Assembly (NCBI GenBank): GCA_003971905.1
Contig: RSEE01000070.1
Location: 126,501-190,500 of the forward strand
From: Moniliella sp. 'wahieum'
Taxonomy: Eukaryota; Basidiomycota; Moniliellomycetes; Moniliellales; Moniliellaceae
Reading direction: 5' to 3'
DNA: 64,000 nucleotides
Shown here: positions 1-64,000 of the stretch, one piece after another
Layout of the letters: each line of letters opens with the position of its first letter
Position numbering within the stretch: position 1 is the first letter of the stretch
Notes under the pieces: model-generated
What the model was told of the DNA's origin: nothing
The model's input: the letters and a program-made list of their open reading frames with translations, nothing else
Databases searched by the model: none
Translations under genes and position numbers: made by a program

Positions 1-291
1 ATCTGCGATGACACTCGGGGGCGATTGAATGCAAGGACAGTGAGGGAACGTCAGGAGGTGCTGCACTTGCCACCAGCAAACCGGACTAACGTTGAGAAGG
101 GGAGGAGGGGTTGTGCTATCGACTAGCTCATCTTCTCCGACTTGATATGAAACTCAGTCGATCACGTTGATCGCACGTATACATGTCCCGTTCCACCCCT
201 GTCCTTCCAGGGTTAATTCAATGAGCTATTTGACGATGCCATTAACAGAAGCTAGGTGGTAGGTATGCAATAATTGAACTTAAGAACACGG

Positions 292-2062
292 TTAGGTGGC
301 CTGACCAATTGTGTCCATCGCGTCCAGACCATCGTCCCCGTCGTCTTCCACCGGGTAGGAAGGTACGACGCCATCCCAGAAGGCACACCAGGGTGTGGCA
401 TTCGAAATGAAGGCATGGGCCACGACTCGCGCTGCTGGAAGGGAGGGGGTATTGCTGCACTTGCCCGCGTTGCCCCGCTTGATTTCATGCGGAAGGGGAA
501 CGTGGTGCAGACGAACTAATTTGTCCTGGGCTACCGAAACGAACCGAGCCATGCTGCGCTTCGTGCTACGCCCGCTTTCTTCCCTCGCTCTCGCTCTCGC
601 TGGTAGGAGGTGGGAGAGTGAGCATGCTCGTCACGGTCCCGGCAGGGGCTTTGATGCGGGACACCTTCCCCGCCGACCAATCGACGAGATACGCCCCCGT
701 GTCGGTATCCGAAACATATACCAGCCCTGGTTGGGAAGCTGGGACCAAGATGGAGCGGATAGCGGGCCGAGGCTTGCCTGCCCCCAGGGTCGTGTGGGTG
801 CGCGAACCATGGGTCAGGATCGATTCCGACGCAGCCTTGGACACGTGGATCGCCTGTTGCTCTTGCGGCAGCGAACCAGGCGTCGCGCCAGCATGGTGAG
901 GCGGGAAGTCACGATGAAACTCAGGCGCATCCAGCTTGGCTCCCACTCCACCTAGCAATGCAAATTCAGCAATGTGGTAACCAGAGGTACTGGGCTCGGA
1001 CCGGGCCGATGCGGTGGCCGTCTTGGCCTTTTTGGGTTGTGGCTCGTCGTCCTTTGCTCCTCTTCAACTGGTAGGGGGAAAGGATTGGGGTCGTACACCC
1101 TCATTAACCCTGTCCTCGTTCCAGCCAGGACTAGGGTTCCAGGGGCAATGTGGGTGGGTCTTCAGCCGGTAGCATTTCGGCGGGTGGAACAAAGCGAGGG
1201 TGGTCAAATTGGGCTTGCGATCCATGCGCAACACATCGGGTGGCAGTCGTTTGGCTTGGTATACTTGTCCTGGCCATTTGGCTGGGATGGCACGGCCATA
1301 GGGACGACCACGTTTTCGCCCGCCGTTCCGATGTCGGGTGGCGAGGGCGGACGAACAACAGGGGATGAGGATGCCATGGACGTATCGTCCTCCGACAAGG
1401 AAGAGAAAGCGTCCGAAAGAGAAACAATTGTGAGGGGTACGTCTTGACCCCCAAAGGCAACATGTGTCACGCGCCCCTCCTGTTCGAGGAAGGCACTAGT
1501 CATCAGGGGATGGCTGGGGGTGGCAAGCATTATGGATTGGCGTCGACGGTCTGAGTGGCGCCCGGCTCAGTTGCGTCAAATCGCACCCTCCACAGCTCGC
1601 CATCGGACGCCATCATCCATACTACATCATCGGCCACAGCAGCAGCGAGCCAGCGGGTCTGGTTGACCTTGAATCTGGGCGAGTGGAACGCAAGCAGGAC
1701 CGCAGCGGGCTTAGGGGGGCCTGCACTGCTTTCGTCGTTCGAGGGGAGAAGGAAGACGTCCACCCGTCCATCACGGCGGCATGCAACACCCACACGGTTT
1801 CCAAGCAGAGTGCCGCGGACAAGAATCTGGATTGCACCCGATTTGACGGCTGGTGCTCCATGCTTTGCAGTCAGGTCCGAGGAGCGCAGGACGAGGCGGC
1901 TCGGGGTAAGGGCGGCGGCCGTGGCCGGGTCCAGGGGCCAGGGCCGGCGTCGAGGGGCACATCGACGACGGACAGGCCACCCTTGAGGTCGCCTACAACG
2001 AGGCGGTAGGAGGGCCCGGGACCAGGGGGGCTCGGGCCTCGGTCAGGTGCAGGCGGTGGCAT
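292..2062 (-). CDS. NSA1: NSA1/WDR74-like 60S ribosome biogenesis WD-repeat protein (frameshifted in assembly)
   Basis: This is a seven-bladed beta-propeller protein of the Nsa1/WDR74 family, a nucleolar factor of pre-60S ribosome assembly. Translated pieces lie in order on the minus strand. From the ATG at 2062 comes the first blade (LVVGDLKGGLSVVDVPL). A middle piece at 1793-1530 contains ACRRDGRVDVFLLP, and another at 1530-1204 contains GRVTHVAFGGQDVPL. The last blades (958-566, then 552-292) give YVSDTDTGAYLVDW, then KVSRIKAPAGTVTSM, then ARFVSVAQDKLVRLHH. These line up with the family's C-terminal pattern of a 'G-x-L-x-x-x-D' strand, 'R-x-x-G-x-x-K-G-x-x-G-S-V' and 'S-x-x-x-D-R-x-L-R'. 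The frame changes at least four times. The gene is divergent from SEC16, with 314 bp between the start codons. The family call rests mainly on the C-terminal third; another WD-repeat family is the alternative. Confidence 0.72.
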
Positions 2063-2376
2063 GGTGGCTCTGTGGTGGCTGTGGAGCGGGACTTGTGGAA
2101 ATGGGCTCTAGGGCCGCCGCTGGAAAAAAAAACCGCTGGCGGAATGCCAAGGGCGGAACGGGGGACGGCGGGTGGGGGGGGTTCTGCTCCACGCGGTTGA
2201 AAGTTGAAATGGGAGGCGATTGAGGGTGCATGCGAGCAAGATGGTTGCATGGGCCCAGAAGAGGCTGGCAGCGCACGGGGCAGTGTCCACGTGGGTCGCC
2301 CGGCGACGTGGCACAAGGAATGGAAAACGCATGGCTCGCCTTCCTCCGCGGACAGGCCACCTCCACCACAGCCACC
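2063..2376. promoter_or_regulatory. Shared divergent promoter of NSA1 and SEC16
   Basis: These 314 bp separate the two divergent start codons and hold no plausible gene. The SEC16 ATG at 2377 has a strong start context (ACAGCCACCATG). A CCACC/GGTGG-rich stretch lies on both sides of it. I see no clear TATA box. Confidence 0.5.
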
Positions 2377-5300
2377 ATGTCGACGCGGGGCCATGCGCGC
2401 CCGCTGAGCGTCGCCGACAGCTCGGCGCTGTTTGGCGGCCCAGCCTCGCAGGGTGTCGTCCTTTGGCGCCATCGACGAGGACGAGCCGGCTGAGCCGCAG
2501 GCGGCGGCGGCTCCGACGGCGCCTGGGGGCGCTGCCTCGGCGGTGGAGCAGGAGTACGCGGACTACTACCAGTACTACCAGCAGCAGGACAATGCCTACT
2601 CCTACGACCCCGCCCAGAACCCCTATGCAGCCCAGCCCCAGACTCAGCCCCAACCCCAGCCTCAACCCACAGCCTCCACCGCAGCTCCAACCCCAACCCC
2701 CGCCGAGCGCGTACAGCTACGATGCGCCGAGCAGCCGCGCCGGATCCCGCCTGGGCCGTTCGACGCTGCAGGGCAGTATGCATACGACTCGCCCGCACTC
2801 GCTCCCACCCGTTCCGCCCACCACCACCATAACAACCACAACCACAACCAGTTGGCGGCTGCCCTTGGTTCAAGTGCTTATCAACACCCGCTGAACCAGC
2901 CCCAGAGCAGTCGTATGGTGACTATTCTCAGTTCTATGCCCAGGACAATGCATACGCTGTGCCTGCGGGGCAGGCGTAGGCGCTGCTGCAGCGACACCGG
3001 CCCAGACAGGGCATGGGGGATATGACCCCCAGGCGTACAATTATTACGGCCAGAGTGCCTATGCGCCCCAGGGTCAAGCGCAAGCACATGCTCAACTCCA
3101 GAGCCAATACGCTCCTTCCCAGCCTGTGCAGCAGCAGACTCAAGGCCAAGCTCAAGGCCAGTATGGCCAAGGCTATGGCTACGGGTATGACCAGAAAATG
3201 GATATGACTATGGGGACCAGAACTATGCGCAGACACGCAAGCCTACGCACAGGGTACCCAGCCGTATTCACAGGACACCCAGGCTATGCACAGGACACCC
3301 AGCCTATGCACAACACCCAGCGTATGCGCAGGACAACCAAGCGTATGCCCATTCCTCCTCCGTGCCTGCTCAGCAACCACAAACCCAGCCCAGCCTGACC
3401 CGTATGCACCGGAGTACGCCCAATCGGCCGCTGATGCGGTAGCAGACGAGCAAAACTACGCGGCGTATTATGGGTACGGAAACGAGTATGCTCTTCCCAA
3501 TCAGAATCAGGCTCAAGTCGCAGCCCCAACTCAAGCTCCTGTTGTGCCTGCGGCTCACGCTCAGCCTGATCCGTACGCTTCTGCCTCACCTGCGCAAGCC
3601 GCCCCTGCTCCTCCGCCCAAAGGCCCACCTCGTGCCCCGCCCAAAGCTCAGCCTCCTCCCCGGGCTCAGCCCTCAGCCCCCTCCGGTGCAAAGCCAGTAC
3701 AGCCCCGTCAGACCCCCGTATCGGTATCTGCGCGACACCCATTCAGGCGTCTGCCCCTCCTCGGGGGCTTCCGTCGCAGGTCTCTCGCCCGCCTTCTACT
3801 CGGACGGTTGCCTCGCCTGCGCTCTCAGCGCGCGCACCTCCGAAGCCAGCAAACTTGGCCAAGCCCCCCTCGGCCCCTTCGGCGGTATCGGCCAAGCCAG
3901 GTGTGGTCTCTCCTCCGCTCGCGAATCGCGATCTAATGCCACATCTCCTGCTCCTTCGATGCATGGTCCCGGCGTAGCCTCCCCCCCTCTCTACTCGTGG
4001 ACCGTCGACTCGCCCACCCATGCGCGGCCCGCCCAATCGCACCCCTGTGGGAGTTCTGTCCCCTCCTACACGACCTGCGGCGTCATTGGGCTCGGTTCTT
4101 TCTCCACCGTCTAAGCCCTTGCGACCGACTCAAGGCCAAAGCGCCCCTACACCTCGCTTCGGCCCTAAAGTACGTCGTCCGTCCTGTACTACAATGTGTG
4201 CAAAACTGACCCTTCTACTCAGGCATCGGCCACTCCAGCAGTCCAACCTCCGGCGGCGTCCGCGGGTCCCGCTGCAGCTGCAGCTCCTTCTTCAGCTTCA
4301 GGCCTGGGTCTGGGACCAACCCACCCCCAGCACCGCCTGCGGGGCCAGAGCCCGACGCGGCGATTGCACCTCCCACCCCCGCCACCCCCACTACCCGCCC
4401 CTGTTCCTCCTGCGGGCCCTCCGCGTGGTCCTCCCTCTCGCGGAGGCCCGCCTCCCGGTCGCGGTGCGAGAGGTGGCGCTCGCGCCCCACTCAGAGGGGG
4501 AAGAGGGTCTTACCTCCTCCTGGAACGCAACCTCCTTCGGCTCCGATCGCACCGCAGGAACGTACCCCTCAAGCACGCCCCGTGCCCGAGGCTGATGCGG
4601 TTCCCTCGGCCCCCCCCAGGCGCCACCGGCCGCAGAGTCCGCGGCACTGATGACTCGTGTGCCCACCGCTCCCTCCGAAGCACCTTCCTCACCCCAAACG
4701 GCGGCCTCGGTGTCTATACGTTCCCCGTTATCTTGGCAGCCCTTTCGCCTCCCATGCCGGCCAAGCGACAGGTTCCGTTCCGTGCGCCGCCTGGCAACCT
4801 GCAGCTCCTCCGTCAGCTGTGCAGCGTGGCCCCATGCCCCCGCCAACCAGTCGCCCCCGCCAAGGGTCCGTCACGTCGACCACAAGCAACACGACTATTG
4901 GCACGTCGATTACTGGGTTCAACTTGCCGCCGCCGCAGGAGCCTGCGCCGTCGCTGACGGCCTCGCATTCGCTTGCTACCGTCATCCCTTCGCCCGTCGG
5001 CGAAAGCGAAGAAACGACAGAGTATCTCGCGGAGCATACGCACCCCGTCGATTCGGCTCCGTACGAGCAGGTGAATACCAACCCGACCGTATGCCCAGCA
5101 AGGTACTTTACCCTACTGGTGAGGAACAAGCCTACCCTGCTCCCGGGGAGCCAACGCACGCTACCGATGGTGTGCAGTCCTACGACTACGCCACTGATGG
5201 TCAAGAGTACGCTGCCCAAGCATCACAGACCCGTACGCCACCGCATACATGGTGAGGGCCAAGACGTGTACGCTCCTGAAGACCAACGCACGCTACTGAG

Positions 5301-8300
5301 GGCGAGCAGTATGCACCTGAAGGTGAGCAGTATGCACCTGAGGGTGAACAGTACGCACTGAAGGTGAGCATACGCGCGGAGTAGAGTACGCCGCTCAGAG
5401 AGCAGTATGCGCTGAAGTGATCAGTACGGCCGCTCAGGGAGAGCAGTATGCACCTGAGTGAGTACGCCGCTCAGAAGAACAGTACGCACCTGAAGGTGAA
5501 CAATATGCACCTGAGGGTGAGCAGTACGCACCTGAAGGTGAACATATGCACCTGAGGGTGAGCAGTATGCACCTGAGGGTGAGCAGTATGCACCTGAGGG
5601 TGAGCAGTATGCACCTGAGGTGAGCAGTATGCCACGAGGAGGAGTATCTTGCTCAAGGCCAGTACCCGGCCGAAGGCGAGCACGTCGCCGACCAACAGCA
5701 GCCTTACACTACCGAAGACGCACAGTATACGACAGAGTATGGGGCAGAGTATGCACCTACAGAAGGGTATGACCCAGCGGCTCAACCCGAGCAGGAGCAT
5801 CTGGGACCCGACGAAGACTACGCCACGGCACCTCCAGCTCCCTTCCCCGTCGCTTCTCCTTATACCCAGCCGTATGAGTACGAAGCGGAGGGCTGCCGCT
5901 GACCCCGGGCAGGAGTATGCGGAAGATGCGTACGGTGCTGAGGAAGGGTATGCTGGACAACAAGGCGAGTATCCTGCTCAAGATGGCGAATATGCTCCTC
6001 AAGAGGGCGAATATGCTCCTCAGGATGGGAGTATGCTCTCCAAGAGGGCGAGTATGCTGCTCAAGAGGGTGAGTATGCTGCTCAAGATGGCCAGTACGCA
6101 CCTCAAGAGGGTCATATGCGCAAGAGGGCGAGTATGCGCCTCAATATGGTGAGTACGCTGTACAGCAGGGTGAGTACCAAGACGGCCAATATGCGCAAGA
6201 AGGCGAGTACGCACAAGAAGGAGAGTACGCACAAGAAGGAGAGTACGCACAAGAAGGCGAGTATGAAACCAGGGAAGGGGCCGATCTTGCTGCTCCCAAG
6301 GGTGAGCCCAAGACTGAGGGAGACGACTTGGCAGGTCAACCGTCACAGGAAGCATATGATCCGTATGCCCCACAGGATACGGAGCAGGCCTATGCCCCGG
6401 CTGCATCCGAGGAGCAGAACGCACACGCGTCGGCTCCAGTCGCAGGGTATGGCGAGCACTACCAACCGGAGCAATACACCCAGCAGGAAGAGTATCCTCA
6501 GGACGCGCAAAGCTATCCTCATGATGGCCAGCCCATGGGTCAAGAGGGGGAGTATGGTGCCGAGGAAGGGTACCCCGACCCCGCATACACTGATCAAGAT
6601 GGCCAGTACGCGACGCAAGAGGGCCAGTATGCACCCCAACAAGAGTATGCGGCCCAGGAGGGGTCGTACGACGTCCAAGATGGATATGGCGCCGAAGCAG
6701 GCGCTTATGCCCCCGAGGGTCAGCAACAAGCCGGCCCAGTGCTGGACGAATCGGTGGCGATGGACGGTTACGCGCCTGATTCCCAAGCCGCCGCAGTTGG
6801 CGCACAGGATGGGTATGCATCTACGGATGCTTACGGTGTTGCACAGGACCCATATGCGCCTGTTGATCCTTATGCTCCGGCGGATCCGTACGCACCAGTC
6901 GATGCGTATCAAGGCCAAGGCTATGGCGGGTACGAGGACCAATCGCGCGAGCTCGGAGCTGGTGGATTGACGGCTACCCTCCTGCCGGTGAAGCTGGCAC
7001 GGCAGGATATGACATGTATGGCGGCGGTGACTATGCCCCTACGGGTATGCCACTCAAGGTCTGCCGGATGTGTTGGAGGAGCATCGCCGCCCACGGCCCA
7101 TCGTATCATTTGGTCCCGCTGGCCAGGTGGTTACCGTCTTCCCTGGCGCTGCCTTGCCGTCGGGTATGGGCAAGGGCACGCTAGCGCACATCCATCAGAT
7201 GCGTGAATTCCTTCCTGGCTCTTCGTACGGTCGACTGTTCGACCTGGACGACATAACGACCCCTCCCTTTGAGCGTCCGCGCCTTCAGGGGCCCTGTCTC
7301 GCGCCACGGGCGCTGGTGGCGCCACCATCAAGGCCAAGAAGGCTGCCCTGATGCAATTGTTGCAAGGCAAGGTTGACGAGGCAAAGAAGGCGGTGCAGTA
7401 TCTCCGCTCCCACTCATCGTCCGCACGTAGCATGCCTCGGAGTCGCGCTGCTACCCCCCCACCCCTACGGTAGTCCAACAGGAGCCTTCGCCAGAGGGGG
7501 TTAGCGAGGCTGATTTGATGGAAGATCGCATCTTGCTTCTTCAGATCATCGTCATTCTCCTCCAACACGATGGTGGTGTGGCCAATCCGTACGTATTCCC
7601 CTCTGATTGAGCAACGCCGACTAGTTGATCTGACCTTTTTGATGTGAACAGAACTGCGTTTGATGATGCAGTCGCTGGCTTGCTCCGAGAAGCAGCAGTC
7701 AGTCGGCGACAAGCAGTGCCCGCCTCAGCCGCCCCAGCGATTGGTTCTACAGCACCCGGTGCTCCCACCTTGGCTTTGAACGGACACAATGTCAATAAGC
7801 TGGTATCCGACGAGCAGGGTTCCCATGCTACTGTCTTGGCCGAGTTGGAAGGTCTTTTGATGCATGGCCAGCGGCGCGATGCTCTTACTCTGGCCGTCAA
7901 TGCCGGCCTGTTTGACCATGCGCTGGTCATTGCTTCGTCACTCGACAAGGATATTTGGCGTGAGACGGTGGAAAATTCATCTCACACACGGCCTGATGGA
8001 CGGTCGGCACCCGAGGATGATGCGCTGGAGCCCCCTCAACCCGCTTATATGGGCTCGCGTCGCAGTAGTGCCGCCAATTCGGCTGCCACGGCCGCGACGG
8101 GCGTGACGGTGAACTTGAGTCCCAATCTGCGTTTGAGCCAGGCAGACCTCCAAGTGGCCTACTCGCCACCTTGCTGGTCAAAACCCCGGATGGGTGAAGA
8201 ACTTTTTCTCGCACCAATGCTTGGGAGAGGATGCCCATGCCGTTTGGCCCGCTGCCGCTGCTCTGATCCTCAGCACTCGCGCCAAGGGAGACACCTCATC

Positions 8301-10359
8301 TTTACTCGCCATGGGCGATGGTCTGCGTGCGCAGGGCCGCTTTGTGGCTGCCCAGTTCTTGTTTCCTTCTCGCACCTCCCCAGATTGTGTTCGGCAATGC
8401 GGAGCAAGGGGCTCGCATCACGCTCATTGGCTCGGACAACCCGCTACAGGACTTCTGTTTCCGTCGCAACGTCGACCACATTTGCCTCACCGAAATCGTC
8501 GAATTTGCGTTGTCACTCGCGCCTGTACCTAAAGGGGCAGAACCGTTGCAGGTCTTCCGCACCTTCAAGCATACAAGCTTTTACATGCGTATCAGCTTGC
8601 GGAGGCAGGTGAGACGGCCGCCGCCAGCAAGTATTGCGACGCCATCTCCACTGCTATCAAAGCGGCTGCGCCCACCAAGTCCATTCCCCCTGGCGCGCCT
8701 CAACCTGGTGGAGGGTACTACCATGTGACGCTGCTTGAGCAACTTAAAGAGGCATCGATGCTCTTTGCCCCCCCATTCGCAAGGAAAGTCGTCTTGGACA
8801 ACCAAGATCCAGCGCCCGACTATGGATGGGATGGGTGGCGCCCTGGAGGGCTTCTTGACCAAGTTCATCGCTGGTGACGACGAGCAGACTTCCCCCACGA
8901 AACCCGACAAGGCTGGCCCCAAGGAGGAGTCTGAGGAGATTGGCCCCTTCTCTCACTTTAGTGCCATCACTCCCGCATCGAGCTGTGGGGGCACCCGAGC
9001 GCGCTCCTTCCGCACTTAGCCTGCGCGCGCCCTCGCCGTACCAGCGGGCACCGTCAGCTCAATCGTGCACCATCCCAACCTTCTCCTCACGCCTCTAGGT
9101 GCACCTCCTCGACCGTCGGAGTTGGGTCGTTCGTCTATGGCGACTGAATCGTCCGTCACACCCTTCCACACGGCTGGGCCTTCCCGTGCTACGAGCCCTA
9201 GCCCGTACGCCCCAGGCGCGTCGGTCGTTGATCCGTACGCTCCCCATGGGGGCCAATCGGCGATGGACCCTTACGCGCCAGGAGCTGATGCGGGTGAGGC
9301 GGCAGGTGACCCGTATGCGCCGGGAGCTGATGCTGGGCAGGCAGAAGTCGACCCTTATGCGCCGGCACCTCAAACGGGAGTTTGGACGGAAGATCAGCCG
9401 GATGCGTATGCACTCGGGCCCGACTCGCACCCCATGGAGAATGATTTGACGGTTGTGCCGGATGACCGAGCCGAGACACCTCAACCTCAACCTTCGTCAA
9501 CGGGCCACGAAACCGCGTTGACAGCTGCAGAGGAGACTCCATTGTCAGGCTCGGTCGACGAGTACGAGGATGCGCCCATGGACGGCGAGAATGCCGAGCC
9601 CAACTCGGACGGTTTCCTGCAGATGGCAGCCGTGCCGGACTTTGGCGTAGCATCTTCATCTGAGCCTCAACATGAAGAGCGGGAGGAGGAGACGATGACG
9701 ACCTGGGCCTAGGCAACGCTGCCAACAGCAGCCAGGATAAGGATGCGAAGGCCGAACAGAAAAAGCGGAGGAGGCCGCCAAGGCGCGTGAAGCTGAGGAA
9801 AAGGCCAAGAACGGGGGAGGATGGCTGAGTCGCCTGTTTACCAAAAAGCAAACATGACGGAGGATGGCAAGCCAGTGTACAAGGCTCATCTGGGAGGTGA
9901 GAAGACGAGGTACTACGACAAGGAACTCAAGCGCTGGATCAAGCCTGGGCAGGAAGACGAAGTCGCTGCCTCGGCTACGCCGCCCCCCCCGTGGACCGGG
10001 CAAGTCAGTGCCCAAGTCCGAGCCAGCGACAAGGGTTGGGACGCCGGCCGGCGCGCCCGCCGGCCATGACGGTGCCACTCCTTCAGGTCCTCCTCGTGCC
10101 ACTTCCTCTTTGGCAGGGAGGGAAGACCATGCGGCTCTTCAGCCCCCACAAACGCCAGCTCCGCCCGCTGGCCCGGCGGCCAAGTCAGCACCTGCCTCTA
10201 CCGCCGGGTCGGGGCCGCCTTCGTCCTCAGCGACGCCTACGCGCCGGGCACACAGACCCCTACCCCGTCACAGCACCGGGTGAGCCGACGCCTGGTCCCC
10301 CGCGTGCGGGGCGCAACAAGAAAAAGCCGCTGAACCGTCGCTATGTCCCCCTTAGCTAG
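2377..10359 (+). CDS. SEC16: SEC16, COPII coat assembly scaffold at ER exit sites (multiple assembly frameshifts)
   Basis: Sec16 organises ER exit sites and binds Sar1, Sec23, Sec24 and the Sec13/31 coat. The N-terminus (MSTRGHARPLSVADSSALFG from 2377) is followed by about 4.5 kb of disordered Q/Y/P/E-rich sequence with tandem repeats. The central conserved domain lies at about 7065-7560 (RPIVSFGPAGQVVTVFPGA, then LMQLLQGKVDEAKKAVQYL). An intron at 7589-7651 joins VANP to TAFDDAVAGLL. The alpha-solenoid ACE1 domain follows at about 7660-8740 (LEGLLMHGQRRDALTLAVNA, GLFDHALVIASSLDKDIWR, HACRNVDHICLTEIVEFALSL-like end). The conserved C-terminal tail is at 9850-9960 (DGKPVYKAHLG, YYDKELKRWIKPGQ) and ends KKPLNRRYVPLS. 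At 9690-9860 three shifts are each repaired by adding one G, so they are probably sequence errors. The length fits large basidiomycete Sec16. Confidence 0.9.
5304..5640 (+). repeat. 21-nt coding tandem repeat (EQYAPEG) inside SEC16
   Basis: A 21-base unit encoding E-Q-Y-A-P-E-G repeats about 12-15 times, most regularly at 5480-5630, in the disordered N-terminal half of SEC16. Several units are one base short, which breaks the frame. The A/G third-position differences between units (tat/tac, gaa/gag) preserve the amino acids. That indicates selection on the protein repeat rather than recent DNA slippage alone. Confidence 0.9.
5960..6265 (+). repeat. Second coding repeat block in SEC16 (GEYAPQE, then 18-nt EYAQEG)
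   Basis: A 21-base unit encoding G-E-Y-A-P/A-Q-E/D runs from about 5960 to 6180. It passes into a near-perfect 18-base unit (E-Y-A-Q-E-G) with three or four copies at 6205-6260. Degenerate relatives (GQYA, EYAAQEG) continue to about 6720. The block is acidic and tyrosine-rich, like the 5.3-kb block, and probably arose from the same ancestral motif. Confidence 0.88.
7589..7651 (+). other. SEC16 intron, 63 nt
   Basis: The donor is GTACGT and the acceptor is GAACAG, with GATCTGACC as branch site. Splicing joins the reading frame as GVANP-TAFDDAVAGLL, which restores the start of the ACE1 solenoid. Confidence 0.85.
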
Positions 10360-10955
10360 GAGGGCCCACACTCCCTTTCTATCGCCTGTTTCTCCCTTTG
10401 CCCTTACCACCCCCCCCCCCCCCGCGTGCAATAGCACGTGCTGGTGCGGGCACGCTCCGCACCTGTGCTGGCTGCTGGCCAATTGCTGCTGGCGGTGCAA
10501 AACGTACTAAATGCCAAAATGAATCCACAATGTCTCGTCTCAGATCTCAGGCTTGAAGGTAGTACTTGCATCGAGCTTTGCCATATGGCCTCCTGAGGTC
10601 CAACCAAGATCCTATTGCACTGATCTACCCGTGTTGATCCTGCTGTGTTGCTGGGGAGGAGCACTGGCCTCTCCCAAAGTCCAGATGGCATCGATGGCAG
10701 AATAGAAAGATTGAAAGTGAAATCGCGTTTCCATATGCGACCCTTCCCCGCCAGGAGTGGGGCCGACTGGCAGGCAATGAGCTTAGGCACCCCCCACCCT
10801 CACAGAGAGCAGCACCTGCGATCCGCCACTGTCAACGTCTTCCATCTACCGTTGGCCATGGTTTCCCTCGAGTGTGGGTGCTATGGGTGTGGTTCGCTAT
10901 CCCCTTCTGTCTGATAGTGCGATGTTGGACGCGGAGGCACACGTTCACTATATAT
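10360..10955. other. Intergenic, SEC16 3' region
   Basis: There is no supported gene here. The region contains a run of about 15 cytosines near 10410-10424 and an AT-rich transition (ACTATATATATGAC) just before the SAR1-like pseudogene. Confidence 0.6.
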
Positions 10956-11560
10956 ATGACACGCTTTCTCTCCGCTTTAATTTGCGTTTGGTACACCAAA
11001 TTTAAGACGGCCAAGGATCTCTTCCTTGACGTGGGCGATGCCAGCAATAAGACGAAGCTGCGGCACATGCTGAAGAATGATGACCTGGCCACCCCAGGCC
11101 ACACTCCATCCAATACTTTTTCGTACCTTTTGGGTTGGCTGGGTGTGCAACTCGCGGCCTACGACTTGGGAGGTCACGTGCAAGCACCCCGCCTGTGTGG
11201 ATGGGCTACTTGCACGAGGTCGACAGACAGCGTTACTGTAGGTACTAGTCGTCCGCATGGTTGTTTCCTCCGACATTATCCCGCTTGGAGAGCGACATAA
11301 AAAGCTCGAATGGCTTCTTGCCATTGGGGAGCTTGCCAAGGTGCCCTTCTTTATCCTTGGTAACAGATTGACTTTTCTTGCGCGGTCTCCACGGAGTGGT
11401 GAGCTACGTCTCGTGGTTGGCCTTACTATATAATGCCAAACCATAGGTAAAGACAATGTGCTTCCCAACGACGTTCTCCCTAGAGATCTGCATGTCCTCT
11501 GTCGGTGGGCGCAAAGAGGATACGACAAGGGGTTCTACTGGTTCTTCCTATTCTTGCGTC
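10956..11560 (+). pseudogene. Decayed SAR1-like small GTPase
   Basis: Sar1 is the GTPase that starts COPII coat assembly. Similarity covers the whole protein in collinear order. The N-terminal part reads FLSALICVWYTKFKTAKDLF at 10956-11020. The P-loop/switch 1 region includes RHMLKNDDLATP. Switch 2 is well kept (AAYDLGGHVQAPRL, about 11150-11200). The region before G4 reads LLAIGELAKVPFFILGN (about 11300-11360). The C-terminal part reads QTIGKDNVLP, then QRGYDKGFYW (about 11440-11550). The copy is dead by sequence. The P-loop glycine-lysine pattern (normally G-L-D-N-A-G-K-T-T) reads D-V-G-D-A-S-N-K-T-K. The N-K-x-D specificity motif reads N-R-L-T. Stops and several frame changes occur. The lesions include substitutions at catalytic sites, unlike the single-base losses in neighbouring genes. 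The copy lies 0.6 kb after SEC16, whose product binds Sar1. Confidence 0.85.
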
Positions 11561-12302
11561 CCTGTACCTCGTCTGCCGCAGAAAATTTCTGGGAACACTG
11601 ACTACACCTCTCGGTTGTATTTGAACACCCTCATCCATGCGCCTCTGCCCTTCAACTTTTTTCTCGGATCTTACCAATCAGAGGGTAATACGACTTTGAC
11701 GTGGGTTGTCTTACGCTGCTTTGTCGATGGACTCGCGTTTCCTCTGCCCATTCTTGATCGGGTTGCTTTTCGTATTCAACTTTTCTGCAAATTTCCTAAC
11801 TAAAGGCAAAACACTACTGCTGCGCGCCTGCATTATGGCCCACATTATATGCCACCTACAGACGGGGTGGTAATGACTGCCAAAAGTTCATGGATTGAAA
11901 CGGGTGGGCAGCAATTGCGAGCACATTGCACCCGTGTGTACTACGATCGAAAGGGACTAGCTATAAAGGAGTAGGCAACTGGGTGTTCCGAATGGGTGCT
12001 GTGGGCGCTGCTGGGAAATAAATGGATTGCCTCCGCAGACACAGGCCTCTGTGGTCTCGCACTGAGACTGCGCTTTAAATTAAGTCGCTTCCCTCGTGCA
12101 GCGACGCTATATTCCAGTCTCCGACGGGAGCACACAGGCCAGTACCACAGCGATTTTAATTTTGCCCACACTTAGTACGAGATGAGATCTCAGACTCTCA
12201 AGAGGGCAGCCGTCGACAACGTGAGACACTAGTACACCACCACTATCCTATAGAACCTATTTTTTCTGGGCGTATGCGTATAATGCATATACGTATGGCC
12301 TT
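11561..12302. other. Intergenic, upstream of the kinase
   Basis: I see no coding signal. The stretch is AT-richer than its surroundings and ends in a TATA-type promoter. Confidence 0.55.
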
Positions 12303-12310
12303 TATAAATA
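12303..12310 (+). promoter_or_regulatory. TATA box of the kinase gene
   Basis: TATAAATA lies 64 bases before the ATG at 12374. This is one reason to prefer that start over the upstream in-frame ATG at 12274, which would lie before the TATA element. Confidence 0.6.
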
Positions 12311-12373
12311 CCGTGTCCATGCCCCTTGCCATCGCCCCCCTCCCCCACACCACCAACCACAGCCCCTTGAGCA

Positions 12374-13736
12374 ATGGCTGTACTCCCGGCTCAACAGCAT
12401 GGCACTTTCATGAGCGCTTTGACCGCTGCGCGCACCGCGGTTGCTCGTGCTCTCACTACTACACGTCCGAAGAGAAGGAGGAAAGGAGAAGGAGAGGAGA
12501 AGGAGAAGGGAAAGAAAGGAGAAGGAGAAGGAGAAGGAGAAGGAGAAGGAGAAGGAGAAGGAGAAGGAGAAGGAGAAGGAGAAGGAGAAGGAGAGAGGAG
12601 AATGATGGGAATAAAGAAGCCGTCCGCTTTGCAGCACTTCGCATTCTAGGCCGTGGCGGTTATGGCACTGTTTACCTTGCCAAGCGTTCAACCGATGGAA
12701 TGCTTTTGCCGTGAAGAGCATCCTCGTTATCTCACCCCAGCAACAGGGACCACACTAAGCACATTCTGAATGAGATCCACCTGATGCGCATCCTTTCTCA
12801 CCCCAACATCACGGCGTTGGTCCATTTCTTTGCCAGCACCCCATCTGTGTACGTATCCACCTCTCCCTAGAGTATGCAACGAAGAAGGCTTCAACGCTCC
12901 GGAGACCTGTTATACTGACATGACATATATTTGTGTTCATCGTGTGGGTTTTGCATTACAGTAGGACCCCAGACAAGCTCAATTCGATCTGCATCGTGAT
13001 GGAGTATGCACCAGGGGGGGACCTCAACAAGGTCTTGCGCCTCGCTTCCAAGAGCCGGAAGAATGGGGATGTGGGCCTGCCAGAGCGCACAATCCGCATT
13101 TACCTTCGCCAAGTGATCAGTGCCTTGGTAGCCTGTCATGATCATTATGGCGACATTGCCATCGAGCCGCACAAGTCCATTCTCCATCGTGATGTCAAGC
13201 CTGCAAACATTCTCGTGGACCAGCACGGGCGCCTGAAACTGTCTGACTTTGGGTTGGCCGGCGTGACGCGTCATCATCGGCAACTGTATGGGCGGTGTGG
13301 CACTCCAGGCTACATGGCCCCAGAGGTCTTGTTCCCCGACGGTACGCATACCAGCCCCAAGTCGGACCTCTGGTCAGTAGGTTGTATGTTGTACGAGATG
13401 TGCACCTTCCAGCCCCTGCTTAACATCGTCCCACACTCGTCCAAGAAAGAGAGCAAGGACGAGTACCGCAAGATCCTGTTCCGGCGGACCATGCGCATCT
13501 CCAATCCCGCCGTGCCCGCCAAGTATTCGCCTTGGCTCGTCCGCCTTCTGCACCGGCTGCTGTGTATCGACCGTACAAAGCGTCCCTCAGGGCCTGAGAT
13601 TCTTGCCATGCCCGAGTTGACCCAGGAGATTGAGGCCACCGAGCCCCCCGTGGAGGCAAGCGCCACCGCGGCGGAGAGCAAGGAGGAGGGCCACCGTAAG
13701 GCAAAGGCGCGCGTCAAGCAAGTCGCCTTCCCGTGA
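12374..13736 (+). CDS. NEK/NIMA-like serine/threonine protein kinase (frameshifted in assembly)
   Basis: All core kinase motifs can be read. The glycine loop is LGRGGYGTVYLA (about 12640), the ATP lysine is in AVKSI (about 12710), and the alpha-C region reads HILNEIHLMRILSHPNI (about 12757-12810). The hinge is IVMEYAPGGDL and the catalytic loop HRDVKPANIL. The magnesium motif is SDFGLAG, the activation segment GTPGYMAPEV, then SDLWSVGCMLYE. A tail of about 60 residues rich in E, A and K ends at 13736. The long insert before the HRD motif and the GTPxYMxPE segment suggest the NEK class, but I cannot fix the subfamily. A missing T at about 12704-12707 and one more shift near 12755 interrupt exon 1. 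The first 70 codons contain a GGAGAA microsatellite whose length sets the frame. Confidence 0.82.
12517..12594 (+). repeat. (GGAGAA)n microsatellite in the kinase N-terminus
   Basis: About 13 uninterrupted hexamer units are preceded by imperfect ones from 12476. In the frame of the ATG at 12374 the array encodes Gly-Glu repeats after a basic KRRRK stretch. The kinase domain itself continues in another frame, so either copy number or a missing base separates the two. Confidence 0.95.
12849..12961 (+). other. Kinase intron, 113 nt
   Basis: The donor is GTACGTATCC and the acceptor ATTACAG, with TACTGACAT as a possible branch site. Splicing joins FASTPSV to RTPDKLNSICIVMEY and restores the kinase N-lobe. 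Confidence 0.8.
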
Positions 13737-14787
13737 AGAGGGGTGTACATGGGGCGAACCCACAATGAGGGAATGGAGATGGAGGTGGCGAACAGAAAAC
13801 AAGACCCATATACGGAGCGTGGGGCGAGGGCTGATGAAGACGATGTCCTCGCTTGTGTTTTAATACCGACGAGACGGTGTTCCGGCGAGCTTTTTTGTCG
13901 CTTATTGTGCGACGACGACTCGGTTGTTTCTTCGCACTTCTATCCAAACAAACACCAACATTTTGAATACGTATCTCTTGTCTCCACAGTGTATGTGATC
14001 GATGTGATCGATAGGACATAGGACAAGTTTTCCGAAAACAGGGTAAACTTCTATCTATAGTGTTCCCAAAGGAAGATATATATACGATCATTTACAGGCG
14101 AGAGCCTCTTCATCATCTTCATCAGTAGTACACCCGCGAATTGGGCACACTCACAGGAGCAACATGGACTACAGTTATGATCGTAAGAGACCCGTATTTT
14201 GTAGCACACATTAGTATTAGTCTTGCTAGTACACGTCCATTTCATTGACAGAGCTTAAGGCTGGGACAGGGGGAACGCTACGTCTAAACCTAACCGTTCA
14301 TCTTGCGGGGGTTACTTGGAGGCGCCACTAAGGTCAAAAGGAACCAGGGGGATCGCCAGGATATCAGGACCCTCCGGTTCTCACCACCCGGTCCCGTACC
14401 CTAGGAAGCGTGTGTGGACACGGAGGAACGTGGTTGACATCCGAGCGAGGAAAATATATAACTGGTTGAGGCAGTTGATGCTATAGGTAACGACTCTGGG
14501 TAGACAGATGTGTGGACCATCCATACTCAGCTGGCATTAGCGCCATTCGCGCTAGTATAATGCGAGGCAAAGAGTCGCTGCAACTCGTGGGGTTCATCCC
14601 TCGGTCTCTCTCACGATAAAACGGTGGACTTGCCTCTGCGATGCCCCAAGACGGACGAGAGATATAGTAGCGCTCCATTTTTATATTGCGATCCCGCGTC
14701 TACCAACACAAGATGCAGCCACCTGCATTGACATCCGTCCAGAGGCAGAAATATATGGGAGTTAAAAGAGGAGACAGCTATTGCGGT
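13737..14787. other. Intergenic between the kinase and CBF5, with a dispersed repeat
   Basis: There is no gene I can support. A 181-bp dispersed repeat copy (14232-14412) lies in it, and the rest is non-repetitive within this window. The two flanking genes are convergent, so this is 3' sequence for both. Confidence 0.6.
14232..14412 (+). repeat. Dispersed repeat, copy A (inverted relative to 50358-50535)
   Basis: About 180 bp from CACGTCCATTTCATTGACAG to CGTACCCTAGGAAGCG match 50358-50535 on the opposite strand. There are only a few substitutions and one-base indels. Flanks outside these limits differ completely, so the borders are sharp. The element family is unknown. Confidence 0.9.
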
Positions 14788-16375
14788 TCAAGCGTTCCTC
14801 ATCATGGGGTTGCGCGCGTAGAGTACAAAAGAAAGGCTCCTAGTTTTGCAGCAAGAAAGTGAACTGGTCAAGAGCCTAGAAGGTTGCATTTTACTCTTCG
14901 CTCTTCTCCTTCTTCTCCTTCTTCTCTTCTTCTCCTTCTTCTCCTTCTTCTCCTTCTTTTCCTTCTTCCTACGCTTGCGCTCCTCTTCGGTCTCCACTGC
15001 CTCCTTCGTTTCGTCGCCATCCTCCGCCTTGCGCTTCTTGGACTCTACCGCCGGCTCGTCAGATGCAGGTGCGGTAACAGGGGCAGCAGCAGCGGCAGTG
15101 GCAGCAGGTGCCGCCGTAGGCTCCGGGTTGCCGCTGTAGTCAACGTAGTTGTTGGTCCACGATGCAGGTGTGACACCGTCAATGACCTTGCCGTGCTTGT
15201 CCAGCTTGCCTTCCTTGACCAGCTTCTTCTTCTCGCTGGCCTTGGGCCCCAGACCCCAGCGGCGCGGGTACACGTCCCGCTCCATGATGCAACGCTTCAC
15301 CTTGGCTGCCACACCGTGATCACACGAGCTCAGGTCCGTCGTCGTCATCTGCGCCACACCCAGCGCGATAGCCTCGCCCTTAGTCGTCATCAGTACCACC
15401 TCCTCGTTCACCTCAATACCAGCCTCGTAACGCAGCACACCAGGCAGCATCAACTTGGCGCCGTAACACACTGCGTTCACCGCGCTGTCCCGCACCACAA
15501 TACGCTTGTATCCAACCAGCAGCGTCTCCAGCGGACTGATTACGTGGCGCAGATAGCTCTCTGGAAAATAGCGAGAAAAGTCAGTGGCTGACAAGTTCTT
15601 TCGGAGCAAGAAATGGGGGGGAGGGAGTTAGACGTACCGTCGCGTTGGTTGTCGTACAACCATTGGGCATCGAGCACGTCGTGCATCGTCACCATGTTGT
15701 CGTCTTCGGACAAAGCCCCAGACCGGACACGGCGCAGCTCCTGCATGTGACCACCCACACCGAGGAGAAGACCAAGGTGCACACAGAGGGTACGGATGTA
15801 CGTCCCCGCTTCGCACGATACCCAAAACACGGCGAGCTGGCGGTCATTGTCAAACTCGATGAGCTTGGATTGGTGGATGGTACGGATACGCAGCTGGCGC
15901 TTCACCGCACTGATCAACGGCGGGCGCTGGAACAGGGCGCCCGTCAGGGTCTCCAGAGCACGAGGAAGCTTGATCGGGTCCTCGAGGCGGTCGTGGAGAC
16001 GGAGGACGCAAACGTACTCCTTACCGGCGCCTTGCTGCGACTTGACCAGGCGCGTGGCACGGTCAATGCACACAATCAAGCAGCCGGTTACCTTGGGGTC
16101 CAGCGTGCCCGAGTGACCCGTCTTCTCCACGCGCAAGATGCGGCGGATCCAGGCGACACCTCGTGCGACGAAGGGTTGGCAGGCTTGTCCAGGTTGATCA
16201 CACCCGACGAGATGTAGGTCTTGAGGTCGCGCTTGAGCGGGCTGCTGCCAGCAGGGATGGGGGTGAAGTGGCTGCTGCGGACGAGCAAGCGCTCGTAGTT
16301 CTTGAGCAAGAGGGGCCACTCGCTCGAATTGAGCTTGGGGCCGCTCGCATCAGGCGCGAGGACGTGGTCGGTCAT
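14788..16375 (-). CDS. CBF5: CBF5/dyskerin, H/ACA snoRNP pseudouridine synthase
   Basis: Cbf5 is the catalytic subunit of nucleolar H/ACA particles that pseudouridylate rRNA and help process it. From the ATG at 16375, the DKCLD segment ([20 protein letters not shown]) leads to [12 protein letters not shown]. The TruB catalytic region follows ([15 protein letters not shown], with the catalytic Asp), then [20 protein letters not shown]. After an intron the PUA domain is [18 protein letters not shown] to [10 protein letters not shown]. The tail is a lysine/glutamate KKE tract. One G is missing near 16157 (HEVVAW reads HEVSPG). A second base is missing in the KKE tract; adding it gives the end KEKKEKSEE with a stop at 14891-14893, instead of the arginine-rich run-on to 14788. 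That shorter end is more likely real. Confidence 0.96.
14895..14966 (-). repeat. AAGGAG-type coding microsatellite, CBF5 basic tail
   Basis: Minus-strand GAAGAAGGA units encode the KKE tract typical of Cbf5 C-termini. One unit is a base short, which shifts the tail into an arginine run. Confidence 0.85.
15561..15637 (-). other. CBF5 intron, 77 nt
   Basis: On the minus strand the donor is GTACGT, the branch site CACTGAC and the acceptor TTTCCAG. Splicing joins QWLYDNQRD to ESYLRHVI, a junction conserved in the Cbf5 protein. Confidence 0.9.
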
Positions 16376-16789
16376 CGTGGCGGGCGGTGGTTGGATCCCA
16401 GAGCGGCCGGCAGCCTTTGCTTTTTGCTTCGTAGCGACCGTTCGTCCGACCGTCCGGCCACCTTTTCCTCTGTGCAATTTCCTGTTTTTCGAACGGTGCA
16501 ACAGCCATTCCGCCGCTTTGCGGAATGAAGCAGGCGGGGGCGAATTAATCAGGAGAGCGCCGATTCAAGTGAAATTTCAACCCGCCTGCATTTCACACCT
16601 GGATGCGGTGAGGGGCTGTGGCCAGTGACGCTGCACGGGGGCAGCTGGGGCGCGTGGGGCGGTGGCAGCCGAGGGCCGGGGGCCGGAAGAGTGGCGCCGT
16701 GGGCAGCTATCGATCGCAGTGTCGCCCGCTCGCCACCACCATCTCCGTCGCCCCCAGCACCCCCCTCGCTTTCCTCCCCTGCCCCCAGT
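16376..16789. promoter_or_regulatory. Shared divergent promoter of CBF5 and PEX13
   Basis: These 414 bp lie between the divergent start codons. The PEX13 side is a C-rich pyrimidine tract ending CCCCCAGTATG. I see no TATA box. Confidence 0.5.
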
Positions 16790-18120
16790 ATGCCCTCTCC
16801 TCCAAAGCCCTGGGAACAAGCCGGCGCCACCGGAGCGTCCGACCTGCCCACCACATCTAGCACTGCTGCGCCCGACCTGCCCGCCCGTCCTGCCTCCCTC
16901 TCCGCCACTGCCGACCCGATGACGACGGGGGTTGCCTCCACTTCGGCCCTCGGCGGCACGACCGGGTACGGCGGCATGGGGAGCAGCATGTCTCCCTACT
17001 CACGCCTCGGCAGCGGGTATGGAGGGTATGGATCCTCATACGGAGGGTACGGCTCTATGGGCTATGGCGGCCTTGGCTCGTACGGCGGCATGGGCTACGG
17101 CGGAATGGGCGGCTATGGCTCGTACGGTATGGGCGGGTACGGCGGTATGTACGGTGGTATGGGCGGCATGATGGGCCAGCCTGGTATGGAAGGCGGCCTG
17201 ACGCAGCGCATGGAGGCCGGGACCCAGGCCACGTTTGAGCTGATCAGCAGTATCGTGGGCGCTGTGGGCGGCTTTGCCCAGATGCTGGACAGCACCTTGA
17301 TGGCGACCCACAGCAGCTTCTTCGCTATGATTGGTGTTGCGGAACAACTCGGTCACGTTCGCAACTACCTAGGAGGGGTGCTGAGCATCATGGCTCTCGT
17401 GCGGTATGCTAAGCAGGCCCTCTACCGCCTCACCGGCCTCGGTAACATCGACCAGCCACCCCAACTGGATGTGTCTGCGTTCCGCGACTTCGCAGGTGTG
17501 GGGGACAAGGTGCCACATGCCAGCGGTGGCGGCGGTGGGAAAAAGCCACGGCCGAACAAGAAGCCTTTGCTGTTCTTCCTCGCGTGCGTCATTGGCCTTC
17601 CCTGGCTCATGTCCCGCCTGGTACGCGCAATCAACGCAAAGCAAGAAGCTGAGCGTAAGCGCATCCAAGCTGCCTCTGACTTGGGCTTGCCCATCGCTGG
17701 ACAAGACGCCCATGCTGCTGGCGCGGCTGCCGGCCTGCCTTCCACCAACCAGGCGATGGCGCCGAAGTAGCTCAGCTTGACCTGAGCAAACTCACATTTG
17801 CACGTGCGCTGTACGCTTTCCCGGCTACAGACCCTCTCGAACTGAGCTTGCAACCCAATGACATTGTCGCTGTTTTGACCAAGAACGATCCAGCTACCGG
17901 GCAAGAAAGCCAATGGTGGAAAGGTCGTACACGTGATGGCCGCGTCGGCTGGTTCCCAGCCACGTATGTCGAGTCCCTCGAGGCTGCCAAGGCAAGGGCA
18001 GCCAAGCTAAAGCCGAAGCCATCGAGGGAAGCCCGTCTGCGCAGGCTGTTCCTGCAGTGGGGTTGCCGGCTCAGAGTGATTCTGCAAAGAGACCCTTGCT
18101 CTCAGAAGCAGTTTCTTTAG
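16790..18120 (+). CDS. PEX13: PEX13, peroxisomal import docking protein (one assembly frameshift)
   Basis: Pex13 is a peroxisomal membrane protein of the docking complex that admits Pex5-cargo. The start MPSPPKPWEQAG is the family's typical N-terminus. A tyrosine/glycine/methionine-rich stretch follows (about residues 65-140, repeated GYGG and GMGG). The conserved membrane region comes next (FELISSIVGAVGGFAQMLDS to LGHVRNYLGGVLSIMALVRY), and a second hydrophobic segment is LLFFLACVIGLPWLMS. A missing C at about 17757-17762 puts a false stop at 17768. Beyond it the frame gives a full SH3 domain (ARALYAFPATDPLELSLQPN to RVGWFPATYVESL, about 17800-17975), which binds Pex14/Pex5 in homologues. 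The exact C-terminus after the SH3 is uncertain because another shift may occur near 18015. Confidence 0.94.
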
Positions 18121-19173
18121 GGAGTTCCTTTCTTGCCTTGAGCAACTCACCCGCAGTTCTCGGCGTTAAAACCCCGTTCCCTTGCGTCTCCATCCCGTGT
18201 ACTTTATTCTATGCCCATGCTTACCCTGCCGATTTCGACCCAATCCACAGTCCCCTCCACAATCCCTGTCCTATTGGCGAGCATTACCTGCACTCCCTGA
18301 TGTATCCCTATCCTGATCTCTATGGAAACTGTAGGGGGCGAGATGGCGACGAGACCTCATCGTAAGGCGTTCACATTTCGTTTTTTTACGTTGGAGTCCT
18401 CTGATGAGGGTCTCTTTACGCTCCCAGGCGTTCACGCTTCATTTTTTTCCTGGGAGTTCTCTAGGATTAATCGCTATCCTCTCATCAGACATTGCGGCAC
18501 TTGCAACAGCTTGTAGTGTCTCCCATCAGGACACTAGTACGTGTGGGAAGGCCGGGGGAAGAATAAGGGGGGGGGAAGGAATGCGATGCAGCAGTGAAGG
18601 GAGAATGCCATTGCGCATCAGGTGGTGTGGTCGCGGAGCACAGCAGTACATAGTGGCGATCAACTGTTCAGCTCAACGTACTCAACAGGAAGGCCAGAGG
18701 GAGGTGCCTGTTCGGTGGTCGGGTGTTGGATGGCGGGGAAGGGTCGGCAGGTCTTAGGCCGTCGGAAGAAACCCGTTCCGAGCCAAGACGGCACAGCCCT
18801 GGCCGGAAGACGAGCGGGGGGTATTTGTGCGCCCCAGCGCGGTTGATGCTCTGGTAGGGGTTGTGGGGGACACTGGACTGGTGCGAGCACGTGTGCGATG
18901 ACGTCGCCCGAACGGGTTGGTTTCGTTCAGGAGTCGTGGGTGGCCAGCGGGTGGAGGCGGAATGGGATCGAATTGATGCTCCACGCCGAAAACACCGGAC
19001 TAGCAGCGCCGCCGCCACGATAACCCCTTCACTGCCCCTTCCTCGTCGCCTCCTCTGCCGCTGCCGTCGCCATTGCCACCCCACCGCCACCGCCACTGCC
19101 ACCGACATGCTGTGCTGAGTGTCCTCATCCCTCTCTTTCTCCCGCCGCACCACCCCGCCGCCTGGTACCCGTG
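18121..19173. other. Intergenic, PEX13 3' end to ROM2 promoter
   Basis: There is no supported gene. Two partial copies of an AGGCGTTCAC-TTTC-T6 motif lie at about 18365-18400 and 18428-18455. Pyrimidine-rich sequence precedes the ROM2 ATG. A 255-codon minus-strand ORF overlapping 18668-19435 has no recognisable domain and runs into ROM2. Confidence 0.55.
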
Positions 19174-22100
19174 ATGGACAAACGCACGGCTGCGTTTGAG
19201 AACATCTTTGGCCGCTCCTCCGCTGGATCAGGCCACAGCAATGCATCCACCCAGAGACGCACTCCTCCGGCCCTCTGTCCGCCGGGGCCGCCCGACCACG
19301 GCCTGCGCCCACAACACGCACTACGCGGCTGCGGGGCGTGCCTCTCCCGGGCCTGCTCGCCACGAGCCCCGTACTCTGCCTCTGCCGCCTACGCCTACAC
19401 CCATCCGCCCTCTCCTCCGCCCCAGGCCCCGCCACATCCCCTCAGCGCAACCCCCGCCGCCTGGTATGCCGCCCCCCCTCCACCCACCACCGAGACCCGC
19501 CGCACCAGTTCGGCAGGCACGAGTGTTAGCGGCAGCGCCTCCCTCGCCGCTTCCTCCATGGGCAGCGCGGCCGCCATGTACCAGACCCCTTCCATCCCCT
19601 GGACCGCTCCCACGACTCAGGTGTCGGCCACGCATCTGGATCAGGTCCGCCAAAGGTTCTGCCACCGGCGCGTCCACCCAAGGTGCTCAAACCCCTCCCT
19701 TAGAATCCACTTCTGGCTCGCCCGCTGCGCCGATGCTTCCTCCCCTGCCCTTCACCGATGATCCCAGCAGTGCTTTCTTTGCTCCTAGCCAACCCCGCCC
19801 CTCGTCTCGCTCCGGCGCACGAACACCGTCGATTCCCTGGTCGGTCGAGAGCGCCACCCGGCCCCCTTCCGCTTCCCTTCTCCCTCTCCCCCGACTCGTC
19901 CCGCCGATCGAGCATGGCCTGGCCCAGTGGCTTTCTCTCCTCCACCGACGTGCCGCGCAGACACCTGCGTCCATGTCGGGTTGGGAACACAATAGGGCAC
20001 CATCTTACCCCGCTTCCATGATGGCTCCTCATCGCGGCGTGTATCGGATGCTTCTCTTGGGTGGGACCCTCGTAGCCGGCACGAGTCGCTCGGTTCGGAT
20101 GGTACTTCTGACGTTTCGGCTTACTCGGGGTATCCCTTTGGCCCAGGAACCCCTGGTAAATCAGTCTCATCCCATCGCCCTCCAAGCTCAGCAGCGAGTC
20201 AACCGCCTGGCGCGGGGGCTGCGCCAAATGGATCCTTGAATGGATCGCCGGGTCCGATCCAAGGTCACGCACATGGTCTGCGAGCTCTGACTCCCTACAC
20301 CTCGAATCAGTCACCGCTACCAGATTCAACCCCTTCTTACTCAACCGGCCTGTGGTGGGCACCAAATCATTCCCATAGTCACTCCCAGTCTCGCTCTTTC
20401 TTCTCTGGTCACCTTTCCTCACAATGGGACCACCTAACGGGCAAGTGGCGCCACAACCCTCACGAAGCTTCAGGAACTGCACCTCCCGCCTCGGCGCTCG
20501 TTTCATCTTCCACACCCTTTTCTGTCCCTTCCGCGCGCCCATTTCATCCCCTGAGGCTTCCCGTCCGTCCCTTCCTCTGGTTGCCTCCCCGTCGCCCCGG
20601 ATAGACGCGGGGACAAGAGATGAGCCAGTGTTGGGCCCCAACGATGCGGCAGCGGCATATGTGGATACGGCCGAGGGAAACCCTTCGTACTCGGCACCCA
20701 TGCCAGTCTACGCACAACCCCCTTTACGCCCTGTGGGATCCCTGTCGAGCCGGGGAACGAGCGTACAAAGCAGCTTACCTGCCCTGACCGATCCGAGCCA
20801 GGAGGAGAGCCGGAAAGGACATCTTAAGTCCAAGTCTTCTGGATCGGGATCAGCTATGGGGATGGTATACCCTGCGTTAATGTCGCAAGTGGCACGAGCG
20901 CTGAAGGAGCGAATTGTCGTGGCGGAGCGTAGCAAGGATGGGCTGCGGTACAAGGATGCGTTTGACGGGCAAGACGCGTCAACAAGCTGTGCCAGATTCT
21001 ACGCACCAAAGATCGTAACTTGGCACTTCTCCTAGGTCGTTCGCTTGATGCTCAAAAATTCTTCCACGACGTGACGTACGACCACCGTCTGCGGGACTCA
21101 CCCAACGAGATGTACCAGTTCCGGGTCCGTCTTGCCCCCGCTGGAGCACCTCAGCTCTCGTACCCCTCGGATGAGGGTAAAACCATCACCCCTGATGCCG
21201 AACACACTCTCACGGGATCAGAAGCGCCTACGCTTCTCGCCGCCGTCGCCATAGATCCAGCGCGCCGAGGAACCCCCACATGCTACTCCTGTTCCATCTA
21301 GTTCCTTGCACAACCCCCCACGCACTGCTACTTTGCGTTCGACGGCGACAACTGGTACCGAGTCATCCTCAGTGCCTACGCCTGCAGGGGAAACCGAATC
21401 AGAGGGCACCTCGCGGTCCAATCCCTGCGTAAGAAAAAGTCGATGGATCAGGCGCGCTTCCAGTATCGCCCACCTCTGGAGGAAGACGATTTCCCTTCGG
21501 GTGTTTTCACCCTTTTGACCGAATGTTATTCCCCCACGTGCACTGCTGAACGACTGTGCTACTCCATCACTTGTCCGCGTCGATGGGAACAGCAGGCGCG
21601 GATGAAGGAACACGAAGAAGGAGGCGTGACGCCCCTTGAGCAGTCAAACACAACTGCGCCGGCATTGGGACTTGTGGCTAAAGGTGGCACTTCGCCCATT
21701 CCGCCCCCCGGAGCTGCAACATCCGCTACGGCCGCTGCTGCCATGGCTGCTGAAGTGTTTGAGGATGACACGACAAGGTCCCGGGTGTCTTTGGGCTGAC
21801 TCGGTCCCCTCCGAGGTGCTCGCGCTGTACCCGAAAAGGAAAGGAAGCGCCAAGAGCGACTGAACGAAGTGGTGACGGAACGCAACTTCGTGCATGACCT
21901 CGAGTATCTGCGGGACGAGTGGATGGTCCCCTTACGTTCTCGTTCGGATGTTGTTCCACGTGGGCGGAGGGAGGAGTTTGTTACGCAACTCTTTTGGAAT
22001 GTGGAAGAAATCCTCAGCGTCAACGAACGTCTGTGCGAAGCCCTGGTGGCACGCCAAAAGCGCGCCTATGTGATGGACCAAATTGGAGACATATTCCTTG

Positions 22101-24660
22101 CCTTCGTTCCCCAGTTTGAGCCTTTCGTCCGGTACGGCGCGCACCAGCTGTATGGGAAATATGAGTTTGAACGCGAGAAAGCTTCCAACCTGGCGTTCGC
22201 ACGTTTTGTGGACGAGACGGAGCGGCGCCCGGCTGCGCGCAAGCTTGAGTTGAACGGGTACTTGACCAAACCTGTCACCCGCCTGGCGCGGTACCCCCTC
22301 CTGTTGCAGGAGGTGTTGAAGCACACGCCTGCCTCGAGTCCTGACAAGGAAGACTTGCCCAAGGTGATTGAGATGATCAAGGGGTTCCTCTCCAAAGTCA
22401 ACGCCGAGACGGGCAAATCGGCCAATACATTCCATCTGGCCCAGCTGGACCAACAGCTGATGTTCAAACCGGGCGAGGCGGTCGACTTGCGTTTGCGAGA
22501 TCCGATGCGGGAGCTGGCCTTCCAAGGTGGACTTAAGCGACGCGCGGGCCCCCAGTCGGAGTCGTCAGAGCTGCAGGTGTTCTTGTTTGATCACGCGCTG
22601 CTACTCACCAAGCCCAAGACGGTCAACAAGCAAGAGTTTTACAAGGTAACACGGAAGGTATGTCTTTTGTCCACCTCTTCTTTGCGATATTTATATGAGG
22701 ATGATTCTAATTTGCGTTTCCACAGCCCATCCCATTGGAGCTACTGGTTGTGACGGTGTACGATGAGCTACCCTCGTCGGGTAAAAGCAACCAAACAAGA
22801 GTCAAAACGTCGGCCAGCAAACTGTCGACTGGGCAACGGTTGGAGAGTGTCATGGTAACGGGTGCTCCGAAACAGGACGCCAAGCAGGGCTATGCTCTGA
22901 CTCTTACCCGCCTGGGGCAACGGGTACACACTTACCCTCTGGGCATCGACCTATGTGGCGCGGCAGAAGTGGATGGAACATATCGAGGCGCGGCAAGATG
23001 CACTGCGTGCCCGGAGCAATCTTTTCTCAGCCGTTCCGATGAGCGAACATTTCTTCCAGGCTTCTCACCGTCGCGCTTCATGTGCCGTGCCTTTGACTTT
23101 GGGCGAAGAATTATCTATGGTGCGCACGACGGCGTCTACCTCTCTGAGTTACGAGAACGAGCACGCAGCCCCATTAAGGTTTTGCCCTTGGCCAACGTAA
23201 CTCAGATCGACGTACTGGAAGAGTTCCAAGTGTTGATTGTGTTGGCCGACAGAACCCTGCATACGTTCATGCTGGATGCGCTTGACCCTCAAGACCCCTT
23301 GGGCAACCTCAAACGGGGAAAGCGCATCCAGGGGTTGGTCACTTTCTTCCGTGCAGGGACCTGTCTGGGTAGGACATTGGTATGCCTGGTCAAGTCGTCC
23401 CCTGTCCCAAGCTCGACGATCCGTACACTTGAACCCGTCGAGCGCGCCACCAGCGACCGTACAGTGCTCAATACGCCGATCCAGTCGCCCGGTGCCCAAG
23501 GGAGCGAGCGGAAACAAGGCCAAGCGTCCTGGATTGCAGAAGCTGCTCCAGGGCCCGCCTGGGCAGAGTGAGGCTCTTCGGGTTTCAAAGAATTTTACGT
23601 TCCGATGGAGTCCACTTCGGTTCACTTTCTCAAGTCGAAGCTCTGTATCGCAGCTACGAAGGGGTTCGAAATTGTCGACCTTGAGACGCTTGACACGCAA
23701 GCCCTTCTGGACCCGGCCGACACGTCACTCGACTTTGTCTTCCGCAAAGAGGGACTCAAGCCGATTGCCATATATCGCATTCACCGCGAGTTTCTGCTCT
23801 GTTATGACGGTACGTATGCACTGTGCCTTATGTTTGGTTGCATAATACTGACCCCTTTCTTCAGAGTTTGCCTTCTACGTCAACAAGACCGGCTGGCGCT
23901 CCAAGGGGAAGTGGCTCATTCAGTGGGAAGGGCACCCTACTGCGTTTGCGTTGCACTACCCCTACGTGCTGGCCTTTGACCCTGCGTTTATTGAGGTGCA
24001 TCATGTGGGTACCGGTGCGCTCCACCAGGTCATCACGGGAGCACGATCAAGTGTCTATTCTCGGATGTTCCGCCCTATGCCTCCAGCGCAACAGGCGGCG
24101 ATACGAGCAGCACAAGCGCAGTTCCATGCCCTCCAACTCCAAGGCAGTGTGCCTCCGGGTAACATACCCCAGCAGATGATGCCACCCCAGCACCTCCAGA
24201 CTCAACAATCTCACGTCCAGGGCAGATACAGGCGTATCGCGGGGCTCAGCCTACTGGACCCCGACTGGGCCGTCTGCTGGTACGCACCGGAGGCTAACAT
24301 GTCACCCTCGCGAAGAAGCATGACCCACCTTCCCGGGTCCGCCCCTGGTCGACCTCCTGGCCCACCGATGCCTGTCCCACCGCCAATCAACTCTATGTGG
24401 GAGTCGGTCCATGCGTCGCGCACACACATTGTCTTTTCTGCTGGTTCATCCGTCTTTTGCATCCGGCGGGTTACCCCCCCCGCCGCACCTCCATCGGCTT
24501 CGCTGCAACACCGACCGCTACCTGTACATATGATGCCTCTATCCCTCCTGGTGCACCTGGGCATCCTCATCATCCCCTCCTGGGCCGATGTCAAGACCGG
24601 CCCACTACACAGGGGGGGGTTCAACTGCAGTCGTATGCTCCCTCCTACCGCCTTCCCTAG
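19174..24660 (+). CDS. ROM2: ROM2-type Rho1 guanine nucleotide exchange factor (DEP-DH-PH-CNH; frameshifted in assembly)
   Basis: This GEF activates Rho1 in the cell-wall integrity pathway at the plasma membrane. The start MDKRTAAFENIFGRSS opens a long P/S-rich disordered region (to about 20850). A DEP domain lies at about 20880-21130 (KDGLRYKDAFDGQDA, then LLLGRSLDAQKFFHDVTYD). The DH catalytic domain is at 21850-22450 (LNEVVTERNFVHDLEYLRD, LFWNVEEILSVNERLCEAL, LNGYLTKPVTRLARYPLLLQ). The PH domain spans the first intron (LQVFLFDHALLLTKPK). The CNH domain is at about 23070-24050 and contains the second intron (FLLCYDE-FAFYVNKTGW, then YPYVLAFDPAFIEVHHV). A Q/P-rich tail probably ends at the TAG at 24658-24660 (SYAPSYRLP). 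At least six frame changes occur. This domain order is diagnostic for Rom1/Rom2. Confidence 0.92.
22658..22725 (+). other. ROM2 intron 1, 68 nt
   Basis: The donor is GTATGT, the branch-like site GATTCTAAT and the acceptor TTTCCACAG. It joins KVTRK to PIPLELLVV inside the PH domain. Confidence 0.88.
23810..23864 (+). other. ROM2 intron 2, 55 nt
   Basis: The donor is GTACGT, the branch site TACTGAC and the acceptor TTCTTCAG. It joins FLLCYDE to FAFYVNKTGW in the CNH domain. Confidence 0.9.
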
Positions 24661-25557
24661 GACTGTCGTCTTGCCGGCTGCTGCAGCACGCGCGTCTCTT
24701 CCCCCCAATCACACCCACCGGACTCTCTCTTCTGCCTCTGTATTAACTCAGTGTTTGACCACCCGTCACTTCAATCGCGTGTTGGGTATTGTACGGTCAG
24801 AGGATCTCTTTCGGCCTTTGCTTTCGGTCTTTCCACAGGCCTGCTCCCTGCCCCTCTCTCTACCCCTATCTCCTGCGTCTTTGTTGCATCTCATCGAGCC
24901 TCACTCTCTTCATTGGTAGCGCTGCCTCCCTTCCCCCCCTTCCATTGGTTATACGTAGCCTTGCACTTGCATACTTGGGCACTTGTGGGCAATTGATGGG
25001 GCAAAGAAAGCATCTTGAAGCTTGACTGCACACCTGAGAAAAACAGGCGGCGTAGCTGGTATCCCTCCTAGGGGCTAAAACCGGGAGACGGTCCCATAGT
25101 GTGGGGTAAATCACCTCCACCAATTAGTAACCACTCAGCGTCGAAATGGGCCGAGGCGGCGGAATAGCCCACACAGCGGAATTGTGGAGCGGGTGGAGGC
25201 CGGGCACTGGCTCTGTGTCGAGCGTCGCGCCCACACGAGGGGGGGCTACGTGTCGCCCAGGTGGGGGTATAAAACCCCGGCTGGCCGCCGTCGCAACTTG
25301 ACTCTTTTCCCCATCCTTGTGCACGGCCTTACCGCTCAAACTGTGAAGTTCCGACTGAGTTGAGCGCTTTGCTGATACGCAAACAAACTACCATACTCGT
25401 TCCCTGCGCTCCTAGGGTGCAGGGGCAATTTTCTGCCTTTTGCCCTCTCCCGGGAGTGGCTCGCATTGCATTCCGCATGATACCTCTGCCTCCAAACAAC
25501 AGCCAGCAACAGATGCCGTAGCCGCCCATGTGTAGGTGGACCTAGGTGGTGCTCCCG
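24661..25557. other. Intergenic with an orphan promoter-like segment
   Basis: There is no supported gene. At 25268-25274 a TATAAAA follows a GC-rich stretch with an ACCAAT-like element (25117) and precedes a pyrimidine-rich stretch. This has the look of a core promoter or an LTR U3/R region facing right, yet no credible plus-strand gene follows. Confidence 0.45.
25268..25274 (+). promoter_or_regulatory. TATA box without an obvious gene
   Basis: TATAAAA in the context GGGGGTATAAAACCCC is followed about 40 bases later by CTTGACTCTTTTCCCC, a plausible initiation region. Confidence 0.4.
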
Positions 25558-26220
25558 TCAGGTGGCCAGCCGTTGGACTTGGTTCAGGTTCACAGACGTG
25601 CGATGAAGTTGGGTCGTTGCGTGTGGGCGGGCACTCGGGCGATGCAGGCTATGCCACCAGCTTTTTACGGGACGAGCGCTCCAAGCCCATGGCGGCCGAG
25701 CAAGTGAACGACAGCACAACATATTTGGAGTCCAACACTGTGCGAACGGCAAGGGTATCAGCATCTTCTGCTTTCCCAATCTCTCACTGGTCAGCGTAGT
25801 TGGCGTGCACTGCACGCGGGCGCCCGGGAAGCCACTAGTTGATGGCCATGGTCCACTGACAGCGACAAGGGCATCTTTCCGGCACGCCTTGCCCGGCGTC
25901 GCGCAGGGCAGCCAGCGAAGCCTACTCAGATTGGGGGGGTAGAGCGATGGGATTTCGGACGCAAGGACGCAAGGAACGAGAGTGGCACCAAGAGCGGCAC
26001 TTAGGATCCACCAAGGCAATGCAGGCGATTGTTCCTTAACCCTGAAGCACTTGGCAACAGGGGCGCTGGTAGAGGCTGATGTTGATGGCTGCGGAGACGA
26101 GACGGGATAGTTGAAACATTGGTGGACGAAATGCAATGTTGCAAGTGACGCCAACTTGGGATGCTCAGTATATACACCGGGTGGAGCACTTGTGGTGCTC
26201 ACCACGGCCAACATCCACAT
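25558..26220 (-). CDS. Doubtful minus-strand ORF, function unknown
   Basis: This is a 220-codon open frame with no domain I recognise. A hydrophobic stretch (PWWILSAALGATLVPCVLA) lies near residue 70. In another frame an ATG at 26119 starts a basic, amphipathic-looking peptide (MFQLSRLVSAAINISLYQR). It resembles a mitochondrial presequence and lies about 50 bases after a TATATA motif at 26168-26174. Farther down a third frame reads AEDADTLAVRTVLDSKYVV. These could be pieces of one frameshifted gene, or chance. Everything downstream to 33 kb is gene-poor. Confidence 0.25.
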   Translation of the reverse strand: MWMLAVVSTTSAPPGVYTEHPKLASLATLHFVHQCFNYPVSSPQPSTSASTSAPVAKCFRVKEQSPALPWWILSAALGATLVPCVLASEIPSLYPPNLSRLRWLPCATPGKACRKDALVAVSGPWPSTSGFPGARVQCTPTTLTSERLGKQKMLIPLPFAQCWTPNMLCCRSLARPPWAWSARPVKSWWHSLHRPSARPHATTQLHRTSVNLNQVQRLAT

Positions 26221-29200
26221 CCTGCGCGCTCAGTACGCTCAGTCGTCGGGTACAAGGACCTCCAAGGGACCCCCCCTCAAAACCAACCCCCACATCCACG
26301 AGATAGTTGCCGTCGCCGAAGGGAGGCAGTCTTCATCGAATGTGGACTTTGTTTACGACGGTGTGCTAATGAGCAAAAGATGAGCTAATAAGAGGTGCCC
26401 CCAAATTCATGTGTCCATTTCGGTGGGATCCAATTGTGGCTACTGTATAGTATGTTGGGGATGGTTCACCGCTCGAATGTTTTCCACGCTCCATTGTATC
26501 GACACGGGTTGCATCCGGGTTGGAAGCGGATGGCGCACCAGAGGATCCTAATAACCTCTAATGGCGGCTCCCCTTCTGATTTTTCCTAACCGGGTTTTGG
26601 CGCCAACAAGCGCCCTTTATGGTGTGATATATGATAAGAGTGTCCCTCAGGTCTGATCTCCTCATAATATATACAGGGACCATCTCACTATACAAGGGCC
26701 AGAAAGGAATCTCCCGGCCCACAAGAAATCTGGAAGAGATGATTGCGAACAGTGAGATCTTATTGTTGTTTTAATGGCGTGAACGTTCTGTTGTGGTGGT
26801 TGGGAGACGCCTTGTGCATTTTCAACTATACAATGTGTCTCTTCGTCAACACAATACCAGCTCGGTTTCATACGCGAGCCGTTTAAGAAATGGATAGAGT
26901 AGAATAGTCGTCTCAGTCTCTGCCATCATGTATCAACAACGACGGAAGTGCATTTTTGAGGCTAGACATCCTGTGATGTTTGAAATAAAGGCAAGCCTCG
27001 CAGAAAGGCTCCCCATTGCAGCTCTGCCATCAGCTCTGAGTAATACTACCAGCCACAAAGTGCGCATGGTAATTATACATGGATGAAAAAAGCTGTAAGA
27101 ACAATCCAGGTGCGCCACAGGAAAGGGATGTGTGTCGCTGATCATTTCTCCCCTGATGCCAGTGAGCGCTCACGTCATGTTAAAACATTTCGAGGCAGCA
27201 CTGAGCGCACTCTGCAGACTGAGTGGACTTCAACTAAACGCCAAACATATAATCCACGGGACTGACGATACCGTCAAGATGACATGCCGACGGAGAAGAA
27301 GGGCGGTCTTTATGGGTACCAGTGGGAGAATGCAATAGATGCGAGAGAATACACTCATACCGACATAAAGACGTCTATGCGTTATGAATAGACGGGGAGG
27401 GAAAGTGGCACGATATGCGTAACACACCAACAACAACCTAAGGTGAAGACAAGTGAAATACATGGTGACGGGAAGTCATTGATATGGTGCGTTGATGTGA
27501 CACCGCGATATCTCTGCGAGATATGAGATGTACTAACCCTATATAAATGTAAGACCGTCGACGATACTTCCGCTTTCACGTTTTCATTAATAACCTCCTT
27601 CTGGTTTATCATGCACAGTTATTCCACAGAATGACACGGCCCATAGAAGAGATACATACTGTGAATCCGATTACCATCGACACAGTGATACAGGCTGTAC
27701 CGCAAGCAGCAGGCATTCTGCCGAGCCGCCGATGATCCAATGACTTTTCTTGCGTTAAGACTGGCATTATACATTACACCATGACGACTGTATAGCAACC
27801 TCTGACTGTGAGAGACAATGAAGCGTATAACTGCTCTCACATGTACCGTCGGCAATTCGCGTGAGCAAATAAAAGTATAGAAGCGGTTGTGTCCCGCCTG
27901 AAAGTGACTAGTAGGCCAGGCAACAGACGGAGTGCAGAGCGCGCACTATAGCAAAAAACCACTCAAAACAACCTAGGGAAGCACCCAATGCTACATGATG
28001 CATGATGTGTGGGACAAAGTATACTTGGTATATCTTCTCCTACCAATTAAGAGCTCTGATGATGATGAACAAAATTGTTTTCATCTCCTCAACACAAGAA
28101 CACTATGATTGATTGATTTTGCCATTCTCTCTCCCCTCCTGTGTAGTTCAATTTTTTGCACCACCATATATATTCCCAAACAGCCGCGTCTGGGTCCTCT
28201 GCCTCACCGACAGAAACAACCTTTCGTCATTTCCTTCGTCATCAACGCTAAACGTTGAAACGTCTCTTCAAGCTTCAAGCCGTAAGGTGTCTTTCTATTC
28301 TCTGACCGTCAGAGGGCCACATTTCCTTTTTTCTATATTCCTTTCACAAGCCCATCCCCACAGGCTCTCCCCCGCATTTTTGTGGTAGCAGGGGGGAGGG
28401 CACATCAGGGTATCCACACTGTCTGTATCGGGCTGTTCAGCATCTGGAGTGCACAATCTGTGCAGATCTGAGTGATATGACATGTGACAATTGATGATAT
28501 GGTTAAAACTACTATATAATATTCAGTGCTAGTGAGTAGTAGTAATACTCACTCAGTTTGAAGTATCCACTCAGTGAAGAGGTGTCGATGGGGCTGCTTA
28601 TCAGTAAGACCTAGAGCTGCGGACTGTGGAGGAGGAAGAATGCGAGATTACTTCTCTAAAATGACTGCGGGAGCAATTGTAACATGCAAGGGGATACATA
28701 TCTATAGCTAACTGTCCCGAATTAATGGAGACCACACTCCTATTACCCATTTAGAGAGCGACTACTCTTTTAGAATGTGGGTCCAATAGGGTAGAGTATA
28801 AGGTCTAAGATATAAGACCTTATCGATCCATCACGAGCACCATCTGTGCCGTCACATTCATATACATTTACGCTGTTCGAGAGATCTTTGGATTACGCGC
28901 TTTCGATCTTAGAGGTCAACCAGAACTATAATAGATGGGAAAATAAACGGCCGAACGTCAGTCTTCGCTTCAGCGCTGGGCTGTATACACCTGCATAAGC
29001 ATAGGGAAGGTGTGTGACATATGTGACATGTGACGCCGGCCAAACATGCATCTTGCTGTTTCCAATCCTTTGGTCGGTCGCATGTGATGCATGCGACATG
29101 TGACGGAGGAGGAGAGACTTTTACCCTACCTGTTCGGAGGACAGAGCATCATATCATAGCCTGTCTATTAATGTATAGCTTTGAAGTTCGAGGGTATGAG

Positions 29201-32200
29201 GCCATGAGCGCGTGAGCGCTGAGCGGGAGTGTGTGGCGTCGTCTGGAAGTGATTTATAGGATTAGCGCTTGGGTGGCGATTTAGTCATCACACTATACGC
29301 AATGCAAACTTTTCCCTTCAAGTATGTGAAGATGGCCCTTGCCTGAGGTTGAAAAGGGAGCTGGGCCAGGCTGAGCAGGAGAGGGAAGTCTCAGCTTTTG
29401 GGCTTTCAACGCGCTAGTTACAACTGAGAGGAAGAAAATTATTACCGTCAGGATTTCTGTGAGGCAAGCCAGTTACTGTGATAATGCCGACAGAAGTAGA
29501 GGGCAGATCCTACAGTATACCTTCGACATCTTCTTCACCCCCTTGGACATGCGAAAGCGGTGTCGTTCTGCCTGTGTCCGGGAAGGCAAAGAATGCTGTG
29601 GTGTGACCGGGGTAACCACAAAACAACTGTGGATTGTACCCTACTCTTAGTTGTATAGCCGAGCATCCAACTCATGACGGAATAACTTCTGGGAGGGAGG
29701 GAGGGGACAGTGCGCATGCGACACTTAATTCATACTCGTTCAGGCTGTGGAGTTCATCTCGTTCATCTGTAACCTGATGGGCCCTGTGATCACTCCGATG
29801 GCGCTGGGGATCCAATTGAAAATACATGCACCTACTATGAAACAGCTCAGTCAGCAGGTTGACGACATTGACGGTAAAAACACCGTCACTGGTGCGCACC
29901 AATACGGTCAAATGGTCCAAACAACACCACACGATTGCAATATCATGAGAAGGCAGCAGCGCAGATGCACACAGCTATTTACAGCTATTTAAGCGGAGGG
30001 TTATGCCCGTGGGCGTGACGGTTTACATTTAAGAATGATGATGATGCGCATGTCAAGGCTTCCCGTGAAAAGGAATCGTAGGCCTCCAGTTTGACCTGAA
30101 GATCAGAGAGGTCGAAAGGTAACCATCAATGGCGCGCCTTTTAAAGTCGATCGTCGCAGTCAAGGAGCTGAAAACGGGTTTGACTGACCCTGGCGATCAG
30201 AAGCACCCATTTTTTTGTCCGGGAGCCCAGTCAGCTACTCAGCCCTGCTGAGCCGACGGAAGGGCAGTAAGTCCCGAGAACCAGTACGACCGGGATCCGA
30301 CGGTTACCGGTTAGGCTGAAGACGATTGATATGCCGAACGGAGTTGTTTTGACGGTTTGACGTTGACCGTTGACCCGTCTCGAAAAGTTTTTTCGGTGTG
30401 GATACGGCCATCGCGCCCATCGGGGGAAAAGCAGCAGTAACGGCCGCACCGAGAGTTATATATATCCAGCTGATGAAAGGGCCGAAAAACGCACGATGCA
30501 TGATGTGTGTATAGGCGTTGACATCATCTTATTTTCAACGCACCGCGTGGGTAGTTGGGACGCTGGGTAGTTGGGAGGCAGATGAACATGGGGCCTGGGG
30601 AGGGGAACCGTGGGGAGTCTGCGTGTGGATGCCATTATTGCTGAAGGTGGAAAGCGATGATCGCACGGTCACCACGATCGGTCTCCTGCATGAAGCGGTT
30701 CCCATGAAACGATTTGCTTTTCACGAGGCTTGAAGCTTGAGCTGAAGTGGAGTACAACGGCCAATTTGTATTGCATTCTCAGTTGATGAGTGGACGTTCG
30801 ATGGAGGAGCGCATCTGCGCCTGAGCCCGCCTGAGCTCATGAGGCAAGTGATGGTGTGGGCGCTGGAGTTGGCCAACGGGGGGGGGATACGATGAAAAGG
30901 ATTGGAGGAAGGGTGCGTCATCGCGTGATTGGCGTGATTAATGATTGCTCCGGGATATAGAATCAGAGGCACTACAAGGGCTGATGCATGATGCATGATG
31001 GGGCACACCAGCACACGCTCCGTACGCAGTACTCCCAGGTGAGGTCACTGAGTACTCATCGCTTCTTTCCTTAGTTTGCCGTCGGCCGCGGAGAACCGGG
31101 AGGGTATTAGCTAGAAGAGGGTTTTGACGTTTGGCAAAGAAGGCATGCCGCGCAGCCGTGGACCAGGTGAACGTTGAGCGAACGGTGAACGAAGGGGGCA
31201 CGTGATGCAAAGAAGTGGATGCGATAACGCGAGGGTGCGGCAGACAGCCGGGCGAGATAATCGATGATCGATGAGATCTGAGATTGAATATTGATGAGTC
31301 GATGACTATGATCGATGATCGATGAGATCTGAGATCTGGATCCGATCGAATTCAGAGCATTAATTGGGTCGCGGGAGCGCGGGAGCCCCAACGTCCAAAA
31401 CCGGCCCGAGCCTGACGCACCTGATGCATGATGCCAGATGCCTGATACGTGATGCATGATGGTATGATGGTGGCCGGTCGGAGACGAGTAGAGGGAGGTT
31501 GGGCTGGGTCCCCAACAGGGCTGGGACTCTGTTTATGTTGCTGTACGTTTTGATAACGCAGGGATAATATGTTTGCTAAAGAGTTTCTATTGACAATGGA
31601 ACGGGACACGACAATGATTCAGAAGGCAGCAGAAAAACCGTCCGAACTCAGAACTCAGGACTCAGAAACTCAGAACACCCCGACAGACCCGGCCCTACCA
31701 ATCTTCTGCCCGCCTGCAGCAACCAACGTACAGCTAAAGCAAAACGTGGCCCTATATCTCCCCTCTGGTGTACTGCTGTCGCGGTTGGCGCAGACAAAGC
31801 GTGTACGTACTGCGCCTTGTCGCTTTGGCGGTGGTATAGATAGAACCTCTCCACACGCAATTATGCTTTACCGTTGGCTGAATAGATTCGAGAATGGCTG
31901 AAAGGCAGATTAGTTTCCCAGGGCCCAATAAGGCGCCCAGACGCTCCATCCCGCAATGCGTGATGCATGAGCGCGAGCGCTGAGCCCTCGGCGCAGCTGA
32001 TGCAACGCCACACTCGCGCCCTGCCTCATTCAGATCTCAGAAGGGACCGGTGTCAGGAACGAGGCAAGGGATGGGATGGGCTGCCATGTATTGCCAGCTC
32101 AGCGAATCAGACATGCCCGCTCCCAACAAGCATCGCATGCCGCATCAGACCACTCTTGGGGGGCGGTGGAGCGGTTGAGGATATAGGCCCAACCCCATCA

Positions 32201-33193
32201 GCCTCTGGGCAAGCGCCTCGATGCGTGCACCGAATGCATGATACCAGCCAGTGGTCTTCCTCAACCAGTGATCAGTGACTTGAGTGACAGGTGACCCAAT
32301 GCGGGGCACCACTGCGGGCTAGTCATCACTAGCATTACTAGCTTTCCCAGGTAAGAGAGTGCACTGTAGCTTACTAGCTACTTGCTCACTAGTTACTAGT
32401 TCTAGTTACCTAGTTACCTGTGTTGAGCAGCAAGGGTGACCGGTGATGCTGATGGTGGTCTACGATGGGCAGATGCCAGTGGGTGTGATTCGAATGGGCA
32501 CTGCGTAATGCGCGTCTACATTCCGAGGCGATAAGATCGTGATGTGTGATGCTGCGACGCCTAAAGCTTGTGACGTAGCCGTTGGGATGCATGATGCGTG
32601 GTGCTGCTGAGCCTCTGAGCCAGCGCAGGCCGGCGCTGAGGAGTGCCGGCTGAAGCTGCCCTCCAGCAATGCAAGCACTGGAGGGCACTAACCGCTGTAC
32701 AGGCTGTACAAGCAGCCCGAGTCCTGCCGATCGAACACGGCCAGCGGCCTGTGCGTCGGGGGGCGCGTGGCAGCCACTGCGGCACTGTCCCCCCCCCGGC
32801 CGAATGCAGGGCCAGGGCCGCAGTGGGCTGGGGCATGGGCGCGCTGTGCGGGTGGGTCCACTGGCTGCAGCCCACCGCCCTCCGCCCCGGTCACCCATCC
32901 TGCATCATGCATCCCACCTCACACGTCGGAGGGCAGGGCTAGCCAGCTGTGGGCTGGTGCGGGTGTGCGGGTGTATGCTGGGTGGGCAGGTTGGCGTACT
33001 AAGTGCTAAGTAAGTACGCTTCGCTCTAATCTCATAAAGGGTGGGAACGACGGCTGTGCTGCGGCAGCACACCCCTGCAGTCCCTCCATCCGTCTCCATA
33101 GGCTGCGTCCATCTTCCGCCCCACTCCATCCATCTCCGCCCCTTCCACCCCCACCCCCTTGCCCAGCTCCCACGCCTTCCTTTTGCGGTGGTC
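26221..33193. other. Gene-poor block of about 7 kb with short degenerate repeats
   Basis: I found no conserved coding segment on either strand. The block is AT-richer than the genes around it, and most ORFs are under 120 codons. The word TGATGCATGATG or close variants recurs at about 27998, 30492, 30981, 31420, 31450, 31962 and 32585. An ATCGATGATCGATGAGATCTGAGA unit occurs twice (about 31258 and 31310). A CACTAGC/CTAGTTAC-rich stretch lies at 32320-32415. The last 250 bp before 33194 are pyrimidine-rich and probably the PPS1 promoter. Confidence 0.6.
31256..31335. repeat. Two copies of a GATGATCGATGAGATCTGAGA unit
   Basis: Near-identical segments at about 31260-31282 and 31312-31334 are separated by a GATGAGTCGATGA spacer. 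The units are rich in the palindromes ATCGAT and AGATCT. Confidence 0.7.
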
Positions 33194-36100
33194 ATGTCGG
33201 CCATCAACGTCCCCCTCCACCCAGTCGCCCAGCGCCACGGCGCCGCCTCGTCCACCGATGTGGCTTACACCCTCCCCACCGCCGCCGCCCCGCGGCTCCG
33301 TCGCCACCAGTCCGCGGAGCCCTGACACGTGCGAGCGAGCCGGACGTGCACGCCTTCACCTCCGCCTCCACCTCTGGCTCTGCCGCTCCTCCTCACGTTC
33401 AGCCCTCTTCCATGCCCTCCGTGGCCAGCTCGGTGCCCTCTCGCCACTCGCTGTCGCTGTCCCAGCCCGAGTCGAGCCCGACGCCACTGCTGGCGGAAAA
33501 TGAGCATCCCTGGGGTCTGCGTCACCGGGATCTCAGTGTCTACCCGCCCATTGGCGTGCCCAGTGCTGTCAATGAGCCTTCTCAGGCGGCCACTCCGACG
33601 TACGGATCGCCATGCTATTCGTCGCCTACCACAAAGGCTGTTCCTCATGCTCGTCACCTGCCTGTGCGCGGCGCAACAGCCTGGCCGCTTTCTCCTCGAC
33701 TAGAAGCAGAGGAAAAGCTCATCGCCTGTACGCCGTATGACGGCAGATCAATTTGCCGATCTGTATGCCCGTTACGTGGCGTTGGATGTGCCTCATGCCG
33801 TCGTCTTCCCCTTTTTGCACGGCGTGATGGCGACAATATTCCTCAAAACCTCTTTTCGGGGCGCCCGTGTCGGGCATGCCCACCCCAAACTACCGTGGCC
33901 TAACTATTGTGCGGGCTGACATGCCACGTCCCGGCCATCACATTTATCGTCCACCGGCTCAGGTCACTGGGACAACAGCAAGTCGGCGTCCTCGTCGTCT
34001 TCGCCGTCTACGTCATCTCCACCCCTGGACTCGCCATCGTCGTTGGAGTCATCCTCCTCCATGTCGGCCCTGGACCGTGCACGGAGAGCACCATATCACC
34101 GCCTCTGGACGGGTCCACCCGTGACCGCGGCCTCTCTTGTGACCTCGAGTCAGTGGACAGCAGTGTGAGCGAACTGCCGCGGAGCTCGCTCAGCTCGCAG
34201 CACAGTAGCTTGGGCCTTACTGGGTCTGGGTTGGACACCGAGTCATCCATTGCGACCAGCGTAGATAGCCATCCTGCCCCATTATGCTGGGAAGAGGTGC
34301 CCTCCAAGGCCGATGAGGAACAGGAGGGCTTCCCACCTTTATTCTATGAGCACCTCGGCTGTGCCGCTGGATCCCCAGCCGGGCCACTCCATTCTCGCTT
34401 CGACCGTTTTCCCCAACGACCTGCTTACGCTACCCCAGCCTCCCGGTGCTGGCACCGGAGGGCCGTCTGCGTACTTTTCTTCGACTGGGCCGAGTTTTGT
34501 TCGACCTCGGCAATCGTCGGGTGTGAGCTTGCGCAACTTCCGCATCCAGTGCGCCAATTATGCTACAATTTCCGACATTGTGCTCTACTCTCCTGGATTA
34601 CACGGAGTACTGGAGCTTGCCGCCTGCTTCCGTCATGCTCAAGAGGAGGTGTACCAAGAGCGTTTGGCCCGTGGACTCGGCTCGCTTCGGTACAATGTCT
34701 TCGTCGTTGAAGGTGCGTCTCAACCCCTTATTTCCATGGCTCGTTCCACTAACCACCGTATTTGAACACAGACTCCTTCGATGTGTTTGAACAGCGCTAC
34801 CCGAGCTGGTGGCCATCACTTCAACTGGCAAGTCGCTGAACCGCGTCGACTTTGTTGATGGAGAGCGAGAGGAGATGGAAATTTTGACACGTGCAGCCCC
34901 CTCGACACCAATGTGTGGATCGGCTCCAATGGGGACCTTCCTGCACCCGAGGTCGACATCCAGCAGCGACTGGACCAATGTGGACGCGGCGCCTCGGACC
35001 AATCCCAACAACTATGCCGTCTGCATTGAAGCGCACGAAAACGGAGCGATGCCACGGGAGGACAAACTGCAAGGTGCTGCGCAGTACATGGATTCGCTCC
35101 AGCAGTCGTATCACGCTGCCTGCAGTTTGCCTGACGTTCTCTCCTCTGCCACGGCACCCTTGGCGCGCCCTGCAGAAGGCGCTGCAACCACGGCGGGGGG
35201 ATCGTTGGGCCTCTCCCTTGGTCCACGTGGATGGTCTACGACGCCGTCATCGACACACGCCCTGGTGGCTACTGAAGCCTACAGTCCCCCCACCGCCCGT
35301 GCTACGGGGGCTACAATGGCACCCGTGCCCGTCCCGCTCGCCAGCATTGTGCTGATGGAATGCGCTGTCCCGGCGTCGGACAAGGCGTTGGCCGAACCCG
35401 GTGTGGCTCACCAATTTGCAGACCAGATGATCCAGTTAGCGGTTTGGATAAGGAACAGGCCGATCCAGGTGCGTTCCCCCACCGGGCAGGACGGATGCTG
35501 CCGCGCAAGGTGCTCATTCACTGTGCCGACGGCTACACCGAGACCTCCATCCTAGCTCTCACCTACATTATGTACACGCATCCGGGCATGCGTCTCCGGA
35601 AGCGTACCTTTTCCTCCAAAACGATCTCCAGCGATCCTTCTTTGTCTACCCGCGCGAGGTTCCGATGCTCCAACTGATCGAGGCTCGCCTGCGCAGCTCC
35701 AAGTGGCCCACCCCGCTCGTGCCGCACGCTGCGCCCCACCAGCCGTCTACTTTGCTGCCCTCCATCTCCAAGGCGCCCGACGCATCGGCATCCTCACCTG
35801 ACGCCTGGCTCGTCACTCGTGGTTTTACGATGGACTGTTTGAGGGATCGTTCCCCTCGCGCATCCTGGACTTTTTGTACCTCGGCAACCTCAACCAGGCG
35901 ATGAACGCGGGCATGCTCCGTGCTCTGGGTATCACGCATGTCGTCTCGGTGGGTGAATCGGCGCTTTCGGCCCCTCCCGGTATGGAATCCACACACCGTT
36001 TGCGGCGAGCAAAGAGCCAGGTTCGCATGCCGCCATGGCAGCTCCTTTGTCTCTGGAGGTGGGGCAAGCTGGCCTACGACGTCACTGTGGGCCGAACGTG

Positions 36101-37071
36101 AAGCGGGCCGCATTTCCGTCCTCAACGTTCAGGGCGTCGCGGACGACGGGATCGACCCGTTGCGGTCTACGATGAAACAAGCGGTCGAGTACATTGATTC
36201 GGCTCGTCGTGCAGGGGGGAAGGTACTGGTTCATTGTCGTGTGGGTGTATCTCGGTCATCGACGATTGTGCTTGCCTACGTTATGGCCCACCTCAACCTT
36301 TCTCTTGAGGCCTACCTTCTTGTCCGTTCCCGCCGCCTCAACATTCTCATCCAGCCTCATCTTCTCTTCTTTGGGAACTGCGAGGCTGGGAGAGTTACCT
36401 GTCCCGGCAGCTCGTTCTGCGCCAGACGTGCCACCCTCTCGACGACGGCAATGGCGACGACGACGTGATGGAATTGGATGAATCGCCGAGGCCAAGCTCC
36501 GACCCTGGACCGCCCTGACGATTGCGCATGCGCATTCGCACGGTCTGCCCACTCGCCTGAGCAAAGCGAGCCACATGGACCGCACCTCGTTGGCCTGCCC
36601 GAGTGCCAGCAGTACCGCCGGCAGATCAAGTCGGCTTCGCGCACGACGGATAACAATGGCGTGCTTGCTCGGCCTTCGGCGACGGGCGGGGCGGTACTGG
36701 AGGAAGTGTATGAGCTGGAAGAAGAAGAACCGCTGGACTGCGACTTGGGCATCGGATCCGCTTGCATTCGTGCCACGTTGCCGGCTCCCTTGCCTCTGCC
36801 TGCGTGTGGCACGTATGCCGCGAACGCCAATGCCATGGAGCGCGACACGACGGTCGTCGCGGGTCTGTCTGCGCCCGCCGGAGGCAAGGCTCCACTTCGA
36901 ATCGAACCCGAATCCGAACCCGAACCCGAACCGAACCCAGTGTGCTCGTGCGGGTATGGTCACATCGTTGGCTACGGATCCTCGCGCGGTGTGCACCCAC
37001 GCGCCATGCGCCTTGCGTGGGGTAGCTTTGCCCAAGAGGTGGCTCACCTCAACGAGCGGTACTTTGTCTAA
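33194..37071 (+). CDS. PPS1: PPS1-type dual-specificity protein phosphatase (frameshifted in assembly)
   Basis: Pps1 is a fungal dual-specificity phosphatase linked in yeast to S-phase control. From MSAINVPLHPVAQR, a P/S-rich region leads to the conserved N-terminal segment (FADLYARYVALDVPHAVVFP, FLHG, then DNIPQNLF). The middle domain reads NYATISDIVLYSPGL, YNVFVVE-DSFDVFEQRYPELV and FVDGEREEMEILT. A first phosphatase-like fold contains LIHCADGYTETSILAL (about 35510-35550). The second, catalytic domain follows: SRILDFLYLGNLNQAMNA, ITHVVSVGESAL and LVHCRVGVSRSSTIVLAYVM (about 36225-36285, with the HC-x5-R signature). RRLNILIQPHL comes next. The C-terminus (FAQEVAHLNERYFV) matches the family end. 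Several one-base frame breaks occur. The first HC motif lacks the catalytic arginine. Confidence 0.88.
34713..34771 (+). other. PPS1 intron, 59 nt
   Basis: The donor is GTGCGT, the branch site CCACTAACC and the acceptor GAACACAG. It joins YNVFVVE to DSFDVFEQRYP. Confidence 0.88.
36900..36942 (+). repeat. (GAACCC)n coding minisatellite in PPS1
   Basis: About six to seven GAACCC/GAATCC units encode Glu-Pro/Glu-Ser repeats shortly before the conserved C-terminus. The loss of one base in the last units (CCGAACCGAACCC) fits the run-length errors seen elsewhere. Confidence 0.8.
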
Positions 37072-37871
37072 ACCCCACGTCTTTGCGGCGTTGTCCCTCC
37101 CTGATGCACATCAACTTCAGGCATCCTTCTGCGCTTCAAGCCTTCACGTTTCCCGCCATTTTTTTAAACCTTTTTCTCTGCCTGTTCTGTGCCATTTGTC
37201 TGTCCTTCGTTCCACTTCCACCCGGTTTTCACTAGGGGTCCACCGTTACCATTTTTTGCCATCACAACGTCCCAACGACCATCCACTGTACATGTACTTA
37301 CTTCTTTCCCCATCTTCCCATCTTCCATCGTCCATTGTCCTCCTCTGTTTCTGTTGGCCGTTCTTCGTCCCCATGCTTCGGACCGACGCTTTTTTGCATA
37401 CTACTCTTTGTTCTCTCTCGCCTGCTCAATTGTCCAAACACACCACTATTCAAACACCTCACCATTTGCCTCTTGTACCCCCCTCCTCTCCCTCTTTGTC
37501 CCTGCTGGCATGCCTTCGTCTTTTGCCCTTGGCCTTCGCACCATCTCATGTTCGTGTCCATGACTGCTCGGTTGAATGTTGGTACGTGATAGCTTGGGAC
37601 GGATGGATTGGATGGATTGGACGAAGTGGGCGAGATAGGAACCGAGGGAAGTACACAAGCGTGGGTCACGTGCCATGACTGAATGCACAGATCGATGGTG
37701 ACAAGGGAGTGGGAAAGGCAACTGGCTGGGTGCGTGGTCACGTGACGGCAGAACCGGGCTAGGGGCGGAATGAGCGTACACCCTTCCGCTCTTCTGGCCG
37801 AGAAGAAGGCGGGGGCTAAGGACGGGGTGGGACGGCTTCTGTCGCTTGGCAGAGTGCTACGGTGTGCTGCG
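37072..37871. other. Intergenic, PPS1 3' end to uL4m
   Basis: There is no gene. Pyrimidine-rich sequence to 37560 looks like PPS1 3' UTR and downstream DNA. A short GGATTGGAT direct repeat occurs at 37605-37625. The uL4m promoter side has CACGTG and CACGTGA words at 37667 and 37740, which are E-box type motifs. Confidence 0.5.
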
Positions 37872-39540
37872 ATGGTGCTGGCTGCGTTTGTCCGTCGGGC
37901 GCCTGCTGCGCTGCGCGCCGCCTCCCGCGTGCCAGTCTGGGCCGCACTCGCACGCGCCGCTGCGCCCCACCGCGCCCTCAGCGTCTCCGCCCCCCGCCCG
38001 ACCGCCGCCGCGACCGCCGCTCAGGCTGCGCCGTCGCAGCAAGAGCAGGAGGGGCAGCAAGAGGCTGCCGACGAGCTGACGAAGCAGGTGTCGAGGCTCA
38101 GGCTGAAGCTGAAGCTGATGCCGAGGCCGAGGCCGATGCCGATGCCGAGGCAGAGTATGCAGCTTGGATCAAGGAGGTGACTCAGGCGTACGAAGCCAGG
38201 CCGGGGGAGTTTGTCCATGCCCCTTACGTACCTTCATCCGGCCACGCGTGCGCTCCCGCTCCACGATCCCGAGGGCAGCGGAGCAGGAACTGTTGGATCC
38301 GCAGCGCCTGGGGCTCGGGGAGGACCCACCGCTGTTGCCTGCCAAGTCGGTCAGGGGCAGTACGTGCCGCTATCGGCCTGGGCGTTTGCGCTGGTGCCGC
38401 GTCGAGATCTGCTGTACGCATCGATCAAGTACCACCTTGACGGTTTGCGCAGGGGTACCGCCTCGAGCAAGGGGCGTGGTAACACGGCGTTTTCAGGAAA
38501 AAAGTTGCGTCCTCAAAAGGGTACTGGTCGTGCGCGTTTGGCTGACCGTGCCTCGCCCGCGCTCCGAGGCGGTGGTGTGTCGCACGGCCCGAAACCGAGA
38601 GACTACTCGTCCAAGTTGCCTCGGCAGGTGCGCGAGTTGGCGCTGCGCTCGGCCTTGTCGGCCAAGTGGATGGCAGGGGAACTGGAGGTGGTGCGGAGCT
38701 TGGTATGGGACCACCCACCGGGCACGGCCAGGACGTTGAAGCAAACGTTGGCCTCGCGTGGGTTTGGACCAAGACGTTGTTCCTCACTGCGCCGCGGTCG
38801 CCAGAGCCCGGTACGTTGGAACGTGTTCCCGCCTTGGGCGCCGGTGACTACCCCCCTCTCCCGGCTCGCCGTCGTGCGATGCGGGCTACGACGCGTGACC
38901 CCACCTACCCGCAAGAACGGGTGGATGCACACATCAAGGCGCTGCGCGGGTTTGAGCTGAGCCTGCGCTCGTTGGGCAAAGACTACAGTATTCTGCATCT
39001 TCCCAAGCTGAAGGAAGCGTATCTACGCCACGTGCTGCACACCCGCGGCCGGCAGTGGATGCACCGCCACGGCACGTTCAAGCGGCCGTCGGAGTTGCCG
39101 GCGTATACCATTCTCAAAGCGCGCAAGGTGGTGGTGGATTAGGTGCGCTCGAGTGGATCGAGGAGAAGTTGGGTGGGGCACGGTTCCATCGTCGTGCGGT
39201 AGGCGAGGACCAGGATCCCAAGTTGCTCGAGTACCCGTACAACCCGCTCTTGCCCGCCAAGCTCGAAGCGCCTTCTATCCCGGCTGCTACCCGGCCCGAT
39301 TGGGCGTACGATACGCGTTTGGCCAAGGCACTGCAGAGGCGCGAAGAACGCATGGCGCGCGCCGCCAAGGTGCACCAAGCACGTCTCAATATGGTCCTCT
39401 ATGGGGACGAGAACAAAGAATTGTTGGATGACGACGAAGCGTTCAAGTACCTGGCTCAGTCCAAGTCGCTCATTGCCGAGACCCTGTCCAAGATTCACGT
39501 CTGGAACAAGAAACAGGCCCAGGACCACATTGACAGCTGA
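37872..39540 (+). CDS. Mitochondrial ribosomal protein uL4m (L4; YML6-like)
   Basis: This is the large-subunit protein L4 of mitochondrial ribosomes. The start MVLAAFVRRAPAALRAASR is arginine/alanine-rich without acidic residues, as in a matrix-targeting presequence. An acidic low-complexity run (EAEAEADAEAEADADAE) and AAWIKEVTQAYE follow. The L4 core is then unmistakable: FALVPRRDLLYASIKYHLD, GTASSKGRGNTAFSGKKLRP, QKGTGRARLADRASPALRGG, HGPKPRDYSSKLPRQVRELA, then LRSALSAKW. A long C-terminal extension contains YTILKARKVVVD, LEWIEEKLGG and the end VWNKKQAQDHIDS. Frame breaks occur around 38090, 38240, 38750 and 39140. The extension beyond the bacterial L4 length is usual for fungal mitochondrial homologues. 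Confidence 0.9.
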
Positions 39541-39636
39541 TCCTCCTCGACTGCCCAGCGAACGAATCCCAGTGTATGCACATCCCATAATGTCATTTCC
39601 TCGGCCCATCCCCATACTACAGTCCAATTCGTTCTC

Positions 39637-41787
39637 TCATAGTGGTGGCAGTGGCGGCGGCGGCCACAGGCCAGGTATGGTGCGGGCCGCGACCGAGGCA
39701 CGGCAGAGGAGATCGTCCGCGGGTGGAGTGGCAGCTTGGTCGACGGAGCTGGCGCTGGCGGTGGTGGGGGCAGGGGCCATGGCGTTAAAGTAGCGCAACG
39801 TCTCATCAAAACTTGCAACTGGGCCAACGCCAAGGTCTCACGCACAATCAACGCTACGCCACCACCAAACTGAAGCTGCTTGCCACCCCCGGGCCCTTGC
39901 TGGGTGCCCTCTGCTCCGTCTGCCCGATCGGACGGGTGCGCAGCGACCAACGCGCTGTCGGGCCCAGATCGCCTCCCATACCCGGCATGTATCTTCCAGC
40001 GCAAGTTCCCGCTTGAATGTGACGAGCAGCCAACTGGAAAAGCGGACACGGTCAGCATACACCCTTTGATCTGGTGGGACGTGGTACATACCATGAAGAC
40101 CAACGTACCGATAGGCAAAAAAGAGGTTGTCCGCTTCGGTGCGAACGAGATGGGCATACGTTTCCGGCGCACCGGTGCGTAGCATGCCTCGCAGACTTGC
40201 CAGCGCCGACGTCATCGCCACTTGGTCTCGGCGGAACGCGGCGCCCCACCCAAAGTGGGACAAGAGCGCACGCAGACACGCCCACGTCAGTGCATTCGCA
40301 GTCGGGTCCGCTTGGTCGGCCTGAATCGCCGAGGGCGGGAAGAGCGAAACGTAGAACGGCACAGAGGTCAGACAGTCCCTGGGCGTACCCTCCCAACTGG
40401 GCTGCAGGGGGGGAAGGATGCTGGCCCACGTTCTCAGCGGCAGTGGCATGTGTGTCCCACAGCACGAGGGCAAGGAGGATAGAAAGAGGGATTGGATGTG
40501 ACATTGGAACGGTCGCCGCCTTCCTCCTCCCTGGACGGGTCAACGCGCGCTGGGTCGGCCTCCAAGGGCAACCGGAACAGCTCATGTTCCCGATCGGTCC
40601 GCTCGCAATCCAATCGGATCTTGCGTCGCTCGTCCACTAGGTCAACGTCCAAGGTGGTTGGTCTCCACTGCTTTCCTGCTTGGCTCGGGCCTGATGAAGG
40701 AAGGTCGACATGCTCGAACGACTCGGGGGAGGAGAGTGGATGGTCCCTACGAGGGAGAGGACGGGGCAGCAGCGTGCTGGCTTCGGCTTGCAACGCTTCA
40801 TACTCGGCGTGAAGCGAGTCCAAGATATCCTGGCGCTGGGAAGAGGTACTGTCCCAAGGGTACACTCCCAGAAGGAAAGGCCAGATGGCATGGCGCGCAT
40901 CGACCGCCACGCCACGAGAGAAGACTTGGCCGCGTACCCCATCGGCGATGGCGGAAGCAACTGTGGGTGTCGGTGCGGTGGCCGTCTGAGCAGACGAGGA
41001 GCAGCTACGGCAGAGGGGACGGGGACAGGGATTGGCTGGGTCCAGCCGACCTTGATCGTCCAGCCATGCGGTCCATTCGTCGATCGTGATGGGAGAAGGG
41101 TGAGACGGTCTTGTCCAGGGCAGCCGCCAGGCAGACGAGCTGGGATCGGAACGGCAGGGCTGGCGTAGATCGCTATCCTGCCGCGCTTGGTCCGCAGCTG
41201 CGGCGAGACGGGAAGCCCATTGGGCCAGGTGAACGCGCTGAGGGTCGTAGGCCAGCGAAGCCCGCTCCTCCTCGGTGGGGGGCGGGGGGGGACCACCCCG
41301 TGCGGGCAGAGGGATGGAGGTGGGCCCATTGGCCAGGGGCGCAGGCAAGACGGAGGATGCGCCGAGTGCAGTGGCGGCCGGGTGAGTGAGTGCGGCCTGC
41401 ATACCGTGCCGTGCCGCCGCAGTGACCAACGCAAACTCGCCCAACACGCTTGACCGCGCCGACGCAGCCCACTGCGCCACGTCTTCCGCGCCCCACCCGC
41501 CGTCTGGGCGCCAGCGTCCGACGCCACGGGCAACCAGCCGGCGCAATCCGATCGGCCAGTGTGTCAACGCCGGTACCTGATAGTGCTGCCCGCAGACGTC
41601 CGAGACCCCAGGATCCAACACCGCCCCCCCCCCGCCCGCGCCCGGGGCAGGCCGGTCGACACGGGGCTGGCCCCTGTGGCCCCAGCAGGTCGTCGGGGAA
41701 ATCGGGCGGGTCGGCGGGCTGGGATGGGGGCGGAGGGTAGGCGGGAGTATGGGGATGCGCCGGGGACTTGGCGTCGCGGTGGTCCAT
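39637..41787 (-). CDS. GYP7: GYP7-like Rab GTPase-activating protein (TBC domain; frameshifted in assembly)
   Basis: Gyp7 accelerates GTP hydrolysis on Ypt7/Rab7 in vacuolar traffic. From MDHRDAKSPAHPHTPAYPPP at 41787, a P-rich start is followed by a poorly conserved N-terminal half (SVLGEFALVTAAARHGMQAA). The TBC domain then starts with ITIDEWTAWLDDQGRL, VFSRGVAVDARHAIWPFLLG and VYPWDSTSSQRQDILDSLHA. The arginine finger lies in IRLDCERTDREHELF and the glutamine finger in GGYAQGLSDLCAVL. The helices FRRDQVAMTSALASLRGML, NLFFAYR-WLLVTFKREL and TCRVWEAIWA follow. Beyond another shift, VFDETLRYFNAMAP ends at TGA 39639-39637. Both catalytic fingers are kept, so it should be active. The 3' end faces uL4m with 96 bp between stops. 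Confidence 0.88.
40034..40108 (-). other. GYP7 intron, 75 nt
   Basis: On the minus strand the donor is GTACGT, the branch site ATGCTGACC and the acceptor TTTTCCAG. It joins NLFFAYR to WLLVTFKREL in the TBC domain. Confidence 0.9.
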
Positions 41788-43151
41788 GCTGCGTCTGCGG
41801 CAGCCGAGTATGTCGAGGGGGTAACGTTTAGCGGTTAAGCGTCCCGTTGGGATCAGCGAGGGAGTTGAGGCTCGGCGGAGGTTGAGGAGCAATATTGAGC
41901 ACCGCGCAGCCAGCGCCGAGTTGAGATTTCAATTTGTTGTGTACCCTGGGTTTTGTATATACTGCTTCTTTTGTCTTCGTCCTCGCCGAGTGTATCGTCA
42001 TCCTCTTCCCTTGCGGGCCGTTTCCTCCATCATCCCTGGGCTAGCCTGCATTCCCACTATGCCCTCCATCAGGCTCACCTTTTGCCCAACCTCTTGTTCA
42101 CAAATGCGTCTTTCTTCCTTGGATCATCTTCAAAAAACCCCACCTCACGCATCGCACACCGCTGTTGTGTCTTCCGTCGCTTGGCATGTTATGTCGCTCG
42201 CGTCCCTTTGCTTCCCGGATGCCCCTACGCTTTCACGTCCAACTACTCTTGTGTGCATTCTGTCTACAACCGACCGTGGGCCTTTCCGCTCATCCTCGCT
42301 TCTCTCTCTGTTGACTCAAAAACCGACTCTCTGATGATCATCGTCGATGATCTCTCAGCCGAGACACGCTCTGGCTTTCACAAATCGCTACAGCTTCCTC
42401 CGCGATTCTTTTGTGATCTCCACATAGGCGGCCATATCCACTGCTCTTCTTACCGGTACGACCTGCTTGTTCTGTTTCCGCACGGATCAAGGGCCAAGCC
42501 AAAGAGGCGTCAACGTGCGTCAACGGTTAACGTCCTTCTCCGGTGCCCCCCTCATACTAGCAGCTCCACGCACTATGGGTGTTTTTGGACCTGCGTTTTT
42601 GGACCCACGGTGAGCGTGATGGCTGTTGAGCAGGAGATGAGCTGCCCGAAGCAGTAGTGTGGGTGTTGCTGGGGTGGAGTGGAGATGGCTGGAGGCGGTG
42701 TCCGTGGTGTTCGGTGCTGGGCGGATATATGCTGGAGAGACGGACAAAGCGGCTCTTGTGAGGACACTGAAGCCAAGGCCGACCGGGGGCAGGCACGGGG
42801 GCGGTGCATGGCGCACACTCTGTTTCCACAGCTAGTGACTGGAAACGAGGGACCAGGAGGGCGACGGCATGCGCTGGTGTGCCTGGTGTGCTAGGCTGCT
42901 GCCGTGCCCCCGACTGGTTCTGGGGGCAGGCAAGGGGCGGCTGTCGTTTCTGGCGCACGGCCCCAGTGTGCCGTTCTAACATGCGGATGGGGCTGGCGAG
43001 GCGGTGGCTGGCAGGACAGGCACACACGCCTGGTGCGGCCGCATGCACGCCTGCCGCATCTGACATCCCTTGCATACGCTTGCGTGCCAGGCCCTATGCA
43101 GCCACACCCACGCCCCCTTGCTTTTGGCAGCCCCCCCCCACCCCCACCCGG
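41788..43151. other. Divergent intergenic region, GYP7 to bHLH gene
   Basis: No recognisable gene lies here. A 234-codon plus-strand ORF (41953-42657) is serine- and leucine-rich with no domain, and a 5' splice-like and pyrimidine-rich texture suggests non-coding upstream sequence. It may contain the 5' leader of the bHLH gene. Confidence 0.45.
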
Positions 43152-46100
43152 CATGGACCGCTCGCGCAGCCGCAGCAGCAGCTCATCGCGCCTCCCCGTC
43201 CCCTCTTCTAGTCCGTCCGCCGTCCCCCCGCCCCCCGCCCCCGCCCCCCCCCCCTCCCTTCTCTGCTCCCTCCTACCCCGCTCTCGGCCTCTCCCCTCCC
43301 TCCCCTCTCTCTCTCTCCACGTCCACTCGCCCCGCCGCCCTTTTCGCCCCTTAACCCCGGCAGCCTCCGACAGGACCCCGCCCCCTCGTGCCCTCGCCCT
43401 CCCCGCCCCCCCCCGAGCTCGCCCTCACGGCCTCCACCTCCTCTGCTTCTGCCCCGGCCCCCTCGCCCCCCGGCCAGCAGAACCCTCCTCCGCCCGCTTC
43501 CACCGCCCGCCCCCCGACCTCCATGCCCTTCTTGCCCAGATCGCCGCCGAGCCGGGCAGTGCGTCGTCGCCAGGGGTGCTGTCCATGCTCCAATCCGTCG
43601 CCTCTTTCTCTGCGTCCACCCATGCCCCGACACAGCCCCAGCCCAGCCACAGCCACCCCCCACGGCTGCCCCGCTGCTGTCCCAGCCCCAGGGCTCAGCC
43701 CAGCTCTCGTCACTAATGCCGCTGGTTGCCTCCATCATGGCCCCGCACAGCGGCGCAAACCAGGCGCAGGCGCAGGCTGCTGGCGCACGGGTCCTCCAGG
43801 CGCTCTCGGACTTCCTCAATGTCCAGGCCACCAGCGCCCCAGCGCCCGACCCGCCCCCCGACCCACCGGTCTCCATCGATGAGTGGCTCCCGGCCGCGCT
43901 GCCGGGACAACCGCCAGCTGCTCGCGTCTCCTTTGATCCTGCCCTCGGCCACCACACCCCCACTCGCCGTGGAACGCTCCGCCTGCCCAGCATCCATCCT
44001 CGGCGTACTCCAGCCCTCTCTTTGTTGGCTCCTCCACCGCCGGTGCCCTGCACCCGCATGGCCATCCCAACCCCAACCCCAACTCCAACCCGTCTGGCCC
44101 CGCTCCCAACTCGGCCTTTTCCACACCCATGCCTTTTCCGTCGGCGCCCCCTCCAGCTCCTCCGGTGCTCTGAGTTTGCCCCACACGCCTGCCAATGGCT
44201 TTCCCACCCAAGGCCCCGAGGTGGATATGTTTGCCCCGCTCGTCTCGCCCCCTGGGAATGCGCCCTGGGCCATCCAATGCAACCCCCGATGCTCTCCAGC
44301 CGTTCGTTGACTGGCTGCAGAAACAAGCCTATGCGCCGCCTGCTACGTCGACCGCAGCCCCTCCCCCTCCCGCACCCCAAACCCAGACCGCGTCCGCGGC
44401 TGGCCCTGTCCGTTCCGGCCGCAAGGGGTCCAGCACGACTCGCTCCCGCGCCCGCCCTTCCCCCCTGATCAAGCCACAAGGCAACAATCGGTCACGGCGT
44501 GCTTCGCGCGAGGACCTAGGCTCGCCGGGGGCGCGTTAGGTGGTCCAGCCGGCATGGCAGCTGCGACAGCTGCGTTGCAGGTGCTGCGCCCGCGCAAATC
44601 CAATGCGTCGCTGCAGAACACCCCGCAGCGCAAGCACCGCTCTTCCGCCAGCTCCAGTGGACTGCCGCCGCAGCATGATCTGCCTTCGACCCTATCCGCG
44701 CCTGCTACGCCTGCCACTCTCCTCCCCCGCTGCTGTCGCTGGTGCGCCCAGTGGTTCCCAGACGCTTCCATCCCACTCTTCTCCAATGGCGCCCCCTGCT
44801 ACCAATGAGGCGTGGAACCAAGCGTTCAATGCGCTGTGGTGGGACTCTGCGCAGCCCCAACCTGCCGCCGAGACAGGAACAGCTTCTGCCCCGGCCGGCG
44901 CGATGGCCCAGCCCAGTAGCAGAGAGGCCAAGGCACCTTCTGCAGGACAGGAAGCGTCGGCGCCCGGGACTGTAGCGCGTTCAGGCACACAGGGCGATGA
45001 TGATGGAATGTGCTGGATCCACACGTTTGACGACACACCTTCGCCGATCCAGCTCGAGGGCCCCGATAGCGCCGGTAGCACCGGCAGCCGAACGGGGGCG
45101 CCCAAGAGTGGTGCGAGCAATACCTCCTCCAGCTCAGTGTCCAACTCGGCCGGGTCCAAGTCCAATCCTGGGCCGCACATTGCCCATCCCTCCACCTCAT
45201 CCCCTGTTCTGGTCACTCCCCCACCGCCTATAGCCCCAAGCCACACGTCCATGCCCCCGCCGGGCCCGGGAGCCGAGTCGGTACCGCTGACGCCAGCGAC
45301 GCTGATGGGCCTGGATTCGATGCCTGCTCCTCCATCCCGCTCGGGCGGGTCGAGCGACAAGCTGCCGACGTTGCCGACCATTCCACAGGCGCTGGAGCCC
45401 GACGTTGCGCTGCCCCCCGTGACAGGGGAGACAAGTCAGTCGGCCAGTCGGCGTACTTCGTACCATGGTAGTCGCACTGTGCCTGCCTCGCCTGCGTTCG
45501 CTGGCGTTCTAACCAGCCCTGCGATTCTGGCCCGTGCTGGCTCGCTGGAACTGGGCACGAGTGGGTCTGGTTCCGGCCAAAGTTCAGGCCAACGGGGCAT
45601 TTCGGTCCCCGACACGCCTCCTATCCTTAAGGCTCCCCGGAAATCCGGCAAGGCAAAGTCAGGCAAGGGGACCGAGGCGAACCGAATCACATTCCATGCA
45701 GCTGCTGCCGCCGCTAAGAAAGCGGCGGCGGCACGGGAAGCAGCCGCAAAGGAGGCGGCCTTGGCCGCGCAAGCGGACGGGACCAGTTCGGCCTCGGCCG
45801 AACAACGTCGAACGTCGCACAAGGCCGCGGAGCAAAAACGACGAGACAGTTTAAAGGATTCGTTTGACGATCTGCGAGATGTGTTGCCTGCGATCATTTT
45901 GGATGAAGAAGCGTTGGGCGGGAGCATCCTTGCGCCCGATGGGCTTCCGGAAGACGAAGAAGCGGAAGACTTTGTGCCTGCTCAACTCGTGCCGTCCGAA
46001 CATGCGAAACGCGTCAACCGCGGTATCTCCAAAGCTGCCGTCTTGCGACACGGAAACGAGTTCCTGTCCCGTGTCCAGGCGCGCTTGGCCCGTCGCGAAG

Positions 46101-46425
46101 CGCTGCTGGTCCAAGCGCGCGAAGAAAATTTGGCGTTACGCGCACTGTTGACCGCCTTGGTTCCCGAATTGCCCGAGTCAGACAGTGGGACAATCCCCTC
46201 TGGCTGGCGGATACGCCTACCGTCGCAGCGATCCGCGCGGCGAGGGATAGTGTCCTTGCCCCGAGCGTGGAGAAGGTACGTGCGCTGTATACGCCAACGG
46301 CCGCGTTGCTTGCCCCGTCCCATTCGGTCCCGGTCGACCTGCCCGCTTCCGCCATGCCTGTCCCTGATCCTGTGCCCCCGCCTCCTGTGGTCCAGGAAGA
46401 CGGAATGGATATGGCCGAGGGCTGA
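43152..46425 (+). CDS. bHLH-leucine zipper transcription factor (frameshifted in assembly)
   Basis: This is a long P/S/A-rich protein with a C-terminal DNA-binding domain. Plausible pieces of the N-terminal region are DLHALLAQIAAEPGSASSPG and SLMPLVASIMAPHSGANQAQ, then ALQPFVDWLQKQAY. A 44800-45690 stretch is serine/proline-rich with EAWNQAFNALWWD. The basic region RRTSHKAAEQKRRDSLKDSF (about 45805-45865) keeps the His-Glu-Arg triad of E-box (CACGTG-type) binders. Helix 1 ends DLRDVLPAIIL. An acidic loop of about 45 residues follows, then helix 2 (RGISKAAVLRHGNEFLSRVQ) and a leucine-zipper stretch (LARREALLVQAREENLALRA). A missing G at about 46187 hides the real end (ADTPTVAAIRAARDSVLAPS, then GMDMAEG, stop 46423-46425). 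The start could also be the ATG at 43094. I cannot name the orthologue. Confidence 0.8.
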
Positions 46426-46898
46426 GGGGCTGAGGGCTGAGGTGGGGAGACTATCTTTTGTTGGTTTCGTTTTGCACCTGTACTTTTCCCCGTCTCGGAC
46501 ACTCGAAGCTCGGTGCTTATAGCTCTGTATTTACCATGTCTAGTGCTTGGCTGTGTTTCCCCGGGGCTACCTGCGCCGGCGCGTGTCGGAGGGATAGTGG
46601 TGCGTGAGGCTGGTTACAGAAGGGTAGGTTGGATAGAGCAAAAGAGTGGTTGCTGGGGGCGTTGATTAATGACACGACGGCTTGCTCGGCCCAGCCCCAC
46701 CTCGACGGGAGAGGTGCGCGGGGGAACCGAGCCGGAATTGCAGCGCCACGCTAAATCTGAGGGTGTGAGATCTGAGATGCGAGACGCGGGTTGCACCGAT
46801 TGTGCTATTATTTTTTGGTCCGACGCTGGCCAAGTCAACCAATCTACCAACCCACAACCTGATCGGTCATCCCCACCCGCTCCCGCCAGTGCTACAGG
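46426..46898. other. Intergenic, bHLH 3' end to SLX9
   Basis: These 473 bp hold no gene. A GGGCTGAG direct repeat (46420-46441) follows the bHLH stop. The SLX9 side has no clear TATA box. Confidence 0.5.
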
Positions 46899-47637
46899 AT
46901 GGGCGTGGTAGGTGCCAGTCTGCCCCATCTGGAGGGACAGAGGAGAACTGACGTATCCGATTGGCTAGACAAAACCCAGGACCAGTCTTTCCAAGGACGG
47001 CAAAAAGCGCGTCTCGTCCGCGTCCCAGACGGGGAGCAAGGCCGTGCAGAAACGCGGGGCCGCCTCGGGCCCTTCTGGCGCAGGGGCCGTCGGCGCGCCA
47101 GACCGAGCAACCGAGTTGGCGGAACGGTACCTGTCCCATACCCAGCTGAGCAAGGCGGACAAACGTGCGGCGCGACGGGCCGAGTTGTTGGCCAAGCAAG
47201 CGCAACACGTGCCTGATCGGACATTGAGCCCAGCCTACTCGGCCGCTGCGCTGGCTGCCTTGCCTGACCACGCACTGTCCCGCTCGGCTCTGCGCCGACG
47301 CAAGCGCAGTAACGGCCAGTTGGCCGGTACGGCAGAAACGGGCCGCATGGAGGATCTGCATGCTGGGTTGGACGCGATTGTAGGTGAGTTGGCTGAAGCG
47401 GAAGCGGATGCGTCGGTGGACCAGCACCAACAAGGCAAGATTGGTGCCCTTCCACCGACCGATGCCCCGCCCGCACCGACCATGACCAGTCGACGACGCA
47501 AGGCGTTGTTGGCGCAGGAAGGCGCACGGCAAAAGGCCGTGTTGAGTGATTTGGCACGGAGCGCCAACCCTTGGGCTGCGCTTCGCCACCATGCGGCCAA
47601 TTCACTTGCGTTTGACCCGCACGCTTCGCGACCCTGA
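46899..47637 (+). CDS. SLX9: SLX9-like ribosome biogenesis protein
   Basis: Slx9 is a nucleolar factor of 40S/ITS1 processing and pre-40S export. The coding frame opens without an ATG after a TAG at 46966. A small first exon is inferred (ATG at 46899, MGV), then an intron at 46908-46968, then TKPRTSLSKDGKKRVSS. Family features are an N-terminal helix ELAERYLSHTQLSKADKRA, the SRSALRRRKRSNGQLAG segment, MEDLHAGLDAIVGELAEAEA, and the characteristic end. That end reads TSRRRKALLAQEGARQKAVL, then ARSANPWAALRHHAANSL, like the family pattern 'R-x-K-x-L-L-x-x-E-x-x-R-x-x-x-V-L ... N-P-x-x-x-I-x-x-H'. No frameshift is needed in the main exon. The call rests on this C-terminal pattern; the first exon is inferred. 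Confidence 0.75.
46908..46968 (+). other. Inferred SLX9 intron, 61 nt
   Basis: The donor is GTAGGT, the branch site AACTGACG and the acceptor GGCTAG. It is needed to attach an ATG to the SLX9 frame, and its size and branch motif match the other introns here. Confidence 0.55.
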
Positions 47638-48406
47638 GCGTGGCGGCTACCGCGGAGGTGGGGGAGAGCGGACCTACAACCCGTCGCATTCTGTATGGCT
47701 AGGCTGAGGCGGAAGACACTTGGCATTCCAAGTGGACCACGAGGCGAGAAGGGGATGTTGAAGTGGAGTGGATTTTCACACCATCCCATCCTTTCCACCA
47801 CACACTCAGCACCCTTCCCTCCCGCCTTGCCAGTGCTTATCTGAACAACACTTTGTTTCGCAGTGTTTTTGTGTAGTACAACGAGTTCCTCCTTTGGCCC
47901 CTCGGCCTGCCGTTCGCGGTATCCTCACCCACTCGACATGAATGGATTGTGCTGGACGAACGGTGGCACCCTCAGACAGCATCTGGCTGTCGACTCAGTC
48001 ACCTGGTCCGGGCCTTATCTTCCCTCCATTCGCTCCTCTCCCCTCTCTTGGCTTCTCATCCTTTGAGCGAAACGCCGGGCGGGAGCTGCATGCGCCCATG
48101 TGCAAAAAAACAACCCCAGGATGGGCGTGGTGGGGGTTGTCAACATGTCAACATTGTAGGCATGCAGGGCCACAGTTAAGAGAGCCCAGTGCGTTGAACC
48201 GTTGAACGTGTTGAACATAAGTACAACTCATTGTTCGGAAATACCGCACACATAATGCACACCTAATCCATGGCCTTCGAAAGCTACCCAAAGATCCCTC
48301 CTACATAGCGCTTCCTGTACCAGTGCCTGCAGTAATGATGCGGAAACACACATGCAACATTGCATTGCCTGGCATACGCCCATCACAGAGGGTGTCGGTA
48401 CCGCAT
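47638..48406. other. Intergenic, convergent 3' ends
   Basis: SLX9 (+) and the unknown gene (-) converge here. There is no coding signal. A GTTGAAC triple repeat lies at 48193-48216 (GTTGAACCGTTGAACGTGTTGAAC). Confidence 0.55.
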
Positions 48407-49191
48407 TCACCGTAGTTCATTCATTGCCTGCACCATCTCTTCGTGGGTCTTGATTACATGGGAACAGGGCAACGGCGGCAAGCTTTCTATAGGCCCACCC
48501 GGGAGGGTCCAATCCAACGCGTCAGCAAAGGTCAACGTCCTGATGAGCCGGATATAGGGGCCCTTGATCTGGTCAAGGGGCAAGCGCACAGCCGTTTCGA
48601 CTTCACCTTCCTCTTGTAGGTCCTCACCCTCAACGCCATGCGAAAGCTCAATCATCGTCGCTTTTCCGTCGGTCAGGGTAGCTGGGTCGATAAAGGTGAG
48701 GTGCGTTTGTATTTGGCACGGACCCTTGTCGCGGAAGGAAGTCTTCACCATCTCCACCATGTATTCGCGTACGGCGGGCGTGAATGGAGGAACAGTTGCG
48801 TGAGGCTCAGCGAGCAAGTCGGGCGGCAGTACCGGTCAAAGTAGCCGATCGCGCAGAATATTTCGCCAACATCCTCAATGCCCCCTTTGATTTCTCCGTT
48901 CTCGATGATGGTAAGGATACGGTGCCGCTGCTCGGGCGTTACAGGGACCGTGAATATGACAAGGGAAAAATCAGGATATGCGTCGGGGTCGAACACGTTG
49001 AACGACGAAGCATCAATGGGATCCGGGTCGTTCGAGACGATGATCAGGCCGTCCTCACCGCCGTCACGAGCGCGCAATACGCTTTCGTACGATTCACGCA
49101 CCTTGCCATTTATTCCCAAGTCGACGCGCCGGAAAGTGTGCTCGGGCACGCCGTTCGCTGCGGCGCGGAACTCAACGGTCTCGGTGGTCAT
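48407..49191 (-). CDS. Unrecognised 261-residue protein (one assembly frameshift)
   Basis: I do not recognise this protein. From MTTETVEFRAAANG at 49191 the frame runs to YFDRYCRP. A missing G at about 48818-48823 then breaks it; restoring it gives DLLAEPHATVPPFTPAVREY and continues to QAMNELR at 48409. The protein is acidic, soluble-looking, with alternating hydrophobic residues (DFSLVIFTVPVTPEQRHRIL, then PCQIQTHLTFID) that suggest beta-strands, and with no signal peptide or membrane segment. Two TATA boxes (TATATA at 49278-49283 and 49343-49348) lie upstream, the nearer 87 bp from the ATG, so it is likely an inducible, TATA-driven gene. Coherent coding across the shift and a good promoter argue that it is real. 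Confidence 0.65.
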
Positions 49192-49277
49192 GGGGCGGCG
49201 TGTGTGAGTGTGCTGGCGGCGGCAATAGGAGGGAAAAGCGCTGAAGACGGGACCCGAGAGAAGACAGGCTGTGGCCC

Positions 49278-49283
49278 TATATA
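49278..49283 (-). promoter_or_regulatory. TATA box of the unknown gene at 48407-49191
   Basis: TATATA in CTATATAGG lies 87 bp upstream of the ATG. A second one (CTATATATGG) lies 65 bp farther away at 49343-49348. Confidence 0.65.
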
Positions 49284-49732
49284 GGAACAGGGGAAAGTGT
49301 GGGAAGGGCGTTTTGGGGAACAAACACAAAAAGGCGCAGCCATATATAGGCGCACGGATGTGGGGCGATTTGGGTTAGACGCTGAGATAACCTTTGTAAC
49401 CAAACCGCCCTGTACGTTGAGCCAGCGGTGCGAAGGCCATGTGCCCCACCTTCATGTCATGCTGGCTTGGTCCTCCCTCGCTCTCGCGCTATTTTATATC
49501 GGCGGGCCTCGTCGGCCGGCTCCCCCCCCCCCATGTGCTTTGGACCCAAATCGCTCCCATTTGACTGACCCCGTACTCGTAACTCCCAGGATATTCATCT
49601 GTTGTTTAATTCCTTCATTTTATTTTCCTTTTGGGGCCTACTCTTACCTTTTATGCCGTTTGACCCATCATCGACATATATCATCGCATCCAGTCCTGTG
49701 CTGTTCTCTTCATTATCATCGCTTTTGGCTGT

Positions 49733-49830
49733 GATCTCGCACCCATTTCCAATTTCTTTATGTTTCCAGCGTCTCGCTCGTTTCCTGTCCTTCTCTTCTC
49801 ACCATGTCCCAGCCCTTTTGCTTTTCTTCT
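49733..49830 (+). repeat. Diverged dispersed repeat, copy 1 (partner 59731-59830)
   Basis: Both copies contain CCCATTTCCAATTTCTT, then GCGTCTCGCTC, CCTGT and CACCATGTCC in the same order and spacing. Overall similarity falls off outside about 100 bp. Confidence 0.65.
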
Positions 49831-50139
49831 AACCCCACCTCTCTTCGACGCGGATGCGCTCCTTCGTCTCAGTGTCCGGCACACGACGATGCCAATGTTT
49901 CAACGGTGGGTATACGTTGAACAACAGCTTGTCTCTCGCCGGTCTTTCTTTTTCACAGAAAGAGATGACTCCATCCCATGTTTGCGTGCTCTTCTGCAGC
50001 AACTGTGCTCTGCTAAACTGATTTCCCATCTGTGTGGATTCGCGACGGTTAAATGTTCCAAAAGCATCGTCACAAGGTTGTTGTCACTTGCGTTTTGTTC
50101 TTTTGCGGGGGAATGATTCGTCCAATACCGGCGTCTTAT

Positions 50140-50535
50140 CATATTAGAACAAGGAGGACCACCACCGGGCCTACGGCCCGGTCAGCTGGGGCTTCGCCGC
50201 GGCTGTGCTGCGTCGCCACCTTAGCCACCGTTCTCCCGGGCCACCGTTCCACGCTGGAGAGGGAACGTAATATCACCGATGCTTGCGGGCGGGCTGGAAC
50301 GTGGCACCGGTCGCTGGTGTATAAGCGTGCAGATCGGGGGTTGTGTTGCAATATTACGCGCTTCCTAGGGTACGGGACCGGATGGCGAGAACCGGAGGGT
50401 CCTGATATCCTGGCGATCCCACTGGTTCCTTGACCTTGGTGGCGCCCCCAAGTAACCCCCGCAAGATGAACGGTTAGGTTTAGACGTAGCGTTCCCCCTG
50501 TCCCAGCCTTAAGCTCTGTCAATGAAATGGACGTG
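50140..50535 (-). repeat. Dispersed repeat, copy B (longer copy)
   Basis: The part at 50358-50535 matches 14232-14412 in inverted orientation. This copy continues about 200 bp farther (to about 50140) with GC-rich sequence including a perfect hairpin (CCGGGCC-TAC-GGCCCGG at 50165-50181). A 127-codon minus-strand ORF spans the whole copy (LRLNLTVHLAGVTWG near its start) but is interrupted in copy A, so I do not call it a gene. Confidence 0.8.
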
Positions 50536-51894
50536 ATCTAGGGATAAGGCGCTGCAGAGTATAAGTGTCACGGGCTGCGGCGGACTCGAGAGGGTCCGAC
50601 CGAAGCTAAGGCCCGCCTGCTCCGCACATGCCCAGTAGAGCGTGCTCCGCAGGCCAACCAAGTGTGATGATGGTTGGCTAAATTAAGTATCGTGGCCGAA
50701 GGGCCATGCTCCGTGCGACAATAGTCGCCCCCCGCCCAAAAGTCCAAGTTCCCTTTTGATCCTGCCTGTACCCGTGGTTGATGGGGATCTTTTCCCCCAC
50801 CTTCCATTCTCGTCATTCTCGTCAACCCCTTGTCTACTCCTCTCGCCCATCCCGTCCGACCCCTGCCCGTTTTCCAGCCAATTGATCCAGTACAGGCAGC
50901 CTACTCTTGTTAGCGTCCGACATCTCCTCCGACCTCGTCCTCCAGCCCTTCGTCAGTCCAGTCGCGCGAGCCCTCCTTTGGTCGCGTCGATTCCCAGTCT
51001 CAGTTCAGGCAGTGTTTGTCCGCCGCTGTCTCCTCCTCCCGTCCCTAAGTCCCGGAGGCTTCAGACACGTTACTACGGCCCAAGCCGGTGCAGACGCAGC
51101 ATTGCCACACGTGCAGCCGCCCCACCAAAGGCCTCTCCTCGTCCCTAGCTCCGCTCGGACACACCAACCAGCCTAAGCCCGAAACTACCGTGAGTCGATC
51201 TACCGTCGCCTAAGGGATAGTACCCCAAAAACCCCAGGGCGGCCCCCCTGGCGGCGCCCGCCCCTGACAATAAGAGTTTTGTGGCATCCCTCTCGCGATG
51301 CGAATTGGAACTGGGTGAAGAGCACGCTGTCGGGACCAGACTCACCTGGTCACCGATGCTCACCAGTTTGACTGGACCCTGTTTTGTTCTAGATCCTATC
51401 TCCCCCTTTTGGTTCTATGCTCCCCCTTTTGTTTTCTCCGTGTGAGTCAGCTCACTCGGCCTCCTCTTCTCCGAGGTATATATACCTCGCTCCCATATGC
51501 CACTCGATGAATATGATCTCTATCCTTTCCCCCATCTCCATCTCCTGATACACGCCGTTGGAAGATCGCCAGGAGTGACCAGTAACTAGTGACCTCTGAT
51601 GATGACCTTTCGCCACGGAACGGAGAGCGGAGGGGTAGTAGTGTGCCGAAAAAGCACTTATAGCTTTGGGACTGTGATCTCTGGCAGTCGATTTTTCAAT
51701 TCTGAACGTCTTAGACTTGAAGCAGTGAACTTGAAGCTTGAGATCAAGCCTCCCGGCCTCCCCACACTGTTTTGAGGCATTTTACTCCATACTTGTTTGC
51801 CCCAATCCTTTTCGCCGTAGAAGTTTATCTTTTGGACACGCAGAAAACCAAGCGAACACTCTCTTTTTTCGAACCCTGTAATCACATGTAATAC

Positions 51895-52025
51895 TCTGGT
51901 GCCTGAGGGGCCTGAGCCTGAGGCCTCAGTCTCAGGTCTGATGAGTCGATGAGGCCCGATGCCTGAGGCCCTGAGGCTTGATGGTCTGAGTTACTCCAGC
52001 CCTCTGAGCCTCAGCAGGCCTCTTG
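51895..52025. repeat. Cluster of CCTGAGG/CTGAGCC words
   Basis: At least ten CTGAG or CTCAG words occur in 130 bp, several as GGCCTGAGGC palindrome-like units. Similar words appear at 57045-57070 and 57515-57575. Confidence 0.7.
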
Positions 52026-52170
52026 CGCGAACGTAACGAGTACCTGCATCATGTATTTTGCCGTCCATTGAGCATATTGAGCCGAGAAGAGGGACTGTAC
52101 CTGCTCTGCCGTCTACGTATCCAGGCACAGGGCGTGCTGCGCACTGCGACGGAAAAGCATCGACACCCTT

Positions 52171-52217
52171 GACCGGCGTATGGTGCTTAGCGCTTAGCCT
52201 AAGCGCCTATACCGGTC
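52171..52217. repeat. Imperfect hairpin with GCGCTTAG core
   Basis: The centre is GCGCTTAG-C-CTAAGCGC. Outer arms GACCGGCGTATGG and CCTATACCGGTC pair as well. A related perfect pair (TAGCGCTTA/TAAGCGCTA) is at 60355-60385. Confidence 0.75.
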
Positions 52218-52486
52218 ACCGGACCACCGTCGTTTTTTTCCTAAAAGCTATAGAGGAAACGGCGCCGAGAAGGAAGCGCTGCGGAAACTGAAGGGGCACG
52301 TGGCATGGTGGTGGGGTGATCGTTACCGTTTAGCAACCCCTAACGCCTTGTGCGTTGCTCTTCCGGTCACGCGGGTTTCGCCACTCGGTCGGAGTACTCG
52401 GTACTCGTATACTCTCAGTATACTCTTCGTACTCCGAATTCTGACTCAGTACTCACTGCTCCCTGTGAGAGGGTGGCAGCATCCGG

Positions 52487-53155
52487 TTGCGGGCGGCTAC
52501 ACCTCCGGTTGTAAGCGCCGACAAGCTAGAGCATGCTATAGGTCCGGACAAGACAGGGACAGAAAGACGGGATACAGCCACACGTTTTACACCAACAGCT
52601 GTCGGTGTTCGAATAATGGCGCGGATCAGGGCAAAAAACGAGGCAGGGGCAGGGGTAGGCTGGGCAGCAGGAACGGTCCCTTGGCCACAGCGTTTGGCCT
52701 GAGCAGGTCTGCGCTCGCGCTCTTCATCGATCATAGCCTCGACGGCCGCTGCACTCCTATATCTTTGGGGGGACTGCTGGCAGGCCGCCGGAGCAGAAAT
52801 CTGTGATGGTGGTGATGGAAACTGGAAGAGGCAGGCATCTGGCCCAGCGTGAGACCCTGTGGGACCTAGATTCGACCGACACTTCTCCCGTGCCGCATGC
52901 CGAATTAAGCACGCGGCCAGAGACAGAGTGAGGAGGCGCCACTCACACCGCCCCCGTGCTGGGAGGCGCACGCAAGAACCCGAGCCAAGAGCCAAGACGG
53001 GGGCGCTCCAATTTCATGCGGGCGGCATCCAGCAGCATAGAAACAGCTGGGCCACAACGCCGCAGCAGACGAGTGTAGCGGCGGGTGTCGAATGCGCACG
53101 TTCCCCAGGCCGCTGCATCCATCACCCACCACGGATCACCGCTGCCACCGATCAC
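52487..53155 (-). CDS. Possible unrecognised minus-strand gene, divergent from the transporter
   Basis: Two coherent-looking pieces lie on the minus strand. The first, 53155 down to about 52946, reads CAFDTRRYTRLLRRCGPAVS, then MLLDAARMKLERPRLGSWLG. A second at about 52860-52490 contains AAAVEAMIDEERERRPAQAK and ASFFALIRAIIRTP. A GTGAGT donor after the first piece and a CCCACAG acceptor before the second could join them. There is no family I can name, and both strands of this GC-rich DNA have long open frames, so this may be chance. Confidence 0.28.
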
Positions 53156-53564
53156 ATGCTGCGGCTTGGACGACGGTGAGCGGGGGCTGGGCGGGGATGC
53201 CGGGGGGAGGGGATGGGTGATCTGACTTGCTGGTGCGCCTGCTGCTGGGCGCCTGCTGCTGGCCAGCCAGCACGCGGTGTGGTGTGGTCAACATACTGAA
53301 CATGCCCGGCAGCACACCGCGCCCTCCCCGTGCATCCTCCCGGCAGCGCACGTTCGCCTCACCTGCAAGCCGAGGAAAACGCAACCCCGCCTCTTGCGCC
53401 GCCCGTCCTGACACTCCTGTCCTGCCCGCACCTCCCGTTGTGTACCTGCCACAGCCGCCCCTCCTGTCGCCTGCCCACGCCATCCGTCGCATCTGCCTTT
53501 TAAGCGTGCTGCTCCGGTGCTCTGCCCTGCCTCTTGTCCCCACCACCACGTCCCTGCGTCGGCC

Positions 53565-55896
53565 ATGTCTGACGAAAGTATGTCTGCTCTTCCTTGTGCC
53601 GCCTTGTTCTCCCCCGCTCACCTCTCTCCCTGCGCTAGTCCACATGCAGCAGGTCAAGCAGACCGAGTCCTCTGTGGGCACCAGCCCGGACGTCAGCCCC
53701 GACTCCGACTACGACCACACCGTCCTCTCCGACGAGGCTGCGGCGCGTCTCGATGCCATCCTCTTCCCCACCGACTCGTACACCGACAGCAAGGAGTACT
53801 GGGCCGACCTGCCCGCCAGCCAGCGCACCCGCTGGATCAACGCCCAGAGCAACGCCGAGGCCAAGCGCGAGCTTGGCGTAGTCTGGTCCATGTTCAAGGA
53901 GGACCCCCTTTCGCCCCTGCGTGCTTACTGGAACAACTACGCCATCACTGGTCTCGGTCTGTTTGTCGAGGGCTACACCCTCTTCTCGGTCGGTAACCTC
54001 AACCCCATCTTTAAGGAGGTGTGGCCGCAGTGCTGGAAGACGTACAAGGTGTGCAACGCTACCTGGGTCCACTCGACCGACTACCTCCAGATTGTCGGCA
54101 TTATCTGTGGCCAGATCTGCGTCGGTATCGAAGCGGACTGGATTGGCCGTCGGGTACGTTTTTTTCTCTCCCATTCCCGGTATTGCTGAGCCGGTTGCCT
54201 GTACTGACATGTGACGCGGGTGACTAGTTTGGTATGGTGCAAGATGCTCTGATTATGACGCTTGGATCGGTTATGCTTACCTCCATGTGGGGCACGTCGC
54301 TCAACGGCTGGGTCATCTGCTACGCCTGGTCTCAATTTGTGTACGGCTTTGGTGTTGGTGGTGAGTACCCCGTGGTAGGCACCACCTCGATGGAACAGGC
54401 TTCTGGTCATGGCGCTGGCGAGCGCGACCGTCTTCACCGTGGTCGTCGCGTTGCTCTTTCCTTCCTTATGCAGGGATGGGGCCAGGTTATCAACCAAGTT
54501 GTGCTCATCATCCTCATCTTTCCACAACGACTTGGGTGACAAGGGCTACAATGCCAAATCGACCCAGTGGACCTTCCGTGTTTCCTTTGGTATCATCGCC
54601 GCCTTCACCCTCTACCTTGCTTACCTGCGTTACTACCGCATTCGCAACACGGACGATGCTGTGCGTGCGGCCAAGAAGCGCACCCACACCTCGGGTTACG
54701 ACATTGTGTCGCTCAAGCATGCCCTCACTCATTATTATGGCCGCCTGTTGACCACCAGTGGTCTAGAGCCCATCGGCCTTCAGTGACACGTGGCCCGATC
54801 CACACAGTGCACCGGGGCAGTGAGTTCCGACCCTTCCACGGGTTTCCACTGGCCTCCAGGCCAGGAGCCTATCAAGGCCCATAGCTCTAGCTCTCCTTAG
54901 CTCTTGAATGCCATCTCCATCGACCATCGCCAGCATCGCTAGCTAGGCCTGTGACACCGCCTGATCGGCACCACCTTTGGCTGGTTTGCCAACGACTTTG
55001 CCTTCTACGGGAACAAAGTGTTCAGCGGTGTGTTTATCCAGATCATTACTGGCACTTCGTCCGTGCGGGTCACCTGGCTGTACCTGATCAACGTGGTGTC
55101 AGTTTGTGCGGCTACTACATGGGCGCCCTCCTGATTGACCACAAGAACTACGGCCGCAAGTGGATGCAGTTCAACGGTTTCTTTATGCTCTTCGTTCTTC
55201 TCCTTATTTCGGCCGCCGCCTACAAGCCGCTGACCGTCCCCGGCCCGGGCGTCAAGGGTTTCGAGGCGATCTACTTCCTGATTGGTTTCTTCAACCAGTT
55301 TGGCCCCAACACCACCACCTTCCTTCTCGCCGCCGAGTGCTACCCCGCGTCGATTCGTGCCACGGCGCACGGTGTGTCGGCTGCGTGCGGCAAGCTCGGT
55401 GCGTTGGTGCCGACGATTGTGTACAACTACGTTGCGTCCCGGACCAAGTTTGGATTGTGACCTGGTTCGCCTTGGCTGGGTGCATTGTCACTCTTGTGTT
55501 TGTTCCCGACACGTCGGGTCTGGACCTGCGCGAGTTGGAGCGCTACTGGATCTACGTCCGTGACGGCCGTGCGGAGGACTACCACGGTGTGGCGGTGCAC
55601 CCGCGCCACCTGTCGCTGTTTGAGCGTGTGGTGCTGCACCGCCACCGCGCCTACGACCCGAGCTCGACCGCCGGGCGAAGATTGACGAGCTGCGACAGGC
55701 GTACGAGTCGATGAAGGCGCTCAACGGTGTTGAGGACGGCGACGCAGACCACCTCACCGCCGAGCAGCGTGACTTCCTCGAACATGAGCTGGCCAACTTC
55801 TTTGACTCGGAGCGCAAGTTGCGCGGACACGACGTTATGGCCTCGGCGCACCCGCAACCTTCGCAGTTGGCAGCGCTGGAGCGCAAGTTGGCATAA
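53565..55896 (+). CDS. MFS transporter, phosphate:H+ symporter-type (carries a 216-bp insert)
   Basis: This is a twelve-helix plasma-membrane transporter of the major facilitator superfamily. A five-codon first exon (MSDE) is followed by two introns. The N-terminus is acidic (SPDSDYDHTVLSDEAAARLD). Helix 1 follows NNYAITGLGLFVEGYTLFSV, the loop 2/3 motif reads IEADWIGRRFGM, and helix 4 reads FVYGFGVGGEYPVVGTTSME. Then DRLHRGR, FLMQGWGQVINQVVLIILI, and after the central loop FANDFAFYGNKVFSGVFIQI. The C-terminal half has GFEAIYFLIGFFNQFGPNTT, AAECYPASIRATAHGVSAAC and VFVPDTSGLDLRELERYW. A soluble tail ends ALERKLA. The GGEYP motif and this end resemble fungal phosphate or glycerophosphodiester permeases; the substrate cannot be fixed. 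At least four one-base shifts are present, and the insert at 54741-54963 adds stops. Confidence 0.85.
53578..53638 (+). other. Transporter intron 1, 61 nt
   Basis: The donor is GTATGT immediately after the fourth codon and the acceptor is TGCGCTAG. Splicing gives MSDEIHMQQVKQTESS. An intron just after the start codon is common in basidiomycete genes. Confidence 0.75.
54154..54227 (+). other. Transporter intron 2, 74 nt
   Basis: The donor is GTACGT, a branch site is TACTGACAT, and the acceptor is GTGACTAG. It joins ADWIGRR to FGMVQDALIM in the conserved loop between helices 2 and 3. Confidence 0.88.
54741..54963. mobile_element. 216-bp non-coding insert in the transporter, flanked by 7-bp direct repeats
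   Basis: The coding sequence breaks after HYYGRL and resumes at LIGTTFGWFANDF. The break is bounded by CCGCCTG at 54741-54747 and 54957-54963; removing one repeat plus the 209 bp between them joins the protein in frame. The insert has several stops. It starts TTGACCACCAGTGGTC, with a small inverted repeat, and ends CTAGCTAGGCCTGTGACA. Canonical GT-AG splicing that would remove it in frame is not evident. A short non-autonomous element with a target duplication is the best reading; an unusual intron is the alternative. Confidence 0.55.
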
Positions 55897-57046
55897 GCTT
55901 GTTGTCAGTTTGCTTTTAGCCCCCTTTGGAGCCCCCTTTGGAGCCCCCTTTGGGCACCCCGTTTATCCCCCCCCTCCCCCTTTTCTTGTTTCCTTTCGCA
56001 AGCCCATACCCGCAAGATTGGGCATCGACGCCTTCCAGCAATGCCCTATCTCTTCTCTCTTGTCCTTTAAAAGAATCAGCTCTCACGTGTCACGCGGTAC
56101 TACCTTGGTGTGTGGTCCTTGGCAGGCGCCTTGGCGATAGCCCCTCCTCTCAGTCATCATGCCCATTTATCCGCTTGTTAAAACGTCATATGACAACTGC
56201 CTGTTCTTCGACCTACCACCATATTGGCGGCCCCTTCTGGCCCTGTCTTGATGCATGTGCATGAGCCTGCATGATCTCGTTCGATGGTTAATTACGTCAA
56301 TTTATCTGCCATCCTACGCTTGCCAAATTTGCTGCCTCACTTCTTCGTAGTTGTGATAATCAACACGGATGGAGAGAGAAGCGAGAACAAACATAGTTGG
56401 CAAGCTGGCCAAACCTCTCATAAATTGTGAGCCTGTGGCGATGCAGTCTGTCGGACCCAAGGCGAGGCGATGAGGGAGGGTATGCGGAAAAGGGTTGGGC
56501 GACCTCAATCTTGCCCGTTTCTCGTGGGCTCGAGACGGCCCTCGCCAGCTAGGGGGGAATAGGATTTCTTGCTAGCGCGGCTGGTGGGGTCTACCGATCT
56601 AATTGATCTATTGAACCACGGATGCATTGCCTTTTTGGGTCTCTAGCTCAATCTGCTTTGTCTCTCGGCAGATGACAAACAGCAATGCAGGTATATCGTC
56701 TTCAATCTTATCGTGCAGTTACTGCCGGTTACCAGTTACCATCGGTTAGTACCCAGCGCCGCTCCTAGTAGAGTAGACCATAAAGAGTTACTTCTCCGGC
56801 TTGGCACGTGCCGCACGCATCTTTCCTGACGCGATCACATCCCACACCCTCTGAGATCTGACACCCAACTCATCGATCATCACGTATCGCAGCACACCAT
56901 AGATATAGGCCTTAGGCCTCGTCCGGCGCAACACAACTAATAGTAGTATTAGTCAGCGCTGAGGCTTCAGCTCCCACAAGCAACAGCTTGAATAGAAGCA
57001 ATCCCACTATGACCAGGGTGCAGTCCACGGTTTTATCTTTCTTCCT

Positions 57047-57076
57047 GAGCGGGCCTGAGGCTCAGTAGGCCCGCTC
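57047..57076. repeat. Perfect 10-bp-arm hairpin
   Basis: GAGCGGGCCT (57047-57056) and AGGCCCGCTC (57067-57076) are exact inverted repeats around a 10-base loop that itself carries CTGAG/CTCAG-like words. Confidence 0.85.
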
Positions 57077-59730
57077 CAGTGCATGGCCCGATAATCGATA
57101 AGCGGATGAAAAGCATCTGCATCCGTGCCATCCATTCGTGAACCATTGAACATCAAGGTTACTAAGCCCGACGCCCCGCTGGCCGAGCACAAGTAGGAGT
57201 GTGATCCGATATGGCCGGGTATGGCCGGCACGGATGAGGGTCTTGGCCCTGGTTTGGATCGCCCGCGGTACCTCAGGCAGACCTCTGACAGGTTGCGGGT
57301 AAAGAACTCGTTGGGCTCGGCCGACCAGTACACGCTGTCACTCAGCCAGCCGCGGCAAACCATCATTGACAGTGCCCAGCCAGCCAGTTTACTATGCCTC
57401 CGTGGACGGACTATCTGGGTAAAAGATATACCTGGCGCGCCTTTGAGCCTACGAGGGTGGGTCTGGTTGGGCACCGTGGTGCTTGAGACTGTAACTGGGC
57501 AGTCCGCAACTCTGGCCTCAGGCTTGGTCTCAACGATATCTAATCCTCAGGCACTGAGGCTTGAGGACCTGCATTGTAAATCCGGGGGGAGCAGGCCATA
57601 GGGTTAACCCTACCTCCAGGTCGCTGGGGTTGTGCCGCAGCAAGGTCTGAACTGTGGTTCAAAGTTGCAGAAGGAGGTCGCGCCTGCCGCGAAGAATATC
57701 AGGGGGCCCAAGTTCAGCCTCTCTGGCTTGCTCCCCTACCACGACCAACTTGGGTGAGTACTGAGTCGCCTCTCTCGTTTGTTCCGGCTGTGATGATAGG
57801 CGCAGGACAGATTGCGTTCATCGCATCTAGCGCCCATTAACTGGCACCTCCACGTTGATTCAAGGTCTGCTCTCCCTCGTGGGGGCAGTGATGCCGTCAC
57901 TTTGCCTTCTGAGCCGTCACGAGTGCCTGTGCACCTGTTCTTGGGACGAATGAGTTAGCTGACCTTCTCTTCCCTTTTCGTTCCAATGTCAACTGCAGAA
58001 ATCACATCTCTACTCGCCCTCGACTCTTTTTGTCTGCAGCATCGTCAGTTTCACACGTCCCGTTGAGCCTTAAGAGCACTGTACCGGTCCTCCTCGCTTA
58101 TCCTCTGCCCTTCTAGGGCAAGGACAGGCAGGGTACAAAGGACAGCGGCTGCTTCACTTCGGTGCGAGCGGCCGCTCAAGACGGTCAGCACTTGTGTCAT
58201 ACTCAACCAGATCATCGTCCTTGCGGGTTGGCAATGTCCTTTGGGGCTTGGCGCCCTGGGCCCATGGACGGGGCTTTTTTGCACGCGTCTGCTCACTGGG
58301 TCTGGGCGTCTAGGTCAGCCCTTGGTACATTTTTGTTTAATGCATTTTCTTGGATTCTGTTTGCCTCTCGCTTGCCTCCTTGTTGCCTTGTGTGTAGGTT
58401 TGGTCGAGCCGGTTGTCAGTTGATTCTCTTTAAGCGTCACTAGCATTGTTAAGCCATCCCGGGTGGCTCTTGCTTTGGCCATGTCCCTTCAGTTCCTCCT
58501 CAGGCCTGGGAGAGTTCCTTGTTTTCTCTCTCTGCTGTTTTTCCCTGTTCCGCAGCTTAGCCCCTGGTGGCGACTCGCTGCTTGATGTTCTTCTGTAGGC
58601 GTTGCTGGTTGACTTAGACCACCACCACCAGTGCGATTGCATCACCCCTCGAGGACCATCAGGACTCCAGGTCTCATCAAGCGTCACTAGCGTCCCTCGC
58701 AGGCGTCTTCATTGTGGTGGTTCCGATGGATGGCACGTATTCGCTGCGTCATTACTGGCGGACTCACGACTACCAATAAGGCCTGAGGAAACATGCACAG
58801 GAGGAAATCGAAATGGATTCAAGAATCGGCGACACGTCGAGACATAGCCGAAGGCATGTTGGACCACCAGGTGACAAGTTCAGCTAGCAAGGGCGCTTTT
58901 CAGCACGAGCAGGCTTGCCAAAGAGTGGACTGCGTCCTTCTCGGTCCCGCATGTACGCCAGCGACCACAGAAAGGTCAAGGCAATACAAAGTACGCAGGG
59001 ACCTTTTTTACTTTGTTAAACAATGAAGAAGAAAAGCAAAACGTGCGCGGCTGCGCTGGCCTTTATATAGCTGCGAGCAAGTAGAGAACAAAATTCATTC
59101 CGCCCAGTTCGCTGCAATCCACTTCCGTCGACGGAGCGGAAATGCCAGTTCCGCCTGAACGATGAGCCGATGGACATTGGACATTGAACGTTTGAACAAA
59201 GTTGAATGTTGAAATTTAATCATGGTCGGTGTAATTTACCCCAGATACCTGTGGAGCTACGATGGCCGTTGTTTTTTATTGTGAAGGTGAAGATGCAATC
59301 GCACTAGCGGTAGTGGCAGTGATGGTCTAAACTCCAACCAAGAACACCTCCAAGGACAGCAATAAGCAAAGCGCCTTTAGGAATGGATGCGGGACGAAAA
59401 AAGTCAACCGAGAAAATGTCAGAGCGCCGTAACGCGTACGACTGAATAGAGGAGAGACTGGGAAAAATGTGCTTAGCTGAAGAAGAGACCTCCTTTGTCA
59501 ACTCTACAAACGCGCATCACGACAGCCGGCCCGTAGATCATCAACGCCATCCACATTAAACTCTTTGGAGGATCAAACAGTATTCAGAATCATGTCATTT
59601 GGGAATGGACCTGGACGTTAAGCGTATTTGTGCTGCGAGATTCAATGAGAGCTGTTGTCCAAGGCCCTCTCCCAGTTTCCTCTTTTAGATGTTACGTTTC
59701 CTCGACTCGTTACTCGTTGCCATAGTTTGG

Positions 59731-59830
59731 CTGATCTCGCTCCCATTTCCAATTTCTTCGTCTCGAGCGTCTCGCTCCTTCCCTGTTTCTTCCACTTCGC
59801 ACCATGTCCTCTATTCTTGCTTCTTCCCCA
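59731..59830 (+). repeat. Diverged dispersed repeat, copy 2 (partner 49733-49830)
   Basis: It shares ordered blocks with the copy at 49.7 kb. The context is similar: pyrimidine-rich and without a gene. Confidence 0.65.
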
Positions 59831-61414
59831 CGAACGATTGCTACACCCCTTGGCCTAGTCCGATTCTGGTCTCCCTCGCCTTAGCCCCGAGTGTGACACT
59901 CGTGACTACCCTCGTTTTGCTCTCCTTTTGCTCGGAGGGGAGGGATTAATGCGGACTCCTCTGGGGTCCACTCTCTTGTTCTGCAAACACTGCTTGTTCT
60001 TTGATCTCAAAATTGCGATTGCCAAAACAAAAGAGGTGTTGCTCTTCGTCGTTTTCCTTTGATTTTCTCCCCAGATATATCAGCTCTCAGGACTTGCGAC
60101 GCTCTACATGGATGCAGAGCTGCGATCTCGACCTAACTCCGAGACAAGATCAGAAAGCAGCAAATGGAAATGGTGGTCGGTGGTGATCCGAATAAGGCGT
60201 TTTGGCGAAACGAAGTCACTATAGTCTTTTCTTCAAGCTTCATCGACATCAAGGAATTTGGAACGCCACATGTCTGTGAACACATCACACGGACACTTTT
60301 GGTCGGAGGTGACCCGGTGACGTGCACGTTACTATCGGGGACATGCCCTACTATTAGCGCTTATTTTATTTTAGCCTAAGCGCTAAAGCTTAACGCTAAG
60401 CTTAGCTGCCATCGATCGCGGTGCACTTCCGGCCTCATTAATCATTAGCGCCGAGGGACCGCGGGCTCCGAGGACTGCTGATGCGCACATTACTCGCATA
60501 AGCCAACGACTAATAGCCTTGTCCTGTTTGCCCTTGTCCTGCTTCCTACCCTCAACGCGTATCTCTCGCCCGCAATCGATCGCCTACCCTACTGTCCCAA
60601 ACGCTTCAGCATCCATTGCGGTCTCCATAGCAGAGTGGACCAGGACGTCGCTACACTTCTCCACGCCCACAGGGCAAATAGGGTGCTGGCAGCACAGGCA
60701 CGGCGCCAATGCGCACAGGCCCTCATATTCCCAACGTTTCCCAACACGCCGCCTTAGAGTGACCTGTGAGGGGTTACCTTATGCGAGGCAGCACCACACG
60801 ACACTGCCCACCCCGCAAAAGCGGAATTACCTAGTTGACCCTGAGATCGACCTGAGACCCCATCTGTCTTAGCGCCGCCGCTGGTTTCAGTTGTGCAGTG
60901 CGCGGAGGTCGAAGGAGAAGTGGCCTGCAGTTATATGTGACACCACGTGACGACGATCCGCTCGTTTGGCGCGAGTAGTCGCACAAGGAGCCGCCAATCG
61001 CTCATGGCGATCACCAGTGCATGATGCGTGACCGGCGACCGGCGACCACGAGGTACACCAAGTACGAATCGATGAGTGGGTGATTAATGATTAATGATCG
61101 CTGATCGATGGGTCGGAGGGAGGGTTGCCCAAGCTTAATATATTCGCCAGCAGCAGTGGGCGGCCAGGCTTCAAACCTGCAGCAAAGCTCGCTTATAAGA
61201 TACTCATGGGCTTGGATCGAGAGTGCGTCTGGCCCGCCCGGCTGATTTGCTCACCACCAGCAGCTCTCCCTCTCGCCCTCGCCCTCCCACCTCGAGCAGC
61301 CGCCTGGCCACATGGAGCAGAATCACCGCAAGCCTACTAGCAACAACAGCAACAGGCCACAGCCATGCCCACACCGTCGCACCCCCTCTGTTTCACCTGC
61401 GAGACTGATGTTCC

Positions 61415-61423
61415 AATAAATAC
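61415..61423 (+). promoter_or_regulatory. TATA-like element of the AT-hook gene
   Basis: AATAAATAC lies 78 bp before the ATG at 61501 and is followed by a pyrimidine-rich leader. Confidence 0.5.
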
Positions 61424-61500
61424 CCAGCCCCTCTCGGTCGAGCGTGCCTCCCGCACTCCCTTCCTCACACCACCACCCTGAGCTCCTCTCGCTCGCCACT

Positions 61501-62919
61501 ATGTCCTACGCACACGCGCTCAACACTCTGCCCTTGGCATTCTCCCCTGCTCCCACGGATCCCATCGCCCATGGGGAACAGCTGACCGCAAGCAGCATTC
61601 CCGCCCATCTCCCCCTTGCTCATCCCTACGAGCAGCCCCCGCCCGTTGAGTCCTTCTCCCGCCTCGAGCGCCTCGTCCAAATGCCCCCCCTCAGGCAAGC
61701 ACCAACGCACTCATCGTTGGCAATTGGCGATTGGCTTCCGTGGTGGCCAACTCTGTCCTTGTGGAACCGTTTCTCTCCCACCAGGCCATGTCGAGGGCAG
61801 TCAATACACTCTGCTTGATTTTGGACAATATGTGGCCCATCACGTCGCACGAACAAAGGGAGCTGCACCGCTACGTCGCCTCGCTCATGCGAGAAGTCTC
61901 CTCGCTGCCGATTCGGGGTGAGGGCGAGGCTTTGGCACCCAGCCCGCCCGCGCTCGCACCCCAGATCGGATTGATCGCCCCAACCAACCCCACCCTCATT
62001 CCTCCGCTCTGGTTTGACGCACCTACCACAGGCGCAAATGGTAAGTTTTCCCTCCTCTCTTATCTTTCTTTTTGAACAGGATTCTGACCGTGTTTAGACT
62101 CCCTTTCACCAGTGGGCAGTACTGCTTTGGCTCCGGAGTACGCGACTACGTTGACGAATGGAAAAGTGCCTACAGTTGCACTCTCACGCCGGGAGGCATC
62201 AAGACCTCTCCCAATGCTGGTTTCGAAGAACTATGCGGGTACACCTCTTCCAGGCCTTCTTCTTCTTCCCCACATCAACCCCTGCTCAGGGCGGGGCCAG
62301 CCACCCCACAAGAATACGGTGACAAAGGGTACCCCTCCGTCGCCACCTAAGAAAAGGGGACGGCCTCCGAAAGCTGCTGCGCAGAAAGCAGCCAAGCCCG
62401 TGCCTAAGCGGCCCCGCGGCCGTCCTCGCAAGCTCCAGACGAGCTCTTCTTTGTCTTCCTCGCCTCCTACCGCATCGGGTCAGGGAAGTGTTTCCAACCC
62501 CCCTGACAAGCCTGTGCCTAAGCGGCCCCGTGGTCGTCCCCCCAAGCGTCTTCAGTCGAGCTCTTCCGTGTCCGAATCCCCCCCGCGGTCCCAGGTCTGG
62601 AAGCAGATTCCATCCCCCTCATCGACGACCCTGTGGTCATTGCTCTAACTGAGCATCTGCTCCGTTCCCTTGACGCCACCGCTTCGCCACCGACGGACCT
62701 AGGCACGGTAGCAGCCTCTAACCCGCTCCATTCGACTTTAACCGTCGCTTCGACTGAGACTCTTCTCAACTTTGGCTCATTGGCCACCACCACGGATGTA
62801 CTGACCCCCCCCCTCTCTCGGACCCCATGCAAGAGATGGAGCTTGCCTGGGATCAGTTTGGCCTCCCGGCGCTCTTCCCGACGGAGTTCGTAAGGGACGA
62901 CGCGGGCATGCCCCCTTGA
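61501..62919 (+). CDS. AT-hook DNA-binding protein, otherwise unrecognised (frameshifted in assembly)
   Basis: From MSYAHALNTLPLAFSP, a helical segment follows in a second frame (NWRLASVVANSVLVEPFLSH, then AVNTLCLILDNMWPITSHEQ). After an intron come three AT-hooks: KKRGRPPK (about 62349-62373), PKRPRGRPRK (about 62402-62433) and PKRPRGRPPK (about 62518-62545). They are separated by S/P linkers and the second and third lie in near-duplicated segments. R-G-R-P cores bind the minor groove of AT-rich DNA. The best C-terminus reads DPMQEMELAWDQFGLPALFP, then TEFVRDDAGMPP with a stop at 62917-62919, two frame changes later. The role is probably chromatin or transcription related, but I know no orthologue. 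Confidence 0.65.
62041..62097 (+). other. AT-hook gene intron, 57 nt
   Basis: The donor is GTAAGT, the branch site TTCTGACCG and the acceptor GTTTAG. It joins TTGAN to DSLSPVGSTAL; an earlier GAACAG could also serve as acceptor. Confidence 0.75.
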
Positions 62920-63760
62920 TCGCACGGCTGCATCCGTGGGTGCGATAACAATCGCCTCACCCCCCCTTTTACAATATGGCTGAGAGATATGCGACCGAGA
63001 CCCAAGCAAGTTTGTTTGACTGATTCGGCTTGAATGAGGCTCAAAAAAAAGAAGAAGAAGAGAAGAAGAAAACGGCGAAGAAAAACTTGGTTCTTATCGA
63101 TGGTTCTCTTCCTTTCGTATCCTTCTTCAATCCTGGGTTCAAGACTCGTCTCACCCATAGCGGCATATGTCCTTCCCTTTCTAACTTATATTGATGCATG
63201 TAAATAGTGTTGGCTTTTTTGGCTCATAGAATGCGGGTCTCTGTATAGGCCACACTCCGACTTGCCAGTGTGTTGATTTTTGCGAACCCTTACGATATAT
63301 GCATCTCTCCGTCTCCATCCATGCATTCGTACGAGATGCTTATATCAGTGCCACCCCTATTATACACCAGTATTAGTATCTGCACACATTTTGTTCCCAC
63401 AACTCTCCCCCCTTTTCATTCACATCTCATGCCTCAGATGTGTGTCCCAATGAGCAGACACAGCGGACAAAGTCTCCTATGACAGTCAGGCGAAGACATA
63501 GGGTCAGTGAAAATGTATGCCTACTGCAGTGGTGCTATACCCTTGTCACCAACGTACCTGTCCAATGCCGAGAAAAGAGGGAGGGGGAGAGGGGCCGTCA
63601 ATTTCCCTACTTCATATTATCTCCCTCGAAAAGCGACTCCGTGTGCAGTGTGCAGCACACGATATGGATCGGACTACAAAGTAGGGTCAGGAGCTCACAA
63701 GAGCTTTCTCTGACTTTCCCTTCTCTTCTCGAGCACAATTTGTGCACATAGGTGCTTAGC
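62920..63760. other. Intergenic, AT-hook gene 3' region
   Basis: There is no gene. A purine run (AAAAAAAAGAAGAAGAAGAGAAGAAG) at 63043-63069 is the only clear feature. Confidence 0.5.
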
Positions 63761-63870
63761 CTATTGGAAGCTGTAGCTATCCCGGCGCTAACGGTCAACC
63801 AACACCTTCAGCTCTTTTAAACCCATTGGCAGCTCGCAGCTATCCCGGGGTTAACGGGCACCCTAATTCC
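63760..63870 (+). repeat. Two tandem copies of a roughly 61-bp unit upstream of a TATA box
   Basis: CCTATTGGAAGCTGTAGC-TATCCCGGCGCTAACGG (from 63759) and CCCATTGGCAGCTCGCAGC-TATCCCGGGGTTAACGG (from about 63820) are homologous. Both contain an ATTGG (inverted CCAAT) word. Confidence 0.7.
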
Positions 63871-63887
63871 GAGAGCTCTTCGGTCAC

Positions 63888-63893
63888 TATATA
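63888..63893 (+). promoter_or_regulatory. TATA box near the window end
   Basis: CTATATAG follows the tandem repeats by about 25 bp and precedes a TCTTCGTCCTCAGCC pyrimidine-rich leader. It probably belongs to a gene or LTR transcript starting beyond 64000. Confidence 0.5.
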
Positions 63894-64000
63894 GCAGTGC
63901 TGACCTCCTCTTCGTCCTCAGCCTCACTCTCCCCCAGCAGCTCATACCCCTTGTATTTCTCCAGTCTCTTTGCCCCATTAATAACCATTCTTAATACCTT

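Follow-up and report, generated by a model that had tools for sequence, protein, structure and literature searches.

A decayed SAR1 copy beside SEC16, most probably an old pseudogene

A stretch resembling SAR1 adjoins SEC16 in the DNA analysed here (a window of 64,000 nucleotides), and it raises the question whether this locus still encodes a protein, possibly one without nucleotide binding, or is the remnant of a gene. We are highly confident that window 11004–11559 (forward strand) is an old SAR1 pseudogene. Its reading frame would have been broken before the haplotypes or homeologues that carry it, C70 (the contig of the window) and C11, diverged, and it would have decayed later without constraint at the protein level.

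The pseudogene body runs through several frames and is delimited by tblastn pieces, DNA matches to other SAR1 loci, shuffles, and a codon-position test. In comparison with yeast Sar1 (SAR1, the COPII small GTPase; PDB 1m2o, 6zga), the decayed copy is collinear from approximately residue 19 to near the C-terminus, and the same span is found relative to the intact SAR1 on contig C28. The collinear Sar1 similarity noted in the preliminary description is borne out by several lines of evidence. Against C28, two collinear tblastn pieces in different frames are observed, at 11004–11195 (34/64 residues identical) and 11248–11541 (38/98 identical, one stop read through), with a combined E of 4e-21. The better piece scores 57.8 bits, compared to a maximum of 24.6 bits when the stretch was Markov-shuffled 2000 times, with any match at all in 267 of the shuffles; the homology is thus beyond chance. 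When the first piece was used as a phmmer query against the PDB, yeast Sar1 ranked first (E 5e-7). With the Pfam Arf profile, two window pieces score 17.7 and 12.9 bits, below the curated cut-off of 22.3, a third piece gives no match, and the decayed locus is absent from the list returned by a search of the genome with this profile at E 0.001. The copy had also been described as full-length from the N-terminus, and this part of the claim is not borne out: the resemblance to intact SAR1 sets in at about residue 19, detection of the ~18 residues before it is unreliable, and SAR1 similarity is without support in the proposed N-terminal part at 10956–11003. At the other end, DNA similarity to intact SAR1 extends to ~11559. 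The C-terminal motif, earlier described as R-Q-G-Y-G-E-G-like, is degenerate (RGYDKG).

GTPases carry the P-loop GxxxxGK[ST] and the NKxD motif. In contrast to functional SAR1, the decayed copy has lost both, has no single open frame over ~190 codons, and shows no present purifying selection on a protein (see below). Loss of both nucleotide-binding sites by substitution had been proposed earlier. This holds for the former P-loop region (11028–11054, forward strand), as the alignment places a substitution plus an inserted codon there in the window copy and likewise in its counterpart on C11, but not for the former NKxD region of the window copy (11359–11373, forward strand): here the frame is disrupted by a length change of one base, whereas the C11 copy stays in frame and has another residue in place of the aspartate. 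Former switch 2 (11160–11186, forward strand), said to be intact, is indeed readable as YDLGGHVQA in the window copy. As the frame is broken within switch 2 in the C11 copy, its survival is no sign of selection.

The C11 counterpart was identified by a DNA search, which located a second decayed copy at C11:960356-961017 (87% identical over 660/661 bases) together with weaker matches (64–68%) at three SAR1 loci. The surrounding C11 block is collinear with window 1 to 26029, i.e. up to the end of the C11 stretch compared, and the four long pieces of this alignment are 92–95% identical. Over window 1–26029, C70 and C11 form a collinear pair of haplotypes or homeologues, and many of the coding bins contain indels; the assembly looks like one of the unpolished long-read type.

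The latter observation bears on a trivial explanation, namely that an intact gene merely looks broken in a noisy assembly. A genome search for an intact SAR1, suggested in the preliminary description, found it at C28 in one open frame. The search at the protein level gave 37 rows, eight of which are SAR1-grade pieces (88–100% identity) at C28, C11:24.7k, C21 and C36 and four of which belong to the two decayed copies (40–52%); the other 25, at 30–40% identity, are by inference other Arf-type GTPases. Indels are frequent, and even the SAR1-grade copies outside C28 fall into several frame pieces (2 at C11:24.7k, 2 at C21 and 3 at C36). Still, every piece of these copies retains 88–99% protein identity, a level high enough to fit assembly indels, in contrast to the 40–52% of the decayed copies. 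Relative to C28, the window copy carries 12 indels (nine not multiples of three) and the C11 copy 13 (ten not multiples of three), compared to one between C21 and C28. By exact alignment place, three indels are identical in both decayed copies, nine are found in the window copy only and ten in the C11 copy only; merged by place, 3/16 show an equal net change in the two copies (+3, +2 and +4), and two of these common changes (+2, +4) break the frame. Together with the common substitutions, such lesions on two contigs speak against assembly error, which was rejected as their cause through the C11 copy. A gene intact behind sequencing noise is thus hardly credible.

If the alignment is right, the SAR1 frame would already have been broken in the common ancestor of the decayed copies. 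It should be noted that the common +2 and +4, together with a +12 that the C11 copy carries in between, sum to a multiple of three, so that only the middle part of the gene may have been out of frame in this ancestor.

Next, the differences between the two decayed copies were used as a measure of present constraint. The pair differs at 49/506 sites (9.7%), spread evenly over the codon positions (15/168, 16/169 and 18/169; p = 0.86), compared to 4/171, 0/171 and 52/171 for C28 versus C21. Four coding controls between C70 and C11 gave a mixed picture. The neighbouring PEX13 (4/412, 4/413, 22/412) and a RhoGEF gene (3/316, 4/315, 16/315) show a third-position excess; it is absent from the kinase (6, 10 and 11 of 257 each) and from a SEC16 piece (9/325, 4/323, 2/326), in which indels blur the frame. 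The excess is therefore missing in 2/4 controls, which counts against the codon-position evidence. The overall difference rate is below the 9.7% of the decayed pair in 4/4 controls. In 250-base bins, identity between the window and C11 amounts to 90.2–92.3% in the pseudogene and 95.5–99.6% in SEC16 (bins 7000–9750), with 93.8 and 94.4% (10500, 10750), 91.2% (11750) and 97.6% (12000) in adjoining non-coding bins. Changes private to one decayed copy comprise 7 and 5 silent and 11 and 20 amino-acid changing codons. The even spread over codon positions, combined with a rate above all four coding controls, indicates that no protein is maintained now, and a non-GTPase Sar1-like protein made today is contradicted by the even codon-position differences. 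The earlier assignment as a decayed SAR1 copy therefore stands in its essentials (homology, indels, the intact C28 gene elsewhere and even codon-position differences), apart from the full-length claim.

Whether a protein was made in the past is a separate matter. An ancestor proxy was built by assigning the C28 base to sites at which the decayed copies differ and one of the two matches C28, a rule that leans towards the intact gene. This proxy contains no stops, compared to 2.8–3.5 expected if the substitutions are placed at random; counts this low arose in 221 and 140 out of 5000 simulations. In the decayed copies themselves a stop deficit is not clear when substitutions are placed at random in simulations, with one stop in the window copy and two in the C11 copy (569/441 and 1375/1129 of 5000 simulations as low, respectively). 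Replacements in the proxy are more conservative than expected by chance (BLOSUM62 sum 449 versus 396 ± 21.5; 13/1500 as high), whereas the count of identical residues lies within the ordinary range (220/1500 randomisations). Few stops and mild replacements allow for a phase of weak constraint, and part of the divergence may have accrued under such coding constraint before the gene died. A divergent non-GTPase Sar1-like protein, weakly constrained for a time and lost before the haplotypes split, would account for the stop deficit and the mild replacements, and it overlaps with the pseudogene reading. The effects are small, though, and derive from a single alignment and a proxy leaning to the C28 base; furthermore, the two common frame-breaking changes imply that part of the gene was already out of frame at that time. 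We consider this scenario improbable, and more improbable still the specific version in which a Sar1-like protein without nucleotide binding was once made, encoded beside SEC16, and lost before the haplotype split.

For the age of the pseudogene, a simple Jukes–Cantor clock was applied to first and second codon positions (95% bootstrap ranges in brackets). Divergence from intact SAR1 is 0.354 (0.286–0.432) and change per decayed copy since their split 0.052 (0.037–0.067), a ratio of 6.8 (5.0–9.7). Third-position divergence is 0.644 for decayed versus intact and 0.390 for C28 versus C21. If rates were even, the duplication would be older than the C28/C21 split and decay would have begun early. 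The window copy gives the C28 SAR1 residue at 81/159 readable codons and the C11 copy at 82/160. At sites where C28 and yeast differ, the C28 residue is found in 14/45 cases in the window copy and 13/44 in the C11 copy, and the yeast residue in none, which indicates that the copy arose in its own lineage after the split from yeast. This lineage is probably fungal, as the Sar1 of this genome is closest to yeast (289.9 bits, the next, non-fungal entries scoring 258.6 and below), and as the domain make-up of the neighbouring genes points the same way.

On this basis, a further SAR1 copy would have arisen in a probably fungal lineage before the intact-looking loci C28 and C21 split; its frame would have been lost prior to the divergence of C70 and C11 as haplotypes or homeologues, and it would have decayed afterwards without protein-level constraint, the work of SAR1 presumably being done by copies elsewhere in the genome. 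We infer the order of duplications, the time of death, and the absence of a role at the transcript level. As to origin, an old duplicate and a former home of SAR1 are both compatible with the data.

A third origin, a processed (reverse-transcribed) copy instead of a DNA-level duplicate or old SAR1 home, overlaps with the pseudogene reading as well and was assessed from flanks and introns. When window 1–40000 was compared to the surroundings of the C28 and C21 loci (~23 kb each), matches were found only within the SAR1-like stretch (11303–11559 and 11158–11563), so that the flanks are without similarity to either locus. C28 itself is 95% identical to C11:24.7k over 3.4 kb and 79% identical to C21 over ~1 kb including the gene. 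No trace of the intact gene's second intron can be made out in the decayed copy: the tail comparisons (n = 12) are not beyond chance (67 to 887 of 1000 shuffles as high). Among the 12 head comparisons, four with 160 bases were reached by 10, 18, 36 and 46 of 1000 shuffles and the other eight by at least 415; as the one pairing inspected (C28 versus the C11 copy) is an implausible end overlap, the head comparisons were discarded as intron evidence. Both the dissimilar flanks and the unseen second intron are in line with a processed copy. Conversely, a possible remnant of SAR1 exon 1 is located near 10856–10890 on the forward strand (a weak lead with approximate ends, judged by resemblance versus shuffles), where a start-codon context is followed by donor-like sequence, resembling exon 1 of intact SAR1. 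Four comparisons of this candidate are equalled by 5, 40, 67 and 399 of 3000 shuffles, and with C28 exon 1 as query the score of the C11 copy is reached by 15/492 and that of the window copy by 64/492 background blocks of the window. The weak match lies 145–146 bases before the first conserved codon, compared to 114–116 in the intact intron-bearing genes, and would fit a kept intron. We regard a processed origin as unlikely, if less so than the former non-GTPase protein discussed above.

In the course of the flank comparison, a 3.7-kb inverted stretch, 98% identical, was noted between C28:180600-184300 and C21:332344-336034. Its distance from either SAR1 locus is several kb, and the two loci are otherwise ~80% alike; on C21, 211 bases from one end of it are repeated ~5 kb off in direct orientation. 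This stretch looks like a recent LTR-type transposon, its C28 side being truncated by the end of the stretch compared.

Pseudogenes of duplicated housekeeping genes are a known general kind, and the SAR1 pseudogene resembles them in its common lesions, its even codon-position divergence and the presence of copies elsewhere; no notable difference was found. PseudoGTPases, by comparison, are maintained proteins. They include degenerate septins (PMC10731463) and the p190RhoGAP domains (PMC5593906), and are marked by loss of nucleotide-binding motifs. Such motif loss is shared by the SAR1 relic, whereas no protein is maintained at the latter. The relic is an ordinary pseudogene, not a new protein, and matters little in itself, gene duplication and loss being common. 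For a genome whose two haplotypes have diverged, it may provide a neutral yardstick. It also calls for caution, in that a COPII gene relic next to SEC16 need not imply a functional pair.

The adjacency to SEC16 proper was correctly recognised in the preliminary description and needs no functional reading. The central and C-terminal part of SEC16 lies upstream in several frame pieces (7629–10359, forward strand; 3′ end inferred from the last open frame), two of which match PF12931 at 7629–8612 and 8729–9019 (E 5e-10 and 1.3e-5). A SEC16 query found only the window and C11 places in the genome at the sensitivity used, and the titles and abstract openings covered by literature searches contained nothing on SAR1 pseudogenes or SEC16–SAR1 gene order.

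Downstream, a protein kinase gene follows (largest open frame 12924–13736, forward strand; PF00069, E 2.5e-45). Window 11939–14085 (2.1 kb, including this gene) recurs at C5:415099-417217 with 78% identity, i.e. the kinase is locally duplicated. The SEC16 query had no match on C5, and in 20 kb of this contig SAR1 matches were no better than E 0.98; the similarity to the C5 block starts at window 11939, 3′ of the pseudogene. The kinase frame at 12966–13736 has no indels between the contigs, yet its third-position excess is missing, and it is possibly relaxed or fast-evolving. Window 12469–12600, not far from the 5′ portion of the kinase gene, contains a long purine repeat of the GGAGAA type, and the C70/C11 alignment breaks inside this repeat, at 12495–12575.
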